Source: Phycisphaeraceae bacterium (GTDB lineage Bacteria > Planctomycetota > Phycisphaerae > Phycisphaerales > Phycisphaeraceae). Taken from it: 64,000 nt of DNA. Below, one piece after another: positions 1 to 64,000 of this stretch (within the stretch, counting starts at the first letter, position 1; each line of letters starts with the position of its first letter). Position numbers and translations under genes: made by a program. Below the pieces are notes generated by a model that saw only the letters and a program-made list of their open reading frames with translations, did no database searches and had not been told where the DNA came from. The stretch is from positions 1 through 64,000 of the forward strand of contig PAIY01000093.1 of the NCBI GenBank assembly GCA_002704825.1, given 5' to 3'.

Positions 1-40
1 AAAAGACAAAAATGTAGAATTATCGTACATTTATCACAAT

Positions 41-69
41 TTGACACTGAAAATTTACCCCGCTACTCT
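41..69 (+). promoter_or_regulatory. Sigma-70 type promoter of the atp operon
   Basis: TTGACA (41-46) matches the -35 consensus perfectly and is followed after 17 bases by TACTCT (64-69), a moderate -10 box. It lies about 100 bases upstream of the first atp gene, so the operon would have a leader of roughly 90 nt. The boxes are seen; their use as promoter is inferred. Confidence 0.6.
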
Positions 70-165
70 CTGCTTTCACACATGGTTGTGAGCCCGGTTT
101 TTTCAGATGCTTCTCTTTTTTTTAGGCACCACGAAATAATCGGTTAAGACAGGAGACAGACCCCG

Positions 166-354
166 ATGAAGCATGCAACGCTTGGGGTTGAACTGGCGGG
201 GATCCTCATCGTCCTGATGGCATTAGGATGGTGGGGGGATCAGAAATTTCAGACGTCGCCCTGGTTAATGTTGTTTGGGGCTTTGTTTGGGGTGGTCGGT
301 TGCGGTTGCAAACTGTGGTTGATCTGGCGTAACCAGTACGCGGATCGTGACTAA
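166..354 (+). CDS. atpZ: AtpZ/AtpI family small membrane protein of F-ATPase operon
   Basis: A 62-residue protein with two predicted membrane helices (about residues 7-23 and 32-53). The pattern GxELAGxx...GWWGDQ...PWLMLFGALFGVVG is that of the AtpZ/AtpQ family, which in other bacteria sits at the head of F-ATPase operons and, together with AtpI, has been linked to magnesium supply and assembly of the Fo ring. An AGGAG stands upstream of the ATG with a rather long gap of about 10 bases. First gene of the ATP synthase operon; its stop lies just before the next gene. Function assigned from family and position. Confidence 0.8.
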   Translation: MKHATLGVELAGILIVLMALGWWGDQKFQTSPWLMLFGALFGVVGCGCKLWLIWRNQYADRD

Positions 355-391
355 TCTCAGGGGGTTTGGTAAAGGGTGTTGGACGCACTAC

Positions 392-862
392 ATGACAGAA
401 TCTCAGTCATCCAATCCATTTCCAGTCATCAGTATGCTTGTGAAACTCAGCGCAACCATTTTGGTATGCAGTTTGATTTTGGTCGGTCTGCATCTTGCAT
501 TTTCCGTGGGGGCTTTGCAGGGAATTGGTGTCACCGTCGGACTGCTTTGGGTCGCGATGGTTCTGGGATTGATGATCATCTCTCACTTTGCCAAGTTCGG
601 ACCCTGGCGTTTGACCCAGGCGACATTGGTGGCAGCCGGACCAAGACTGGTTGTCTGCCTCGTCGCTGTGGCTTTGAATATCAAGGTCTTGAAGATTGAT
701 CCCTTATGGACAGTCATCGACCTGTGTGTCCTGTATTTCGGACTCCTGGCAGTGGAGACCTACCTGGTCTGGCATTACGTAACGCATCACAATTGGACCG
801 ATGAAAACGCCAAGCCGGCGGACACACACGGTCCTGCTCACACGGAGGTGTGCACCTCATGA
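392..862 (+). CDS. AtpI-like membrane protein
   Basis: A 156-residue protein with four predicted membrane segments (roughly residues 15-38, 42-63, 73-95 and 101-125 from the chosen start) and a histidine-containing hydrophilic tail. Size, topology and place between atpZ and atpB suggest the weakly conserved AtpI/ATP synthase I group, thought to help c-ring assembly. An upstream in-frame GTG at 347 would add 15 residues and overlap atpZ; the ATG at 392 is preferred, although no strong ribosome site precedes either. The stop overlaps the atpB start (ATGA, 859-862), which points to translational coupling. No catalytic motif recognised; identity rests mainly on context. Confidence 0.6.
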   Translation: MTESQSSNPFPVISMLVKLSATILVCSLILVGLHLAFSVGALQGIGVTVGLLWVAMVLGLMIISHFAKFGPWRLTQATLVAAGPRLVVCLVAVALNIKVLKIDPLWTVIDLCVLYFGLLAVETYLVWHYVTHHNWTDENAKPADTHGPAHTEVCTS

Positions 863-1800
863 ATTTATTCGCTCTGACAACACTTGCAGCTGGAAGCCCC
901 GTGGGCCACGTCATCGACAAGCCCATTTATGGGCAGTGGGGTATCAGCAATGCCACCGTCATGCTGATTCTCAGTGCGATCGTGACGCTGCTGGTTCTGG
1001 TTCCGGCAGCCAGGAAGATTGCCACCGGCAAGTCAGGCACCCTCGAAGACCTGCGTGCCAAGGGTACGCTGGCCAACCTCGTCGAGGTGATCTGCCTGTA
1101 CCTGCGTGATGAAATCTTCAAGCCACTTCTCCGCGAAGACACCGACAAGTACATCGGCGTGCTCTGGACCTTCTTCTGGTTCATCCTCATCAACAACCTG
1201 TTGGGCCTGGTTCCATTTGCAGACGTGTTGGCCATGTTCAAGATCAATTCTATGGCAACCGATCACGGTGAAGTTTTCGTCGGTATCGGCGGGACGGCCA
1301 CCCAGTCCATCTGGGTCACCAGTGCTTTGGCAATCATCTCGTTCATCTTCATGAACGGGACCGCCTTGAAGAAAGACTTCGTCGGATTCTTCAAGCACTT
1401 GACCGCAGGTGCGCCGGTCTTCATGTGGCCGATCATGGTTCCCGTTGAAATCATCGGCACGTTCGTCAAGCCGTTTGCTTTGTCTTTGCGACTCTTTGCC
1501 AACATGACCGGCGGACACATCATCGTCAGCACCTTGCTTGGCTTTGTGGTCTCGCTGAGTATTGGTTTGGGTGGTATTGCCGGCCATGGTCTGGCATTGC
1601 TGCCGTTGTTGGGGACGATTGCCATTTACATGCTTGAAGTGTTGGTGGCTTTCATTCAGGCGTTTATTTTCACCTATCTGACCGGCCTGTTTTTGAGCCA
1701 GTTGATTGTCCATGACCACGATCACGAACATGATCACGGCGACGATCACGGTCATGTGATGAATGTGGATATGGACCACCAGGCCCCGACGACACACTAA
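859..1800 (+). CDS. atpB: F0F1 ATP synthase subunit a
   Basis: A 313-residue integral membrane subunit that forms the proton half-channels against the c ring. The diagnostic helix contains SLRLFANMTGGH, with the essential arginine at about residue 211. Five or six membrane helices are apparent, including one around WTFFWFILINNLLGLVPF. The ATG at 859 has GGAGG ten bases upstream; an in-frame GTG at 850 lies too close to that site. The C-terminus is unusual: the last 30 or so residues (from about 1700) are rich in His and Asp (HDHDHEHDHGDDHGH), a possible metal-binding tail not part of the usual family core. Coupled to the preceding gene by a 4-base overlap. Confidence 0.96.
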   Translation: MNLFALTTLAAGSPVGHVIDKPIYGQWGISNATVMLILSAIVTLLVLVPAARKIATGKSGTLEDLRAKGTLANLVEVICLYLRDEIFKPLLREDTDKYIGVLWTFFWFILINNLLGLVPFADVLAMFKINSMATDHGEVFVGIGGTATQSIWVTSALAIISFIFMNGTALKKDFVGFFKHLTAGAPVFMWPIMVPVEIIGTFVKPFALSLRLFANMTGGHIIVSTLLGFVVSLSIGLGGIAGHGLALLPLLGTIAIYMLEVLVAFIQAFIFTYLTGLFLSQLIVHDHDHEHDHGDDHGHVMNVDMDHQAPTTH

Positions 1801-1911
1801 TGTTTATAACGCCCCGAAGGTTGAGTGAGACAGCCTTTTGACCGTGACAGGCGGGGTTTGAAACCGATGTGTTCTTGCCACATCAAAACAACGTTTATGG
1901 AGATCTTCAAG

Positions 1912-2247
1912 ATGAAGAAATTCGCAATGCTTTCCGCTATGGCAGTTCTTTTCGCTGCCGTCCCCGCCATGGCCCAGGATGCTCATGGTGTCGCTGAAGC
2001 CGTCGGAGCTGTTGTCAGCAACGGTGGTGCTTTCGGTGCTTACTTCGGTGCCGCCATCGGTGCCGGTCTGGTTGCCATCGGTGCCGCCAAGGGTATCGGT
2101 CGCATCGGTGGTTCCGCTGTTGAGTCAATGGCTCGTCAGCCCGAAGCTGCCAAGGACATCTCAGGTGCGATGCTTCTGTCCGCCGCTCTGATCGAAGGCG
2201 TCAGCCTCTTCGGCGTGGTTGTGACACTGCTGATCGCCCTCAAATAA
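1912..2247 (+). CDS. atpE: F0F1 ATP synthase subunit c, with signal-peptide-like N-terminus
   Basis: Hairpin proteolipid of the rotor ring. From the ATG at 1912 (GGAG nine bases upstream) it is 111 residues, longer than the usual 70-90, because it begins with a classical signal-peptide-like stretch ending AVPAMA before Q22. The mature part has the glycine-rich helix 1 (about 40-68), the loop ARQPE (74-78), and helix 2 with the ion-binding glutamate E95 in LIEG. Aligned by hand with sodium-type subunits, the Gln of helix 1 is Ile62 here and the residue after the Glu is Gly, so the site looks proton-specific (inference). Upstream in-frame starts at 1825 and 1897 lack a ribosome site. Confidence 0.93.
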   Translation: MKKFAMLSAMAVLFAAVPAMAQDAHGVAEAVGAVVSNGGAFGAYFGAAIGAGLVAIGAAKGIGRIGGSAVESMARQPEAAKDISGAMLLSAALIEGVSLFGVVVTLLIALK

Positions 2248-2424
2248 GCGATACAAATCACAAGGCATACGATTCGATTTTCGGGTCGTATGCTTGAGCG
2301 CCCTGAAGACTCACGGTGTTCAAGCATTCGACCCCCCGGACCCCCGGAAGTGGGCGCAAGGCAAGTTGACCTGCACACACAACTGGAAGTTGACTTGAAA
2401 GCTCGGTAGATAAAAGGAATGACC

Positions 2425-2970
2425 ATGAGCATGCAACCGTCCGTTTTGAACCTGGTTTTGGCCGCTGGAGGCGACAATCCCTTCGCCGGTACGATTTATC
2501 AGGGTATCGCCGCCGCCATCGTGTTTATCGTGGTGTTGGTGATCCTCAAGAAGCTTGCCTGGGGTCCGATTCTCACGGGCTTGCAGGATCGTGAAAACAA
2601 GATCAAGACTGATCTGGAAGAAGCGGAGAAGTCTGCCAGGGATGCAACTGCGACCTTGAAGCAGTACGAAGCCAAGCTCGCCGCCGCCCAGGAAGAATCC
2701 CGTAAGCTCATTGAAGAAGCCCGCGGTGAAGCTCAGCGTGTTGCTGCTCAGCTAAAGGATCAGACGCAGACTGAAATCACGCAGATGAAAGACAAGGCCG
2801 CCCGTGATATCAACGCTGCCAAGGAACAGGCGATCACCGAGTTGTACTCGCAGGCTGCCATCATGAGCACGCAGATTGCCGGTCGGATTCTCAAGCGTGA
2901 ACTCAATGCCGATGACCAGCAGGCCATCGTCGATGAATCGCTGGCCCAGCTCAAAGCTGAAAACAACTGA
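2425..2970 (+). CDS. atpF: F0F1 ATP synthase subunit b
   Basis: Peripheral stalk subunit of 181 residues: a short N-terminal part, one membrane helix (about residues 25-44, IAAAIVFIVVLVIL), then a long charged coiled coil (about 50-160) with many Lys, Glu, Ala and Gln. The core sequence WGPILTGLQDRENKIKTDLEEAE is typical of bacterial b subunits. AAGGA lies six bases before the ATG at 2425; the in-frame ATG at 2419 directly abuts that site and is less likely. A single b gene is present, with no b-prime. Follows atpE after 177 bases and is followed by atpH after 74. Confidence 0.94.
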   Translation: MSMQPSVLNLVLAAGGDNPFAGTIYQGIAAAIVFIVVLVILKKLAWGPILTGLQDRENKIKTDLEEAEKSARDATATLKQYEAKLAAAQEESRKLIEEARGEAQRVAAQLKDQTQTEITQMKDKAARDINAAKEQAITELYSQAAIMSTQIAGRILKRELNADDQQAIVDESLAQLKAENN

Positions 2971-3044
2971 TGCGTGACTGTTAACGGTTTGAAATTAACT
3001 GCGACACCACATGTCGCTGACTCAACATAGGCAAAAATCAAACG

Positions 3045-3647
3045 ATGCCCGAACACATTGAAAAAGTCGCCCGCACGGTTGAAGACATTTACGGTCTGGC
3101 GCTCGTGGAGATGGCTCAAAAAGCAGGCACACTCGACGATGTCGCTGAAGAAGTTCAGGACCTCTCCAAGTTGCTGGCCAGTGCGCCGCAACTCATGAAT
3201 CTGCTTTCCAGCCAGGTCTTGGGAACCGATAAAAAAACTGGCAGCATCGAACGTCTCTTTAAAAGCCAACTCAGCGAACTGGTTTACGATTTCATCCAGA
3301 CCGTCAACCGCAAAGACCGTCTGGATAAACTACCGGGCATCTTCAAGTCCGCTCTGCGAATCATTGATCAACGTAACGGTATCGTCGAAGTCGATGCCTA
3401 CGTGGCAACCGAACTGACCCCCGATGCATTGGATTCGCTGGCTCAGAAAATCGGTGGGGCGATTTCACGCAATGTCATCCTCAACCAGAAAGTCGATGCC
3501 AACCTCATCGGTGGTCTCAAACTCCGTGTTGGTGACAAGCTCATCGACGGCAGTATTGTCACCCAACTCAAACTCCTGGAACGCAAGATCATTGCCGAGG
3601 GACGCGAGAAGGCCAAGAACGAATTAACCCAACTCATCACTGAGTAA
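3045..3647 (+). CDS. atpH: F0F1 ATP synthase subunit delta
   Basis: A 200-residue OSCP/delta subunit that joins the peripheral stalk to the top of F1. The N-terminal helical bundle starts with VARTVEDIYGLALVEMAQ, and the C-terminal family signature VDANLIGGLKLRVGDKLID followed by GSIVTQLKLLERK is clear near residues 153-180. Length is a little above the usual 175-185. Lies 74 bases after atpF and 71 before atpA in the same direction. No strong ribosome site is visible before the ATG, but no other start fits the family N-terminus. Confidence 0.94.
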   Translation: MPEHIEKVARTVEDIYGLALVEMAQKAGTLDDVAEEVQDLSKLLASAPQLMNLLSSQVLGTDKKTGSIERLFKSQLSELVYDFIQTVNRKDRLDKLPGIFKSALRIIDQRNGIVEVDAYVATELTPDALDSLAQKIGGAISRNVILNQKVDANLIGGLKLRVGDKLIDGSIVTQLKLLERKIIAEGREKAKNELTQLITE

Positions 3648-3718
3648 CTCAAATCAACAAGCAATCCATACAGGTTAACAAAACAACTTTGTAGCAAGAG
3701 GCTAAAGGATCAACCTCG

Positions 3719-5260
3719 ATGAAGATCAGAACCGACGAAATCACCAACGTCATCAAACAAGAAGTCGAACGTTATTCCGCTGAACTGGAAGTCTCCCAGG
3801 TCGGCCAGGTCATTGAAGTCGGTGACGGGATCGCCCGCATCTACGGCCTTTCTGAAGCACGCGCAGGCGAAATGCTCGAATTTGAAACTGAAGCAGGGGA
3901 TAAGGTCTCCGGTCAGGTGTTCAACCTCGAAAACGATCTCGTCGGTGCCGTTATTTTCGGTGACTATCTCAAGATTAAAGAAGGCGATGCCGTTCGCTCA
4001 ACCGGCGAACTGCTCTCCGTGCCTGTCGGTGAAGGCGTGCTGGGCCGTGTGCTTAATCCGCTGGGTGAACCCATGGACGGCAAAGGCCCGGTTCAATCTT
4101 CTGAAACCCGCAAGATGGACATCATTGCCCCGGGCATTGCTGATCGTCAGCCGGTGACCCAACCCATGCAGACCGGGCTTAAGTCGGTCGACTCAATGAT
4201 TCCCATTGGACGTGGCCAACGTGAACTGATCATTGGTGACCGTAAGACCGGTAAGACGGCTGTGGCCATCGACACCATCATCAATCAGAAATATACCCAC
4301 CAGACCGACGAGCCGGTCTACTGCATCTATGTGGCTGTGGGTCAGAAAGAATCGACGGTTGCTGCAGTCGTCGATGCGTTGACCGAAAACGGTGCCATGG
4401 AATACACCACCGTGGTCTGCGCTGGTGCAGCCGATCCGGCTCCCATGCAGTACATCGCGCCTTACGCCGGTTGTGCGATGGGCGAATACTTCATGTGGAA
4501 GGGCAAGCACGTGCTTTGTGTTTATGACGACTTGTCCAAGCAGGCTGTAGCTTATCGCCAGTTGTCCCTGCTGCTTAAGCGTCCTCCGGGCCGTGAAGCT
4601 TATCCCGGTGACGTTTTCTATCTTCATAGCCGTCTTCTGGAACGTGCAACCAAGCTATCCGACGAAAACGGTGGCGGTTCACTGACCGCGCTTCCCATCA
4701 TTGAAACGATGGAAGGCGACGTGTCTGCTTACATCCCGACTAACGTGATTTCGATCACCGACGGTCAGATTTACCTGGAACCTGAACTGTTCTTCGCAGG
4801 TGTGCGTCCGGCTATTAACGTCGGTATTTCCGTCTCCCGCGTGGGTGGTAACGCCCAGATCAAGGCCATGAAACAGGTGGCCGGCTCACTGCGTCTGGAC
4901 CTTGCTGCCTTCCGTGAACTCGAAGCGTTCGCCCAGTTGGGTACCGACCTCGATGCCGCGACGCAGCGTCAGCTTGACCGTGGTGCCGCCATGGTGGAAC
5001 TGCTCAAGCAGCCTCAGTATGTCCCGATGGATGTCATTGATCAGGTGCTTCAGATTTTCGCCGGTTCCAAGGGCTTCCTTGACAACCTGAGCAAGGCCGA
5101 TGTGCCCAAGTTTGCCGCCGACCTGCTCGAACACTTCAAATCCGCCGGCAGCGCCATCCGTGAAGAGTTGGTTGCAGCCAAGGCCATTAACGATGAATTG
5201 GCAGGCAAGCTTTCCGAGTCGATCAAGCAGTTCAAGTCGACCTGGAAGTCCGGTCAGTAA
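3719..5260 (+). CDS. atpA: F0F1 ATP synthase subunit alpha
   Basis: A 513-residue nucleotide-binding, mainly structural subunit of the F1 hexamer. The beta-barrel domain opens with [18 protein letters not shown]; the P-loop GDRKTGKT is at residues 173-180; the signature [14 protein letters not shown] lies near 362. An AAAGGA stands nine bases before the ATG. Length and motifs are fully normal. It is the last gene of the operon here: the gamma, beta and epsilon genes, which normally follow, are absent, and 438 bases without a gene separate it from citrate synthase. A complete enzyme therefore needs a second locus. Confidence 0.98.
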
Positions 5261-5698
5261 TTGGTAAATAATTCCCTTACCGTCAATCAGGGATGAACCC
5301 ATCTTTTGGGGCGGTAGGAGATATCATGACACGCGATCGTGTCCGGGGAACGGTCATTTCGTGTGTTTGACGGCATTTTATACGTGACACAAGCCAAGGA
5401 TGGGTGATTGCTTTCGCTCGCACCGTTTGTGCATGATTGGACGTGTGAAAGGTCCAAATAGCGCTTTTCGGTTTAATTTCGCCCCTGCGACACTTTGGGG
5501 ACTGGCCGGATAGCCAAAGCATTGCTAAGATGAATCCGGTGGAAGATCTTTACGGTCTTGTTCCGGCAAGTTCTTTGTTCAAGTTGATTTAGAGACATAA
5601 TTGTCTGTTTGATCATTGCTGATCGACAACAAGGATGTAATACGTTTTGACCTATTTGCACTACATACACTTAACCCCGTCAGACAGGTAGGAGTACG
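5261..5698. other. Gene-free stretch between atpA and citrate synthase
   Basis: 438 bases where atpG-atpD-atpC would usually follow. No open reading frame here has a ribosome site or recognisable product, and no fragment of gamma, beta or epsilon was recognised in any frame. No convincing terminator follows atpA. The stretch probably holds the citrate synthase promoter; several TTG-rich boxes (for example 5647-5652) occur but none has a well-spaced -10 partner. Confidence 0.5.
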
Positions 5699-6991
5699 AT
5701 GACAGCAACAGCAAGTGACACAGCAAAATTGAATTTGGGCGATCAGGAAATTGATCTGCCCGTCGTGGTTGGTACGGAAAACGAGCATGGGGTGGATATC
5801 TCCAAGCTCCGTGCTCAAACCGGTTACATCACCCTTGATGACGGTTATGGCAACACCGGTTCCTGCAAATCAGCCATCACCTTCATTGATGGTGAAAAGG
5901 GCATCCTGCGTTACCGTGGTATCCCCATCGAACAGTTGGCTGAGAACAGTACGTTCATCGAAACCGCGCTGCTTTTGATGTATGGCGAACTGCCAACCCA
6001 GGAACACCTCAAGAGCTTCCGTGACAAACTCACCGAGCATGAAATGCTTCACGAAGGTCTGCACAAGAGCTATGACGGTTTCCCCGCCAACGCTCACCCG
6101 ATGGCCATTCTCTCAGCCATGATCAACGCTGTGAGTTGTTATCACCCCGGCGTGATGACCATGGAAGATGACAGCACGTTTGAAGCCGCTGCCGCCCGTT
6201 TGATCTCCAAGGTGCGCACCATCGCTGCTGCCGCCTACAAGACCTCCATTGGTGAACCGATCATCTACCCGCGTCCGGATTTGTCTTACTGCAACAACTT
6301 CCTGCACATGATGTTCTCCATCCCGTTCCAGAATCACGAACCGGATCCGGATGTGGCACACGCACTGCGTCTGTTCCTGATTCTCCACGCAGACCACGAA
6401 CAGAACTGCTCGACTTCCACCGTGAAGATGGTTGCCTCCTCTGGCGCCAATCTCTTTGCCAGCTGCTCTGCAGGCGTCTGCGCCCTGTGGGGTCCCAAGC
6501 ATGGCGGAGCGAACATGGCCGTGCTCAAGATGCTCCAGTACATCAAGGACACCAAGATGCCCATGGACAAGTATCTTGAACGCGTCCGCAACAAGGAAGA
6601 GTTGCTTTGGGGCTTTGGTCACCGCGTCTACAAGAGCTTTGACCCCCGCGCCAAGATTCTCAAGGGTGCAGCCGACAAGGTCCTTGCCAAACTCGGCGTC
6701 GATGACCCCTTGCTTGACCTGGCCCGCGAACTGGAAGAAGTTGCCCTCAACGACAGCTACTTCAAGGATCGTAACCTGTACCCGAACGTCGACTTCTACT
6801 CGGGCATCATCCTTCGTGCCATGGGCATTCCGCTGAACATGTTCACCGTGATGTTTGCCATCGGCCGTATGCCCGGTTGGATCGCGCACTGGAAAGAAGC
6901 CTACGACAACCCGACCGGCCGCATTTCCCGCCCACGTCAGATTTACGTCGGTTCCAACGAGCGTGACTACATTCCGTTGGATCAGCGTTAA
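5699..6991 (+). CDS. gltA: Citrate synthase
   Basis: A 430-residue type II citrate synthase that condenses oxaloacetate with acetyl-CoA at the entry of the TCA cycle. Family blocks seen: RYRGIPIEQLAENSTF near residue 75, the HADHEQNCSTSTVKMV block carrying an active-site His near 235, the WGPKHGGANMAV block near 270, FGHRVYKSFDPRAKIL near 310 and the NVDFYSGI block with the catalytic Asp near 367. Length equals the hexameric gamma-proteobacterial type. TAGGAG lies five to six bases before the ATG. Monocistronic, ending in a strong hairpin terminator shared with the convergent response regulator gene. Confidence 0.97.
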   Translation: MTATASDTAKLNLGDQEIDLPVVVGTENEHGVDISKLRAQTGYITLDDGYGNTGSCKSAITFIDGEKGILRYRGIPIEQLAENSTFIETALLLMYGELPTQEHLKSFRDKLTEHEMLHEGLHKSYDGFPANAHPMAILSAMINAVSCYHPGVMTMEDDSTFEAAAARLISKVRTIAAAAYKTSIGEPIIYPRPDLSYCNNFLHMMFSIPFQNHEPDPDVAHALRLFLILHADHEQNCSTSTVKMVASSGANLFASCSAGVCALWGPKHGGANMAVLKMLQYIKDTKMPMDKYLERVRNKEELLWGFGHRVYKSFDPRAKILKGAADKVLAKLGVDDPLLDLARELEEVALNDSYFKDRNLYPNVDFYSGIILRAMGIPLNMFTVMFAIGRMPGWIAHWKEAYDNPTGRISRPRQIYVGSNERDYIPLDQR

Positions 6992-7020
6992 TCACGACCA
7001 TTAAATCTGTCATCAAATAA

Positions 7021-7060
7021 ACAGGCTCCGTGTGATATCACGCGGAGCCTGTTTTATTTT
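7021..7060. terminator. Bidirectional rho-independent terminator
   Basis: A 10-base perfect stem (ACAGGCTCCG 7021-7030 with CGGAGCCTGT 7043-7052), extended by the inner palindrome GTGATATCAC, followed by TTTTATTTTT. Lies between the convergent citrate synthase and response regulator genes and can serve both. Confidence 0.9.
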
Positions 7061-7077
7061 TGAAATGTTCGTCGTGT

Positions 7078-8286
7078 TTACGCTGCGATGCTGATTGCCA
7101 GATCCAGGCGACCGACGATGTCATGACGCAGGGAGTCGATGAGCATGTCCGGGTCGATGGCCTGCATGTTGGGATGGTGACGGGGGCCAGCTTCGTTTTG
7201 ATCCATCATGTTGGCCATGTACACCACCGCCGGCAGCGTCATGCCACTGGTTGCATGTTCGGCGGGTTGATCGTGCTGTGCGACAGCATCGACAATGCAG
7301 TCAGGCAAGCCCCAGAGTCCCAGCAGGTACGCACCAACCTGGGCATGGGTGACGCCGAGTTCTCCAAGTTCCAACTCGCGCAGGTTCAGGGATTGGTTAT
7401 GCGCTTTGTGCATGAGCTGACTGTAGCGACTGCCGAAGTATTCGACCATGATCAACTTGCCGACATCATGCAGTAAGCCTGCAGTGTAAGCATCTTCGAT
7501 ATCACGCGGTTGGACATTTTCCTGATTGACCATGATGGCCTTGGAGAAAGTTGCAACGCGGACGCTGTGGTCCCAGAGTTCGTTGAGTTCAATCTGTCTT
7601 GGGCTGAGTGTACATGCCTGATCGAAGGCCTCGAATTTATCGACGATGTCATGCAGCAAGTCCGAACCCAGCAGCATCACCGCATCATGAACATCGGTGA
7701 TACGTTGACGGATACCAAAGAAGTTGGAGTTCACCCACTGGAGAATCTTGCTTGTCATGCCTGGATCACGGCGGATCACATGGCTGATGGCCTCATGTTG
7801 ATAAGGTTCACGCGTGAGTAGATGTCGGAGCATGTGATACGTCTGAGGCCGAGAGGGCAGCGTTTGGATTTGCGCGATGTGTTTACGCAGACCTTCATGC
7901 TGGACAATCTTCCGCAACGCACAGGCACGATCCACCACGTGAATCAGTTCCTGGCCTGACACCGGTTTGGAGATGTACTGGTGGATCAGGTCCAGATGAT
8001 CGAGTGTCTGCTGACGGTCACTGGTTGCTGACAACACCACGCGAAAGACTTCAGGATGACGATCAACAACATGACTGAGGAGGGTGGCCCCATCCATCGC
8101 AGGCATCATCATATCGGTCACGAGGACATCAACCCGCTGCGTTGCCATGAGATTCAACGCAGCCTTGCCACTGTTCAGATAATGGACTTCCCATTGATCC
8201 TTGCGGCTGCGAAGCAGGACTTCCAACGCGCGGAGAACCTGGGGGTCGTCATCGACGAATACGATTCGATCGGTGTGTTGTGTCAT
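7078..8286 (-). CDS. REC-HDOD response regulator (first)
   Basis: A 402-residue two-domain regulator. The N-terminal receiver domain (about 1-125) has the acidic pair VDDD at 11-14, the phosphoacceptor D58 in LVTDMMMPAMDG and the conserved Lys in YISKP. The C-terminal HDOD domain (about 150-350), a metal-independent relative of HD hydrolases, carries IRRDPGMTSKILQWVNS and LLHDVGKL. HDOD response regulators act by protein-protein contact rather than DNA binding. AAAGGA lies six bases before the ATG at 8286; an upstream in-frame ATG is ignored. Paralogous to the gene at 9809-10999. It stands 203 bases from the other three signalling genes and may have its own promoter. Confidence 0.92.
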   Translation of the reverse strand: MTQHTDRIVFVDDDPQVLRALEVLLRSRKDQWEVHYLNSGKAALNLMATQRVDVLVTDMMMPAMDGATLLSHVVDRHPEVFRVVLSATSDRQQTLDHLDLIHQYISKPVSGQELIHVVDRACALRKIVQHEGLRKHIAQIQTLPSRPQTYHMLRHLLTREPYQHEAISHVIRRDPGMTSKILQWVNSNFFGIRQRITDVHDAVMLLGSDLLHDIVDKFEAFDQACTLSPRQIELNELWDHSVRVATFSKAIMVNQENVQPRDIEDAYTAGLLHDVGKLIMVEYFGSRYSQLMHKAHNQSLNLRELELGELGVTHAQVGAYLLGLWGLPDCIVDAVAQHDQPAEHATSGMTLPAVVYMANMMDQNEAGPRHHPNMQAIDPDMLIDSLRHDIVGRLDLAISIAA

Positions 8287-8489
8287 CAAGCGTCCTTTCA
8301 ACATTTCTCTCGGAAGCATCTCCCGGAGATATGTGAACCATACGATTTGTATTTTTTTAGTGCTTTAGTTGTACAAACAACTTCTCGGACGCGCGAAGGA
8401 TTGTGACGCGTGTAGGGTTTGGAGAAGGCTGGGAACGCCCAATGCCTATAAAAACCATGTTTACAGACGGCAAAGTCTGTTTATATCCG

Positions 8490-9797
8490 TTACCCAATAG
8501 AGCGGAAGGTCTTGGTTTTGGGCTTGGATGCAAGAGAATTGCCCGTAGGTTCAGGAACCGGTGAGTCGTCGCAGAGCAGTGTTTGGCCTGTTTGTGCGGG
8601 GGGCTCTATTTCTGGTGTACCAGTTGATTTCGTCTCATCAGATTCTGTTGTCAGGATGGTAATTTCTTCGTTGATTCGGTTGGTGAAAAAGTAATTGATC
8701 AGTCGTTCTTTGAGCGTATTGGTAATCACCTGGCCACTACGGATTAACAAAGCACCATTGCGCATGCATACATCCTCTGCGAGAATCATGCTGGCACGAA
8801 TATCCATGACGCTGATGGTTTTACGTACAGATGGTTTTTCCTGAGCCAATGTCCCCAAAGCCAGATCCAAGAGATGTGGATCATAGAGATGCGCTTTCTT
8901 ACGCATGTAGCTGACGACTTCCGTCGCCGGATGGCCCCAGTCTTCAAGTTGGATCATATCTGAAAGCACACGCAGCAGTCGCGCACCCAGCGGGATGTCC
9001 TGGCCTTTGATATCGTTGGCGGGAAAACCACTGCCATCGAAATTCTTGTTCTGATAGAGAATGATCTGTGAGACCTCACCCATGCGTGGAATATGCTGAA
9101 TCAACCGATGGGCGACTTCCGGCACACTGTCGAGGACTTGCCTTTCGTTGGCAAGAAGGGATTCGTCATTGGCTTGCTTGATGATCAAATCACGTGGGAT
9201 GGTCACCGATCCTAACGGCGCAAGCATGGCAGCAAGGTCGATTTCCCAGATTTTAGTTATCTGGAGCTTGGGCAGAATCAATTTAATTTTCTCGCGAATC
9301 CGTTCACTGCGACCAAAACCTTCAGGATCAACCATGGAGAGGATTTCAGTGAGAATACGAATACTGCCACGCAAGGTTTGTTCGAGCAGTTCACGTTCAG
9401 CAGTCACTAAGCGATACTGTTTCAGACCTGCATTCAAGGCTTGGCTGAGTTGTTCGGGACTACAGGGCTTATTCAGAAAACGGAAGATATTCCCCTGGTT
9501 GATCGCATCAATCGCAGTTTGCTGATCGGCATTACCCGTGAGCATCATGCGTACACTGTTGGGTGTCAGCGATGCTACCTGTGTGAGCATCTGCACACCA
9601 TTCATCTCCGGCATTCGCATATCTGCGACGACGATGGCAAATGGGCGCGGTGCCTGTTTGATGATCTCCAACGCCTGAACTGGACCTTCAGCCGTTGTCA
9701 CATGATATTGCTTATGAAGCTGACGACGAATACCACTGAGGACATTGGGTTCGTCATCCACAAAGAGAATGTTTTCCGGGGGCATGGCCGTGGTCAT
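8490..9797 (-). CDS. Response regulator with degenerate HD-GYP domain
   Basis: A 435-residue protein. Receiver domain about 6-125 with acidic pair VDDE and phosphoacceptor D59 in VVADMRMPEMNG. A coiled linker leads to an HD-GYP-like domain (about 165-330): FDGSGFP corresponds to the YDGSGYP block, and LAPLGSVTIP occupies the place of the HDIGKIGIP block, so the HD pair is replaced; the double-His motif before DGSG is also lost (YQNKNFDGSGFP). Cyclic-di-GMP phosphodiesterase activity is therefore unlikely and a binding or scaffold role is more probable (inference). The C-terminal 60 residues are Pro/Thr/Ser/Glu-rich. AGGAAA precedes the ATG by seven bases; 11 bases separate it from the upstream regulator, so they are one operon. 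Confidence 0.88.
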   Translation of the reverse strand: MTTAMPPENILFVDDEPNVLSGIRRQLHKQYHVTTAEGPVQALEIIKQAPRPFAIVVADMRMPEMNGVQMLTQVASLTPNSVRMMLTGNADQQTAIDAINQGNIFRFLNKPCSPEQLSQALNAGLKQYRLVTAERELLEQTLRGSIRILTEILSMVDPEGFGRSERIREKIKLILPKLQITKIWEIDLAAMLAPLGSVTIPRDLIIKQANDESLLANERQVLDSVPEVAHRLIQHIPRMGEVSQIILYQNKNFDGSGFPANDIKGQDIPLGARLLRVLSDMIQLEDWGHPATEVVSYMRKKAHLYDPHLLDLALGTLAQEKPSVRKTISVMDIRASMILAEDVCMRNGALLIRSGQVITNTLKERLINYFFTNRINEEITILTTESDETKSTGTPEIEPPAQTGQTLLCDDSPVPEPTGNSLASKPKTKTFRSIG

Positions 9798-9808
9798 GAT
9801 TGGCTTTC

Positions 9809-10999
9809 CTATGCTGCAGTGGGTTTCTTGCTGTAAGACTCCCATGTACTCAGCGCGTCGGTTAACGCCAGTTGTTCAATGTATCCCCGGTCCAGTCGAT
9901 TGACATGAGTTGGATGATGCAGCTTGTCGACCAGATAGTTGGCAACATGGACTGCGGTTAACAATGAGAATTCGTTTTCCATGCTCATGGTCGGTTCGTG
10001 ATGAAAGACCACTGCCGCCACCACGTGATCCGGCAAGCCCCAGAGTTTGAGCAGGTGGCCCCCAATGTCAGCATGGTTAAACCCAAGCATCTGTTTTTCG
10101 GCTTGCCATTCTGATTGATTGTTGGCTTCGGTCGTCTCGAGAATCTGCGTGTATTTCTCAGGCAAACGTGTCGAAAGGACAAGCTTACCCGTGTCGTGAA
10201 GCAGGCCAGCGGTAAACGCAGCATCCGCCATGTCCTTGGATTGTTGCTGCATCAAAACAATCTGACGCGCCAGGCAGGCGACTTCATAGCTGTGTTCCCA
10301 AAGCCGATTCAGTTGCGGGTGCTGATGTTCAAGCTGGCGAAACAGATTCGCTGATAACGCGATGGAATGAATCAACGCACGCCCCAACAGCTTCACCGCA
10401 TCCCCCACATTGGTCACCCGCTGACGCAGACCAAAGAAGCTGGAGTTAACCAACTGCAGAATCTTGGCGGTCATCGCAGGGTCTTTACGGATTGTATGGC
10501 TGATGATCTGAATATTGGAAAATTCAGACTGGATCATTTCCGACAATTCCTGGTATAGCGTCGGGGGCGAGGGGAGTGAATCAACCTGAGCAACAAGATC
10601 CAGCAACGCACGGCTGTGAATCGATTGTTGAAAAGCCAGTGTTTTAGCAACGGTTTGGCGGAGTTCCTCCGCATCGCAGGGCTTTGAGAGATAGCGATGT
10701 GCCGATTCGGCTGCACGCAGGGTCATACTCTGATCGCTGTAACCTGAGAGGACAATACGCACCATGTGTGGGTATTTTTGCTTGATTAGGGATAACAATT
10801 CCGCGCCATCCATCTCGGGCATGCGCATGTCACTGACGATCACGTCAAAGTGATGCGTCTTGAGCAATTCCATTGCTGCTGCACCACTGTCAACGAAGTA
10901 CATTTCCCATTCACTGCGAAAACTGCGCAGCTGACGACGAAGACCTTGAAGAATATTCAACTCGTCATCAACAAACACAATTTTGAGTTTTTCTGGCAT
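9809..10999 (-). CDS. REC-HDOD response regulator (second)
   Basis: A 396-residue paralogue of the regulator at 7078-8286. Receiver domain with VDDE at 10-13, phosphoacceptor D57 in IVSDMRMPEMDG and a conserved YLSKPC block; HDOD domain (about 145-345) with IRKDPAMTAKILQLVNSSFFG, LLGRALIHSIALSAN and LLHDTGKLVLS. GGAG lies six bases before the ATG at 10999; the in-frame TTG twelve bases earlier overlaps that site. Only 21 bases separate it from the histidine kinase upstream, and 11 from the HD-GYP-like regulator downstream, so the three form an operon, with the kinase the likely phosphodonor. Confidence 0.92.
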   Translation of the reverse strand: MPEKLKIVFVDDELNILQGLRRQLRSFRSEWEMYFVDSGAAAMELLKTHHFDVIVSDMRMPEMDGAELLSLIKQKYPHMVRIVLSGYSDQSMTLRAAESAHRYLSKPCDAEELRQTVAKTLAFQQSIHSRALLDLVAQVDSLPSPPTLYQELSEMIQSEFSNIQIISHTIRKDPAMTAKILQLVNSSFFGLRQRVTNVGDAVKLLGRALIHSIALSANLFRQLEHQHPQLNRLWEHSYEVACLARQIVLMQQQSKDMADAAFTAGLLHDTGKLVLSTRLPEKYTQILETTEANNQSEWQAEKQMLGFNHADIGGHLLKLWGLPDHVVAAVVFHHEPTMSMENEFSLLTAVHVANYLVDKLHHPTHVNRLDRGYIEQLALTDALSTWESYSKKPTAA

Positions 11000-11020
11000 T
11001 ACGTACTCCAACCTGGTGGG

Positions 11021-13312
11021 TTAATGGTGCGTGGCAGTTTGTTCCAAATCTTCAGGCATGACATTGGCTTCGCAGTCAATGGGTAACACGATGGTGAAAG
11101 TCGTCCCCACACCGTCTTCGGTTTGAAAACTGATCTGACCTTGATGTTTGTCGACGATCACGGTCCGGGCAATGGCAAGGCCCTGGCCGGTGCCACGTCC
11201 AACCTGCTTCGTCGTGGTGAAGGGATCGTAGACACGCTGGCGAATGGACTGGGGAATCCCGCTGCCTGTGTCTGAGACTTCAATGACGACGTTTTCCTGA
11301 TCGTGTTTCGTGCGAATCTTGATGGTTCCCATGTCTTTATTGCCAGTGAGTTTTTGCTTGTCTTCAATGGCATGAGCGGCATTGACGATGAGATTGAGAA
11401 TGACCTGATTGATTTCGCCGGGGGTGCAGTTGACTTTGGGTAAGTTCGGGTCCAGATCCAGCTTCAGGTCCGAGACATACTTCCAGACATTGCGACTGAC
11501 AACAGTGGTGCTTTGGATGGCCTGATTTAAATCACTGAGTTGCTTGGTTTCGGTGCCTGGATGGGCAAAGCTTTTCATCGAGCGGACGATTTCAGCAACG
11601 CGCTGAATCCCGTCGAGTGTCTGCGTGATCGCAGAGGGGATTTCTTCATGGAGAAATTCCAGATCAAGTGATTGAATCTCGGTGATCAGTTTCTGGAAAT
11701 GCGGGTTCTCTGAAACTGGATCATCCTTCGTCGCATTGATGTATTGGAGCAATGCAGTTTGTGCCTGGTCCAACTCTTCAAATGCGTCTTTGAGAAACCG
11801 CGTGTTATCTCCGACATACTGGGTCGGGGTGTTGATCTCATGAGCGATGCCGGCTGCCAGTTCACCGATGGATTCGAGTTTCTGGGAGTGTGCCAGTTGC
11901 GTTTGTAATTCCTTGCGAGAAGTGATGTCGTGAGCAAAGGCATTAAACACAAAACCATCCGTGGTTTTCATCGGCGAGATGGATAGTTCGATGGGGAAAA
12001 GCCTGCCGTCTGCAGCACGTGCTTCCAGTTCAATGCGTTGCCCACTATCCTCTGAATCGGGCGAGCCGGTGAGAATTTTACGCAGTCCGCCATGGGTTGT
12101 GTCCTGTTTACTGGTCGGGGGGAGGATGGTTTGCGAAATGGTTCGACCGATGATTTGATCGGTTGAATAACCAAACAGACGTTGGGCCTGTTTACTCCAG
12201 TCAACGATATGCCCTGAGAAATTACACGAGAAGAAAGCTTCATTGGCAGTATCAAGAATTTCTCGTGTGCGATGTTCAGATTCATCAAGGGCTTTGCTTT
12301 TGATCTGGATGATCTGCATGGCATGTTGATGACTGGAGATGCTTGCACCAAGCAGGCCACTAAACAGCAGACTGATAATCACTGCTGCAGCAAAGATACT
12401 GTTGAGCAGGATCAGCAAGAGATTCGATTGGGCCGAGTAGCGATTGTTAATCTGTACTGCCCAGACACCGCCTGCCATGTGGTGGGTCGAAAGATTCTCA
12501 CTCGTGTTGAGTGTATTTTGAAGATCATCAAATCGAACGTGGTTGTTTTTAATCACTTCAGGATCGACATATTGCAGTGTGATATCTTCACCATCGATTA
12601 AGTAGGATTCATTCAGCATCAGCAAGGTGTCCAGGTCGATTGCCAAGGCGACCCAGCCTTTGAGCATGCTTAATCGATTCACGTTAGGTGAATCAAAATA
12701 ATCTTTTTTGTAAAGCGGGAGCACCAACGTGGTGGATTGTTTGGAGCATTGCCAGGTACTGATCGTTGGCAGACAGACAACCATGTTATCTCGCGCGGCT
12801 TGAATGAGTTTTTGTCGGATCAAATCAGAGGTATCGAAATTGATGGTCTTATTTTTTTCTTTTTCACGAAAACAAAAGCGCTTTTTCACAACCGCCTGCC
12901 AATGTTGAGGATTGCTTAAAGTGGTTTTGTCAAGGGAGGGGGGGGACTTGAAGTCAATAATGGCGATATCGGTTAATGCTTGATAGTTCCGGGGGATTTC
13001 AAGACCATAAATATACTGGGTCCACTCGTTGTCAGTGATATTTTCGCTGGCAAGATCCAAACTTTTACAACCCAACAGAACGGTTTCATATCGTTGAAAT
13101 TGGTTGAGAATATGTCTGGTTAGCTGCCGGTTTTGTTTTTCTTTTTGTTGCCAGGTCCAATGATGATACCCCCATAATGCCACGCCCCACAGACTCAGTG
13201 TGGTGATTATCATGAGGATGAGAACACGCAGCGGCATCGGCGTGGAGTATGACAAACGCACATGCCGGAGGATGGCTTTGAGATGCTGCCAGGATGAGTT
13301 CTTTCTAGGCAT
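11021..13312 (-). CDS. CHASE-PAS sensor histidine kinase
   Basis: A 763-residue membrane sensor kinase. A basic N-terminus and first helix (about 28-48) are followed by an extracytoplasmic region (about 60-295) resembling a CHASE1 domain (QFQRYETVLLG...WTQYIYGL), then a second helix (about 298-322), a PAS domain (about 346-468), a HisKA dimerisation helix with the phospho-accepting H491 in GIAHEINTPTQYV, and a HATPase domain with the N box NLIVNAAHAIE, SDTGSGIP and GRGTGQGLAIA. The ATG at 13312 gives a basic start before helix 1. First gene of an operon with two response regulators. CHASE1 domains commonly sense small external ligands; the ligand cannot be read from sequence. Confidence 0.93.
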   Translation of the reverse strand: MPRKNSSWQHLKAILRHVRLSYSTPMPLRVLILMIITTLSLWGVALWGYHHWTWQQKEKQNRQLTRHILNQFQRYETVLLGCKSLDLASENITDNEWTQYIYGLEIPRNYQALTDIAIIDFKSPPSLDKTTLSNPQHWQAVVKKRFCFREKEKNKTINFDTSDLIRQKLIQAARDNMVVCLPTISTWQCSKQSTTLVLPLYKKDYFDSPNVNRLSMLKGWVALAIDLDTLLMLNESYLIDGEDITLQYVDPEVIKNNHVRFDDLQNTLNTSENLSTHHMAGGVWAVQINNRYSAQSNLLLILLNSIFAAAVIISLLFSGLLGASISSHQHAMQIIQIKSKALDESEHRTREILDTANEAFFSCNFSGHIVDWSKQAQRLFGYSTDQIIGRTISQTILPPTSKQDTTHGGLRKILTGSPDSEDSGQRIELEARAADGRLFPIELSISPMKTTDGFVFNAFAHDITSRKELQTQLAHSQKLESIGELAAGIAHEINTPTQYVGDNTRFLKDAFEELDQAQTALLQYINATKDDPVSENPHFQKLITEIQSLDLEFLHEEIPSAITQTLDGIQRVAEIVRSMKSFAHPGTETKQLSDLNQAIQSTTVVSRNVWKYVSDLKLDLDPNLPKVNCTPGEINQVILNLIVNAAHAIEDKQKLTGNKDMGTIKIRTKHDQENVVIEVSDTGSGIPQSIRQRVYDPFTTTKQVGRGTGQGLAIARTVIVDKHQGQISFQTEDGVGTTFTIVLPIDCEANVMPEDLEQTATHH

Positions 13313-13498
13313 GATGATTGACCTGCATTTGCATGTACAAACATACAACGACCACTGGGACAGCACGCAACTGTCTCAGCGTTAAGTCAATCATCGATTA
13401 CACAGTGCGTCCACTTGGGTTATTGGTAATCGTGGATCACTTTTTTCAACGATTCACAACCTACAAACGGACATCATGTCATCAGCGTCCGAAAATGA

Positions 13499-14698
13499 TC
13501 AGGCCTGAACCTGACAAATCTTGCGCTTGCCGACCTTCAATACCTTTGTCCCCGCCAGTGTAACCTGTGCTTTGGGGTCGGTGATCTTATCGTTATCCAG
13601 ACTCACTGCACCTTGCTGGACAAACCGACGCGCTTCGGAGTTACTGGAAGCAAAGCCAGCTTCACAGATGAGTTTGAGCAGTCCGATGGGATTCTCTGAG
13701 ACGCTGATGGTTTCCAAGTCGGTAGGTAACTGGTTCTCAGCAAACCGGCGTCGGAACTCCTCGCTGGCAGCAACCGCAGCTTCAGGTGTGTGGAACTCCT
13801 CGACAATCACACGCCCGAGAATGTCCTTGGCTTCACGTGGGTGGGTCTCCTGTTCATCAAGCAATGAACCGATACGCGGTGCGGGAATACTCGTCAGCAA
13901 TTCGTAGTAGTTCTTCATCAGGCTGTCGGGAATGCTCATGACTTTGCCGAACATGTCGTTGGGCTCGTCGGTCACCCCGATGTAATTGCCCTTGGACTTA
14001 CTCATTTTTTCATGACCGTCCAAACCCACGAGAATCGGCATGACGATGACGACCTGTTTCTCCTGGCCGTCGCGTTCCTGGAGTTGGCGACCCATGAGAT
14101 TGTTAAACGTCTGGTCCGTACCACCGAGTTCAACATCCGCCTTGATCACCACGGAGTCGTACGCCTGCATCAGCGGGTACATGAACTCGCTGATCATGAT
14201 TTCCTTTTCCTGAGCCATGCGGTTTTTGAAGTTCTCGCGATGGAGCATCTGGCCGACAGTGACCTGCCCGGTGAGTTTGAGCACGTCGGCAAAGCTGAGC
14301 TTGGCCAGCCACTCAGAGTTGTAACGGACTTCGAGTTTGCCTTCGGAGGTGTCGAGAATCTTGCCCGCCTGCTGGAGATAGGTTTGTGCGTTGGCAGCGA
14401 TGGTCGCTTCATCCAAGATCGGGCGTGTGGTGTCACGACCGGTGGGGTCGCCGATCTTGGCGGTGTAATCACCGATGATCAGGGTGGCTTTGTGGCCAAG
14501 GTCCTGAAACTGGCGCATCTTCCTGAGCACGACCGTATGTCCCATGTGGATGTCCGGGGCCGTGGGGTCCATGCCGAGTTTGATATTCAATGTGCGGCCG
14601 GACGCGATCTTGCGCTTGAGTTCTTCAATGCTGTAGATGCTGTCGACACCGCGTTGGAGTTCCGTGAGTGTGTTCTGTATGTCTTGCATGCCAGACAT
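13499..14698 (-). CDS. tyrS: Tyrosyl-tRNA synthetase
   Basis: A 399-residue class I synthetase charging tRNA-Tyr. The HIGH-like motif HMGH is at 51-54, KMSKS at 231-235, and an S4 RNA-binding domain occupies the last 65 or so residues (LLKLICEAGFASSNSEARRFV). Sequence and length fit the TyrRZ type rather than the longer E. coli form. The ATG at 14698 is chosen from several in-frame starts because it begins the family N-terminus (MQDIQNTL); no clear ribosome site helps to decide. Divergent from the carbohydrate gene at 14871. Confidence 0.96.
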   Translation of the reverse strand: MSGMQDIQNTLTELQRGVDSIYSIEELKRKIASGRTLNIKLGMDPTAPDIHMGHTVVLRKMRQFQDLGHKATLIIGDYTAKIGDPTGRDTTRPILDEATIAANAQTYLQQAGKILDTSEGKLEVRYNSEWLAKLSFADVLKLTGQVTVGQMLHRENFKNRMAQEKEIMISEFMYPLMQAYDSVVIKADVELGGTDQTFNNLMGRQLQERDGQEKQVVIVMPILVGLDGHEKMSKSKGNYIGVTDEPNDMFGKVMSIPDSLMKNYYELLTSIPAPRIGSLLDEQETHPREAKDILGRVIVEEFHTPEAAVAASEEFRRRFAENQLPTDLETISVSENPIGLLKLICEAGFASSNSEARRFVQQGAVSLDNDKITDPKAQVTLAGTKVLKVGKRKICQVQA

Positions 14699-14870
14699 GA
14701 TACCCAGACCCGCTTCAGATGTCAGACGCATGGGGAAGGTCCATGTGGTCTTTAGACATAAAAGTGCGAAAAAATCCGTAAAATCGACCTTAGCCCCTTG
14801 TTATGGGATCAGGAGCTTTCATAATGACAGACTTGTTTTGAGACACGCTCCACTTGCCAAGGAAATCGGC

Positions 14871-16538
14871 ATGGACCTTCAGGCCTATCTGCAACACTTT
14901 CAACCCACACTCGATCCCAAGACCTCCTTGCCCGGCAAAGCCTTCAAAGGTCCGGGGTATCACTCGCTGATCCCCGAGGGGACTTGGGTGCATCACACCC
15001 GCGAAGCGATGGACTTTGCCTTGGCACTGCTCAATGCCAATGACCCGCAGGCTCCCACGCTGGTTCCCATAATTGTTGGGCAGGTTCTGGATATTCAGGA
15101 AACCGACCCCACAAAAAAGACCTTTGGTATCTGGCCATGGACATTTGAAGAATCTTTGGAAGAGATGTCGCCACCAGACTGGAACTGGGCGGACTTTATC
15201 GGCGTGCGGATCGCGCAGATGCTCAAGTGTCATGCCGACCAATTGGATGACACCTTGGTCGATCGCATGAGAACAGCGCTGGATCATGCAGCCTGGTCGA
15301 TCTTCCGACGGAACATGCATGCGGGCTACACCAACATCGCCGTGATGGGCGCCGGGTGTACAGCAGCGGCCGGGGAGTTGCTTCCCGAACCGCGGTTGCT
15401 CAAGTATGCCCAGATCCGTTTACAGAATGTCGTTGATCACGTGGCTGCCAACGGCTCATTTACCGAGTACAACTCGCCGACTTACAGCATTGTGCTGCTT
15501 GAAGAACTCTCACGTATCTTCCTGTTCTGTGAAGACCCGCTGATTCGCGCTCTGAGTCACGAACTGCTGGTCAAGGCATGGGAAGTTATCGGCGAGCATT
15601 TCCATCCTGCGACCCACCAATGGGCCGGCCCGCATGCGCGTGCCTATTCCCAACTCATCGGCCCGATGGCTGTGAAGATGCTTGAGGAAGGTTTGGGGTT
15701 GCGTATCCCGTTACATCCGCTGAATCACGATGCTGCCGACACCGTTGCCGCAATGGTTCCGACCCAGCCTTGCGCGGATGAACTGCGCGGCCTGTTTTTG
15801 CCTGAGAAAACCCAGTCACCGATTTGCATCCAGCGTCAGTTCAGCCAGTTTGCAAACTCCCCACAGGTCGGCACGACTTGGATGAACGACATCGCGACAC
15901 TTGGCTCAATCAACTGGGAAGACACCTGGAACCAACGCCGCCCGATTCTTGCGTACTGGAAGACGGATCAGGACCCCGCTGTGTCCCTGCGTGTTCGCTT
16001 CATGCATGACGGGTACGATTTTGCATCTGGCATGATCCGATCGCATCAAGTCGATCACCGAGTTCTATGCGCCTTGAGTTTTGTGAATGATCGTGGTGAT
16101 ACGCATGTGAATCTGGATGTCAAAGATAAACCCATCTTCACGTTTTCAGAGTTGGCCATGCAATGGGAATTGGTTGGCATCGGCGTGAATATTGATGCCA
16201 TCGACGAACACCGCTTTGAGCTGTCTGCTGGTGATTATCGCGCGGTCCTGCATACTGGTTTTGCAAGCTTTATGGGCAATCCTGTCAAATGGGAAATCAG
16301 TCAGATGGAACGCGGCGTCACGCTCAAAGCCATCTGCTATCAAGGTCAGCCCAAAGAGATTGACCTCAGTCAGATCAATGATTTTAAATTGGCCTGCGCT
16401 TTGGAACTCATCCCCATGTCACAGAACGCATCGACGGACAAGCTGGCGATTGAACCCGTCGGTCACAGCGGCTACTCAGCATCATGGCAGGACTTGCAGG
16501 TGCAGGTGCCAACCGTCTGTCAAAGCTATCTCGATTAA
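14871..16538 (+). CDS. Conserved protein of alpha/alpha-toroid type, function unknown
   Basis: A 555-residue protein without signal peptide. The first 330 residues are helical with repeats suggestive of an alpha/alpha barrel such as in heparinase II/III-like lyases: PPDWNWADFIGVRIAQML, HAAWSIFRRNMHAGYTNIAVMGAG and GSFTEYNSPTYSIVLLEEL are the most conserved-looking blocks; the C-terminal part (from about 370) is beta-rich. No known catalytic set is recognised, so no activity is claimed. AAGGAA stands six bases before the ATG at 14871, which rules out the long upstream extension. It lies 49 bases before an alpha/beta hydrolase and close to glycoside hydrolase genes, hinting at a glycan-related job (inference). 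Confidence 0.75.
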   Translation: MDLQAYLQHFQPTLDPKTSLPGKAFKGPGYHSLIPEGTWVHHTREAMDFALALLNANDPQAPTLVPIIVGQVLDIQETDPTKKTFGIWPWTFEESLEEMSPPDWNWADFIGVRIAQMLKCHADQLDDTLVDRMRTALDHAAWSIFRRNMHAGYTNIAVMGAGCTAAAGELLPEPRLLKYAQIRLQNVVDHVAANGSFTEYNSPTYSIVLLEELSRIFLFCEDPLIRALSHELLVKAWEVIGEHFHPATHQWAGPHARAYSQLIGPMAVKMLEEGLGLRIPLHPLNHDAADTVAAMVPTQPCADELRGLFLPEKTQSPICIQRQFSQFANSPQVGTTWMNDIATLGSINWEDTWNQRRPILAYWKTDQDPAVSLRVRFMHDGYDFASGMIRSHQVDHRVLCALSFVNDRGDTHVNLDVKDKPIFTFSELAMQWELVGIGVNIDAIDEHRFELSAGDYRAVLHTGFASFMGNPVKWEISQMERGVTLKAICYQGQPKEIDLSQINDFKLACALELIPMSQNASTDKLAIEPVGHSGYSASWQDLQVQVPTVCQSYLD

Positions 16539-16587
16539 CTGATCGGCTGCGATCTTTGAAATGACTTCCTCATCACCTGGAGCAATC

Positions 16588-17619
16588 ATGTCTTCTCCCA
16601 AACTCTCGCCGTCATTGGTGCATCAACATCTCATCAAGCAGACGAAGCAAGCTTTGGCATACGACCCGTCGCAGGACTTTGCCAGTTGGCAACGCAAACT
16701 CCGCAATAAAGTCCGCAAATTGCTTGGCCTGAACAAAATGCCCAAACAGCGTATCCCACTCAAACCCAGGACACTTTGGACACAGGATCACGAACTGGGC
16801 ACCATTGAGAAGGTGAGTTTTGCCAGCGAGCCCGGCGCGGATGTACTTGCCTATGTGTGTCTGCCCAAAGACGTCAAGCCACCGTACAACTTTGTGATCT
16901 GCTTGCAGGGCCATTCCACCGGCATGCACAACTCCATTGGTGTGCAACTGGATGACGAATTCAAACCCAAGGTCATCGAAGGTGACCGCGATTTTACCAT
17001 TCACTGCATGAAGCGTGGCTTTGCTGCGTTGTGCATTGAGCAGCGTGCCTTTGGATACCGAGCTGAGAAACATCAGAAAATCAAGAGTGAAAACATGACC
17101 TGTCACGATGCTGCGATGCATGCGTTGATGCTCGGCCGGACGCTTGTTGGTGAACGTGTTTACGACGTTGACCGTGGGATTGACTACCTGCAAAGTCGTG
17201 GTGACTGCGATATGAAAAACGTCGGCCTGCTGGGGAACTCCGGCGGTGGGACTGTCACCACGTTTGCAGCAGCAACATTACCCAATCGCATCGCCTACGC
17301 CATGCCGTCCTGCAGCACGTGTACCTATGCCCAATCCATCATGTCGATTTATCACTGCATGGACAACTACATCCCCGACCTGCTCAACTGGGCGGAATCC
17401 GGCGATGTGCTGGGGTTGATCGCACCACGTCCGATGGTGGTGGTTGCCGGTCGCGAGGATGAAATCTTCCCACTGCCGGGTGTCCGTAAGGCATTCAAAC
17501 AGATCAAGGCGATTTACAAAGCTGCCGGGGCAGAACAGAATCTCAAGCTGGTCATTGGTGAGGGGGGGCATCGGTTCTATGCGGACCCCGCGTGGAAAGC
17601 CATGCTCAAACTGATCTGA
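16588..17619 (+). CDS. Alpha/beta hydrolase (acetyl-xylan-esterase / dienelactone-hydrolase like)
   Basis: A 343-residue alpha/beta hydrolase. The nucleophile elbow is GLLGNSGGGT with Ser near residue 220; the acid is probably the Asp in VAGREDEIFP and the catalytic His that in GEGGHRFY near the C-terminus. The N-terminal helical part and the block FVICLQGHSTGMHNS fit the Abhydrolase_7 group, often annotated as acetyl xylan esterase. No signal peptide. GGAG lies five to six bases before the ATG at 16588; an earlier ATG at 16561 lacks a site. Probably co-transcribed with the preceding toroid-like gene and ended by the hairpin at 17643. Substrate not determinable. Confidence 0.82.
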   Translation: MSSPKLSPSLVHQHLIKQTKQALAYDPSQDFASWQRKLRNKVRKLLGLNKMPKQRIPLKPRTLWTQDHELGTIEKVSFASEPGADVLAYVCLPKDVKPPYNFVICLQGHSTGMHNSIGVQLDDEFKPKVIEGDRDFTIHCMKRGFAALCIEQRAFGYRAEKHQKIKSENMTCHDAAMHALMLGRTLVGERVYDVDRGIDYLQSRGDCDMKNVGLLGNSGGGTVTTFAAATLPNRIAYAMPSCSTCTYAQSIMSIYHCMDNYIPDLLNWAESGDVLGLIAPRPMVVVAGREDEIFPLPGVRKAFKQIKAIYKAAGAEQNLKLVIGEGGHRFYADPAWKAMLKLI

Positions 17620-17642
17620 GTTTCAACGCGATGAATAAATGA

Positions 17643-17691
17643 CAAGCCGCCAGATTCCCCGAAAAAGTGAATCTGACGGCTTGTTTTATTT
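17643..17691. terminator. Rho-independent terminator, repeat-like hairpin
   Basis: A 15-base stem (17643-17657 with 17669-17683) containing one internal C-A mismatch, an 11-base loop and a TTTTATTT tail. It lies between the convergent hydrolase and glycoside hydrolase genes. A related hairpin with the same mismatch occurs at 35138-35185. Confidence 0.85.
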
Positions 17692-17707
17692 GAGCTGGAT
17701 GGCTTGG

Positions 17708-20317
17708 TTAATTTGTCAACTCATACCAGACGGTTTTGTGTTTGCTGGCGATGTCGAAAGTGATCGTTTTGCCAACGCGTTTGACGGTGACTTCGTGATC
17801 GCGTTTGCCGGTCTGATCCAGTGCATAGACTTTGTTGACCGACTGTGAATGAATGGTGACTTTGCCGGGGACCGCCAGGACTTGTGTCGGACCTTTGCCC
17901 CAGTTTTTGCCGACGCTGTTGTGATGTTCATTCCAAACCATGTCACGGTTACGACCTTGGGCAACAGCAGTGAGTAGCATGCTTTGGGAATTGGTGATTC
18001 TGTTTTGATCCATGGCGGTGAGTGTGAGTGTGCCGAAGTTCTTTTCGAAGGTCGGGCATTGGATTTCAAGCGCACCAGCCTGGGCGGACTCCCCGCCGAT
18101 CTGACCTGCGATGACAGCTGCTTTGTCGGAGAAAGCGGTGAAGATACCCCCACCCTTGACCTTGCGGATTTGCGGTTCACCAGCGGTGACTTGTGCAGGG
18201 ATCATCTCGTCATAACGCATCTTTGTTTGAGATGGACTGGTTGCATATTGCATGCCCATACGCTTGGACAGAACATCAATTACTTTGAGTGACGCATCGG
18301 TTTGTTTCCAGGCATCCTGCACACGATCCGCCTGCAGGTACGGTTGATCCGCCAGTTGGAGAACACCTTCGCTGCGATTGGGCTGAAGCGCACCTTCACG
18401 GAAAATCACGGCAGCAGCAGGATAAAACGTGATCTTGGCCGGATGCGATCCGTGATCAAAGAATTGCGAGATGCGGTTCTGCTCCCTGGCACTGTTCCAT
18501 GGGCCATACTCAAAGCTGTAGATTGCATCCCAATCCTGCGTCGCAGCAACGGTCGCAAGCAGTGGCATGCATTCGCTGTTGTACTCCGACGGCGCAGCGT
18601 GATCATATTCTGAAACACTGTAAGGCCGATCCATCAGGCGCAGGATCGCCAGCTTATCGAGCGTGCCGGTTTTGCCTTGGGCCCAGGCGTTGATCAGTGA
18701 ACTATTCTCGATGATCCAGTTGCCACGGTCCCAGGGTTTACCGGGGAAGTGGGGGTGTTGCCAATAGGTATGGACGTCTACATAGTCCATGTGTTTTTCA
18801 CGTTCGTAACCTGCCATACCACCCCAGTTGATCTGGCTGTCGATGATCATGGCTTTGACGCCCAGATCGTTTTTCAGGTAGCTTCGCATTTCCTGTGCAA
18901 ACTTGGTTTCAAGATCCACGAGAAAGCTCAGCCAATCTTTGCGTTGTTGATCACTGAAAGCGGTGGGGATATGGACATTACCTTTGGTTAAGGATTCGCC
19001 ATCAAGAACGCCGATGCCTTTGGTGCCGGGGGTGATGGCCACATCATCAAGCCAGACATCACTGTCGGATTGGCCCATTTTAAAGGTCAAACGCGTGTGA
19101 CCGGGATCGACCTTGTAACCTTGGAAGGTGATTTCAAAGTCCTGCCACTCGGTGTTGAGTTTGATGTTTTTAAGCAGGCCGGCACTGCGATAGTCTTCCC
19201 GATCACGCATGACTGAGACACTGATCTGACGTTGGGATGCAGCTTTGGCTTTGAAGGACAGGATATAGCTGTAGTCGTCCTGAATGTGAATATCAGGCCG
19301 ATGCAGTTCAATGTGATAGCTCTTGCCATCCGCTTTGGAAATGGCGATATGCATCGGACCATCAGCCGTTTGATTGAGTTTGCCTTGAGCTGCACCTTGT
19401 GTTTGAAAGCCCCATTTACTCTTGGCAGTAAACACGGGTTCGGATTGGATGGGGGTGTCATCCTGCCATGCCTGGGTGAGTTGCGCATTCGATTTGTACT
19501 TCGTTTTAAGCCAGTTATTCCAGCGTGCTTGAAGATCACCGAGATAGGGTTGGGGGAGTTTTTCCAGCCCCGCGCCGATAGTGCCCCAGGTGAATCCCAG
19601 CAGGCCGTTTTCGTTGTTGATCTCCACAACAGCCACCGCCGGATCATTGGCATAGGAGAGTTTGGTGTAGGGATTGACGTGTGTCAGTAAATCGCGCGCA
19701 AACTTTTTCTGATGCTCAATCATCAAGCGATCAAAGCGGTCGACGCGTTTGTGATATTTGAATTTCCCAAGGTCATTGATGGCTTGGGGGAATCCGTCTG
19801 CCGGTGAAACCTCTTTGCTGACCTTGAGATTGATGTTGATGTAGATGCCGTGCTTTTTGAGTTGGGCAACGAAGTAGTCGAGTTTGTCCAGTTGCTCAGG
19901 ATCGATTTGCAGCGCACCTTTACTGTCTCGCTTCCAGATGCTTGATCCGTTGTGGATGCTCCAGATATTGTCCATGTGATGCAGGCGGACGAGGTTAATG
20001 CCGAACTTGGCCATGCGCGCTGCACCTTTTTCGGCGGTCGCTTTGTCGGGGAAGCAGTGCCATGCCGTGGTGTTGGTTGCCAGGAATCGGATACGGTCAC
20101 CGGTTTGTGATTCGATGAAGATGTCACCCTTGGTTTGGATGTAGCCGTTCTTGCCCGCCGGTTTGGCGTTGAGATGCGACATGTCGGTGATGGTTCCGGG
20201 GGTTGCATCATCCCAAGGTGGGCTAAAGTCAAACCAATCGTTGTCAGCTTGAGCAAAGGTCAGGCCCGACAAGGCGAGTGTGAGGAACAAGGACAGATGC
20301 AGAACAATACGCTTCAT
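17708..20317 (-). CDS. Secreted glycoside hydrolase with carbohydrate-binding domain
   Basis: An 869-residue exported protein with a signal peptide (about 1-24, ending TFAQA). The N-terminal half is a TIM-barrel-like hydrolase: FGINLVRLHHMDN, LKKHGIYININLKVS and VAVVEINNENGLLGF, whose Asn-Glu pair is the probable acid/base of a clan A enzyme (GH5/GH42-like). A beta-sandwich resembling CBM4/9 is inserted near residues 310-430 (SYILSFKAKA ... DVWLDDVAITPG), and PYSVSEYDHAAPSEYN may carry the nucleophile Glu further on. GGAG stands six bases before the ATG. The exact GH family and substrate are uncertain. It lies 80 bases downstream of a LacI-type gene on the same strand, so both are probably co-regulated. 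Confidence 0.82.
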   Translation of the reverse strand: MKRIVLHLSLFLTLALSGLTFAQADNDWFDFSPPWDDATPGTITDMSHLNAKPAGKNGYIQTKGDIFIESQTGDRIRFLATNTTAWHCFPDKATAEKGAARMAKFGINLVRLHHMDNIWSIHNGSSIWKRDSKGALQIDPEQLDKLDYFVAQLKKHGIYININLKVSKEVSPADGFPQAINDLGKFKYHKRVDRFDRLMIEHQKKFARDLLTHVNPYTKLSYANDPAVAVVEINNENGLLGFTWGTIGAGLEKLPQPYLGDLQARWNNWLKTKYKSNAQLTQAWQDDTPIQSEPVFTAKSKWGFQTQGAAQGKLNQTADGPMHIAISKADGKSYHIELHRPDIHIQDDYSYILSFKAKAASQRQISVSVMRDREDYRSAGLLKNIKLNTEWQDFEITFQGYKVDPGHTRLTFKMGQSDSDVWLDDVAITPGTKGIGVLDGESLTKGNVHIPTAFSDQQRKDWLSFLVDLETKFAQEMRSYLKNDLGVKAMIIDSQINWGGMAGYEREKHMDYVDVHTYWQHPHFPGKPWDRGNWIIENSSLINAWAQGKTGTLDKLAILRLMDRPYSVSEYDHAAPSEYNSECMPLLATVAATQDWDAIYSFEYGPWNSAREQNRISQFFDHGSHPAKITFYPAAAVIFREGALQPNRSEGVLQLADQPYLQADRVQDAWKQTDASLKVIDVLSKRMGMQYATSPSQTKMRYDEMIPAQVTAGEPQIRKVKGGGIFTAFSDKAAVIAGQIGGESAQAGALEIQCPTFEKNFGTLTLTAMDQNRITNSQSMLLTAVAQGRNRDMVWNEHHNSVGKNWGKGPTQVLAVPGKVTIHSQSVNKVYALDQTGKRDHEVTVKRVGKTITFDIASKHKTVWYELTN

Positions 20318-20397
20318 GTGTGTCTCCGGTGTGTCGAATCAGCGACATGCTATGTCGCAGTGAGTGTGTTTACGGTGATGAAATACTTGTGTTGAGG

Positions 20398-21486
20398 TTA
20401 TTTGACTGCGGGGAGGGTTTTGCCTTCGTGCCAACCCCATTTGATGGTCTTGGATTTACAGGTGTGTTTTGGGCTTTTGATGATGGACACGATCATGTCA
20501 GCAGCCTGTGTACCCAGCTCAAAACGCTGGACATCGACGCAGCTGAGTGTCGGCCAGTGTGATTGGGTCCAACGGGTTCGGTCACAGGCTGCGATGCCGA
20601 CATCGACACCGGGTCGGATACCCAGCGATGCCATTTCCACAAGCAGGGAGATGGCCACGCGGTCAGTCGCTGCCATGATCGCCACGTCGGGTGTGAGTTG
20701 GTCTTTGATGTCTTCAAGCAGTGGGGCGATGGTGAATTCATCGTCTTCGATGTATTGCAGGAGTTTTTCTTCGACCTGGACGTCAGTTGATTCGACGACG
20801 GACATCATGCCACGGACGCGTTCGGAAAAGGAGTAGTGTCGAACGGGTTCTTCGGGATAGCTTGGGAGGATGGCGATGATTTTGCGATATCCCCGTCGGA
20901 GCATTTGTTTACCCAGGAGTTTGCCTGCTTCAAATTCATCGCGCCGCAGACTGTTTTGGTCTTCGGTGATGTTGGTATCCAACCAGAGACAGGCCGGGGT
21001 GATGTGACTGACGAGTTGGCACATGGCGGGTGGGATGAGCCCCATGACAACCATGCCATCGAGCATCCGTTCCTGGAAGACGGGTGAGGGATGCTCCACG
21101 AGCCACTGCGCCTGATCCCGTTCGTCCGCCAGGTCTTTGGGTAAGTCACGAGCCGGCTTGGAGACTTCGGTGGAGCGGATGAGCGTGAGCAGATAGCCAT
21201 GGTCTTCCAGCCGTTGGTTGAGTCCGAGCATGGTCTCAAAGTCGACGATGCTGGCAAAGTAAATCTCGGGAACCAGCAGGCCGATGACCTTGGTCTGACC
21301 GCTGCGTCGCATGGCCCGAGCCGAGGCGTTGGGGATGAAGCCCATGCGTCGGGCGACAGCGCGAATTTTTTCGGCGCGTCTGGCAGCCGGCTGGTAGGCG
21401 TCCTTGTTTTTCCCGTTGAGGACGCGCGAAACGGTGTAAATCGAAACACCGGCTTCAGCAGCGATTTCCTTGAGTGTCACAGACAT
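20398..21486 (-). CDS. LacI/GalR-family transcriptional regulator
   Basis: A 362-residue repressor-type regulator. The N-terminal helix-turn-helix (about 3-25) reads VTLKEIAAEAGVSIYTVSRVLNG, with the hinge region SARAMRRS near 55; the rest is a periplasmic-binding-protein-like effector domain (VIGLLVPEIYF, VDVGIAACDRTRW). The effector is presumably a sugar. Divergently placed from the pseudopilin/deacetylase operon and directly upstream of the glycoside hydrolase, with candidate operators in the 268-base intergenic stretch. No strong ribosome site precedes the ATG. Confidence 0.93.
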   Translation of the reverse strand: MSVTLKEIAAEAGVSIYTVSRVLNGKNKDAYQPAARRAEKIRAVARRMGFIPNASARAMRRSGQTKVIGLLVPEIYFASIVDFETMLGLNQRLEDHGYLLTLIRSTEVSKPARDLPKDLADERDQAQWLVEHPSPVFQERMLDGMVVMGLIPPAMCQLVSHITPACLWLDTNITEDQNSLRRDEFEAGKLLGKQMLRRGYRKIIAILPSYPEEPVRHYSFSERVRGMMSVVESTDVQVEEKLLQYIEDDEFTIAPLLEDIKDQLTPDVAIMAATDRVAISLLVEMASLGIRPGVDVGIAACDRTRWTQSHWPTLSCVDVQRFELGTQAADMIVSIIKSPKHTCKSKTIKWGWHEGKTLPAVK

Positions 21487-21571
21487 TTTCGTTTAACTCA
21501 CTTTTGTGTTTTTGATGCAAACTGTTTTATGACAGATGAATAACGGTTTTGTGTGGTCGTTTTGAATTTGC

Positions 21572-21623
21572 AAACTTTAGCGAATTCACTCGTTTTGCTT
21601 GAAATACTAAACGTTAGCGAATT
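21572..21623. promoter_or_regulatory. Candidate LacI-type operators: two direct repeats
   Basis: AAAC(T/G)TTAGCGAATT occurs twice in the same orientation, at 21572-21586 and 21609-21623, 37 bases apart start to start (14 of 15 positions equal). The second copy is centred on CTAA-ACG-TTAG, an inverted repeat with a central CG as usual for LacI-family operators. They lie in the divergent region between the regulator and the pseudopilin/deacetylase operon. The repeats are seen; regulator binding is inferred. Confidence 0.5.
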
Positions 21624-21754
21624 TAATCATATCAGTGACATCAAGCAGGTCAACGTTTGGTTTGGGAAAAGATTCATTGACCTGGTTCATCGGATATTGG
21701 ATGTTTGACTGAGAGGATATTTGTGAATCCTTTCAGACTCAAGGAGACCTTGCC

Positions 21755-22513
21755 ATGCTCAACCGCCCGGTACACGCCCCGTCTCAGACGCGTTCATTTG
21801 GCTTTACGCTCATTGAGTTGCTGGTGGTGATTTCGATCATCGCGTTGTTGATTTCGATCCTGTTGCCAGCGTTAGGTCAGGCACGCAAGTCTTCTCGGGC
21901 GATTGTCTGTGGTTCGATCATGAAACAGATCGGGACATGGGTGATGACGTATGCTGCTGATAGCAACGGTATTCTGCCGACGCATGGTGATACCGGTTGG
22001 TCAGCGACATGGGTAGATACCAGTCCCACCAAGTGGTATGACAAAGCCATGTCTGCAGGTCTTTACAACGGATGGGGCGAAGATTCTCCCATCAAGTGTC
22101 CCGAAGCCTGGACACAGGTCTCGCCACTGCGTGATCCGAGTTACAACTTCACCTATGGCATTAATCAGTACATGGGTGGGCGTCGCGATTATGGAAGCGG
22201 TCGCATTGCTCCGTTACCCCGATTGGAGATCGTCGATTCACGCGGTTATATCTATGGTGAATCGCGTGCGACATGGTATTCGGCACCGCGGAATTATTTC
22301 GATTTTCACCCGGTCCTCTCGCTGTCCAACTCGGCAACGGCAAACAGCAACTGGCCATGGTGTTGGCCAAACCCGGATATCGAAGTCTCGGGGCATCCCG
22401 GTAACAACGGCAATTTTCTGTACGGCGATGGGCATGTCAGTCGCTTAACCGCCGATGCCTTTGCGGGCATGACCAGCGACGAACGTAAAAATTTCCTCTA
22501 CACATTTTATTGA
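21755..22513 (+). CDS. Type II pseudopilin-like protein (prepilin N-methylation motif)
   Basis: A 252-residue protein beginning with a short basic leader and the prepilin signature [25 protein letters not shown]-type helix (from about residue 16), where PilD-type peptidase would cut before Phe. The remainder is a soluble domain ending in the block LYGDGHVSRLTADAF, as in the very numerous planctomycete H-X9-DG/DUF1559-like proteins. Such proteins are exported and anchored by the N-terminal helix; their role is not established. AAGGAG stands eight bases before the ATG. It heads an operon with a polysaccharide deacetylase 30 bases downstream and is divergent from a LacI-type regulator. Confidence 0.88.
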   Translation: MLNRPVHAPSQTRSFGFTLIELLVVISIIALLISILLPALGQARKSSRAIVCGSIMKQIGTWVMTYAADSNGILPTHGDTGWSATWVDTSPTKWYDKAMSAGLYNGWGEDSPIKCPEAWTQVSPLRDPSYNFTYGINQYMGGRRDYGSGRIAPLPRLEIVDSRGYIYGESRATWYSAPRNYFDFHPVLSLSNSATANSNWPWCWPNPDIEVSGHPGNNGNFLYGDGHVSRLTADAFAGMTSDERKNFLYTFY

Positions 22514-22543
22514 TTCGTTTGATTGATCCTAATGGAGTGATTT

Positions 22544-23977
22544 ATGAGAAGGTCATCGTTTGATCAGATGGCGCGTTCATCGTGGATGCGTCGTTTTGCA
22601 CAGAGTTTGTTTTTAGTCCTCTTGAGCTTGTTGGTCAGTAGTCATTCAGTCATGGCTGCCGATAAAACCAACGTCCTACCTAACCCCGGATTTGAAGACG
22701 GCAAAAGCGGTTGGTCCATCGGTGAAGGTGATTCAGACGTGTTGGCGGAGTCTGCTCGCACCGGCAAGATGGGCCTGCGCATCACCAATGACCGCACCAA
22801 GCCCCGTGGCTCCAATGCGACCAGCGCATCAATCCCGGTGACTCCCGGCAAACCCGTAACCGTTTCATTCTGGGCGCGAACAGCCAACACCGGCGCTGCT
22901 GTCTATGTCATGTATGCTGGTGAAAACGGCAAGGGATACGTCAAAGACCCGGCAATCAAAAACGGGTATCCGATGTTAACGCTCAATAAATCAGGCACGG
23001 AGTGGAAGCAGTACACCAAGGTCGTCACACCTCCTGACAAAGCCAGGACGCTGAAGCTCTGGGTACACACGTGGTCCACCGCCATGATTGATGCGGACCT
23101 GGATGACTTTGAAATCACCGGCTTACCAGCAGACACCAAGCCTATCCTGCCCAATGCCTATGTTGCCAAACCCAAGCCCAAGCCAATCGATTTTGACAAC
23201 ATCCCCAAACGTGAAAAACCGTTAGCCATTGTGATCAAACTCGATGACCTGAAGATGCACCGCAAGACGCAGCATCCACGCTGGACCCGCGTGGTTGATT
23301 ATCTCAACAGCAAAGGTGTCAAAGGCACCATGGGTATGCTCGCCAACTCGCTGGAAAACCCAACACCTGAGTACATCCAGTGGGTCAAAAAGCAACACGA
23401 ATCAGGCAATTGGGAAATCTGGTTCCACGGCTGGGATCACGCGACCCATGTCGCAGACGATGGCAAGAAATACAACGAGTTCAACCACCGGACTTTTGAA
23501 GAACAAAAAGCACGTTTGGATAAGTCCCAGAAACTCTGTTACGAACACCTGGGTTTTCACTTCACAAGCTTCGGACCTCCCGGTGGTGTGGGCAACGGAT
23601 CACAGGATGCCAACACCCATCGCATGATGATCGAAGATCCGTACATGACCGCATGGATCTACCCCCAACCCATGGACAAAATCGGCAAAGAGACCATGGA
23701 GAAAAGCAATAACAAGATCATCATCCTTGACCGCGTCTGGAGCGTTGGCATTGAAGCTTCCGTCGGACGTCCGCATTTTGAACGCTTTGTTCGTGGTTAT
23801 CTGAAATATCCTGACCGCGACTACTTCACGCTGCAAGGTCATCCGGTGATGTGGGACGATTACAGCTTTGAGCAGTTCACCAAAATCGTCGAGTTTCTGA
23901 TTGACCAGGGGGCGACGTTTGTTTTACCCAGCGCGTATGCTCAAACTCTCAAAGAAAAACACGCATCGGCTCAGTGA
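22544..23977 (+). CDS. Secreted polysaccharide deacetylase-like protein with N-terminal CBM
   Basis: A 477-residue exported protein: signal peptide (about 1-38, ending SVMAA), a CBM4/9-like beta-sandwich (about 45-195: LPNPGFEDGKSGWSI ... IDADLDDFEITG), a Pro/Lys linker (KPKPKPIDF), and a NodB-type catalytic barrel (about 225-470). Candidate metal residues are the Asp pair in IVIKLDDLKMH and the His in WFHGWDHATH; GPPGGVGNGSQD and LQGHPVMW are further active-site-like blocks. Family knowledge suggests removal of acetyl or similar groups from a sugar polymer. GGAG lies six bases before the ATG. Same operon as the pseudopilin-like gene; followed by a strong terminator. Confidence 0.84.
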   Translation: MRRSSFDQMARSSWMRRFAQSLFLVLLSLLVSSHSVMAADKTNVLPNPGFEDGKSGWSIGEGDSDVLAESARTGKMGLRITNDRTKPRGSNATSASIPVTPGKPVTVSFWARTANTGAAVYVMYAGENGKGYVKDPAIKNGYPMLTLNKSGTEWKQYTKVVTPPDKARTLKLWVHTWSTAMIDADLDDFEITGLPADTKPILPNAYVAKPKPKPIDFDNIPKREKPLAIVIKLDDLKMHRKTQHPRWTRVVDYLNSKGVKGTMGMLANSLENPTPEYIQWVKKQHESGNWEIWFHGWDHATHVADDGKKYNEFNHRTFEEQKARLDKSQKLCYEHLGFHFTSFGPPGGVGNGSQDANTHRMMIEDPYMTAWIYPQPMDKIGKETMEKSNNKIIILDRVWSVGIEASVGRPHFERFVRGYLKYPDRDYFTLQGHPVMWDDYSFEQFTKIVEFLIDQGATFVLPSAYAQTLKEKHASAQ

Positions 23978-24004
23978 GTTGATGCAGACCATCATGTAGC
24001 AAAG

Positions 24005-24041
24005 ACACGGCAATGGTGATTGATCATTGCCGTGTTTTTTA
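24005..24041. terminator. Bidirectional rho-independent terminator
   Basis: An 11-base perfect stem (ACACGGCAATG 24005-24015 with CATTGCCGTGT 24025-24035), a 9-base loop and six T. Lies between the convergent deacetylase and Doc genes. Confidence 0.9.
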
Positions 24042-24425
24042 TTGGAGATGATGCAGCTTGAAAAACGCAGCGATGTCGGACTTATCCGCTTGACCGGTGG
24101 CGACGTTAAGTGTGAGATCGACCAAGCCAGCTTCGTCGTTGTGGATTTGAATACCGTTGATGTCCAAAAACACAATGGCGCTAGCTGCACCGGTGCGTTT
24201 ATTGCCATCAATAAATGGATGGTTCTTAACCAAATGAAACAGATAGGCTGCAGCCATTTCATAGGGCCATTGATGCAGGTATTCACCGGAGAACATGGCA
24301 CGTGGCTGTGCGATAGCAGACTCCATCAAGCCCATCTCACGCACACCTGCGCTACCGCCGTAGTGTTCAATTAGACTTTGATGCAATTTCAAAACATGTT
24401 GGTTATTCAGAAAGAGAATGTCCAT
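24039..24425 (-). CDS. doc: Doc-type Fic-fold toxin (death-on-curing)
   Basis: A 128-residue toxin of the Doc group. The active-site loop HPFIDGNKRTG (about residues 69-79) fits the Fic/Doc pattern HPFxxGNKR. Phage P1 Doc phosphorylates elongation factor Tu and so stops translation; the same is presumed here. N-terminal blocks LKLHQSLIEHYGG and GVREMGLMESAIAQPR are typical of Doc. Three bases separate it from the upstream antitoxin gene, so the two form a toxin-antitoxin operon. Complete, with no missing motif, hence probably active. Its end overlaps the tail of the shared terminator. Confidence 0.93.
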   Translation of the reverse strand: MDILFLNNQHVLKLHQSLIEHYGGSAGVREMGLMESAIAQPRAMFSGEYLHQWPYEMAAAYLFHLVKNHPFIDGNKRTGAASAIVFLDINGIQIHNDEAGLVDLTLNVATGQADKSDIAAFFKLHHLQ

Positions 24426-24428
24426 GGC

Positions 24429-24656
24429 CTATTCCGCGAGTTTTTTCATGGCATTGCCAAAGCGTTGGTGAATGCCATCAATTGCTTGATCTAATTTAGC
24501 ATCGACCTGCTGTTCACGGATGAAATTTACAACCAATTTTTTCTCATCAGTGAGCAACTCAAACTCGGTTTCAGGCGAGATATCCAAAGCATCAATGATC
24601 TCTTTGTCGATAACCAACGCCCAATCATCACCATGTTTGATTAGTTTTTGGGTCAT
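24429..24656 (-). CDS. AbrB/MazE-type antitoxin of the Doc module
   Basis: A 75-residue protein with an N-terminal swapped-hairpin DNA-binding fold of the AbrB/SpoVT type (about 1-45: KLIKHGDDWALVIDKEIIDALDI), where MazE-like antitoxins bind their own promoter, and an acidic/helical C-terminal tail expected to block the toxin. AAGGAG lies six bases before the ATG at 24656, excluding the 20-residue upstream extension. The classical partner of Doc is Phd; an AbrB-fold partner is a known alternative pairing. Role from fold, size and the 3-base spacing to doc. Confidence 0.85.
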   Translation of the reverse strand: MTQKLIKHGDDWALVIDKEIIDALDISPETEFELLTDEKKLVVNFIREQQVDAKLDQAIDGIHQRFGNAMKKLAE

Positions 24657-24786
24657 GATTATCTCCTTTACCATCGTACGGAACTTTCGACTTGTATGTG
24701 ATTGTAATCCAGACAACGTAGAGACGCCAAGATTTTAGGCGGAGATAGGCCGATACACTTTGTCATCCAACCCATGATCCGTCATA

Positions 24787-25437
24787 ATGCTCCGCGTGAA
24801 TGACACCTCCAATACCGCCGCTGTTGATGCACCACAGACTGCCAAGCCGGTTCCGGCATGGGCGATTCATCGTCGCTTGTACGACTGGGTGCTCTCATTT
24901 GCTCATCACAAACACTCGAACACCGCTTTGTTTGTTTTGAGCTTTGTGGAATCGAGCTTTTTCCCAATCCCGCCGGATGTGCTGCTGGCGCCGCTGTGTA
25001 TGGGCAATCGCAAAAAATCCATGTGGTTTGCCACAGTCTGCACCCTTGGCAGTGTGCTCGGGGCGTTCCTGGGCTACTACATCGGCTATGCGATGATCGA
25101 CCTGGCGTTGATGATTCCCAAGATCACACAAGAAAACATTGATGCGCTGGCAAAAGAGTTCGATGTGCGCGGTAGCTGGTATGTCTTTATCGCAGCACTG
25201 ACGCCGATCCCGTTTAAGTTACTGACCATTACAGCAGGTTTTGCGAAGATGAATCTGCTGATTTTCACCCTTGCCTGCATCATCGGCAGGGCGGGGCGGT
25301 TTTACTTTGTGGCTGGACTTTTTTGGCTCATTGGACCCAAAGCCGGCCCTCTCATCGACCGCTACTTCAATATTTTGTGTATCATCTTCACTCTATTGTT
25401 AATCGGCGGTTTTGCTCTTTTGAAGTGGATGCATTGA
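24787..25437 (+). CDS. YqaA/DedA-family membrane protein (VTT domain)
   Basis: A 216-residue inner-membrane protein with about five membrane segments. The block SFVESSFFPIPPDVLLAPL near residue 52, GxVLGAFLGYYIGY, and ALTPIPFKLLTITAG near 140 are the characteristic re-entrant loop motifs of SNARE-associated/VTT (DedA, YqaA) proteins, some members of which are lipid carriers (undecaprenyl phosphate flippases). N-terminal 20 residues are variable. One base before galE, so probably co-transcribed. Specific lipid unknown. Confidence 0.85.
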   Translation: MLRVNDTSNTAAVDAPQTAKPVPAWAIHRRLYDWVLSFAHHKHSNTALFVLSFVESSFFPIPPDVLLAPLCMGNRKKSMWFATVCTLGSVLGAFLGYYIGYAMIDLALMIPKITQENIDALAKEFDVRGSWYVFIAALTPIPFKLLTITAGFAKMNLLIFTLACIIGRAGRFYFVAGLFWLIGPKAGPLIDRYFNILCIIFTLLLIGGFALLKWMH

Positions 25438-25438
25438 T

Positions 25439-26440
25439 ATGAACGTACTCGTCACCGGCGGCGCAGGCTACATCGGCTCGCACTGCGTCAAGCAACTCAA
25501 AGAGAACGGCGACAACGTCGTTGTTCTGGACAACCTTTTCCGTGGCCACATTGAAGCGGTCCCCACGGATGTCCCGTTTGAAAAAATCGACCTGCGCGAC
25601 ACTGCTGCGGTTCAGGAAGTTCTGGAAAAACACAACATCGAAGCGGTCTATCACTTCGCAGCACTTGCCTTCGTCGGTGAGTCCGTGGGTGATCCCTTGA
25701 TGTACTACGACAACAACACGTGGGGCACGACCAGCCTGCTCATCGCGATGAAAAACGCCGGTGTGAATCGCCTGGTGTTCAGCTCGACCTGTGCAACGTA
25801 TGGGCAGCCTGAATCCATGCCGATCGTCGAAACCATGAAGCAGGACCCGATCAATCCCTACGGCCGCAGCAAGCTGCTGGTCGAACACATTCTCAAGGAT
25901 TACATCGCATCCAATCCGAAGTTCGCTTTCACCGCGTTGCGTTACTTCAACGTCTGCGGTTGTGCAGCGGATGGCTCCATTGGTGAAGATCACGATCCCG
26001 AAACCCACATCATTCCCGTCGTACTCAACACTGTGCTGGGCATCAACGAGAAGGTCACCGTCTTCGGCACCGACTATCCCACAGAAGATGGCACGTGCAT
26101 TCGTGACTACATCCACGTCGAAGACCTGATCTCCGCGCACATGCTCTGCATGGCTCAACTTGAAGATGGTCAACAGAACTTCTTTAATCTGGGCATTGGT
26201 AACGGCTACTCCGTCAAGCAGATCATTGATTCATGTAAACGCGTTACCGGTGCGGACATCCCCGTGGAATACGGCGAGCGTCGCGCAGGTGATCCGGCAG
26301 AGCTTTATGCCAATGCCACCAAACTCCGCCAAGCCACCGGCTGGGAACCCAAGTACACCAACCTCGATGACATCGTGGCTACCGCATGGAAATGGTTCAA
26401 GGACCACCCCGGCGGCTACAACCCCACCCCCGGAAGTTAA
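25439..26440 (+). CDS. galE: UDP-glucose 4-epimerase
   Basis: A 333-residue extended short-chain dehydrogenase. The Rossmann motif GGAGYIGSH is at 7-15; the catalytic YxxxK is seen in NPYGRSKLLVE near 140; the Ser/Thr block FSSTCATYGQPE precedes it. Interconverts UDP-glucose and UDP-galactose, supplying galactose units for surface polymers and Leloir catabolism. Start one base after the stop of the DedA-type gene. Length typical. Ends at a clear terminator. Confidence 0.96.
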   Translation: MNVLVTGGAGYIGSHCVKQLKENGDNVVVLDNLFRGHIEAVPTDVPFEKIDLRDTAAVQEVLEKHNIEAVYHFAALAFVGESVGDPLMYYDNNTWGTTSLLIAMKNAGVNRLVFSSTCATYGQPESMPIVETMKQDPINPYGRSKLLVEHILKDYIASNPKFAFTALRYFNVCGCAADGSIGEDHDPETHIIPVVLNTVLGINEKVTVFGTDYPTEDGTCIRDYIHVEDLISAHMLCMAQLEDGQQNFFNLGIGNGYSVKQIIDSCKRVTGADIPVEYGERRAGDPAELYANATKLRQATGWEPKYTNLDDIVATAWKWFKDHPGGYNPTPGS

Positions 26441-26487
26441 CCCCCCGTAAGTCACCCCCGAAAGTTCATGGCACAAGTAAACCAAAG

Positions 26488-26520
26488 ACAGGAGATCGGT
26501 TAACGGTCTCCTGTTTTTTT
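26488..26520 (+). terminator. Rho-independent terminator after galE
   Basis: An 8-base perfect stem (ACAGGAGA 26488-26495 with TCTCCTGT 26507-26514) followed by seven T. Confidence 0.88.
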
Positions 26521-26567
26521 ATGGCTACAATTGGCATGAACACGCAAAACATCTCAAGGAACACCTC

Positions 26568-26936
26568 ATGAAAACCAACGCAAATGCCCTGTATCCGTTT
26601 GTCCCATCCGGCCCCGATTTCGATTTGGCGATTCGTTTTTTCAATGCCATCGGCTTTGAGACAGCCTGGAATGCAGGCGATATTGCTGGGATGAAATGGG
26701 ATAACGCATACTTCATGTTGCAGAAATACGAGAACAAAGATTGGCAGGAAAATCAGATGCTCACCATCGAGGTGGATGATCTGGAAGGTTACTATGCCGA
26801 GCTTGTTGCAATGGACTTGCCCAAACAGTTTCCGGGGGTTCGCATCAAGGAACCGACGGATTACCCCTGGGGGCGTGAGATACACATCGCCGACCCCGCA
26901 GGCGTATGCTGGCATTTCCGAGAGAGTGGGGCGTAA
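26568..26936 (+). CDS. VOC/glyoxalase-fold protein
   Basis: A 122-residue protein of the vicinal oxygen chelate fold. The beta-alpha-beta-beta-beta pattern is visible: VPSGPDFDLAIRFFNAIGFETAW, MLTIEVDDLEGYYAEL, and REIHIADPAGVCWHFRE at the end, the usual closing strand. Related proteins confer bleomycin resistance or act as small dioxygenases or isomerases; no specific activity can be read here. AAGGAA stands six bases before the ATG. Between two terminators, hence monocistronic. Confidence 0.85.
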   Translation: MKTNANALYPFVPSGPDFDLAIRFFNAIGFETAWNAGDIAGMKWDNAYFMLQKYENKDWQENQMLTIEVDDLEGYYAELVAMDLPKQFPGVRIKEPTDYPWGREIHIADPAGVCWHFRESGA

Positions 26937-27105
26937 GCGTCGCGGTGAATCAGCGACACACTGTCTTGCAGCGATTTTACGGTGAGTTAGAGCAATATCG
27001 CCATCGTGTTTATCATCTGAAGCCGTTCATCACAAAAACAGCACAATGCTGTTGTGTCGTAGACACAAGTGACAAAATGACGATCTAATCACAAAGACGC
27101 GCATA

Positions 27106-27139
27106 AAAAACGAGTCGCCCAATTGAGCGACTCGTTTTT
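27106..27139. terminator. Bidirectional rho-independent terminator
   Basis: A 13-base perfect stem (AAAAACGAGTCGC with GCGACTCGTTTTT, 27106-27118 and 27127-27139) and an 8-base loop. Lies between the convergent VOC gene and rpsI; A-run and T-run allow use from both sides. Confidence 0.9.
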
Positions 27140-27208
27140 GAATATTCGTTGTGATCCCAAATTTCCAGGAACCCTTCCGGAGTGCCAAGGGCAACTTCCA
27201 GGGGGGTG

Positions 27209-27679
27209 TTAACGCTTGGAGAATTGGAAGCGCTTACGTGCACCGGGCTGACCGTATTTCTTACGTTCGACCTTACGGGAGTCACGTGAGAGGAAGTTGT
27301 ATTCACGAAGGACAGGTTCCAGAGCAGAATCGTAATCCTTCAGAGCACGAGCCAGACCCATCTTGATGGCACCGGCTTGACCGGTGATACCGCCGCCCTT
27401 GACGTTGACGAAGACATCAATCTTTTCGTCGGTCTTGGTGGCTTCCAGCGGGGCGGTGACGTCCTTCTGGTCCTGCAGTTCGGTGAAGTACACATCCACG
27501 TTACGCTTGTTGATCTGGATTTTGCCAGAGCCCGGACGGATACGCACGCGAGCGACAGCAGCTTTACGACGACCGGTTCCCCACCAGTAACCAAACTTCT
27601 GGGGCTTGGAGACGGATTCAATGGGTGCCGGTGCGGCTTGGACTTCTTCAGTGACGGGAGTGGTCTGTTCTTCAGACAT
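27209..27679 (-). CDS. rpsI: 30S ribosomal protein S9
   Basis: A 156-residue S9, about 25 longer than the usual 130 because of an acidic/Ala-Pro N-terminal extension (about 1-35). The core GTGRRKAAVARVRIRPGSG and the C-terminal tail KKYGQPGARKRFQFSKR, which reaches towards the P-site tRNA in the ribosome, are intact. The ATG at 27679 is preferred (AAGGAA eight bases upstream) over one two codons earlier. Pairs with rplM 51 bases upstream as in most bacteria. Confidence 0.97.
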   Translation of the reverse strand: MSEEQTTPVTEEVQAAPAPIESVSKPQKFGYWWGTGRRKAAVARVRIRPGSGKIQINKRNVDVYFTELQDQKDVTAPLEATKTDEKIDVFVNVKGGGITGQAGAIKMGLARALKDYDSALEPVLREYNFLSRDSRKVERKKYGQPGARKRFQFSKR

Positions 27680-27730
27680 CTGCATATTTCCTTGGCAAAT
27701 CAGCCTGTTTTGAAAATCAGTTTAAAACGA

Positions 27731-28165
27731 TCACATGCTCAGGGCCTTGGGAGCCTGTGCCGAATGCGGGTGAGCTTCACCTGCATACACCTTGAGCTTC
27801 TTGAGCATCTTCTGGCCAAGCTTGTTCTTGGGCAGCATGCGACGAACCGAGCGTTCAAGCAGCACGTCGGGTTGGTTTTCCAGCATCCAGGTGTAGCTGC
27901 GGAGCGTCTGACCACTGGGGTAACCGGAGAAGCGACGGAAGAACTTGCTGTCGCCCTTGGAGCCGGTGATCTTGAGCTTGCTTGCGTTGGTCACCACCAC
28001 GAAGTCACCGGTGTCGGTGTGCGGGGTGTACTGCGGCTTGTGCTTGCCCATGAGAATGGTAGCCAGCTTGGCGGACAAACGACCCATTACAAGGTCGGTG
28101 GCATCGACGTGATACCAGTCCTGCTTCACTTCGTCATTTTTCGCTAAATACGTCTGTCGGTTCAT
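27731..28165 (-). CDS. rplM: 50S ribosomal protein L13
   Basis: A 144-residue L13 of normal length. Typical blocks: WYHVDATDLVMGRLSAKLATILMGKHKP at about 17-44, SGYPSGQTLRSYTWML, and SVRRMLPKNKLGQKMLKKLKVY. The ATG at 28165 is preceded by GAGG at ten bases; longer in-frame extension upstream has no homology-like sequence and overlaps the promoter. First gene of the rplM-rpsI operon. Confidence 0.97.
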   Translation of the reverse strand: MNRQTYLAKNDEVKQDWYHVDATDLVMGRLSAKLATILMGKHKPQYTPHTDTGDFVVVTNASKLKITGSKGDSKFFRRFSGYPSGQTLRSYTWMLENQPDVLLERSVRRMLPKNKLGQKMLKKLKVYAGEAHPHSAQAPKALSM

Positions 28166-28208
28166 CGTTGTATTGCCTCTTATCAGGGCGACTAAGGTCG
28201 AATCGCCA

Positions 28209-28236
28209 AGTTTACTGTCAGGCGTGCGTTTGTCAA
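28209..28236 (-). promoter_or_regulatory. Sigma-70 type promoter of rplM-rpsI
   Basis: On the minus strand TTGACA (28231-28236) is followed after 16 bases by TAAACT (28209-28214). Transcription would start near 28202, giving a leader of about 37 nt before the rplM ATG. Perfect -35, four of six matches in the -10. Confidence 0.65.
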
Positions 28237-28530
28237 GTGCAAGACGCCTGTAAAAAGGGCGCTTAGAACAGTTTTTTTGCGCTATGCCCGAAATCTCTGG
28301 TCGCAAACTGTACCTGATTTTAAAATTCTGGCAACTCCGACCCTTCATTTAGACACATTTTTCCTGTTATATTCGACGTGTACCCATATAGACAGGATGG
28401 TCGGTCGAATGCCAGAAACCGGTCATTCTCTTGTTTTGAGGACTTGGGTGCCTTGGCAAAGTCAGGCCGAAATGTAGAATAGTAAAATAGTTATCGTCAA
28501 TTGGCTGCGTTTTTCAAACTGGAATCCGAC
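28237..28530. other. Divergent intergenic stretch upstream of rplM and the ABC ATPase
   Basis: About 365 bases separate the two divergent genes in total. Apart from the rplM promoter no gene or structured element was recognised. Confidence 0.4.
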
Positions 28531-29322
28531 ATGACAACCGCTCAAACACAATCTGTTGTCATGTCCGTGAAGGATTTAAGTTTCGCATATGAGAATCAGC
28601 TGCCGGTGCTCAGCGGGATCAATGTGCAGGTTCACCCGGGCAAGATTCATGTCCTGCTTGGCCCCAATGCCACGGGCAAGACGACGCTGCTTAAACTCAT
28701 GCTCGGAATTCTCTGGCCGCAGCAGGGGGAGATTCGGCTGGGGGAACGCGATAATTCGCAACTCGACGCCCGACAGCGCGCTCGACTGCTCAGTTTTGTT
28801 CCTCAGCAATCTGCCAGCAGCTTTGGGTTTGATGTCGAACATGTGGTGAGTATGGGGCGGTTATCCCTGGGGGCTGACCCGCAACACGTCGAGCAGGTGA
28901 TGGCAGCGACCGATGTCTTACCGATCCGACATCGCCCGTTTATTCATCTCTCGGCGGGGCAGCAGCAACGCGTCCTACTCGCCCGAGCCATGGCACAGGT
29001 CGGCCCGCAGACCCTGGCGATGCTCCTGGACGAACCGGTGAGCGCGATGGACTTATCACGGTCACATCAGATGATGCTCCAACTCCAAAAGCTTGCCCAG
29101 CAGGGATTGGCCATCGTGGTGGTACTCCATGATCTGGACCTGGCGATGCAGTATGCTGACGAAGTCTGGTTGATGGATCAGGGGCAATTTGTTGCAACAG
29201 GGGATTGGCAAACGGTGATGACGCCCGACGTACTTGGGCCGGTGTATCGCATGACTTTCCAACGGCTTGAGCACGACTTTTCGCAGCGACCCATTCTTTT
29301 GTCGCGTCCTGTTGTACAATGA
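28531..29322 (+). CDS. ABC transporter ATP-binding protein, FecE/HmuV-like
   Basis: A 263-residue ATPase with Walker A GPNATGKTT (about 43-51), signature LSAGQQQRV, Walker B TLAMLLDEPVSAMD and the switch His in VVVLHDLDLAMQYAD. The order and the LLSFVPQQ / VEHVVSMGR blocks resemble the iron-chelate, haem and B12 import group. Walker A has Thr where many have Gly-Ala-Gly, not critical. No permease or binding protein gene is adjacent, so its partners are encoded elsewhere. The ATG at 28531 (GGAA six bases upstream) is preferred to a TTG at 28501; another ATG at 28561 is possible. Confidence 0.85.
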   Translation: MTTAQTQSVVMSVKDLSFAYENQLPVLSGINVQVHPGKIHVLLGPNATGKTTLLKLMLGILWPQQGEIRLGERDNSQLDARQRARLLSFVPQQSASSFGFDVEHVVSMGRLSLGADPQHVEQVMAATDVLPIRHRPFIHLSAGQQQRVLLARAMAQVGPQTLAMLLDEPVSAMDLSRSHQMMLQLQKLAQQGLAIVVVLHDLDLAMQYADEVWLMDQGQFVATGDWQTVMTPDVLGPVYRMTFQRLEHDFSQRPILLSRPVVQ

Positions 29323-29356
29323 TGTCGGACTTTACTTTTCACACCGGAGGTGACGG

Positions 29357-30169
29357 ATGTTACCACTGACACTGGCAGCAGGTTGGGCTGAAGTGATCGG
29401 CGTCTCGATTGCGCTGGTGATTTTCATTGGCAATCTGCTTGCCAAGGGGATCAACAAGACCAATCAGGAAACGGGTGCCTCCTCATCCTCAGGTGAGACC
29501 TCCGGCCAATCGCGTGCAGAGCGTCTGGAACAATTGGCTGCCAAACGTCGTGCGGAGTTACAACGACTGGCATCACAGCATCAATCCTCTGGTGCGCCCC
29601 CAACCAACATCACCCCGCAGCAGGCCGGTGAACGTCAGCAGGCCAAGACGCTCTACGAACGCCGTGCCGAAGCGTTGCGTCAGATGCAGCAGCAACAGGG
29701 ACGCAGCGGTCAGCCATCAAGTCCCCAAACTTCAACCTACACACAGGCACCCCCCACGCGCAGTCAAAGCGTCACACCCAAGGATTCGGTTTCATCTCAG
29801 GAACATCCTCAGACCATCGCAGCATCCAATCGTAAACGAGAAGTCGAACTGTCCAAGGTTCGTGAACGTGAAGAACAGATGCTCCGTCAACGTGAAGCAC
29901 AACTTAAAAAACGCGAAGAACACCTGCGTCAGAAAGCTGCACAACTCGGACGTGGGGCAAGCCAGGTTTCCCATGAACAACATGGTGATCTGCAAATGAT
30001 TCACCGCCATGTTGATGATGTGTTGCCTGTTCCGTCCAAACCCCGTGGCACTTCGGTGATCATGGGCAATATGAAGCTTGATCGCAACGCACTTCGCAAA
30101 GCGATCATTCTCAAGGAAATTCTCGATCCACCGGTGGCATTAAGACAAGCTGAATCTGGACTGTCATGA
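29357..30169 (+). CDS. Single-pass membrane protein with coiled coil, function unknown
   Basis: A 270-residue protein with one N-terminal membrane helix (about 8-29, [18 protein letters not shown]), a Ser/Gln/Pro-rich region, charged coiled-coil stretches (about 55-70 and 155-200) and a distinctive C-terminal block [24 protein letters not shown] (about 238-262), which looks conserved rather than random. Not matched to a named family. GGAGGT stands five bases before the ATG. Its stop overlaps the start of the macro-domain gene by four bases, so the two are translationally coupled. Confidence 0.75.
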
Positions 30170-30753
30170 TTGAATTGCTGAATCGAATCCACATCTGTGT
30201 TGGCGACATCACACAGTTGACTGTCGATGCAATTGTCAACGCTGCCAACGAGTCATTGCTCGGTGGTGGGGGAGTCGATGGCGCGATCCACCGTGCTGCC
30301 GGCCCGCGTCTGCTTGAACACAATCGAACGCTTGGCGGTTGTCCCACCGGGTTAGCCAAAATCACGCCCGGTTTCGATCTGGTAGCAATCGGCATCAAGC
30401 ACATCATTCACACCGTCGGCCCTGTCTGGCATGGTGATGCGTCAGCAAGTTTATCCAACACCCATGAAGATGTGTTGCTCGCTTCGTGTTATCACCAAAC
30501 GCTGACGTTGGCTTTGGAACACGAAATCAAGACGTTGGCTTTCCCTGCCATCAGCACCGGTGTTTATGGTTTCCCCAAAGAACGTGCTGCCAAGATTGCC
30601 TTTGGCCATGTCTACCATTTTCTCACGCAACATCCTTTCCCCCAGCAGGTGACCTTCTGCTGCTTCAGCCAGGAAGACGCTGCGGTGTATCACCAGGTGA
30701 TCGAGTCCCGCAATGAATGGATGACCAGCCGCAAACGCGTCCAGCCGTTTTGA
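30166..30753 (+). CDS. Macro-domain ADP-ribose hydrolase (YmdB/MacroD type)
   Basis: A 195-residue macro domain. Ligand-binding blocks are complete: [34 protein letters not shown] (about 12-45), HTVGPVW and the phosphate loop [12 protein letters not shown] (near 127-138). The Asn-Ala-Ala-Asn and GGGGVD elements are those of the MacroD-type, which remove ADP-ribose from acidic residues and hydrolyse O-acetyl-ADP-ribose. ATGA overlap with the preceding coiled-coil gene. Substrate in this organism unknown. Confidence 0.94.
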
Positions 30754-31101
30754 GTTTTTTCAAGACGATTTTTTGAACCGCCAAGGCGCCATGAACGCCA
30801 AGGTCGGAAGAGAAAAATTGAAGATATTGAACCACAGAGGACACAGAGATCACGGAGTCTGAAATTTAAAATTCAAATTGACTCATTTGCTAGAGCTGTT
30901 CAACGAATTAATCTTCACCTTCCGTCACTCCCGCGCAGGCGGGAGTCCAGTGGAGCCTGCAAGTGTCAACAGAATGCCGCTGGATTCCCGCCTGCACGGG
31001 AATGACAAAATCTAAGACGACATGGAGATTAATTGCCTTTCTCTGTCTTGAAGACGCTGCGTTCTCTGCGCCTCTGCGGTAAGAAATGCCTTAAAAATAG
31101 A
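30754..31101. repeat. Cluster of dispersed intergenic repeats, including a 27-nt inverted repeat element
   Basis: No gene. Left, CGCC-rich and CCACAGAGGACACAGAGA-type sequence (30775-30856), with a related CTCTGCG..CCTCTGCGG piece at 31061-31078. In the middle, arms at 30924-30950 and 30980-31006 are inverted repeats over 27 nt with three differences, all of the G-U tolerated kind, starting GTCA(C/T)TCCCG(C/T)GCAGG. Outer flanks AATTAATCT(T/C)CA are also inverted, giving an element of about 30904-31036. A second element with the same ends occurs at 58729-58994. Confidence 0.75.
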
Positions 31102-31144
31102 TGCAAAAACGCGGAGACATGCCTGGTGACACATCTCCGCGTTT
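31102..31144 (-). terminator. Rho-independent terminator of the isomerase-like gene
   Basis: An 11-base perfect stem (AAACGCGGAGA 31107-31117 with TCTCCGCGTTT 31134-31144); on the minus strand it is followed by a T run. Confidence 0.85.
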
Positions 31145-31182
31145 GAGGTTATTCGGATATTCAATTGTCGGTCAGTCTGGGT

Positions 31183-32829
31183 TTACCAGGCTTTGCCGTC
31201 CTTCTTGGTGCCGCAGATGGCGACTTCCATGCCCATCGCTTCGGCCATGGCAGCCTTGGCGAGCATTGCTTCGTCAGCGCTCTTGGCATCCTTGGCGTAG
31301 ACGCATTGGATGTGATTGGACTTGTGACGTGCCATCATCTGTTCACGGGTCACACCGTAGGTCACCGCGTGCATGATCGGCCATTGGACGGTGGTTTCAT
31401 CCCAACGGCGTTGGGTTTCTTCCTTGGGAAGCTTAATGACTTCAGCACGGCCAAGGTCCATGCAGAGTTTGCCACCGGGCTTGGAACCGTCGACCCACAC
31501 GCGGGACCAGATGATCTCGCCGGTCTTTGCAATACCACGAAGGGTCGAACCGCCCAGGCGGAAGTACATGCCCGGTTGACGCAGACCGTCTGAGCCTTTC
31601 CAGCCACCGATGTGGTGTGCCGGCGGGGCACTGCCGGAGATCAGGAATACCCACACGTAGTCTTCGGTGGTGCCGGACTGATCCCAGTCACCCCAGCGCA
31701 GGTCATGCAGCGTATTTTCGACGGGCTGTTTCATTTCCTTGTGAACGCGGTAGGTCATCAGACCGTCAAGGCCTGCACATTCGTCGACTTCGTTAAAGTG
31801 CGGGATGGGCTGCCCCTTGTACAGGACGCGCTTGCCATCACGAGATTTCACTGGGGGACGGTCAGCATTGTTGAGTGTGCCTTCGACGAGATCCGATGCC
31901 GGAAGCAGGTCCTTGAGGCCTTGCTGATACTGGATACCAATGGTGTGGCAACCAAAGTCATCTGCGATGCGCACCGCAGCGATGTACATCTTGCATTGCT
32001 GGAGAATCTGATTCTTGGTCAGTTCGGTTTCTTCGTCTTTACCCAGGTGGAAGGTCATGCCTTTCTTGATGTACCAATCGTAGACTTCCTTGGCTTCCTT
32101 GTCGGAGACCTGCGTGGACTCGTAGTACAGGGCGGACTGGCTCAGACGTTCCTTAAAGACACCGGTGGGGTTGAGCAGGTGATCGGGGATGATGGCATTG
32201 AACATACCCATGCAGCCTTCATCGAACACACCGAGGATGGCTTTGTCTTTGATCAGTTCAGCAGCGAGTTTCTCGCCGGTCTTCTTGACGGTGGCAGGGA
32301 CTTTGACGTCTTTGAATTTTTTGACATGCTTGGTGGGATGGGTGCATTTACCGGTCTTGAGCCATTTTTCAAGGCGACCCAGGAAGTACTTGTCGGTGAA
32401 GTCGTCGGACCAGAGGGTGGAATACTTGATACCTGCCTTGGTCATTGAGCCGTTGAGGTTGAGCATGCCGACGAGTCCGGGCCAGGTGCCAGACCAGTTG
32501 GCGACGGTGAGGATCGGACCTTTGTGGGTCAGCAGACCGTGAAGCATATGATGCGAATACTGCCAGACGGCTTCAGCAATGATGATGGGGGCAGTGGGAT
32601 CGATCTTGGAGAAGACTTCCATGCCTTCCTTTTGCGATTGGATAAAGCCGTGCTTGACGTCTTTCTTGTACGGATGGGCACGCTTGATGTTATAGCCCAT
32701 GCCCTTGACGGCTTTGATCAAGGTTTGTTCCATTTCATTCTGAGCATCCCAGCAGACCTGGTTGGCAGAGACACGCAGGTCGCCGTTGGCGAGCAGCAGG
32801 ACGGTGGGGGTTGTGGACGTTTTGGCCAT
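31183..32829 (-). CDS. Fucose/arabinose isomerase-like protein
   Basis: A 548-residue cytoplasmic protein resembling the FucI/AraA ketol isomerase superfamily: an N-terminal Rossmann-like part ([37 protein letters not shown]), a central block with possible metal ligands ([44 protein letters not shown]), and a C-terminal block PPAHHIGGW. Members convert aldoses such as L-fucose or L-arabinose into ketoses using manganese. No sugar kinase or transporter gene is next to it, so the substrate cannot be inferred. AAAGGAG stands nine bases before the ATG. Ends at a clear terminator. Confidence 0.8.
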
Positions 32830-33275
32830 TGAAATTTGCTCCTTTGAGAGTCGTGGCGCGAGTCATCGAATCGTTACAGTTTGTGATTGAAGGCAATAAG
32901 CACGACAGACAGGTCATGCTCGGAAATTCGAGATGATGATCAGAGTTTAAACTCAGCAGCTTGGTGGGCTGGGGCGATTGGTGCGAACCATACCCTTGGC
33001 ACGTTGTGCCTGGCGTCCGAAGACATTGGATGAAATGGTCCGCTGCTGCATGAGTTGTTTATGATACCGGCGGTCAGGGTGGATGCAATGGCAAAAGCGC
33101 ATCAGTCCCGATGGTTTTGTGTCGGAAAGCGGATTCGATCACACACTTGCTTGTGTATCAACCATAATTGCATATCAGACATATGACTCTTTACTGGTTA
33201 TCGCTGGTATTTTCCCAGTCTATTCGCTAAGTTGTGCATGCACGGAAAAACATGTCTTTGGAGGACGCAAGACTG
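32830..33275. other. Divergent intergenic stretch, no supported gene
   Basis: About 446 bases between the isomerase-like gene and the sodium symporter. It should contain two divergent promoters. A 12-base perfect palindrome GAGTTTAAACTC lies at 32943-32954; a 32-codon basic reading frame (32953-33051, minus) has no ribosome site and was not accepted. Confidence 0.4.
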
Positions 33276-34958
33276 ATGAATCAACCAAATGGATCAGGCG
33301 AATCGTGGGGAACACGCCTGGGGGTTATCCTTGCAGTGACCGGCAGCGCAGTGGGGCTGGGCAACTTTCTACGATTCCCCGGTTTGGCAGCACAATTTGA
33401 GGGCGGGGCGTTTATGATCCCCTATGCCGTGGCATTCCTGATTCTGGGATTGCCCATCGCATGGGTCGAATGGTCCATGGGACGCTACGGCGGCAAGTAT
33501 GGATTCAACTCCACCCCCGGATGCTACTTTGCAATCTGCAACCGCAGCCGACCTGCCGCCTACATGGGCGTCCTTGGACTACTCGTACCGGTGATGATTT
33601 ATATGTTCTATGTCTTCATCGAAGCATGGTGTCTTGGCTTTGCCTGGAAGTATCTCATCGGAGACCCGGCCTTGCTTGGGACCGCAACGGATACCGATGT
33701 CACCACCGGGACCTACGTCCTGGACTTCGTTGGCATCAAAGAGAACGGCTCGCTGTTCCACAACTTCTTTGGTTCATCACTGGTCCACCTGCTCATCTGC
33801 TTTGTCTTGAATTTCGTGCTGATCTACCGCGGTCTAAACAAAGGGATTGAATGGTTCTGCAAATGGGCGATGCCTGCCTTGGTGCTTTGTGCAGTGATCG
33901 TGCTCATCCGCGTACTGACATTGGCACCCAATCCAGTGAACGAAAATCAAAACGTCATTAACGGTCTGGGCTACATGTGGAATCCCGGCGGGATCGTGAT
34001 GCCTGAGACCTTACCTGCTGAGGCGACTGAAGCAGCAAGCGAAGTTGCAGCCGCAACGACCGATGCCGTCTCGGATGCAACACCTGAAAAGAAAAGTCTG
34101 CTGACCACCTTGTCGGACCCCGAAATCTGGCTCGCTGCTGCAGGGCAGATTTTCTTTTCACTCTCAGTTGGCTTTGGCGTCATCATTACCTATTCCAGTT
34201 ATCTCAAGAAAGATGATGACGTCGCACTGAGTTCACTCACGGCAGCAGCGGGCAACGGCTTTTGCGAAGTGGCATTGGGCGGGATGATTCTGATTCCTGC
34301 TGCGTTTGTCTTCCTTGGGGTACTCGATGAGAAGACACTCGACTCGGCCTTCCAACTCGGGTTTATGGTCCTGCCACAGGTCTTTGCCCAGATGCCCGGT
34401 GGGCAGTTCTTCGGATTCCTGTTCTTCTTCCTGCTGTTCCTTGCAGCAGTGACCAGTTCGCTGTCCATGCTCCAACCGGCCATCGCGTTCCTGGAAGAAG
34501 GACTGGACATCAACCGCAAAATGTCGGTGACCATCCTCGGCTTTGTCACCTTTGTCGGCACGATGTTCGTGGTCTACTTTTCGGAGAATCTGGCAGCACT
34601 TGATGCCATTGACTTCTGGGTGGCAACGTTCTGCATCTATGTGCTTGCAACCGTGCAGGTGATCATCTTCGGCTGGGTACTTGGTGTGGATGAGGGCTAT
34701 GAGGAATTGATGACCGGTGCGGAAATCAAAGTCCACAAGTCCTTTAAGTTCATCGTTAAATATGTCAGTCCCTTGTTCCTGTTGATCATCTTTGCAGTCT
34801 GGATTTTCAAGGCACTACCCAAACGCATCGAAAACATCGGCCATGTCGAAGGTTTGGCGTTGGGCTTTATCGCAATCATGTTGACGTTCTTCCTGCTGCT
34901 GATTGCCTCAGCAACCAAACGCTGGAACAAGACCGGGAAAGGTAAGGTGGCACAATGA
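33276..34958 (+). CDS. Sodium-dependent NSS (SNF) family transporter, large subunit
   Basis: A 560-residue secondary transporter of the neurotransmitter:sodium symporter family, importing amino acids or related small molecules with sodium. The TM1 signature AVGLGNFLRFPGLAAQFEGGAFMIPY near residue 25 is diagnostic, and 11-12 membrane helices are apparent. An Ala/Thr/Glu-rich segment (about 235-265, PAEATEAASEVAAATTDAV) interrupts the usual order before TM6 and is unusual. ATG at 33276 has GGAGG eleven bases upstream; ATG at 33252 is an alternative. Stop overlaps the start of a MetS-like small gene (ATGA), typical of two-component NSS systems. Confidence 0.9.
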   Translation: MNQPNGSGESWGTRLGVILAVTGSAVGLGNFLRFPGLAAQFEGGAFMIPYAVAFLILGLPIAWVEWSMGRYGGKYGFNSTPGCYFAICNRSRPAAYMGVLGLLVPVMIYMFYVFIEAWCLGFAWKYLIGDPALLGTATDTDVTTGTYVLDFVGIKENGSLFHNFFGSSLVHLLICFVLNFVLIYRGLNKGIEWFCKWAMPALVLCAVIVLIRVLTLAPNPVNENQNVINGLGYMWNPGGIVMPETLPAEATEAASEVAAATTDAVSDATPEKKSLLTTLSDPEIWLAAAGQIFFSLSVGFGVIITYSSYLKKDDDVALSSLTAAAGNGFCEVALGGMILIPAAFVFLGVLDEKTLDSAFQLGFMVLPQVFAQMPGGQFFGFLFFFLLFLAAVTSSLSMLQPAIAFLEEGLDINRKMSVTILGFVTFVGTMFVVYFSENLAALDAIDFWVATFCIYVLATVQVIIFGWVLGVDEGYEELMTGAEIKVHKSFKFIVKYVSPLFLLIIFAVWIFKALPKRIENIGHVEGLALGFIAIMLTFFLLLIASATKRWNKTGKGKVAQ

Positions 34959-35113
34959 ATATCGGTGGCTGGATTATCATGAGCCTTTCCGTCGGTGGCA
35001 TGACCACCTTGCTGGGTTGGTGCATATACAAAGTACTCTCAACCCCCGGCAGCAGTGAACACCTGCACACCCAAATCGACATCGACCCACACGATGATGA
35101 TGACGACGATTGA
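34955..35113 (+). CDS. MetS-like small subunit of the NSS transporter
   Basis: A 52-residue reading frame starting at the ATG that overlaps the symporter stop by four bases. Translation: a short N-terminus, one membrane helix (about 4-26, GGWIIMSLSVGGMTTLLGWCIY), then a hydrophilic tail ending in six Asp (HDDDDDD). Position, size and topology match the MetS-type small subunits found directly after bacterial NSS methionine/alanine importers, needed for transport in the studied case. The acidic tail is unusual. Identity is by context and topology, not by a strong sequence motif. Confidence 0.72.
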   Translation: MNIGGWIIMSLSVGGMTTLLGWCIYKVLSTPGSSEHLHTQIDIDPHDDDDDD

Positions 35114-35137
35114 CGCAATCGATGAATGTTATCAACA

Positions 35138-35185
35138 CAAGCCGCCAGATGAGATCGCTTCCGGGGGATCGAATCTGACGGTTCA
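35138..35185. repeat. Hairpin related to the one at 17643
   Basis: AAGCCGCCAGAT (35139-35150) pairs with ATCTGACGG (35173-35181 region) with the same single C-A mismatch as the hairpin at 17643-17683, though with a different and longer loop. No T tail follows, so it is not a terminator by itself. Suggests a small dispersed hairpin family. Confidence 0.55.
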
Positions 35186-35206
35186 CAAATAACAACTGAA
35201 CACCTT

Positions 35207-35241
35207 CGAGCATCGGTTCCCAAAGCCGATGCTCGTTTTTT
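35207..35241 (+). terminator. Rho-independent terminator after the NSS operon
   Basis: A 10-base perfect stem (CGAGCATCGG 35207-35216 with CCGATGCTCG 35226-35235) followed by six T. Confidence 0.9.
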
Positions 35242-35275
35242 ATGCATCGACAAACTCTGGTATTCTGTTGGCAAG

Positions 35276-37186
35276 ATGAGAGCGTGCCAATGTAAATCAT
35301 GGTTGATGTATCTGCTGCTGGCCGTGCTTTGCACCATCACCTATTGGCCGGGCATGCGCGGGCCGTTCGTGTTTGATGACACGCAGTGGCAGGAAGCACT
35401 CGAATTCAGAGCCACACCCAATCGTTATTGGCAGACCTTGCTTGATTATCCCGTCACGCCGGACACCGTGCCGTATGGCAGACCGCTGCTCAAAGTTCTG
35501 TTCACCACGCAAGTCTATTTTTTTTACACCAGTGATACAGTTACGGATTTGCCGAATGTCTCTTCTACGGTCAGTCTGTACTGGGCCTATCATGCGGTGA
35601 GTCTGGCTATGCATCTAATCAATGTCGGGTTGGTTTACCTGTTACTGACGCAACTTTTTGGCAAAGATCGCAAAGCTGTGACCTGGTTGATCACCGCGAT
35701 ATGGGCTTTACACCCGATCCAAACCGATGCGGTGTTATACATCTCCCAGCAAAGCGAATTACTCGTCAGCTTTTTTATCCTTGCTACATTGGTCTGCGCA
35801 CTTAAGGGATATCGCAAGTCTGCCGTGTTGCTGTGTGCTTTGGGCATGTTATGCAAGGAGCTGATGGTGGTTACGCCAGTACTGGTTTTGTTTGCAGCAA
35901 GCATGCAATCTCAGAGTACACCGTGGAAACAACTCAAAAAGCATCCCCTGTTTTATGTATCTTTGACGATGACATGCAGCATCGTGGCTGCCTTGATGTT
36001 TCTTTACCCACGTTCAGCGTCAACAGGTAACATCCACGGCTGGGACAACTGGCATTATCTACTGACCCAATCACAGGTGATCTGCTATTACCTGTCGCAA
36101 GTCGTCTGGCCTAACCGTCTGGCGATCGACCCATTCTTTGAACGGGCAGAGTCAATTGCAGATATCTGGCCCTTTGGCGTTGTCATCGTCGGACTTCTCA
36201 TTACAGCAGTGTGGCTGTTGATCAATCGTCATAAACTCGGATTCTGGGGCGTGTGGTTTTTCGTCATTCTTGCACCGACATCCAGTTTCATTCCCATTGT
36301 CACGGAGATCGCTGCGCTCAGGCGGATGTATCTGCCGACCTTGGCTGTGCTGGTGGTTCTCACTTGTTTGCTAGCCATGTTGCTCAAGCGATTCAAAGTT
36401 CAGGTTGCATGCAAGCCTGTCATGATGGTTGCCTGTTTGGTGTTTACGACGGTCACCTGGCAGCACGCACACACTTACCAATCTCAGATCAAACTCTACG
36501 AAGACAACATTGCCAAATTCCCCAATCACAAACGCGCGTTGCGAAACCTGGCGGGTTGGTATTTCAATGATCTAGATTTTGACAAAGCCATAGATGCCTA
36601 TGATCAATTGCTAAGTTTCTGGCCTGATTCACCCAAAGCCCAATACGATCGAATCACAACACTGTTGTTTCTCGGTCGCACTCAACAAGCCATTGCAGAC
36701 CTGCAACAGCTCATCAAGCAACACCCTGAACATGTGCCGTTCTACAACAAGCTTGGGATGGCATACGCGGAGAATCAACAGTTCGATTTGGCGATGGAGC
36801 AGTTCCGATTTGCGGTGAAACTTTCACCGTACAACAGTCTGGCTAAGCTACATATTGGTAATCTGTATCTCCGACAAGACAAAATTGACAAAGCCATTTA
36901 TTGGTTGGAACAATCTGTTTATTTCACATTCAACGAACAACATCAAATCACAACGTCAGGAACAGCAGGTTGGAATCAACTGGGCATTCTCTATGCCAAA
37001 ACCAAGCAATATGAAAAAGCACAGATGGCATTTACCTGTGCAATCCATTCTAAAAGTTGGGAAAGTACGAAAGTTGCAGAGGCTAATCTTAAACGCGTCA
37101 ACGAAATCCTTGGCGTGGAGAATCCTGAGACTTACCAACCCAAACTCAAGCAGTTTCCCGTAAAAGCAACGGTTCTGGAAGATTAA
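35276..37186 (+). CDS. TMTC-like GT-C membrane protein with C-terminal TPR repeats
   Basis: A 636-residue protein. The N-terminal two thirds (about 1-400) has about ten membrane helices, with an acidic pair in the first outer loop (FVFDD, 31-35), [33 protein letters not shown] and MLCKELMVV, the pattern of GT-C glycosyltransferases of the TMTC/PMT type that use lipid-linked sugars. The last 220 residues form about five tetratricopeptide repeats (for example [21 protein letters not shown]). In eukaryotes TMTC proteins mannosylate cadherins; the bacterial role is not known, protein or polymer glycosylation being an inference. Monocistronic after a terminator. Confidence 0.82.
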
Positions 37187-37253
37187 ACAGATACGTCTGG
37201 ATGCAAGTTCGCTAAACTATGTTTCGGATTTGTTTACCGGCCTGGAACCTGCC

Positions 37254-38021
37254 ATGCACCCAAAGTCACGCGCCTTCACACTCATCGAACTCTTGGTGGT
37301 CATCAGCATCATCGCATTGCTCATCGGCATCCTTCTGCCCGCGCTCTCCAGTGCGCGGAAGCAGGCCAGCAACATTGCCTGTGGCATGGGACTCAAACAA
37401 ATCGGTGTGGCGATCTTTGCATATGGTTCGGATTTTAAAGGACAAATCCCCGTCGGCCCCGACACTATTCACCCCACCATGGGCGAAGCCACCAGCAAAT
37501 ATCTCAACACACTTGATAACCAACTCTGGATCGGCAGCAGTAAGCAATACACATCCATGGGCGTGCTTTATCACGGTTATCTCGAAAACAAGCAGGCGTT
37601 CTTTTGTCCGGCGGATGATGACATCGCTGACGTGCAGGAGGAACTTGCCAAGATCGACACCGGTGATGATGCCTACGGTTCCTACTTCTATCGCTCGTTG
37701 GATGAAGTCATCGGCGACACACGTTTTTCCGCCCAGGCACAAAACAGCATCGGCGAAAAACCATCGGTATTGGCTATGGACCGCCAATCCATATTCCCTT
37801 CGATTCCCGAAGGTTTGAAAACCAATCACAGCAATGACGCATCAAACCTGCTGTTTCGAGATGGCCGTGTGCAGTTGTTTGCAAACAATAACGAACAGAA
37901 CATCTTCGCCGCAGATCAAGCAGACTTTACCGGCTCATTCCCAACGCTACTGGATCAACTCATCCAAAACGCAGATCGCGTCGGCAACGGCGGTTCACCC
38001 GATGATGTGCCTAACCCGTGA
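37254..38021 (+). CDS. Type II pseudopilin-like protein
   Basis: A 255-residue protein with leader MHPKSRA followed by the prepilin helix [18 protein letters not shown] (from about residue 8) and a soluble domain with a DGRVQLF block near the end, as in planctomycete H-X9-DG type proteins. GGAA lies six bases before the ATG at 37254; the in-frame TTG at 37230 is less likely. Close behind the TMTC-like gene and followed by a small unknown gene; no pilus assembly genes are near. Export through a type II secretion or pilus-like route is inferred from the motif. Confidence 0.85.
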
Positions 38022-38054
38022 TGCTAAAATATAATGATGGATCAGGATGAGACA

Positions 38055-38375
38055 ATGGCAGACCATATACTTATTGCTGACGCGAATGGTGTCTGGCGTC
38101 GATTTGATCACGGCAATATGTCCGGTATCCATTGGGACGAGATTTTTCGTATCACTGGTTATCGCTTCGATTACCGGATTTCGGTTGTCACAGTGCTTGA
38201 ATTTGATTTTGAGCATGGTGAATATCTTGAGTTACAAAGTGATACACCAGGCTTTGATCAAGTCCTGCTTGCTATCATCAAGCGATTTCAGATTCTCCCA
38301 CAAATGATTGACCAATTAAATGGGATGTCACATGGCGATGAACCCATTGAACTATGGTCAAAAATCAAAGCTTAA
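38055..38375 (+). CDS. Small conserved-looking protein, function unknown
   Basis: A 106-residue soluble protein (MADHILIADANGVWRRF ... IHWDEIFRITGYRFD ... VTVLEFDFEHGEYLELQSDTPGFDQVL). The alternating strands followed by a helix suggest a compact alpha/beta fold; the general style, with conserved Trp, Asp and Phe, recalls immunity-type or regulatory small proteins, but no family is assigned. AGGA lies seven bases before the ATG at 38055; in-frame ATGs at 38034 and 38037 also exist. Thirty-three bases after the pseudopilin-like gene. Confidence 0.6.
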   Translation: MADHILIADANGVWRRFDHGNMSGIHWDEIFRITGYRFDYRISVVTVLEFDFEHGEYLELQSDTPGFDQVLLAIIKRFQILPQMIDQLNGMSHGDEPIELWSKIKA

Positions 38376-38803
38376 CCCTGCAGTTCGCCCGTGTCATACC
38401 GCAGTTGAGTATCAAATGGTTGAAGTCGACCAAGCAATCATCTCCATTTGTATTGATGGTTTGATTGAATCAATTGCCTATGACAGAACCCACGAATTAT
38501 TGAAAATAACAACATAATTGCACAAGACGTCAGCTTGTTGTGAAAAAATTTCAATTGCTTGCAAAGCGTTCAAGAACATTGTTCTCTTTCAGCAAGACTT
38601 CATGCATTTCAGTTGACCTTTCAAGTGTTCTCCTTTTTTATCACCTTGGGCGGACATACAATTTTTTATAGCAATCATGAGTCATTCCTATTTGCATTCT
38701 TGCTGCCAATCACTAATTGACATTGTGATTGCAATGTCTCTGTTGAGATATCGGATCCTCGGGTCGTCCATTGACGCCAAGACAATTAATGTAAGGAAAT
38801 TGT
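38376..38803. other. Gene-free stretch before the third pseudopilin gene
   Basis: 428 bases of AT-rich sequence. A short frame (38416-38517, 33 codons) has no ribosome site and no recognisable product. No structured repeat seen; it presumably holds the promoter of the pseudopilin-like gene. Confidence 0.4.
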
Positions 38804-39640
38804 ATGAGACGCAATGAACTGAACCATCATGCTTTTACTCTCATCGAATTATTGGTTGTGATTTCGATTATTGCATTACTGATTGCGATATTGCTGCCTG
38901 CTCTGTCCAAGGCCCGTGACTCTGCCATACGTATTAAATGCCTTTCAAATACGCGTAGTATTGGGCAGGCGATGCTGTTGGCATCCAATGATCTGAAGCA
39001 GCAGTTGCCGGACCTTGGGAACTGGGATGGTTACTTTGATGATGTGAATAACAAAAAGTCTTCCAAACCCTATCTGATTAATGGCGGCGCCCGTGATTTT
39101 ATGCTCAATTATGGTTTAACCCGGGAAACGTTTTATTGTCCCAACAATACGGCAACCAATAACGACGGATACTGGGGCTCGTCAAACGGTGATACGTTTG
39201 ATCCCAATGTTGCTGACTTTTTGTCCAGCGTTGTGGGATATCAGATCATAGGTGGTCGAAAAGGGTTGCAGCGTGCTGATCTGAACGGTTCAGCCACCAT
39301 CCAGAACGCAAGACATTCATCCTCAAAATGGATTCTCATGCCTGCCAATGGTGTGCAATCCATACGACTGAATATGGAACAGGAAGCTATCTATGACGAA
39401 ATCGTGACGGACATCACACGAACCGACTTGACCGGTGATTTTGATTCGATCTCGGGTCACTTTTCAGGCGTCAATCACAATTCAAATAAACGATATATCA
39501 AAGCTGGCAAAGATGGAACGAACGTCATCATGATTGATGGGTCGGGGAAATGGCGACGTGAAAGTGAAATGGGCATCATTGGCAGTTCAGGACAAGGGCT
39601 CAATCAACTCGACAGTGATTCGAATTATTTATGGTGGTAA
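38804..39640 (+). CDS. Type II pseudopilin-like protein
   Basis: A 278-residue protein with leader [10 protein letters not shown] and the prepilin helix [18 protein letters not shown] (from about residue 11), then a soluble domain ending with the block [15 protein letters not shown]. Like the other two in this window it would be cut by a prepilin peptidase and displayed at the cell envelope. AAGGA lies six to seven bases before the ATG. Convergent with menG; no neighbouring secretion genes. The base composition is more AT-rich than its neighbours. Confidence 0.85.
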
Positions 39641-39662
39641 GTCATCGTTGTAACTTGTTGGC

Positions 39663-40433
39663 TTATTGCTTGATCCCACGATAGACCAACGCAATCCCGC
39701 AGGTCAGCACCTTCTGGGTAAAGTCAGTAAAGCCGCATCCATCGAACATCTCGCGCATTTGCTCTCGGCCGATGAACGTGTTGACGCTTTGGGGCAGATA
39801 CTTGTAAGCACCGCTCTTGTCTCTGGCGATCCACGTTGCGGTACGGGGCATGATGTGGCGGAAGTAGAAGTTGTAACCAGCCAGCAGCAGCTTGTTGCGA
39901 GGCAGTGAAAACTCAAGAACGATCAATCTCCCACCGGGTTTGAGCACGCGGTAGAACTCGGCCATCGCGACTTCGGGGCGGGCAACATTACGGATGCCAA
40001 AGGCAATACTCACCACATCCATTGAGTTATCCTCAATGGGCAGCTTCATCGCATCACCCTGAAAATAGGTCGGTTTGAGACCTTTGCATTGATCGAGTTT
40101 GTGATTGGCGACCGCAAGCATGTTGTAGGTAAAGTCCACACCTGTGACCGATTTGACCCCGGCATCGGCAAAGGCCATCGACAGATCACCAGTCCCGCAG
40201 GCAACGTCCAACACATCACAGTTGCTGTCAACGTTCGCCATGTTCACGGCAGTGCGACGCCACGCCTGATCACGCCACAGTGAGTGGACGCGGTTGTTCA
40301 GGTCATAGCTGTCGGCGATGGCATTGAACATTGCCTCGACACGTTTGGCTTTGTCGTCGACAAGATGCGGGTTGGACAGGTTGTCCTGCGACCAGGCAGG
40401 TTCACCACTTTGAGTCTGGGGGCGTTGGGTCAT
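39663..40433 (-). CDS. menG: Demethylmenaquinone methyltransferase (MenG/UbiE)
   Basis: A 256-residue SAM-dependent methyltransferase. Motif I is VLDVACGTGDLSMAF (about 74-88); family blocks VDDKAKRVEAMFNAIADSYD near 25, VVSIAFGIRNVARPE near 140 and LIVLEFSLPRNKLL near 170 identify the MenG/UbiE group that finishes menaquinone (or ubiquinone) synthesis. Planctomycetes use menaquinone, so menG is the likely role (family knowledge). Eight bases downstream of the M48 lipoprotein gene, hence co-transcribed with it. Confidence 0.93.
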   Translation of the reverse strand: MTQRPQTQSGEPAWSQDNLSNPHLVDDKAKRVEAMFNAIADSYDLNNRVHSLWRDQAWRRTAVNMANVDSNCDVLDVACGTGDLSMAFADAGVKSVTGVDFTYNMLAVANHKLDQCKGLKPTYFQGDAMKLPIEDNSMDVVSIAFGIRNVARPEVAMAEFYRVLKPGGRLIVLEFSLPRNKLLLAGYNFYFRHIMPRTATWIARDKSGAYKYLPQSVNTFIGREQMREMFDGCGFTDFTQKVLTCGIALVYRGIKQ

Positions 40434-40441
40434 GAGGTTGC

Positions 40442-41431
40442 TTAGTTATCCGATGTGCGGTGATGGGCATGTTGATGACGGCAGAACAAACAATAGTCCG
40501 TCGGATCAAGCTCTGCCACGGTGGTATCCGAGTCAAGCGGTTTGATCATGTTCGCACTGTTCTGGTTATGCTTGGCAGGGGGCAGGGATCTGAGAACGTT
40601 GAGCATGCGGGATTGGTACGACGAAGCATTGAACTTGTACATATCATTGCTTGAACTCATGGCAGCAGGATACTGTTGGGAGATCAGCGAATTGAGTCGT
40701 TCGATACGCGTTTGCGGCAGGGGATGCGTGGAGAGAATTTCCAATTGACCGCCACCGCCACCGGATGCTTCCTTGAGAACCTGCATGACCTGGACTTGCC
40801 CCATGGGGTTGTAGCCGACTTTGGTCATGTAACGGACGCCAAGTTCGTCAGCCTGTGATTCCTGATCACGACCGAACTTGAGCATGTACACGGTACCACC
40901 TGCTGTCGCACCGACACCGAGTACTTTGAGCGTTTGATTGTCGGTCTGATCACCAGCGACGGCTAAGCCGACACCGATGCCTTGAATGATCATAGCCCGG
41001 GTCATTTGCTGACCGATGTGTTGGGCGGTGACGTGACCGATTTCGTGGCCGATGACGCCAGCGAGTTGCGCTTCATTGGTGAGCTTCTCTGCAAGACCGC
41101 GTGAGAGGAAGACTTTGCCACCCGGCAGGGCGAAGGCGTTGAGCACCGAGGAGTCAACAATGGTAAATTCCCATGGCAGGTCGGGACGTTCGCAGACGTT
41201 GACGAGTTTATTGCCCATCTCGGTGACATAGTTACGGACATTGGCTGAGGGAACTTCACCGCCATAGCTTTGGATGAACTGCGGGGCGGCCTGGGCTCCC
41301 ATGGAGATTTCCTGGCTGGTACTGATGGCATTGAGTTGACGTTGGCCGGTGGCAGGATTCACGGAGCATCCGGTTAAGCCCATCATTACCCCCAGGATCA
41401 GCATCACGGCAAGCTTGTGTATCGATTTCAT
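40442..41431 (-). CDS. M48-family metalloprotease lipoprotein
   Basis: A 329-residue periplasmic lipoprotein-type zinc protease. Signal peptide with lipobox GLTGC (Cys22), zinc motif HEIGH at 129-133 in VIGHEIGHVTAQH, and the third ligand Glu in the block ESQADELGVRYM near 190. Related proteins (LoiP, BepA-like) act in envelope quality control. The C-terminal 20 residues are His/Cys-containing (CLFCRHQHAHH) and unusual. GGAG lies seven bases before the ATG at 41431. Operon with menG. Confidence 0.9.
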   Translation of the reverse strand: MKSIHKLAVMLILGVMMGLTGCSVNPATGQRQLNAISTSQEISMGAQAAPQFIQSYGGEVPSANVRNYVTEMGNKLVNVCERPDLPWEFTIVDSSVLNAFALPGGKVFLSRGLAEKLTNEAQLAGVIGHEIGHVTAQHIGQQMTRAMIIQGIGVGLAVAGDQTDNQTLKVLGVGATAGGTVYMLKFGRDQESQADELGVRYMTKVGYNPMGQVQVMQVLKEASGGGGGQLEILSTHPLPQTRIERLNSLISQQYPAAMSSSNDMYKFNASSYQSRMLNVLRSLPPAKHNQNSANMIKPLDSDTTVAELDPTDYCLFCRHQHAHHRTSDN

Positions 41432-41967
41432 ATGGTTTCTCCACTTGATATCCGGTTGATCAATACTGTTCACGCTTCGTCTAAACGCGTTATTCAGCCG
41501 TTACAGTCTACCAATATCATACCACCACGCACGCAACGTCCGAATAACAATCCGATCGTCCGCTTTGCGACAAAGCAAGGCAAGATTATTGGACGCTGTC
41601 GTTTGATGTGGGAAGCAGGAGGGTTATCAGACGTTGGATATTCAGAGCATGGCTCAGACAGGTCAGGAGGGGGATTTATTAGTGGACGTGAATGTTGACG
41701 AGTTGAACAGGCATTGGGGAAAGACTCTGGATAACGCACATCCGTTCAGTGATTATGGGGTTTGTTTATACCAATCGTATGAACTGGTGAAGAATTTCGG
41801 ATTGGGTGTCGATGAAATAGGTGGGAGAAACGCAAACCGGTTGATGCCGGTGCCGAGCGTCGGAAGGCTCGGGCGAATGATTGAAAAAACGGAACTGACT
41901 CATCGACACGGACGGATGGGAAGGTTGCGAAAAGTCCTTGAAACACAGGGCAACGGAGAGATGTGTC
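41432..41967. other. Divergent intergenic stretch, no supported gene
   Basis: 536 bases. A 113-codon frame (41634-41975, plus) has no ribosome site, odd composition and no family-like blocks. No repeat or terminator recognised; promoters for both flanking genes are expected here. Confidence 0.4.
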
Positions 41968-42672
41968 ATGCGTAAAGAAGCCATTATGGAACGGTTCTTC
42001 ACTTCACTAATCAGCGGTAATCGTCCGGCATGCCGCGAACTTGTCGACCAGATGATCGGTGCGGATTTGCCTGCACAGACCATCATGAGCGAATTGTTCT
42101 GGCCTGTGCTTGAGCACATTCAGAACATGTACCGCAACGATCAACTGGCCGCCATTGGTTTTAATTTTGCGACCCGCATGCTTCGGAGCATGGTGGATCA
42201 GATGCAGAAGCGTCTGCCGATGGCCGAACGTCGTGGCTTGTCCGCGATTGTGTTCACCGGCCCCGAAGAGTCCGAAGAAATCGGTGGCCAGATGGTGGCC
42301 GACATGCTCGAAGCCGACGGCTACGATGTGTACTACATCGGGGGTGGCGTGGCCAATGACGAAATCGTCAACAAGGTTGCGGAATTGAATATCGATAAGC
42401 TCGTTGTCTTCGGCGTGGTGCCTTCCACCGTGCCGTTCACCCGCCTGCTCATTGATCACCTGCACGAAATCGGCTCGGCTCCTAAGATTCAGATCTGCGT
42501 CGGTGGCGGTGTCTTTAACCGTGCTGAAGGTCTGGCTGAGGAAATCGGTGCGGACCTGTGGGCTTCCACACCGTTGGAACTGGTTGAGGAAATGGACGCC
42601 AACCCGATGAAACGCATGGACGAAGACCAGCGCACCGTCGGCCGCAAGCGTCGCACGAAGATGGCAGCCTGA
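41968..42672 (+). CDS. B12-binding-fold protein lacking the cobalamin histidine
   Basis: A 234-residue protein with an N-terminal helical part (about 1-85) and a Rossmann-like domain of the cobalamin-binding type (about 88-215): FTGPEESEEIGGQMVADMLEADGYDVYYIGGG, LVVFGVVPSTVPFT and IQICVGGGVFNRAEGLAEEIGADLW. The order matches B12-binding modules, but the DxHxxG motif reads EESEEIG, so the His that ligates cobalt is missing. It may bind a cofactor in another way or act as an apo-sensor (inference). The C-terminus is Arg/Lys-rich (TVGRKRRTK). GGAGAG lies before the ATG at 41968; ended by a terminator at 42745. Confidence 0.75.
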   Translation: MRKEAIMERFFTSLISGNRPACRELVDQMIGADLPAQTIMSELFWPVLEHIQNMYRNDQLAAIGFNFATRMLRSMVDQMQKRLPMAERRGLSAIVFTGPEESEEIGGQMVADMLEADGYDVYYIGGGVANDEIVNKVAELNIDKLVVFGVVPSTVPFTRLLIDHLHEIGSAPKIQICVGGGVFNRAEGLAEEIGADLWASTPLELVEEMDANPMKRMDEDQRTVGRKRRTKMAA

Positions 42673-42744
42673 GATAGAACACAACAGACACACACATCAG
42701 CATCAGTGATCGAAAGAAAAGCGAGACGCAATCGCTTGACCATC

Positions 42745-42780
42745 AACAACCGTCGGCCTTCAAGGTCGTCGGTTGTTTTT
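42745..42780 (+). terminator. Rho-independent terminator
   Basis: A 14-base stem with two mismatches (42745-42758 with 42764-42777; AACAACCG outer part perfect), loop of five, T run. Ends the B12-fold gene. Confidence 0.8.
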
Positions 42781-42984
42781 ACACATAGCCGAGTCATCTT
42801 GACTCGATTCTGCCATCTGGCATGATAATAATCCGTAGGCAGTCCAAACAGTTCTTCCTGTTATTCAGTGTTCGACCACAAGACGAAACCGTCCAAATCT
42901 GATAATCTGTGTCTTTCCATCACCGGCAAGTTGTGTCCGGTTGGCAAAATCAAACACTCGGCCTCAAGCCCACGGAGTTAGCAC

Positions 42985-43359
42985 ATGGCTTCCAAAACCG
43001 ACCGCACCTACCTTGAATCTCACGAATGGCACAAACTTGACGGTGACCTTGTCGTCATCGGTATCTCCCAACATGCTGTCGATGAACTCTCCGACATCAC
43101 ATTCATCGAGTATGCCAAGGAGTCCGGCAGCATCTCCGCAGGCGATTCCTTCGGCGAAATCGAATCCGTCAAAGCCACCAGTGAACTCTACTGCGGCATC
43201 GACGGTGAAGTGGTCCAAGTCAACAACGAATTGGTCGACAGCCCCCAGACCGTCAACGATGATCCCTGGGACGCCGGCTGGATGATCAAAGTCAAGCCTT
43301 CCAATCCGGAACAGGTCAAGAGCCTGCTCTCCGCTGAAGACTACGACGCCAAAAGCTAA
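42985..43359 (+). CDS. gcvH: Glycine cleavage system H protein
   Basis: A 124-residue lipoyl carrier protein. The lipoylation site is K63 in FGEIESVKATSELYCG; the N-terminal block YLESHEWHKLDGDLVVIGISQHAVDELSDI is canonical. It shuttles the aminomethyl group of glycine between the P, T and L proteins. GGAG stands seven bases before the ATG. gcvT, gcvP and lipoate genes are not adjacent. About 300 bases upstream (42673-42984) carry only the preceding terminator. Confidence 0.96.
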   Translation: MASKTDRTYLESHEWHKLDGDLVVIGISQHAVDELSDITFIEYAKESGSISAGDSFGEIESVKATSELYCGIDGEVVQVNNELVDSPQTVNDDPWDAGWMIKVKPSNPEQVKSLLSAEDYDAKS

Positions 43360-43423
43360 CCTCACCCCGGAACACCTGGTAACTTTCAGGACTACCAATC
43401 GGCTTGGTGCGCATATGACTCTC

Positions 43424-43499
43424 AAAGAGCCGCGCACGAAGTAAGCGGTTGCTGATTGTCACTTGATCAAACCGTATGCATACTTCGCGTGCAGCTCTT
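43424..43499. repeat. Inverted repeat hairpin, family with 46864-46949
   Basis: Left arm AAAGAGCCGCGCACGAAGTA... (43424-43450) and an imperfect reverse copy (43470-43499) form a long hairpin with a 19-base loop. The left arm (25 nt) is identical to both arms of the copy at 46864-46949. It lies between gcvH and the amidohydrolase gene. Without a T run it is not a standard terminator. Confidence 0.8.
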
Positions 43500-43577
43500 A
43501 AGTGACGTTTGTCTCAACACATTAACCGGTGTTGGTTGGCTGAGCACTTGTCCCCATCGACGCAATATCCGATAATC

Positions 43578-44639
43578 ATGGGCATGATTGTTGACGTACA
43601 TACACACCTGTGGGAACGCCCCGAGCAACTTGGTGATGGGACCGCCCAGCGACTCAAAGCCATGATGGTGCACGAACCGATCAACGCATCGGGTTGGGCG
43701 TATGACCAGGCGATGAAAGCGGTGGATGCCTCGATCATTCTCGGCTTTGAAAGCCAGTATCTCGGTGCCTCGATCTCCAATGAGCAAATAGCCAACTACG
43801 TCAAGCGTCGCCCCAACAAATACCTGGGCTTTGCGGGCATTGATCCCCTAGCTTCGGATTGGATAGACAAACTCAAGCAAGCGGTTGATCTTGGCTTGGT
43901 CGGCGTGTGTTTCAGTGCTGCGGCTCAGAACTGTCACCCGACGCATACCCGCGCGATGTATCTGTTTGAAAAGTGTGAGGAATTGGGACTCCCCGTGCTG
44001 CATCATCCCGGGACGCACATGGCAACCGCTGCCGTGATGGCCTTCTCTCAGCCGTTCCTGTTTGACGAAATTGGGCGCACGTTCCCCAAACTCAAATTGA
44101 TCTTCTCGCAGCTGGGGCATCCCTGGGTCGACGAAGCGATTCTGCTATTGTCCAAGCATCCGAATTTTTATGCTGATCTCTCGGACATCAGTTCCCGTCC
44201 CTGGCAGTTGTACAACACCTTGCTCACGGCGGTACAGCAGAATGTCACCGACTCACTTTTGCTCGGTAGTGACTTCCCATTCAGTTCGCCCGAGGATGTG
44301 ATTTACAATCTCTACACCGTCAATCACTTCACCAAAGGCACGTCCATGCCAACCATCCCGCGTCATGTGCTTTCGAGCATCATCGAACGCGACACGCTGG
44401 CGGTACTCGGACTCTCGGGCAAAATCCAATTGCCAGAGCGATCGGAAAGAATGCTTGACGAAAGTGATCAAACCAAGCCCGAATCTGAGTCTGAACAGCG
44501 GCAGAAGGCCAAGGTGGTGGTCACTCGCATCCGCGCGTCGGATGAGCCAGACTCAGAAAACCATGACGACCCGGACACCCCCGACGATCCGGATGATCCG
44601 GGAGCACCGGGGGCTGGTCGCCTGGTGGATCGAAATTAA
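43578..44639 (+). CDS. Amidohydrolase family 2 protein (TIM-barrel metal hydrolase)
   Basis: A 353-residue protein of the Amidohydro_2 group (PF04909 type). Metal-site blocks: VDVHTHLW near the start, VLHHPGTHM near 140, SQLGHPWVDEA near 175 and GSDFPFS near 235, with intervening barrel strands. Members are decarboxylases, lactonases or amidases; no specific reaction is inferred. The last 70 residues are disordered and rich in Asp, Pro, Glu (DDPDTPDDPDDPGAP), an unusual addition. ATG at 43578 is chosen as beginning the first strand; the ribosome site is weak. Confidence 0.83.
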   Translation: MGMIVDVHTHLWERPEQLGDGTAQRLKAMMVHEPINASGWAYDQAMKAVDASIILGFESQYLGASISNEQIANYVKRRPNKYLGFAGIDPLASDWIDKLKQAVDLGLVGVCFSAAAQNCHPTHTRAMYLFEKCEELGLPVLHHPGTHMATAAVMAFSQPFLFDEIGRTFPKLKLIFSQLGHPWVDEAILLLSKHPNFYADLSDISSRPWQLYNTLLTAVQQNVTDSLLLGSDFPFSSPEDVIYNLYTVNHFTKGTSMPTIPRHVLSSIIERDTLAVLGLSGKIQLPERSERMLDESDQTKPESESEQRQKAKVVVTRIRASDEPDSENHDDPDTPDDPDDPGAPGAGRLVDRN

Positions 44640-44706
44640 GTAGACTCTTACGCACTTGTTAACACTTTGAATTGTGATTGATTTTCCAACGTACAGGATA
44701 CGACGC

Positions 44707-45342
44707 ATGTCCAAATTGACCGGCCTGATCGGTATGTCGCTTGTTTGCCTTCTGCTTCTGACACTCTCGGGTTGTGGGGCACCCAAATCGCCTTCGGGTA
44801 AAAAAATCGGTGACCTGTCCATCCGCAGCATCGTCCACCCCGGCGTCAGTCTCACCGGCAAGTTCAAGACCGGATACTATGCTTACCATGATGACAACCG
44901 CATGACGCTGATGCTCTTTGAAGGGGATGAAGCATCGCCGGAGCAAATCCTGATTGTGCGCATGCTCTGGTTGCCGCGTGGCTCCAAGACGCCGGTTAAC
45001 CGCAATGCCACCAACGCCTCATTCAAGCACATCGTCTTTGCAGGCGATGACCGCAGCATTGTCGGAGTCTACGGTGGGGGGGGATACTACTACCCGAAAC
45101 AGAAGCCCGGCAAGGATCGCATCAGTGGTGGCATCTGGGATGGTGCCATGGAACTGCTCCACGCTTCCAAGGGTTTTGCTGATCGTCTTGGCCGTGTCCA
45201 GATTGATGGTAATCTCAAGGTCACCCGTGACGATGCCAAGGTCGAAGAAGCACTCAAAGCCCTCGAATCCGAGTTGGCGACAAAACTGGGTTACAAGGTC
45301 ATGGTGCAAGCCATCACCGGCAGCGATAAAGCCGCGTTGTGA
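44707..45342 (+). CDS. Putative lipoprotein of unknown function
   Basis: A 211-residue protein with a type II signal peptide and lipobox TLSGC (Cys near residue 23 from the ATG at 44707, AGGA upstream). The mature part contains GYYAYHDDNRMTLMLFEGD and a Gly/Tyr-rich GVYGGGGYYYPKQKPG segment; no family recognised. Sixty-seven bases behind the amidohydrolase gene, possibly in one operon. An upstream in-frame ATG at 44674 would spoil the signal peptide. Confidence 0.75.
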   Translation: MSKLTGLIGMSLVCLLLLTLSGCGAPKSPSGKKIGDLSIRSIVHPGVSLTGKFKTGYYAYHDDNRMTLMLFEGDEASPEQILIVRMLWLPRGSKTPVNRNATNASFKHIVFAGDDRSIVGVYGGGGYYYPKQKPGKDRISGGIWDGAMELLHASKGFADRLGRVQIDGNLKVTRDDAKVEEALKALESELATKLGYKVMVQAITGSDKAAL

Positions 45343-45364
45343 TATTCAATCGGTAAATTCTCAT

Positions 45365-45442
45365 ATTTAGCCGTATCACTTGTGATGCGATTGATTCATA
45401 ACACGCATAACACATCACGCATCACAAGTGATGCGGCTAAAT
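45365..45442. repeat. 25-nt inverted repeat element
   Basis: Arms at 45365-45389 and 45418-45442 are reverse complements over 25 nt with a single transition; each contains TTTAGCCG(T/C)ATCACTTGTG. Loop of 28 bases. The short palindrome ATCACTTGTGAT inside each arm lets either arm fold alone. Only one copy in the window. Lies between the lipoprotein and aminotransferase genes. Confidence 0.75.
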
Positions 45443-45460
45443 GGTGAATCTTGAACCAAC

Positions 45461-45497
45461 AAAAAACGGGCATCCGTCATTGAAGATGGATGCCCGT
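45461..45497 (-). terminator. Rho-independent terminator of the aminotransferase gene
   Basis: A 10-base perfect stem (ACGGGCATCC 45466-45475 with GGATGCCCGT 45488-45497), with a T run on the minus strand. Confidence 0.88.
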
Positions 45498-45522
45498 TTT
45501 GTTTTTGATATTCAGTTGTGTC

Positions 45523-46713
45523 TTACAGCACAGCCGCGATGGATTCGCAGAGGTAATCCATGTTGCTGGGCGTCATGCCTGCGACACTGATGCGGCCGGA
45601 CCTGACGATGTAAACGCCGTGTTCGGTTTTGAGTGTGTTGACCTGGTCCTTGTTCAAGCCCGAGAAGCTGAACATGCCAAGTTGCTGCTTGATGAACTCA
45701 AAGTCACGGGTGACGCCCTTGGCTTTGAGGGTTTCGACAAACAGTTCACGCATGCCGTTGATGCGGTCGCGCATGTCCGCCAATTCCTTTTTCCACAGCG
45801 TGGTGAGTTCGGCATCAGCAAGGATGGTGCTGACGATCGCGCCACCGTGTGCTGGCGGGTTGGAGTAGTTGGCACGAATGAGCTTCTTGGCCTGGCTCAT
45901 CACCTTGGCAGTGGTGTCTGCGTCTTTGCCGACGAAAGTCAATGCACCGGTGCGTTCGTTGTACAGACCAAAGTTCTTGGAGAAGCTTGAACAGATGATC
46001 ATCTCACGACCGGGCTTGGCCAATGCCAGTAGCCCCTGAGCGTCTTCTTCAAGACCAAGACCAAAGCCCTGGTAAGCAAAGTCAAGCAGCACGGTCACGC
46101 CGTTGGCAGCGAGGACTTCGCCGATCTGTTCCCACTGCTCGGTGCTTGGATCGACACCGGTGGGGTTGTGGCAGCAGCCGTGAAGCAGGACCACATCACC
46201 CGCGGGAATCTGCTTAAGCGCTTCGAGCATGGCATCGAAGTTCAAGCCGTTGGTGGTGGCATCGAAGTAGGGGTAGGTCTTGGTGGGCAGACCCGCAGCG
46301 GCGAAGACGTTGCCATGGTTGGCCCAGGTCGGATCGCTGACCCAGATGGTGGCACCTGCGTGATTGTTGGCAAGGTACTCACCAGCAACACGCAGCGAAC
46401 CGGTACCGCCGGGGCAGTGTGCCGTGGCAGCGCGGCCGGAAGTGACCACTTCGTGATCGGCCCCGAACATCAGTTCAAGCACCGCTTTGCCATATGCCGG
46501 ATCACCGTCGATAGGTTTATAGCCTTTGGTTTTTTCAGTTGCGATGAGTTTGGTTTCTGCCTGTTTGACGCAATCCAGGATCGGGGTCACCCCCTCATTG
46601 GATTTATAGACACCCACACCCAGGTTGATTTTCTTGGGGTTCGCGTCCTTGAGAAATGCTTCGGTGAGGCCCAGGATGGGGTCCGGCGCAGCCATTTCCA
46701 CTGATTCAAACAT
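45523..46713 (-). CDS. Aspartate/aromatic aminotransferase (AspC/TyrB type)
   Basis: A 396-residue class I PLP aminotransferase of subgroup I-alpha. The pyridoxal lysine is in CSSFSKNFGLYNER near residue 245; NPTGVDP near 180 and the C-terminal Arg in IVRSGRISVAGM near 370 bind the substrate carboxylates. N-terminus MFESVEMAAPDPILGL is the canonical AspC/TyrB start. Transfers amino groups between aspartate (or aromatic amino acids) and 2-oxoglutarate; the two roles cannot be told apart here. AAAGGA precedes the ATG. Own terminator. Confidence 0.95.
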   Translation of the reverse strand: MFESVEMAAPDPILGLTEAFLKDANPKKINLGVGVYKSNEGVTPILDCVKQAETKLIATEKTKGYKPIDGDPAYGKAVLELMFGADHEVVTSGRAATAHCPGGTGSLRVAGEYLANNHAGATIWVSDPTWANHGNVFAAAGLPTKTYPYFDATTNGLNFDAMLEALKQIPAGDVVLLHGCCHNPTGVDPSTEQWEQIGEVLAANGVTVLLDFAYQGFGLGLEEDAQGLLALAKPGREMIICSSFSKNFGLYNERTGALTFVGKDADTTAKVMSQAKKLIRANYSNPPAHGGAIVSTILADAELTTLWKKELADMRDRINGMRELFVETLKAKGVTRDFEFIKQQLGMFSFSGLNKDQVNTLKTEHGVYIVRSGRISVAGMTPSNMDYLCESIAAVL

Positions 46714-46761
46714 GGTTTTTTCCTTTGATAAATGGGAATTGTGAAACCTTAAACGGCCAAG

Positions 46762-46790
46762 AGGATAGGCGAAATTGACTTCAATAGCAA
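46762..46790 (-). promoter_or_regulatory. Possible promoter of the aminotransferase gene
   Basis: Minus strand TTGCTA (46785-46790), 17-base spacer, TATCCT (46762-46767); both boxes match four of six consensus positions, about 50 bases upstream of the ATG. Confidence 0.4.
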
Positions 46791-46863
46791 AAAATCCGAT
46801 AGACGATTAATCGCGGTTTTTAGCTGAACAGGGATTCGTGATTTGGAATTCGGATCAGTGTAT

Positions 46864-46949
46864 AAAGAGCCGCGCACGAAGTAAGCGGTCGCCTTGTGTT
46901 CATAAGCATGGCAGTTCAAGACATCCGCTTACTTCGTGCGCGGCTCTTT
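46864..46949. repeat. Perfect 25-nt inverted repeat, second copy of the 43424 family
   Basis: Arms 46864-46888 and 46925-46949 are exact reverse complements (AAAGAGCCGCGCACGAAGTA... and its mirror) around a 36-base loop. The arm sequence is identical to the left arm at 43424-43448; the loops differ. It lies in the 359-base divergent stretch between the aminotransferase and wecA-like genes; the rest of that stretch shows no gene. Confidence 0.85.
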
Positions 46950-47072
46950 GAAACAAACACACCAATGCTTCTGTTAAAGCAACAGCAGCAAGATGAAAAT
47001 GGCCGCAATATCACCGATGTCATCGATCCCCACGAACCCAAACCGTTGTCTTGACGTACAATCCATACGTCT

Positions 47073-48206
47073 ATGATCACAGTCAGCTTGTCCATGGTGT
47101 TGGTGAGTCTTGCCCTGAGTCTGCCGTTGTGCAGGCTCGTGATGCAATGGGCACACAAACGCGGCAGGCTCGATACGCCGGGAACCGAAGGTCATAAGCA
47201 GCACACGCAAGCCGTCCCCAACCTCGGGGGCGTGGGGATTTTCTGGGCGCTCATCCTGCCGATGGTGGGGGCGTTGCTCGCATCACGGTTGATCCCCGAT
47301 GACACCTGGCAGGGCGTGCTCGAACCACTGCAAAGACACATGCCCGGACTCCGCCGCCAATCCGGCATGCTCGTTGGCATGATCGTGGCGCTAACGTCCA
47401 TGCACATCCTCGGACTCGTGGACGATCGACTTCGCTTGGCTGCCAAACCCAAACTGCTCATCCAACTGCTCGTTGCCACCAGTCTGGTGATCGGCTGTGA
47501 TATCCGTGTGTTCCAGATGCTTGATCAGTTCGGCACGATTGGTTTTGCAGCATCCGTTGCCATCACCGTGCTGTGGCTAACGCTGATCACCAATGCCATG
47601 AACATGCTCGACAATATGGATGGCCTGGCGGCAGGGGTCGGCAGCATCATCGCAGGCATTTATCTCATCGCAACCCTCATGGGCGGGCAATGGTTCATCG
47701 CATCATTGGCTGCATTACTCATGGGCGCCCAACTCGGATTCCTCTGGTACAACTTCCACCCTGCAAGACTTTTCATGGGCGATGGTGGCTCACTGGTCAT
47801 CGGCATGTTACTCGGCATCATCTCCATCCGCACAACCTACTTCGACCCGCAAGGTGAGTTTGGTGCAGGAGGGAATGCTGCATGGTATGGCTTACTGATG
47901 CCTGCCGTGGTGATGGCCGTGCCGCTGTATGACTTTTTCAGCGTGACAACCGTGCGCTATTTTCTAGGTCGCAAGATCATGGGCGGTGACCGCAATCACT
48001 TCTCCCACCGCCTCGTCCGCAAAGGACTCTCCGTGCGCGGGGCCGTACTGGTGATCTGGCTCTGCACCCTGGCCACCGGTTTAGCAGGTTGCATGCTCCC
48101 AAGATTGGAAGCTTGGCAAGCAATCATGATGGCCACCCAAAGCGGTTGCGTGTTACTGCTATTGGCCGTGTTGGAATTCTCGAATGCAGAAAAGCCGGTG
48201 GAGTGA
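47073..48206 (+). CDS. WecA/TagO-type phospho-sugar undecaprenyl-phosphate transferase
   Basis: A 377-residue integral membrane enzyme of the Glycos_transf_4 family with about ten helices. Active-site blocks: LGLVDDR (DD motif, near 113), NAMNMLDNMDGLA near 180, ARLFMGDGGS near 235 and NHFSHRLV near 310. It links a GlcNAc-1-phosphate-type sugar to undecaprenyl phosphate, the first step of many surface polysaccharides. The downstream HxSH motif differs from MraY, supporting WecA-like over MraY. The ribosome site is weak. Convergent with a small membrane protein gene two bases away. Confidence 0.92.
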   Translation: MITVSLSMVLVSLALSLPLCRLVMQWAHKRGRLDTPGTEGHKQHTQAVPNLGGVGIFWALILPMVGALLASRLIPDDTWQGVLEPLQRHMPGLRRQSGMLVGMIVALTSMHILGLVDDRLRLAAKPKLLIQLLVATSLVIGCDIRVFQMLDQFGTIGFAASVAITVLWLTLITNAMNMLDNMDGLAAGVGSIIAGIYLIATLMGGQWFIASLAALLMGAQLGFLWYNFHPARLFMGDGGSLVIGMLLGIISIRTTYFDPQGEFGAGGNAAWYGLLMPAVVMAVPLYDFFSVTTVRYFLGRKIMGGDRNHFSHRLVRKGLSVRGAVLVIWLCTLATGLAGCMLPRLEAWQAIMMATQSGCVLLLLAVLEFSNAEKPVE

Positions 48207-48208
48207 GA

Positions 48209-48556
48209 TTAACGTTGCTGTTGATCAAGGAAATTTTGAACGACTGAAGTTACTTTTTTTTTCAGCCGTTTGATTTCATACATGTAACCGATCACAAATC
48301 CAATTGCCATCGCTGTCAATCCCAGTGGCATGCCGATCCAGATTGAAGCATCGTAAACAAAAACAAGTACTGCCATCATGACCATGCAGAAGATGGCGCC
48401 CAGTCTAAATGCAAATTTTCCGATCGGGGTTTCACCCAATTGGGTCTTGAGCAAAAGATTGATTTCATCACATTTTTCGGGTGACAAGTTCTGGAGTTCA
48501 GGAAAATCAAGTTTGAAGCCGGGCAGTGATTTCATTTGATCTATTGGCTCGGTCAC
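48209..48556 (-). CDS. Small two-helix membrane protein, function unknown
   Basis: A 115-residue protein with a soluble N-terminal half (LQNLSPEKCDEINLLLKTQLG) and two hydrophobic helices (about 48-66 and 72-90), then a basic end (KRLKKKV). No family recognised. The first codon is GTG; an ATG seven codons in (48535) is an alternative, neither has a strong ribosome site. It lies 34 bases downstream of the PspC-type gene on the same strand, so the two may share a transcript. Confidence 0.65.
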   Translation of the reverse strand: MTEPIDQMKSLPGFKLDFPELQNLSPEKCDEINLLLKTQLGETPIGKFAFRLGAIFCMVMMAVLVFVYDASIWIGMPLGLTAMAIGFVIGYMYEIKRLKKKVTSVVQNFLDQQQR

Positions 48557-48590
48557 GTGTTATTAGGAGAACTGCTAATACGCCTTCAGA

Positions 48591-48815
48591 TCACGACAAT
48601 TGATCAAACTCATCCGGCACAAAGAACCACATGATCACATACGCAAAGACACCACCGCCCATGAGTAGGGCGAAGATCACACGCCACAGCCATGACGGGA
48701 GATTGGTTTCTTTGGCAAGTCCGCCACAGACTCCGCCGAGGAAGCGGTCTGTTCTTGAACGACGGATACGATTGAAGTCAAAACCCGGATTCTGTTGCAT
48801 GCGTTCATCATACAA
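48591..48815 (-). CDS. PspC-domain membrane protein
   Basis: A 74-residue PspC-type protein: RSRTDRFLGGVCGGLAKETNLPSWLWRVIFALLMGGGVFAYVIMWFFVP covers the whole domain with its hydrophobic helix. In enterobacteria PspC is the membrane sensor of phage-shock stress; stand-alone PspC domains occur in many bacteria with unproven roles. Probably co-transcribed with the small membrane protein downstream. It begins just after the secretin terminator. Confidence 0.85.
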   Translation of the reverse strand: MYDERMQQNPGFDFNRIRRSRTDRFLGGVCGGLAKETNLPSWLWRVIFALLMGGGVFAYVIMWFFVPDEFDQLS

Positions 48816-48850
48816 AAAACTCCCTGAAAGCCAATGACTTTCAGGGAGTT
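48814..48850 (-). terminator. Rho-independent terminator of the secretin gene
   Basis: A 13-base perfect stem (AACTCCCTGAAAG 48818-48830 with CTTTCAGGGAGTT 48838-48850), 7-base loop, T run on the minus strand. Confidence 0.9.
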
Positions 48851-48916
48851 GATGTTGTTCAAGTTGTCGGTTGTCTCATAAATGACCGGGAGGGCTTGGG
48901 GAAAAGCTTCCGGGGG

Positions 48917-51900
48917 TCAGCGAAGACGATTGCCGATGTTGTACTGTTCGGGGTTGGCTTCCAGGCCGGGGAAGAGGAGGTTTTCTTCTTCGGATTGGAT
49001 GATGATCGTGGGCTTGATGAGAATGAGCAGGGTGCGTTCGTCCTTGACCTTGGTGCGGTTGGTGAACAGACGGTTGACCAACGGAATCTTGGAGAGCACG
49101 GGGACGCCGGACTCGATTTCGATTTCACCAACCAGACGCTGACCACCGAGCATCAGGGTGCCCTGGTCGGGAACGCTGACCGTGGTTTCAAGCTGCGTCA
49201 GTTCAAGCTGCGGGGCTTCGATGGCACCAGTGGCAAAGGTCTGCTGCTCATCATTATTGTTGTTGTTGTTATTATTGTCGTTATTGTTGTTATCCAGTTC
49301 AACGAGGAATTCGACACGACGAATTTCAGAGATCGTTGCCAGGCTGGGTTGGACGGTCATGGTGACATAGCGGCGGTCAGCACTGATGGTGCCTTCGACA
49401 GCGAGAACCACACCGGACTGCGTGAAGCTGAGGGTGGGGTTCATGCCGTTGGCATCGGGAACCGGTTCCAGGTCGCTGATGAAGGCGATCTGACGGGCCA
49501 CGGTGACATAGGCCTGCTGACCGTTGAAGAAGGTGATGCGTGGGGCGGTGAGGCTGATGGCACGACGTTGGTTTTGCGTCGCACGAATCATGACATTGAC
49601 CGCCCAGTCGTCGACATAGGAGAAGCCGATGTCCAGGGCGCGACCGGTACTGGAAAAGCCGGTGCCTGCCACGAAGTCTTCCAGGGCACCGATGGCAGCA
49701 CCTGCACTGCCGAAGCTGCCGGGGATACCGGTGGAGAAGGGACGAGCTGTGACCCCGAAAGAGTCCTGAGCGACCCGGGTATTGCTCCAACCCGTATCTG
49801 TGTCCGATCCATTGATCTGCAGGTCGACATCGACACCGATTTCTTCCAGGAAGTTCTGGTCAACGAGGAGGAAACGGGCTTCCACGGAGATCTGCATCGA
49901 ACGGGTCTGACGCAGTTCATCAAGGAGCGTGGTGATTTCGTCGTGTGTGCCGGGGGTGGTGCGAACCAGGAGCAGGCCGTTGAGTTCACGGACGCTACTC
50001 ACATCGCCGCCGAATTCAACCCAGTCACTCTGCGTACCGGTTTGGGTACGAATGAGTTCGAGGATTTCGGTGACACGTTGGAGGCGGGCATCTTCGTCAT
50101 CATCGTCATCGTCATCGTTGTCTGAGTCACCGAAGAGGTCGACGTTGTTACGGCTGTTACCGCCGCCACCACCGCCGCTGCCGCTACCGCCGCCGCCACC
50201 GACACTGCTGCTGGAACTCAGTGCTGAGCCCAGGTCAAAGTCCGGAGCGCCGTCGAAGTTGGGCACCTGAACGAGGAGGTCGCGGATGTCATAGGAACGC
50301 AGGAAGGCGGTGCGACGTTTGAGGTCACGCAGTGTGGAGATTTCCACGATACCGTCTTTGACTGCATAGGACACGGGGTCCAGTTCGTTGTTGGCTGAGG
50401 CCTGCTGAAGAACCAGCGTCAAGGCCTGTGATGCGGGGACATTGCTGATCTTGAGTGTGATCGGCAGGTCAGGTTCCACACCGACGTTGGTCATCGCGGT
50501 CCAGTTGATCACGAAGTTGACGTTGGTGTTATCACGGATAAAGGCGATGGAGGTTTCGAGCTTGTTGGCTTCAAAGTCCACGTTGATTGATTCATTGAGA
50601 CTCTGCTGAACACGACGGGTGATTTCCGAGGTGCCTGCATCATCACCTGCAGCGGTCTGACGACGACGGTAAGTCAGTTCCGGCCAGTCGGCGGGGAAGG
50701 TCATCAGTTCGTTGTAGGGGAGGGTGGATTCGAAGTTTTCTGTGCTGTTGATCTGCATGAGCTTGCCACGTTCGCGACGCAGGTCACGGACTTTGACGAA
50801 CTGCAGGGTGTCTTCCATGGTTTCCTGAAGCAGGGCGACCGCAGGATTGGTCGGATCCAGGAAACGGGCCTGCTTGAGCAGTTCGATGGCACGCTCGTAT
50901 TTCTGTTCACGACGCAGATCCACCGCACGCTTCATCAGGTCCTGAACCTGCTTGTCGCGTTCGACCAAGGCGGTCTGACGGCGGTTGGAAGCATCTTCCT
51001 TACGCTGCATCTCAAGTTTATGCTTGATGCTGGCTTCGGCAAGTTCCTGTTCCTGGCTGATCTGAACACCCAGTGAGGTGGCACTTTCGCGAAGCTGGCT
51101 GTAACGCGAAGCCGAGAGGAAGTTCTGGCTGCGGTCGAGGGTGACCTTGGCCTGCTGAACGGCTTCAGAGGCAGCGGTGAAGTTGCCTTGCTGACGAAGC
51201 GTGTCAGCCTTGTTGTAAAGTTCCTTGAATTCGGCTTCGGTGGCAGAGGCACGCAGACGAATCTGCTGCATGTCATTGGTCAGCACGCTGCGGGGCATCA
51301 GGCGTTGATTGGCCTTGAGCTGAGCCGATGCCAAGCCTTCTTTGGCCTGGGCGCTGTCCGGATCGATCTTGAGAATCTTTTCGTAAGCTTCGACTGCAAG
51401 ACGGTAGTTGCCTTCGCGTTCTGCCTGGCGGGCTTCGACCATCTTTTCCTGAGCGTAGAGTTGCTTGGCCTGCGCCAGCGCGTCGTTGGATGCGCCTTGA
51501 GCCAAGGGGTTGCGGGCGGTTGCCGGAACCTTGCCACTGCGGATTTGCTTGATCAGGTCAAGCTGCTTGGCAATACGTTCATTTTCAAACCAACCCAGAT
51601 CAACTTTGGCGTTCTTGACTGAGAGAAGCAAGCGTTCTGCACCGTCAAGATCACCTTCATGGATGGCCTGTGTTGCCTGGGCGATCTTGGCCTGTGCTTC
51701 GGAGATTTCGGGGTGAGATTGGCGACGGAGTTCAGCCAGAGCGCTGGAGGCCTGCTGCTGCTGGGCACTACTTGCCTTGGGGTGCTTGAGGACGGCTTTG
51801 AAGAAGCCAGTCGCACGAACCGTCTGGCTCTTGGCGGCGGCGTCACGACCGGAGGCAAGCAGCACATCCGGGTCGGTCTTCACATCTGCCATGCGTTCGA

Positions 51901-52132
51901 GATCCTGGAGGACTTGCAGGTACTTGACCCGCTGCTTGGCGTCGAGTCGCAGCACATCGATGTTGATCTGTTGTGCAGCGTCATAATCGCCTTTTTCCAC
52001 CAGTTGCATGAACTGATTGAAGAGTTTTTCGTCATCCGAGCCCTGTGCCAATGCAGTCACCGATAGACTGCATAACAGAACCATATGACATAGAAGGAAC
52101 AAAACGGAGAATTGGCGTTTGACCAATGTCAT
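48917..52132 (-). CDS. Large secretin-family outer-membrane protein (type II secretion/pilus-like)
   Basis: About 1071 residues. Signal peptide (to about SVTALAQG), then 450 residues of helical TPR-like/coiled-coil sequence (for example YRLAVEAYEKILKIDPDSAQAKEGL and YERAIELLKQARFLDPTNPA), an STN/N-domain-like part (ITLKISNVPASQALTLVLQQ), and a C-terminal secretin domain with VPDQGTLMLGGQRLVGEIE, VPVLSKIPLVNRLF and TLLILIKPTII. Low-complexity inserts: a Gly/Ser run, an Asp run and an Asn run near residues 650, 680 and 1000. No other secretion genes adjoin it. ATG at 52132 or, better spaced from GGGAGG, TTG at 52126 may be the start. Possible exporter for the pseudopilin-dependent route (inference). 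Confidence 0.88.
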   Translation of the reverse strand: MTLVKRQFSVLFLLCHMVLLCSLSVTALAQGSDDEKLFNQFMQLVEKGDYDAAQQINIDVLRLDAKQRVKYLQVLQDLERMADVKTDPDVLLASGRDAAAKSQTVRATGFFKAVLKHPKASSAQQQQASSALAELRRQSHPEISEAQAKIAQATQAIHEGDLDGAERLLLSVKNAKVDLGWFENERIAKQLDLIKQIRSGKVPATARNPLAQGASNDALAQAKQLYAQEKMVEARQAEREGNYRLAVEAYEKILKIDPDSAQAKEGLASAQLKANQRLMPRSVLTNDMQQIRLRASATEAEFKELYNKADTLRQQGNFTAASEAVQQAKVTLDRSQNFLSASRYSQLRESATSLGVQISQEQELAEASIKHKLEMQRKEDASNRRQTALVERDKQVQDLMKRAVDLRREQKYERAIELLKQARFLDPTNPAVALLQETMEDTLQFVKVRDLRRERGKLMQINSTENFESTLPYNELMTFPADWPELTYRRRQTAAGDDAGTSEITRRVQQSLNESINVDFEANKLETSIAFIRDNTNVNFVINWTAMTNVGVEPDLPITLKISNVPASQALTLVLQQASANNELDPVSYAVKDGIVEISTLRDLKRRTAFLRSYDIRDLLVQVPNFDGAPDFDLGSALSSSSSVGGGGGSGSGGGGGGNSRNNVDLFGDSDNDDDDDDDEDARLQRVTEILELIRTQTGTQSDWVEFGGDVSSVRELNGLLLVRTTPGTHDEITTLLDELRQTRSMQISVEARFLLVDQNFLEEIGVDVDLQINGSDTDTGWSNTRVAQDSFGVTARPFSTGIPGSFGSAGAAIGALEDFVAGTGFSSTGRALDIGFSYVDDWAVNVMIRATQNQRRAISLTAPRITFFNGQQAYVTVARQIAFISDLEPVPDANGMNPTLSFTQSGVVLAVEGTISADRRYVTMTVQPSLATISEIRRVEFLVELDNNNNDNNNNNNNNDEQQTFATGAIEAPQLELTQLETTVSVPDQGTLMLGGQRLVGEIEIESGVPVLSKIPLVNRLFTNRTKVKDERTLLILIKPTIIIQSEEENLLFPGLEANPEQYNIGNRLR

Positions 52133-52354
52133 GCCTCCCTGCGTCAGAATAGCCGACGGAGTCATGTGAATCGGCAGACGATTCACACGCGTGTGTGTGG
52201 GTGTGGTTACCAACGTCGCGACCGGCATTAATACCGGACCATGTAACCCGATGCAGCAGTCTAAACCCTTGTCACATCCTATGCAAGTGCAATTTGGTGG
52301 ATATGGGGTATGACTGAACGACTTTCAGCAAATATAAAGGCTCCAACTATCTTT

Positions 52355-53107
52355 TTAGCTGGTTTTTGCAGCACTGACCATCAGTGATTTCATTTCGCAA
52401 ACCGCGCTTTTCAAGCCGGTGAAAATCGCCCGACTGACTATCGCGTGGCCGATGTGCAACTCGCAAATGCCGTTGATCGCAGCAATCGGGTGCACATTCA
52501 CATAGTTTAACGCATGACCGGCATTAAAACGCATCCCCAGTTGAACAATGCGTTTACCGCCATCAATCACCTTGTCCAACTCCGCCTGAACCGCTGGGGC
52601 GGAAATCTGCGAACCACTGTCGTAGTACGCATGGGCGTAAGGACCGGTGTGAATTTCACAGGTATCAAACCCAACCTCGGCAGCGGCTTCGATCTGAGCA
52701 ACATCCGCATCAATAAAAGCGCTGACCTGCATGCCCGAATCATGAAGTTGGGCGACAACATCTTTAAGACGATTTTTTTGTCCAAGCACATCCAATCCGC
52801 CTTCGGTGGTGATTTCAGTGCGACCTTCAGGCACCAGCATCGAAAGGGTGGGCTTGATCCGACAGGCGATCTTCACCATCTCGTCCGTCGCAGCCATCTC
52901 CAGATTGAGCTTGACGTGACACATCTGCTTCACACGTTCGACATCGTGATCCTGAATATGACGACGGTCTTCACGCAAGTGCATCGTGATGCCATCGGCG
53001 CCACCAAGCTGAGCTTCGGCAGCTGCCCAGACCGGGTCCGGTTCATACGTCCGACGGGCCTGGCGAACAGTCGCCACATGATCGATATTGACACCAAGTT
53101 GAATCAT
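52355..53107 (-). CDS. pdxJ: Pyridoxine 5'-phosphate synthase
   Basis: A 250-residue TIM-barrel enzyme that closes the pyridoxine ring from 1-deoxyxylulose 5-phosphate and aminoacetone phosphate in the DXP-dependent vitamin B6 route. Blocks: LGVNIDHVATVRQAR at the start, GADGITMHLREDRRHIQD, VKLNLEMAATDEM and ELHIGHAIVSRAIFTGL near the end. The length is typical. Monocistronic; other pdx genes are not near. Confidence 0.96.
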   Translation of the reverse strand: MIQLGVNIDHVATVRQARRTYEPDPVWAAAEAQLGGADGITMHLREDRRHIQDHDVERVKQMCHVKLNLEMAATDEMVKIACRIKPTLSMLVPEGRTEITTEGGLDVLGQKNRLKDVVAQLHDSGMQVSAFIDADVAQIEAAAEVGFDTCEIHTGPYAHAYYDSGSQISAPAVQAELDKVIDGGKRIVQLGMRFNAGHALNYVNVHPIAAINGICELHIGHAIVSRAIFTGLKSAVCEMKSLMVSAAKTS

Positions 53108-53358
53108 CGGAGTAAGGTAACACAGAACGGCAATCCGTAACAGGGGGCTCAGACATTTTCGTCGTGTATCCGATCCTGATTTTGACGCCTTTTTACTCCC
53201 AATGCGCTTGTTGTACCTTTTATTGGTGTTTTTTTACCCTGATGCACCCGTCATCATGACAAATCAACTGACATCCAGTTACCCCGTCAATTGCCTTGGC
53301 CAAATGCTCGCGTTTTCGATCCTTGACAACTTGCCCGGTCAAACTACATTCAATCCCC

Positions 53359-54411
53359 ATGCAAAATCTCCCACTCCAAAACGGTCCTATTCAATTTGCC
53401 GGTCACATCAGTCTCGAAAGATCGGATGACGGGATTCGTCCCTGGCGTCTACGATTTGATGACCTGCCGTTGTATCACCATGAGGGGCTGATCGGTCGTG
53501 CCTCATCACCATCCGGTGTTCGCATGAATCTCATCAGTGACACCAGCACGCTGACCGTCACCGCGACACACAAACCTTACACCGACGAACAAAACATGGA
53601 CGCGTGGTTCCGCATGGACCTCACCGTGGATGGCAAGTTCCACCAACGCGTCAAACTCCCCAACGAGATTGGCAAAGTTGGTGAATTCAAATTCATCGAC
53701 ATCCCCGAAGGCGAACACCGTCTGGAGATTTGGCTTGACCAGTTCCACCCGACACTGGTGCAGAACGTGGCCATCGATGATAACGCCGCCGCCAAACCGT
53801 TTAATGACACCCGCACCAAGTGGCTGACCTATGGCAGTTCCATCACCCATGGTCGTCAGGCACACGGCCCCTCGGAAGTCTGGCCCGCATTGGTTGCTGC
53901 ACAGTGTGACCTGAACGTCACCTCACTGGGCTTTGGCGGCCAATGTCACCTTGACCCCATGGTGCTCAACGATATCCGCGGCAGTTCAGCAGACATCATC
54001 AGTTGCTGCGTTGGCATCAACATCCAGGGCAGTTGCAGCTACAACGAACGCTCCTTCATCCCCAATGTCATCGGCATGATCAAGACCATCCGAGAAGGGC
54101 ACCCCGTTACGCCTCTGATGATCATCTCGCCCATCAGTTCCCCACCCCGCGAAGACATCCCCAATGGCGTGGGCATGTCACTGAGCGATTACCGCAACCA
54201 GGTCAAGCTCGCTGTCCAAACCGTGCAGAAGCACGACAACGACCAACACCTGTTCTACTTCGACGGCCTGGAACTCTTCGGCCCGGATATGGTCGACCAC
54301 ATGCCCGACCAACTCCACCCCGACGGAGATGGCATTCACCTGCTGGGCAATAGCGTCGCAGAGAAAATCATGCCGGTCTTACTCGGCGATCTGAAAAACC
54401 GCGACCAATAA
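53359..54411 (+). CDS. SGNH/GDSL-type esterase with N-terminal beta-sandwich
   Basis: A 350-residue two-domain protein: an N-terminal jelly-roll-like region (about 1-145) and an SGNH hydrolase domain. Block I is KWLTYGSSITHG with the Ser nucleophile near 158, block III is VGINIQGS where Gly-x-Asn is replaced by Asn-Ile-Gln, and block V is DQLHPDGDGIH with the Asp-His pair. The layout resembles CE2-type sugar esterases. No signal peptide. ATG at 53359 is assumed from the domain start; no clear ribosome site. Substrate unknown. Confidence 0.8.
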   Translation: MQNLPLQNGPIQFAGHISLERSDDGIRPWRLRFDDLPLYHHEGLIGRASSPSGVRMNLISDTSTLTVTATHKPYTDEQNMDAWFRMDLTVDGKFHQRVKLPNEIGKVGEFKFIDIPEGEHRLEIWLDQFHPTLVQNVAIDDNAAAKPFNDTRTKWLTYGSSITHGRQAHGPSEVWPALVAAQCDLNVTSLGFGGQCHLDPMVLNDIRGSSADIISCCVGINIQGSCSYNERSFIPNVIGMIKTIREGHPVTPLMIISPISSPPREDIPNGVGMSLSDYRNQVKLAVQTVQKHDNDQHLFYFDGLELFGPDMVDHMPDQLHPDGDGIHLLGNSVAEKIMPVLLGDLKNRDQ

Positions 54412-54455
54412 ACCGCTTGCGGTTTAGCGCGAATCTATATTGAAGTTTGTGAAAA

Positions 54456-54568
54456 TGGCCGGGGTTGGATTCGAACCAACACTATGCCGCATTCGCGACA
54501 TTTGAGGTGTAAACCACCCCAAAACGAGTTTCAAACTCGCCGGTATTCCCAGTTATACCTACCCGGCC
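54456..54568 (-). tRNA. Unusual long tRNA, anticodon UGA (tRNA-Ser-like)
   Basis: A 113-nt cloverleaf on the minus strand. Acceptor GGCCGGG/CCCGGCC (7 bp), T8, D arm GGTA/TACC, anticodon stem GCGAG/CTCGT with loop TTTGAAA (anticodon TGA, reading UCA), T arm GTTGG-TTCGAAT-CCAAC. Between anticodon and T stems lie 43 nt that fold into two hairpins: 9 bp (54515-54501 side with loop GTTTA) and 6 bp with loop GAAT. Class II tRNAs normally have one arm of under 25 nt. Discriminator is A where bacterial tRNA-Ser usually has G; no CCA is encoded; position 14 is T rather than A. Decoding identity Ser is by anticodon only; it could be a divergent or non-functional copy. Confidence 0.8.
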
Positions 54569-54608
54569 GAATAGTTGATGCTAATCAGAAGCGTCGTAAA
54601 TGTCACGT

Positions 54609-55985
54609 TCACCCCAGATAAGCCTGATGTAAAATCTCCACCGGATGTTCGGTCGTCAAACTCACACCCAACCGTTTGGCTTCGGATGAAATCTGCATGG
54701 CGCAGCCCACGTTGCTCATGACCACGATCGAGGCACCGCTTTCCTGGATGTGACGGATTTTGCGTTCGGCTAAATCCATGGCCATCTCCGGCTGAGTCAG
54801 GTTATATGTCCCGGCAGCACCGCAGCAAAAATCGGCTTCCTCAAGGGGAACAATCTTCAAACCCATCACCCGTTTGAGCAAACGCAACGGTGGATCGCCA
54901 GCACGTTGAGCGTGAAGCAAGTGACAGGCATGGTGATACGTGATCGTCTTGGCAACGCGATTCGACGGTGTCGGCGGATCAAGCTCATCAATCAATTCGC
55001 AGACATCACGCACACGACTCACAAAATCCACAGCTTGATCGGCATACTGCGCATCATCACGAAGCAGGTGATCAAACTCACGCAAGCCTGCACCACAACC
55101 TGCAATGTTATTCACAATGAAGTCCGGCTTGTCTTTGACGTTCAGATACGCCTTGATGTTCTGACGGGCAAAGTCGCGGGCGCCTTTGTCTTCACCGGCA
55201 TGATGATGAATCGCACCACAGCAGGTTGCTTTACGCGGGACGATGATTTCACAGCCTAAGTGTTGGAGGACTTCAATGGTTTTGCGGTTCACGTCCTGAT
55301 ACATCACACTGCCGACACAGCCGGGGAACATGGCAACGCGGGCGCGCGGCTTGCCAGCCACGGTGTTGTCCGTTGGCGGGTAGTAGGCTTGCAGACCGCG
55401 TTCCCAAAGCGGCCCGTCATCCGGGAGCATCTGCTGCATCTTCTGGAATTGATTGGGCAGTGCCTTGGTCAAGCCGGACTTGAGAACGAGTTTGTACAGG
55501 CCGATTTTCTGCATGATCCGCACGGGTAAAAGCAACAGCTTCAAACGCAGCGGCTTGGTAAACCCATACAGGAAAATCGACTGCACCAGTTTGTCGGTGA
55601 ACTTGAATTTGCGCTTGGGTTTGAGTTTGGCGCGGGTGTCTTCAAGCAACTCGTGATACACCACGCCCGATGGGCAGATCGTTTCACAGGCCTGACAATC
55701 CAGACACAGATCAAGGTGTTTAAGCACATTGTCTGTCGGTTCAACGACACCGTCGGCCAAACCCTTCATCATGTAAATCCGGCCACGCGGTGAGTCGGAC
55801 TCCAGGCCGTTTTGCGTGTACGTCGGGCAGACGGGTAAACACAAACCACAGTGCACGCAGGACAGCGCGCGATCGTAAGCATGATCATCCAGATTCAGGA
55901 TATCCAGGCCAACGGGTTTGCTGGTTGCCTGATTTCCCAGGCCGGAGACGACTTTGCAGGATGTCGGATTGGAGGTCTGCGTCAT
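54609..55985 (-). CDS. glcF: Glycolate oxidase iron-sulfur subunit
   Basis: A 458-residue electron-transfer subunit. Two 4Fe-4S motifs near the N-terminus (CVHCGLCLPVCP and CLDCQACETICP) are followed by two CCG-type domains (KATCCGAIHHHAG near 255 and ADFCCGAAGTYN near 390). With GlcD and GlcE it oxidises glycolate to glyoxylate and passes electrons to the respiratory chain. Last gene of the glcDEF operon; its ATG overlaps the glcE stop by four bases. Confidence 0.95.
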   Translation of the reverse strand: MTQTSNPTSCKVVSGLGNQATSKPVGLDILNLDDHAYDRALSCVHCGLCLPVCPTYTQNGLESDSPRGRIYMMKGLADGVVEPTDNVLKHLDLCLDCQACETICPSGVVYHELLEDTRAKLKPKRKFKFTDKLVQSIFLYGFTKPLRLKLLLLPVRIMQKIGLYKLVLKSGLTKALPNQFQKMQQMLPDDGPLWERGLQAYYPPTDNTVAGKPRARVAMFPGCVGSVMYQDVNRKTIEVLQHLGCEIIVPRKATCCGAIHHHAGEDKGARDFARQNIKAYLNVKDKPDFIVNNIAGCGAGLREFDHLLRDDAQYADQAVDFVSRVRDVCELIDELDPPTPSNRVAKTITYHHACHLLHAQRAGDPPLRLLKRVMGLKIVPLEEADFCCGAAGTYNLTQPEMAMDLAERKIRHIQESGASIVVMSNVGCAMQISSEAKRLGVSLTTEHPVEILHQAYLG

Positions 55986-57139
55986 GCCGATGCCCCCGTT
56001 TCGATAAAGCGTCCCGGGTTAAATAAATTCAGGGGGTCCATGGTCTTTTTGATGCGACTGAGAAAAGTCCAGTCAGGTTGCTCGGGTGCAAAGGGGGTGA
56101 CGCAGGAAGTCCGGCCGTCATCATAAACCGGTGGGATGATCCACTGACGCATCCCGCCGATGGCCTGCAAGGTGTCCTGTAATTTCAGATCCATTTCAGA
56201 AGTCAGCGCACCGGCAGCAAGCAGGCAGCCATGCGCGGGGTAGCCACCGATCTGTGTGACGCCCATGTCAGCAAGCGTGTTGGCAAGCATGGGAATCTCA
56301 CGCGGGGGGCAGATGGCTTTGACGAGTGTTTTGGTTTTGCGTTGCCAGCTTCGACCTTGATTGCCGAACTTCAAATGCTCGGGCACGGTGACGCGACGCT
56401 CGTCGGTTAACTCGATGTCATCAATGTCAGCAATCGAATCTTTCAGAGCGTTCACCTGCACGTCATTGGCTTTGGTGTTGCCCAGGTAACCAAGCTCAAC
56501 ATGCCAGGCATCACCGAGGCGACGCAGGTAAATGGAACTTGGATAGGCAGGGGATAACATCCAGTCGGTGATCTGCTGAGGCAGGAGGTCCAGCGACTTG
56601 AATTCCAGATCAATGCGGGCGACTTCGGCGGGCAAAGCATATGTCCGCAGCGTTGCCTGATGGACAATGCCAAGTTCACCCATCGAGCCGATCATCAAGC
56701 GCGTGACATCCAGGCCTGCAACGTTCTTGACGGTGCGCCCGCCAACGTGAATGTCGTTGGCATGGTTGTCCAGGTAGTGCAGCCCCAGCAGTTGATCACG
56801 CATTGAGCCATAGCGAAGGCGCAGTGAGCCGTAGACATTGTGATTGATCACTTCGCCGAGTGTCAGATCGTCATCACAGTTAATGGGGATGAACTGACCT
56901 TGCTCAAAGAGTTGGGCGTTGAGTTGACCGATGGTGATGCCTGCATGGGCGCGGACGGTGAAGTCGTTGACGTAGTGTTCGACGATGTCGCCAGCGAGGG
57001 TGTAGGGGGTGTGCTTCTCAGGGGGCAGGTGTCCGAGTTTGGCATGATAAATGCCGTAGTCCACCAGCGGTGTCTGGGTGTTGCGTGCTTCGTTGACTGT
57101 GTCGGTGAGTTGTTCTAGTGAAGAAAGAGTTAATGTCAC
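55982..57139 (-). CDS. glcE: Glycolate oxidase FAD-binding subunit
   Basis: A 385-residue FAD-linked oxidase of the PCMH type, shorter than GlcD as usual. Visible blocks: VRAHAGITIGQLNAQL, the FAD-contact region LTLGEVINHNVYGSLRLRYGSMRDQLLG, VGGRTVKNVAGLDVTRLMIGSMGELGI and the C-terminal DPLNLFNPGRF. Overlaps glcD by four bases upstream and glcF by four bases downstream, so translation is coupled. Confidence 0.93.
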   Translation of the reverse strand: MTLTLSSLEQLTDTVNEARNTQTPLVDYGIYHAKLGHLPPEKHTPYTLAGDIVEHYVNDFTVRAHAGITIGQLNAQLFEQGQFIPINCDDDLTLGEVINHNVYGSLRLRYGSMRDQLLGLHYLDNHANDIHVGGRTVKNVAGLDVTRLMIGSMGELGIVHQATLRTYALPAEVARIDLEFKSLDLLPQQITDWMLSPAYPSSIYLRRLGDAWHVELGYLGNTKANDVQVNALKDSIADIDDIELTDERRVTVPEHLKFGNQGRSWQRKTKTLVKAICPPREIPMLANTLADMGVTQIGGYPAHGCLLAAGALTSEMDLKLQDTLQAIGGMRQWIIPPVYDDGRTSCVTPFAPEQPDWTFLSRIKKTMDPLNLFNPGRFIETGASA

Positions 57140-58578
57140 ATCGCACCTCCGGGCACATTGGCCAGTGGGGATTGATGCAACTCGATGACCATCTTGTCAC
57201 TGGGGATAAGCTTGGCGTCGTTGAATTGTTGTTTGGGGTCGAAGGCTTTTTTCAGATCAAGGAACATTTTCAAAGTCGGTTTGTCGAACATGGCATGCAT
57301 GAGTGCGAGTTTTTCCACGCCCACGCCGTGTTCACCGGTGATCGTACCACCGACGGAAACGCAGTATTCGAGGATTTTCTCACTGGCTTGCATGACACGC
57401 TGGACTTCTTCGGGTTTGTCTTCGTTAAACAGCAGGATGGGATGGATGTTGCCATCACCAGCATGAAAGACGTTGTTGATTTGCAGGCCGTATTCCTTGC
57501 CGATCTGGGTGACCCTGGCAACGACTTCGGGGAGCATTGACCGGGGCACGCAGGCATCCATCGTGCAGTAACTGCGACTGATCCGACCGATGGCACCAAA
57601 CGTCTTCTTGCGTGCAGACCACAACTCTGCCCGACGTGCAGCGTCTTTACAAAACTGAATGTCAAAGGCATGGTTGGCTTTGGCGATGTCGATGATGATT
57701 TTCATTTCGTCATCCAGAATCTCATCCACGCCATCGACTTCAATGAGCAGCAGGGCACCGGCGGTCGTGTCAAAGCCGAAGTGAAACGCGTTTTCGACCA
57801 CCTGAATCATCGTGCCATCCATCATCTCCATACTGGTGGGGAGGATGCCCGAGGCGATGACGTCGGCGACGGTTTGGCAGGCATCAAAGTTGGATTTGAA
57901 CACCGCGTAAATCGTGCGAAACGCCTTGGGATCGGGAACCAGGCGACACCACACGCGGGTGACAATGCCCAGGATACCTTCACTGCCACAGATCACCCCC
58001 GGTAAGTCAGGGCCGATGCCGTCGTAGCATTGGTTGGCACGGGTGAGCAGAATCTCGCCATCGGGTAAGACCACTTCCAAACCTAAAATGTGATTCGTGG
58101 TTACGCCATGTTTGAGCGTGTTGATCCCGCCGGCATTGGTGCAGACATTGCCGCCGATGGTTGCAGCGCGTTGGCTGGATGGGTCAGGCGAAAAGCGCAG
58201 TCCGGTGCAGGCGATGGCGTCAGTCAACGAGGTGTTGCGACAACCCGATTGCACCACGGCCACGCGGTTCTCCAGGTCGACTTTGTGAATCGCCGTCATC
58301 CGACTGGTGCAAATGATCACGCCTTGGTCGTAGACCACGCTGCCGCCCGCCAGGCCGGTCCCACTGCCACGCGGGACGATGGCAAGGTCATGCATGTTGA
58401 GTGCCTTGACCACCGCGCTGACCTGCTCGGTGTTTTCAGGGAACACCACCGCCAGCGGCATGCCCTTGGCAATGGGAAAGCCGTCACATTCATAAACACG
58501 CAACTCGTTGGGGTCGATGACAATGTTCTTCTCACCCACCACGCGCGTCAGTTCTTCAATGACTGGATGCATCTGCAT
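57136..58578 (-). CDS. glcD: Glycolate oxidase catalytic subunit
   Basis: A 480-residue FAD oxidase. PCMH domain with VPRGSGTGLAGGSV near 68, the block PDPSSQRAATIGGNVCTNAGG near 128 and the C-terminal catalytic part NVFHAGDGNIHPILLF and TGEHGVGVEKLALM, where the His residues are those expected at the active site of GlcD/D-lactate dehydrogenase-type enzymes. D-lactate use cannot be excluded, but linkage to glcE and glcF favours glycolate. First gene of the operon; start at the first ATG or two codons later. Confidence 0.95.
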   Translation of the reverse strand: MQMHPVIEELTRVVGEKNIVIDPNELRVYECDGFPIAKGMPLAVVFPENTEQVSAVVKALNMHDLAIVPRGSGTGLAGGSVVYDQGVIICTSRMTAIHKVDLENRVAVVQSGCRNTSLTDAIACTGLRFSPDPSSQRAATIGGNVCTNAGGINTLKHGVTTNHILGLEVVLPDGEILLTRANQCYDGIGPDLPGVICGSEGILGIVTRVWCRLVPDPKAFRTIYAVFKSNFDACQTVADVIASGILPTSMEMMDGTMIQVVENAFHFGFDTTAGALLLIEVDGVDEILDDEMKIIIDIAKANHAFDIQFCKDAARRAELWSARKKTFGAIGRISRSYCTMDACVPRSMLPEVVARVTQIGKEYGLQINNVFHAGDGNIHPILLFNEDKPEEVQRVMQASEKILEYCVSVGGTITGEHGVGVEKLALMHAMFDKPTLKMFLDLKKAFDPKQQFNDAKLIPSDKMVIELHQSPLANVPGGAM

Positions 58579-58728
58579 AAGCCAGTCAGTTTACCCGCCT
58601 TGCGTTTGTCCATGCAAAGTCATGAAGCGTTTTTGTCTTCCTAATCAGGACTTCTGTGCAAAAATCAGGGGTTTTGTTCAAACATGGTGAACGAAAATGA
58701 ACGTTGGAACTTCCGATCATTCCATATC

Positions 58729-58994
58729 GTTTATCTCCACCTGCTGTCATTCCCACGCAGGGACATGATGCACGTCGTTCTTAAAGTTGAGCACCGGGTG
58801 TCAACCCGGCGCCCGTTGTGCATACGTTCATCCTGGGGGGCACCGGGTTCACACCCGGTGCTCAACTTATCAAGCGTTGTGTCGAGTAAGTTCGACCCTT
58901 CAATCATCACTTGCCATGCAAACACTTGTAAAACGACGTGCATCATGTCCCTGCGCGGGAGTGACGAAATCGACGAAAACATGGAGATTCATTG
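58729..58994. repeat. Nested inverted-repeat element (about 265 bp)
   Basis: Outer arms 58746-58779 and 58932-58965 are inverted over 34 nt with two transitions (GTCA(T/C)TCCC(A/G)CGCAGGG... ). Inside, 58786-58809 and 58843-58866 are inverted over 24 nt with one difference (GTTGAGCACCGGGTGT...). Short end flanks ATCTCCA / TGGAGAT are also inverted, and these flanks plus GTCA-TCCCG-GCAGG match the element at 30904-31036. It fills the gene-free stretch between glcD and the SGNH gene (58579-59121). Mobile-element-like non-coding repeat by structure; no transposase seen. Confidence 0.8.
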
Positions 58995-59121
58995 TTTGCA
59001 CTGCACGATGGTCATGATTCATCACCAGGCAGATTGCACACAAGAATCAATGCAAGTTTTAAAACAGTCACCCCTCAGCAGTGAATTCGCTAAACTGATT
59101 TCTCAGGAGATTCAATCGCCG

Positions 59122-59742
59122 ATGAAAAAACTCATTGTGATACTTGCGTTATTGCTAGTTGTGTCATTGGTAGGCTGGTGGCTCTTGGGTGGCGAATCAA
59201 GCTATCCCATCACCAATGCCAACCCCACCGGCACGACCATCATCGCATTTGGGGACTCACTGACCGAAGGCAAAGGCGCAGGCAAGGAGCTTGCCTATCC
59301 CGCGATTCTCTCTGAAAAAACAGGGGTTCAGATTCTGAACATGGGCGTCTCAGGTGACACGGCAGCGGACGGCCTTAAGCGTTTGGATCGTGATGTTTTG
59401 TCCCGTGATCCCAAGATTGTCTTGCTGGCATTTGGGGGCAATGACTTTTTGCGTAAGCTCGACAAAAACGCTACCTTTGACCAACTCCGCCAGATGATCA
59501 GGGCGATTCAGCAGACCGGCGCCCTGGTGATTTTAATCTCAGTTGACTTCCCCCTGGGCGGTTCGTGGACGCGCATGTACCGCGAGTTGGCCCAGGAGAC
59601 CGGCTGCCCGCATGTCCCGGACCAGTTGGGTGGGATCTTCGGGCATCGGGATTTGATGTCCGATGAAGTACATCCCAATGCCAAGGGGTATGCCATCATG
59701 GCTGAGAAAATCGAGCCGGTCCTCAGGAACTATTTAGATTAA
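59122..59742 (+). CDS. Exported SGNH hydrolase (TesA-like arylesterase/lysophospholipase)
   Basis: A 206-residue protein with an N-terminal signal anchor (about 1-20, LIVILALLLVVSLVGWWLL) and a compact SGNH domain: IIAFGDSLTEGKG (Ser near 47), LNMGVSGDTAADGLKRL, LLAFGGNDFLRK and DEVHPNAKGYAIMA hold blocks I, II, III and V with all four catalytic residues. Length and order match E. coli TesA-type esterases. The ATG at 59122 is chosen because it starts the hydrophobic helix; the region before it is a repeat element. AGGAG is twelve bases away, rather far. Thirty-three bases before the sulfatase gene. Confidence 0.88.
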   Translation: MKKLIVILALLLVVSLVGWWLLGGESSYPITNANPTGTTIIAFGDSLTEGKGAGKELAYPAILSEKTGVQILNMGVSGDTAADGLKRLDRDVLSRDPKIVLLAFGGNDFLRKLDKNATFDQLRQMIRAIQQTGALVILISVDFPLGGSWTRMYRELAQETGCPHVPDQLGGIFGHRDLMSDEVHPNAKGYAIMAEKIEPVLRNYLD

Positions 59743-59775
59743 ATATCAAGCATTGAACACCACGCAGGAGTGAAC

Positions 59776-61101
59776 ATGAAACCGTTGAACATCATCTATA
59801 TCCATTCACATGACACCGGCCGATACATTCAGCCTTACGGTCACAACATCGACACGCCCAACATGCAGCAGCTTGCAGAGGAAGGCGTGCTTTTCCGCAA
59901 GACGTTCTGTGCGGGTCCGACCTGTTCGCCATCGCGTGCCGGACTCCTGACGGGGCAGTGGCCGCATTGCGTGGGGATGCTCGGCTTGGCGCATCGCGGC
60001 TTTAAGCTCAACGATTATTCGCAGCATCTGTCTGCGTTTCTCAATCGCAACGGCTATCACACCGCGCTGGCAGGATTCCAGCATGAAGCGTCGGGCAAGT
60101 TTGCGCCACCCTTTGAAGTCCTGACCTACGACAGGTTCTCCGAACGTGAAGCGGACAATCCCGAAAAACTCGAACGCCAGGATTGGGCTGCCAACTTCAT
60201 CAAGCAGGATCACGACAAACCGTTTTTCCTCTCGGTTGGCTTTTTTGAAACCCATCGCGAATTTCCCAAGGAGCCTGATCCCCGTGACGATCCGCGATAC
60301 GCCCTGCCCCCAACTCCACTGCCTGACAACGAGCAGACACGCTACGACATGGCATGCTTCAAGTCCATGGCAAGGACACTCGACGAAAAAATGGGCGTGG
60401 TCTTCAAAGCGGTCAAAGACGCTGGCATCGAAGACAACACCCTGATCATCTGCACCACCGACCACGGCATTGCCTTCCCTGCCATGAAGTGTTCCATGAC
60501 CGACTTTGGCATCGGTGTCATGCTCATTGTCAAAGGTCCCCAAGGTTTCACCGGCGGAAAAGTCGTCGATGGCATGGTCAGTCACATCGACCTCTTCCCA
60601 ACCATCTGTGAACTCACCGGTCTGGACAAACCCGACTACCTGCAAGGCAAGAGCATCATGCCGATGGTCAACGGCGATGTCGATGAAGTTAATGACGCGG
60701 TCTTCTCGGAAGTGACGCATCATGCAGCTTACGAACCCAAGCGTTGCGTACGCACCAAGCGTTACAAGTACATCCGCCGCTTGGATGATGACTTTGATAC
60801 CACGGTGATGCCCAACTGTGATGACAGTATCTCCAAGACGCATTGGGCCAACTACCAATGGGCCAAAGCCAATGTTCCCAAGGAACAGCTTTACGATCTG
60901 GAGTTTGATCCCAACGAAATGGCCAACCTTGTCGATCGTCCCGACATGCAGGATGTGCTTACCGACATGCGTAAGCGCCTTGATGATTGGATGGCAAAGA
61001 CTAACGATCCGATTCTCAATGGCCCGGTTAAAGTCCCAAGCGGTGGGGCGGAGACACCACAGGATGTCTATTCACCCCGTGAAGCAGTGACGATCCCGTA
61101 A
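59776..61101 (+). CDS. Type I sulfatase (cytoplasmic, N-sulfoglucosamine-sulfohydrolase-like)
   Basis: A 441-residue S1-type sulfatase. The formylglycine motif is CSPSRAGLLTG with Cys50, which a maturase converts; metal residues include HSHDTGR at the start, where the first Asp-Asp pair of most sulfatases is HDTG, and TTDHGIAFP near 230. This variant start is typical of heparan N-sulfatase-like members. No signal peptide, so unlike most planctomycete sulfatases it appears cytoplasmic. AGGAG lies five bases before the ATG at 59776. Probably co-transcribed with the SGNH hydrolase; ends at a terminator. Confidence 0.92.
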   Translation: MKPLNIIYIHSHDTGRYIQPYGHNIDTPNMQQLAEEGVLFRKTFCAGPTCSPSRAGLLTGQWPHCVGMLGLAHRGFKLNDYSQHLSAFLNRNGYHTALAGFQHEASGKFAPPFEVLTYDRFSEREADNPEKLERQDWAANFIKQDHDKPFFLSVGFFETHREFPKEPDPRDDPRYALPPTPLPDNEQTRYDMACFKSMARTLDEKMGVVFKAVKDAGIEDNTLIICTTDHGIAFPAMKCSMTDFGIGVMLIVKGPQGFTGGKVVDGMVSHIDLFPTICELTGLDKPDYLQGKSIMPMVNGDVDEVNDAVFSEVTHHAAYEPKRCVRTKRYKYIRRLDDDFDTTVMPNCDDSISKTHWANYQWAKANVPKEQLYDLEFDPNEMANLVDRPDMQDVLTDMRKRLDDWMAKTNDPILNGPVKVPSGGAETPQDVYSPREAVTIP

Positions 61102-61130
61102 GACACAACGAACCATTCAATCAAACAGAA

Positions 61131-61164
61131 AACGCACGTGACGGCTGAGATCACGTGCGTTTTT
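61131..61164. terminator. Bidirectional rho-independent terminator
   Basis: An 11-base perfect stem (AACGCACGTGA 61131-61141 with TCACGTGCGTT 61151-61161), 9-base loop and T run. Between the convergent sulfatase and FkbM genes. Confidence 0.9.
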
Positions 61165-61195
61165 CTGTTTTGGTGGTTAATGTTTTCGCCGGTGT

Positions 61196-62020
61196 TTATG
61201 CAGCAATCAGTGGATGATTGCTTTCATGAAGATCGCGACGGATGGCAACGAACTCATAGCAGCGTCGATCCCAGGCTTTGTTGATGCCGATGTTGTGACT
61301 TTCATCGATGAGATTGCAGAAGTCCCAATCTTTGACGCCATGCAACTCACCGACAAGGGCTTGAGCATTGCGATAGATAGTCGACGGTGTGCCTTGCAGG
61401 ATGGCATACTCCGAACCTTCGGTGTCGAGTTTGAACAGATCAACCTGCATGATGCCCAGTTCATCCATCACATCACCGACGGTCCGCACGGGCAGTTCGA
61501 CTGCACGTTCATCATCACCGCCGACTTTGCAGAACGTCCCGCCGCCGAAGCTGTTGGGATTGGCGGACATGTTATAGGTGAAACTGCCCACAGAGTCGGA
61601 GACACCGTAAGGCAGGATGGTCACGCGGTCACCAAACTGCTCGACATTTTCCCGCAGAATCGCAAGGTTGTCCGGCAGCGGTTCAAAGCAGTAAATCTGT
61701 GCGTTGGGATAGGTCATTGCAAAGTACGACGCGGTCATGCCGATGTTCGCACCGCAGTCGAAAATGATCTTGGGTTGAACTTGTCTAGGCAGGTGATACA
61801 TGCACTGCGCCTGGTAAATCATCGTCACCAGGTCCACGTCCGTGGTCCCCAATCGCACATGAAGCGTGGCCGACTGTCCATTGTGATGCACCTTGACGCA
61901 GGCCAGTTCGTGACCCGTTTCAGTGATCCGACCGGTGGGCTGAATCTTGAATCCACGGAGTTTACGGGCCAATCTGGCGAGCATGGCATTGGAGGGTGTG
62001 TTGATGGTCATTTGAGACAT
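61196..62020 (-). CDS. FkbM-family SAM-dependent methyltransferase
   Basis: A 274-residue methyltransferase. Motif I is IIFDCGANIGMTASYFA near 95, followed by IYCFEPLPDNLAILREN, and the FkbM block VDLFKLDTEGSEYAILQG near 200. Members O-methylate sugars and other hydroxyl groups, often in polysaccharide loci. The ATG at 62020 begins the homologous-looking part; an in-frame upstream extension overlaps the preceding gene. It follows a family 2 glycosyltransferase gene by 44 bases, supporting a glycan-decorating role. Confidence 0.88.
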   Translation of the reverse strand: MSQMTINTPSNAMLARLARKLRGFKIQPTGRITETGHELACVKVHHNGQSATLHVRLGTTDVDLVTMIYQAQCMYHLPRQVQPKIIFDCGANIGMTASYFAMTYPNAQIYCFEPLPDNLAILRENVEQFGDRVTILPYGVSDSVGSFTYNMSANPNSFGGGTFCKVGGDDERAVELPVRTVGDVMDELGIMQVDLFKLDTEGSEYAILQGTPSTIYRNAQALVGELHGVKDWDFCNLIDESHNIGINKAWDRRCYEFVAIRRDLHESNHPLIAA

Positions 62021-62064
62021 GGGACAAATCCAGTTATTTAAAAAGTCAGTCAAATTATTGGGTG

Positions 62065-62958
62065 TTATGCGACGTTCTTTTGCTCGGTCGCTTCGTGTTT
62101 CTGGAACATGGCCTGCCAGAGATGTTGATCGCTGATCCACCAGGGATGCGTCAGCAGTTTCCATGCCAGGTAGTTCGTCGCGTTCTTGCCCTGCATCTCG
62201 GCACGGGCGAGTGTGAGAATCCGCTGACGCAGATCACAGTTGTTCCACAAGGCCATGCGATCGGTCATCGGCAGGTAAGCACCATACTTCCGCGACACAT
62301 GCACGTACTGCTCGGCGGTGTCCAGTGCGTTGATCGGTTCGGCGATTTCATATTCACGAACCGCAGCAAGGGTCTGGCCGATGAATGTCGGTCGGTGATC
62401 CGCCAGAAGTAGGCGACAGAAAAAGTCATAGTCGTAAGCATCATCCAGGTCATCATCAAACACGCCCACTTCGTCGATCAAGGCTTTACGCCAGACGACG
62501 CCAGCAGGGGGGATGAGGCCTGAGTTATGTTTGAGATACGCTGCAAGATTCGTTGGCGTGGAGGGTCGGACTTCACCGCGAAGCTGATCGTCAACATCAA
62601 TCCGCAGATTACTCGAAGCCAACCAGTCCGTCTGCGGTTTACGAGCAACAAAACGACGGATCGTTTCCATGGCACCGGGCATCAGCAGGCAATCGCCCGT
62701 GAGTACGGTCACATAGCGACCTTCAGCAAAAGCCAAAGCGCGATTGATCGCTGTCCCAAGCGTCGTTCCCGGGGCATCGATGATCTGATCCACTTCGGAT
62801 TTGTAAAAGTCGACCACGTCGCGGGTCTTGTCGAAACTCCCACGTTCAACGACGATGATCTGCACGTCGTCAAGATTCTGGTCAATCACGCTGCAGAGAC
62901 AGCGCTCGATGAAATTCTCATCATTGAATGTCGGAACGATGGCGGTGATCACTGGCAT
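62065..62958 (-). CDS. Family 2 glycosyltransferase
   Basis: A 297-residue GT-A fold transferase. N-terminus ITAIVPTFNDENFIERCL is the GT2 nucleotide-sugar strand-loop, VTVLTGDCLLMPGAM sits where the DxD-type metal motif occurs (TGD-x), and DDDLDDAYDYDFFCRL is the acceptor-side acidic block. The C-terminal 70 residues are Trp-rich and helical. AAGGGG lies before the ATG at 62958, excluding a 52-residue upstream extension. Operon with the FkbM gene. Sugar and acceptor unknown. Confidence 0.9.
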   Translation of the reverse strand: MPVITAIVPTFNDENFIERCLCSVIDQNLDDVQIIVVERGSFDKTRDVVDFYKSEVDQIIDAPGTTLGTAINRALAFAEGRYVTVLTGDCLLMPGAMETIRRFVARKPQTDWLASSNLRIDVDDQLRGEVRPSTPTNLAAYLKHNSGLIPPAGVVWRKALIDEVGVFDDDLDDAYDYDFFCRLLLADHRPTFIGQTLAAVREYEIAEPINALDTAEQYVHVSRKYGAYLPMTDRMALWNNCDLRQRILTLARAEMQGKNATNYLAWKLLTHPWWISDQHLWQAMFQKHEATEQKNVA

Positions 62959-63202
62959 GGCGTCTACCCCTTTTCCGGTCCCGCCCGCATCGTACTCACT
63001 AAACAAGTATCGACAGTTCGCTGAAGATTCCTGTAGTGTCGATCTGTTGCGTCTGCAGTTTTTCACTGCACAGATCACGGGCCAATGGTTGCATCGTCCA
63101 TTAACAGACGGCACTTAACATAGACCCGGTTATTTTTGAAAATTTTTGTGAAATGGGTTCAGGATGGTCGGCTCGGGCAATTTTGGCGATTGCATTACCC
63201 GA

Positions 63203-64000
63203 CTACGCAGCATTCTGAATCAGGTGGTTTTCATCATCATCAAGCAGGTTCAGGTAATCTTCGACCACCATTTCCCATGTGCGTTCAGCCAATTGCGCCC
63301 GACCACGTCTGCCCATCGACATCCGACGCTCGGGGCGGCAGGACATCCATCGCAGTTTTTCAGCCAGGTCCTCAGGATCGTGTTCATGCATCAACATGCC
63401 CGTTACATGATGCTGAATCATCTCAGGCATCGACGTAAACGACGTCTTCCAGTCACCGGGGCGACCGATCACTGGCAAGCCTGCTGCCATCGCTTCGAGG
63501 ATCACCATGCCATAGCCTTCATAAACCGAGGGCAGGACAAATACGTCCATCGCGGCATAGGCTTCGCGGAGTTTTTCATCATGCAGTGAACCGGCCATGA
63601 TCACACGGTCGGATAAACCGTTGGAACGAATCGTGCCTTGAATCCGCATCTTGTCCGGACCCTCGCCAACGATCAACACGCGGTCCTGCGGGCGAAGCAC
63701 ACTGGGGCAACCACAGGCATTGATCAAATGCGGGATGTCCTTGCAGGGATCGAGTCGGCCGACAAAACCGATGACAAACGCATGTTCGTCAATGCCGAGT
63801 GCTTTGCGCGATTTCTTTTTATCCGGCATTTCCTGGATCAACTCGGTATCGGCGCCACGAGGCACCACATGCACGTTGTCACGTACGCCGTAGCAAAGCG
63901 TGTACTGTTTACCCAGAGACCGGCTGGCAACAACCACTTTGGCTGCACGTGTGAATGCCATTTGATCAAACCAACGCAGTAAACCACTGATTTTCATGGT
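63203..64000 (-). CDS. Family 4 glycosyltransferase, partial (5' end beyond window)
   Basis: At least 264 residues of the C-terminal part of a GT4/GT-B transferase: VVPRGADTELIQ, VIGFVGRLDPCKDIPHLI, VLIVGEGPDKMRIQ and FVLPSVYEGYGMVILEAMAAGLPVIG, the last being the E(x7)E nucleotide-sugar site. Complete members have about 370 residues, and the reading frame continues to the window edge, so the N-terminal domain lies beyond 64000. Likely part of the same surface-polysaccharide region as the GT2 and FkbM genes. Confidence 0.9.
   Translation of the reverse strand, partial: TMKISGLLRWFDQMAFTRAAKVVVASRSLGKQYTLCYGVRDNVHVVPRGADTELIQEMPDKKKSRKALGIDEHAFVIGFVGRLDPCKDIPHLINACGCPSVLRPQDRVLIVGEGPDKMRIQGTIRSNGLSDRVIMAGSLHDEKLREAYAAMDVFVLPSVYEGYGMVILEAMAAGLPVIGRPGDWKTSFTSMPEMIQHHVTGMLMHEHDPEDLAEKLRWMSCRPERRMSMGRRGRAQLAERTWEMVVEDYLNLLDDDENHLIQNAA

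Follow-up and report, generated by a model that had tools for sequence, protein, structure and literature searches.

The synthetases, EF-Tu, and the ribosome are believed to leave little room for variation in the architecture of a tRNA. Bacterial class II tRNAs (tRNA-Ser and tRNA-Leu) share a 7-bp acceptor stem, 5-bp anticodon and T stems, canonical contacts between the D and T loops, and a long, structured variable region. Both bacterial LeuRS and SerRS largely ignore the anticodon. LeuRS recognises A73 and A14 and attaches low importance to the extra arm, SerRS depends mainly on the variable arm, and G1-C72 and G2-C71 are conserved in most bacterial tRNA-Ser (PMC9976931).

The natural non-canonical tRNAs covered by one review mostly change the lengths of their arms (PMC7609411). 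Both allo-tRNAs and tRNA-Sec have a non-canonical cloverleaf with a long variable arm and a longer D-stem (PMC7609411, PMC7590224). Nematode nev-tRNAs are supernumerary class II tRNAs in which leucine signals in the body may disagree with the anticodon (PMC4300185), and engineered aptamer-tagged tRNAs are working tRNAs with a hairpin placed in their variable region, where it replaces the tip of the single arm (PMC7590224). These last two are functional precedents for the gene reported here. We found no description of a natural tRNA with two variable hairpins in the open-access literature or in the consulted sections of PMC7609411, an absence which is not proof.

The window (the whole 64,000-nt stretch of DNA that we analysed) contains a tRNA gene of exactly 113 nt on its minus strand, running from 54568 to 54456, with anticodon UGA. 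It is a genuine, conserved, lineage-restricted structural variant of tRNA. It differs from bacterial class II tRNAs in carrying two hairpins in a row (43 nt) where those have a single arm, in its 5-bp D-stem, and in mixing a serine anticodon with leucine-type A73 and A15-U48. It shares the non-canonical cloverleaf, the long variable region, and the longer D-stem with allo-tRNA and tRNA-Sec. Unlike them, it has normal 7/5 acceptor and T stems rather than an extended branch (8/5, 8/4 or 9/3), a D-stem that closes a normal 8-nt loop, and UGA rather than UCA as its anticodon, and SelA (TIGR00474) had no match in genomes G000–G003, of which G003 is a single contig. On the branch, the anticodon, and the lack of a SelA match, we rejected a selenocysteine tRNA. 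Compared with nev-tRNAs, the gene is bacterial, has a serine anticodon and two variable hairpins, and its leucylation is only predicted; compared with aptamer-tagged tRNAs, it is natural and has its second hairpin beside the first.

Gene structure and fold

The Rfam tRNA model (RF00005) matches the gene from end to end (positions 1–71 of 71) with 46.6 bits (E 8.5e-7), above the gathering score of 29, and in its alignment 40 nt are inserted between the anticodon arm and the T arm. ARAGORN did not report the gene at 54456–54568. When the whole RNA is folded freely, the acceptor, D, anticodon, first variable, second variable, and T helices all form together, with a minimum free energy of −55.1 kcal/mol (z −5.83 against dinucleotide shuffles). 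Pair probabilities are mostly 0.8–1.0, the exception being the outermost U-A pair of hairpin 1 (0.09). A preliminary description of this DNA had proposed a UGA tRNA with two tandem hairpins in its variable region and had suggested Infernal tRNA models as a check; the full-length RF00005 match and the thermodynamic fold bear the proposal out.

The acceptor stem has 7 bp, formed by GGCCGGG (54562–54568) and CCCGGCC (54457–54463), and the 3' strand is followed by discriminator A73 with no encoded CCA (54456–54463 together). The anticodon arm (54524–54540, GCGAG-UUUGAAA-CUCGU) has 5 bp, one of them G-U, and presents the anticodon at 54531–54533 in the loop UUUGAAA; the T arm (54464–54480, GUUGG-UUCGAAU-CCAAC) also has 5 bp. 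The preliminary description had called these three arms normal and had noted the discriminator A and the missing CCA, all of which agrees with the alignment, fold, and sequence. The missing CCA is ordinary in the source genome, because all 41 tRNA calls scanned in its loci lack an encoded CCA.

The D arm (54542–54559) is best read as a 5-bp stem, GGUAU/AUACC, with the 8-nt loop AACUGGGA, as in the predicted minimum free energy folds of both known copies (pair probabilities 0.86–0.87). With a stem of this length, the loop A-A-C-U-G-G-G-A fits the canonical pattern A14-R15-Y-Y-G18-G19-N-A21, so A14 is present. The T that had been assigned to position 14 came from counting a 4-bp D-stem and does not survive this fold. 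The D-arm anomaly is therefore best modelled as a stem one pair longer, not as a lost A14, and in this numbering the core residues U8, A14, A15, G18G19, A21, U33, the UUC of the T loop, and A58 are intact.

Hairpin 1 of the variable region (54501–54523, UUUGGGGUG-GUUUA-CACCUCAAA) has 9 bp and is followed with zero linker by the 6-bp hairpin 2 (54485–54500, UGUCGC-GAAU-GCGGCA). A 4-nt linker, UAGU (54481–54484), whose last U is position 48, then leads to the T stem. The thermodynamic fold recovers both hairpins as they had been drawn by eye across the 43 nt between anticodon and T stems. A 47-nt stretch with the variable region alone has a z of −4.7 in a shuffle comparison, and none of 2000 simple shuffles of the region folded as well. 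The molecule can be pictured as a class II-type tRNA with its variable arm doubled, the core of which would then be a six-helix junction.

Conservation, redundancy, and distribution

A second copy occurs in G003 (CP087563.1, Planctomycetes bacterium syqfu), a complete 7.4-Mb, single-contig genome of the same genus. It lies in the same place, after a glcF-like gene and before a convergent GDSL hydrolase. In the window, the former (a glycolate-oxidase FeS subunit-like gene with Pfam CCG and Fer4 domains, 54609–55985, minus strand) ends 40 nt before the tRNA, and the latter (a GDSL/SGNH hydrolase-like gene with Pfam SsfX3_N and Lipase_GDSL, 53296–54411, plus strand) lies downstream. The two copies are identical at 111 of 113 positions. 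By comparison, 60 of 213 four-fold sites of the adjacent gene (28%; Fisher p 9e-11) and 18 of 83 positions of the flanking spacers (22%; p 5e-6) differ. Judged from these substitution counts, the gene is therefore under purifying selection.

Both differences fall in hairpin 2: a U.G pair in the stem becomes a G.G mismatch in G003, and the loop GAAU becomes GAAA. Hairpin 1 is thus invariant between the two copies compared, and change is tolerated in hairpin 2. The ordinary tRNA-Ser genes compared (UGA, GCU, and CGA) are identical between the two genomes, so they are under slightly stronger constraint than the 113-nt tRNA.

Ordinary tRNA-Ser genes in G003 have anticodons UGA, GCU, CGA, and GGA and so cover all six serine codons. 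The 113-nt tRNA is therefore supernumerary and not needed for serine codons, and the earlier question of whether the genome has another UGA tRNA is answered by a normal tRNA-Ser(UGA). It is also dispensable, because G001 and G002, of the same genus, have glcF with no recognisable copy beside it; a covariance model run with filters off found no tRNA remnant at that place in either. In the proposed comparison with relatives, the copy in another species keeps both hairpins, and two other members of the genus have no recognisable copy.

We ran a covariance model of the two copies on overlapping samples of the order (400 genomes), phylum (392), and class (397). It found only the two 113-nt genes, at 141–142 bits; the next matches, 73–92 nt in length, reached at most about 50 bits, and the ones inspected proved to be ordinary tRNAs for Leu(UAA), Ser, and Cys. 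No comparable double-armed tRNA was found in these samples of about 400 genomes each, in a search whose sequence-led first step could miss unrelated ones. An exact 19-base pattern searched in GTDB genome contigs matched CP087563.1 and, by chance, one terminator. No similar DNA was found in phages, plasmids, or viral contigs, and on this ground we rejected a phage or plasmid tRNA.

Two side observations concern other tRNA genes. G003 holds two further low-scoring tRNA-like genes, L103:123-193 and L102:118-190 (31.7 and 43.2 bits), one of which ARAGORN does not recognise. In addition, the tRNA-Cys(GCA) genes seen in the order (L036, L097, L098) are 82–84 nt long and have a real variable arm, which makes them class II, whereas the tRNA-Cys of E. 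coli is short.

Charging and competing readings

Each of G000–G003 has one SerRS over the cut-off, and no second one was found there. G000, G001, and G003 each have one near-complete LeuRS; that of G002 is partial. A dedicated second synthetase was considered and set aside: there is one SerRS per genome and a single near-complete LeuRS where found, plus weaker LeuRS-model matches.

The identity signals of the 113-nt tRNA are mixed. Its anticodon is that of tRNA-Ser, but where the clade's Ser tRNAs have G73 and G15-C48 it has A73, A15, and U48, and it has two tandem hairpins rather than a single variable arm in serine orientation. It has the A73 and A14 with A15-U48 of tRNA-Leu (A14 if the D-stem is read as 5 bp) but not a leucine anticodon. 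Among the clade's tRNAs, A73, A15-U48, and the GGCC acceptor end are leucine-type, while G11-C24 and A9 are unlike both Ser and Leu. The best covariance-model matches elsewhere are mostly tRNA-Leu(UAA), yet core identity to any other tRNA is at most 42/61 (39–42 for each of Leu, Cys, Met, and Ser), so core identity gives no clear candidate for a parent tRNA. In sequence, the body thus looks more like tRNA-Leu and the anticodon like tRNA-Ser. Since LeuRS weighs A73 and A14 over the arm and SerRS mainly the arm, leucylation is about as plausible as serylation.

The preliminary description had left a choice between a divergent tRNA-Ser, a specialised tRNA, and a tRNA-derived RNA. We favour the second, because this is a conserved, real gene that is additional to a complete set of Ser tRNAs; the first was drawn from the anticodon only. 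With modest confidence, we read the gene as a selected supernumerary tRNA of one planctomycete sub-lineage, with a doubled variable arm, acting as an accessory aminoacylated UGA tRNA charged by LeuRS or SerRS. Serine codons would probably be read mainly by other tRNAs. Most likely this one would be charged by either the ordinary LeuRS or the ordinary SerRS, with about even odds, and the double arm may tune or restrict its use.

The gene may be an additional, serylated tRNA-Ser(UGA) isoacceptor whose variable arm has simply overgrown, though on balance we doubt it. SerRS reads the size and orientation of the arm, and a second hairpin should disturb both. The A73 and A15-U48 noted above depart from the clade's Ser tRNAs, the source genome's own Ser(UGA) has a D-stem of 3 bp and a mismatch rather than 5 bp, and a normal tRNA-Ser(UGA) is already present. 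In its favour, the anticodon UGA is accompanied by U33 and A37/A38, a long variable region is the main SerRS determinant, and G1-C72 and G2-C71 are as in most bacterial tRNA-Ser (PMC9976931).

The gene could instead encode a leucine-accepting tRNA that reads serine codons and places leucine at UCA/UCN, either at low frequency or in particular conditions, much as the nematode nev-tRNAs might, a reading which we doubt to the same degree. Mistranslation is costly, and the core identity to Leu lies mostly at common positions. The nev-tRNAs gave no detectable mistranslation (PMC4300185). The reading draws on A73, A14, A15-U48, and a GGCC acceptor end shared with the order's Leu(UAA) tRNAs, on the predominance of tRNA-Leu(UAA) among the best matches elsewhere, and on the low importance of the extra arm to LeuRS (PMC9976931). 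We infer that the molecule is possibly a Ser-to-Leu misreading tRNA.

A tRNA-derived RNA working outside translation (a regulatory RNA, a protein sponge, or an amino-acid donor to some other pathway), in which the hairpins would do the work, seems rather doubtful. It would suit a gene that is redundant for decoding, absent from close relatives at the same locus, and still in possession of its extra hairpins, and the position 40 nt after glcF could link the RNA to that operon. However, the anticodon loop, acceptor, and D/T loop contacts are invariant, all change is in hairpin 2, and no partner gene was identified.

A bolder version of the accessory-tRNA reading, which we consider unlikely, is that of a natural two-variable-arm tRNA, maintained by selection, which accepts leucine and decodes the UCN codons of serine (or uses its second arm to recruit a dedicated partner), the extra hairpin being a new identity or regulatory module. 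Any natural tRNA with two variable arms that is kept by selection would indicate how much extension the variable region can bear, would provide a natural scaffold for aptamer tagging, and would put serine and leucine identity to a direct test within a single molecule.

A tRNA pseudogene, or a mobile insertion into a tRNA, is already disfavoured and very improbable: the patchy distribution and the two-hairpin insert would fit, but the gene is under purifying selection, all of its arms pair, it has no phage, plasmid, or viral-contig relatives, and the hairpin 1 core occurs once each in G000 and G003, which speaks against a mobile insert in the variable loop. That core also has two exact 13-mer matches in G001. 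Scarcely credible is an insert that is excised from the precursor as an intron or processing element, for which the 43-nt length of the variable region might speak, since no group I or II intron family in Rfam matches the window, removal of either single hairpin would leave a normal class II arm so that no unique cut is predicted, and to our knowledge no bacterial splicing of this type is known for so short an insert.

Neighbourhood and expression

Immediately upstream is a putative sigma-70-like promoter, GTGACA-17-TAGCAT (54578–54606, minus strand), which matches the consensus at 9 of 12 positions and whose −10 element ends 9 nt before the tRNA. Both hexamers are identical in G003, and all differences lie between or outside them. 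Such a promoter-like element is by itself no evidence of function. Because this element ends 9 nt and glcF 40 nt upstream of the tRNA, own and operon transcription are both possible. The accessory tRNA that we favour would probably be transcribed from its own promoter or with glcDEF, and the transcript would probably be trimmed and receive its CCA as other tRNAs do.

Directly 5' of the tRNA, at 54569–54593, is a small inverted repeat, GAATAG...CTATTC in G003 and with one mismatch in the window, which overlaps the putative −10 element. In G001, about 1.6 kb of other DNA (L116:10250-11900) fills the site between glcF and the GDSL hydrolase that holds the tRNA in the other two genomes; its short reading frames are separated by imperfect GCCTAAC...GTTAGGC repeats with a putative likeness to integron attC sites.
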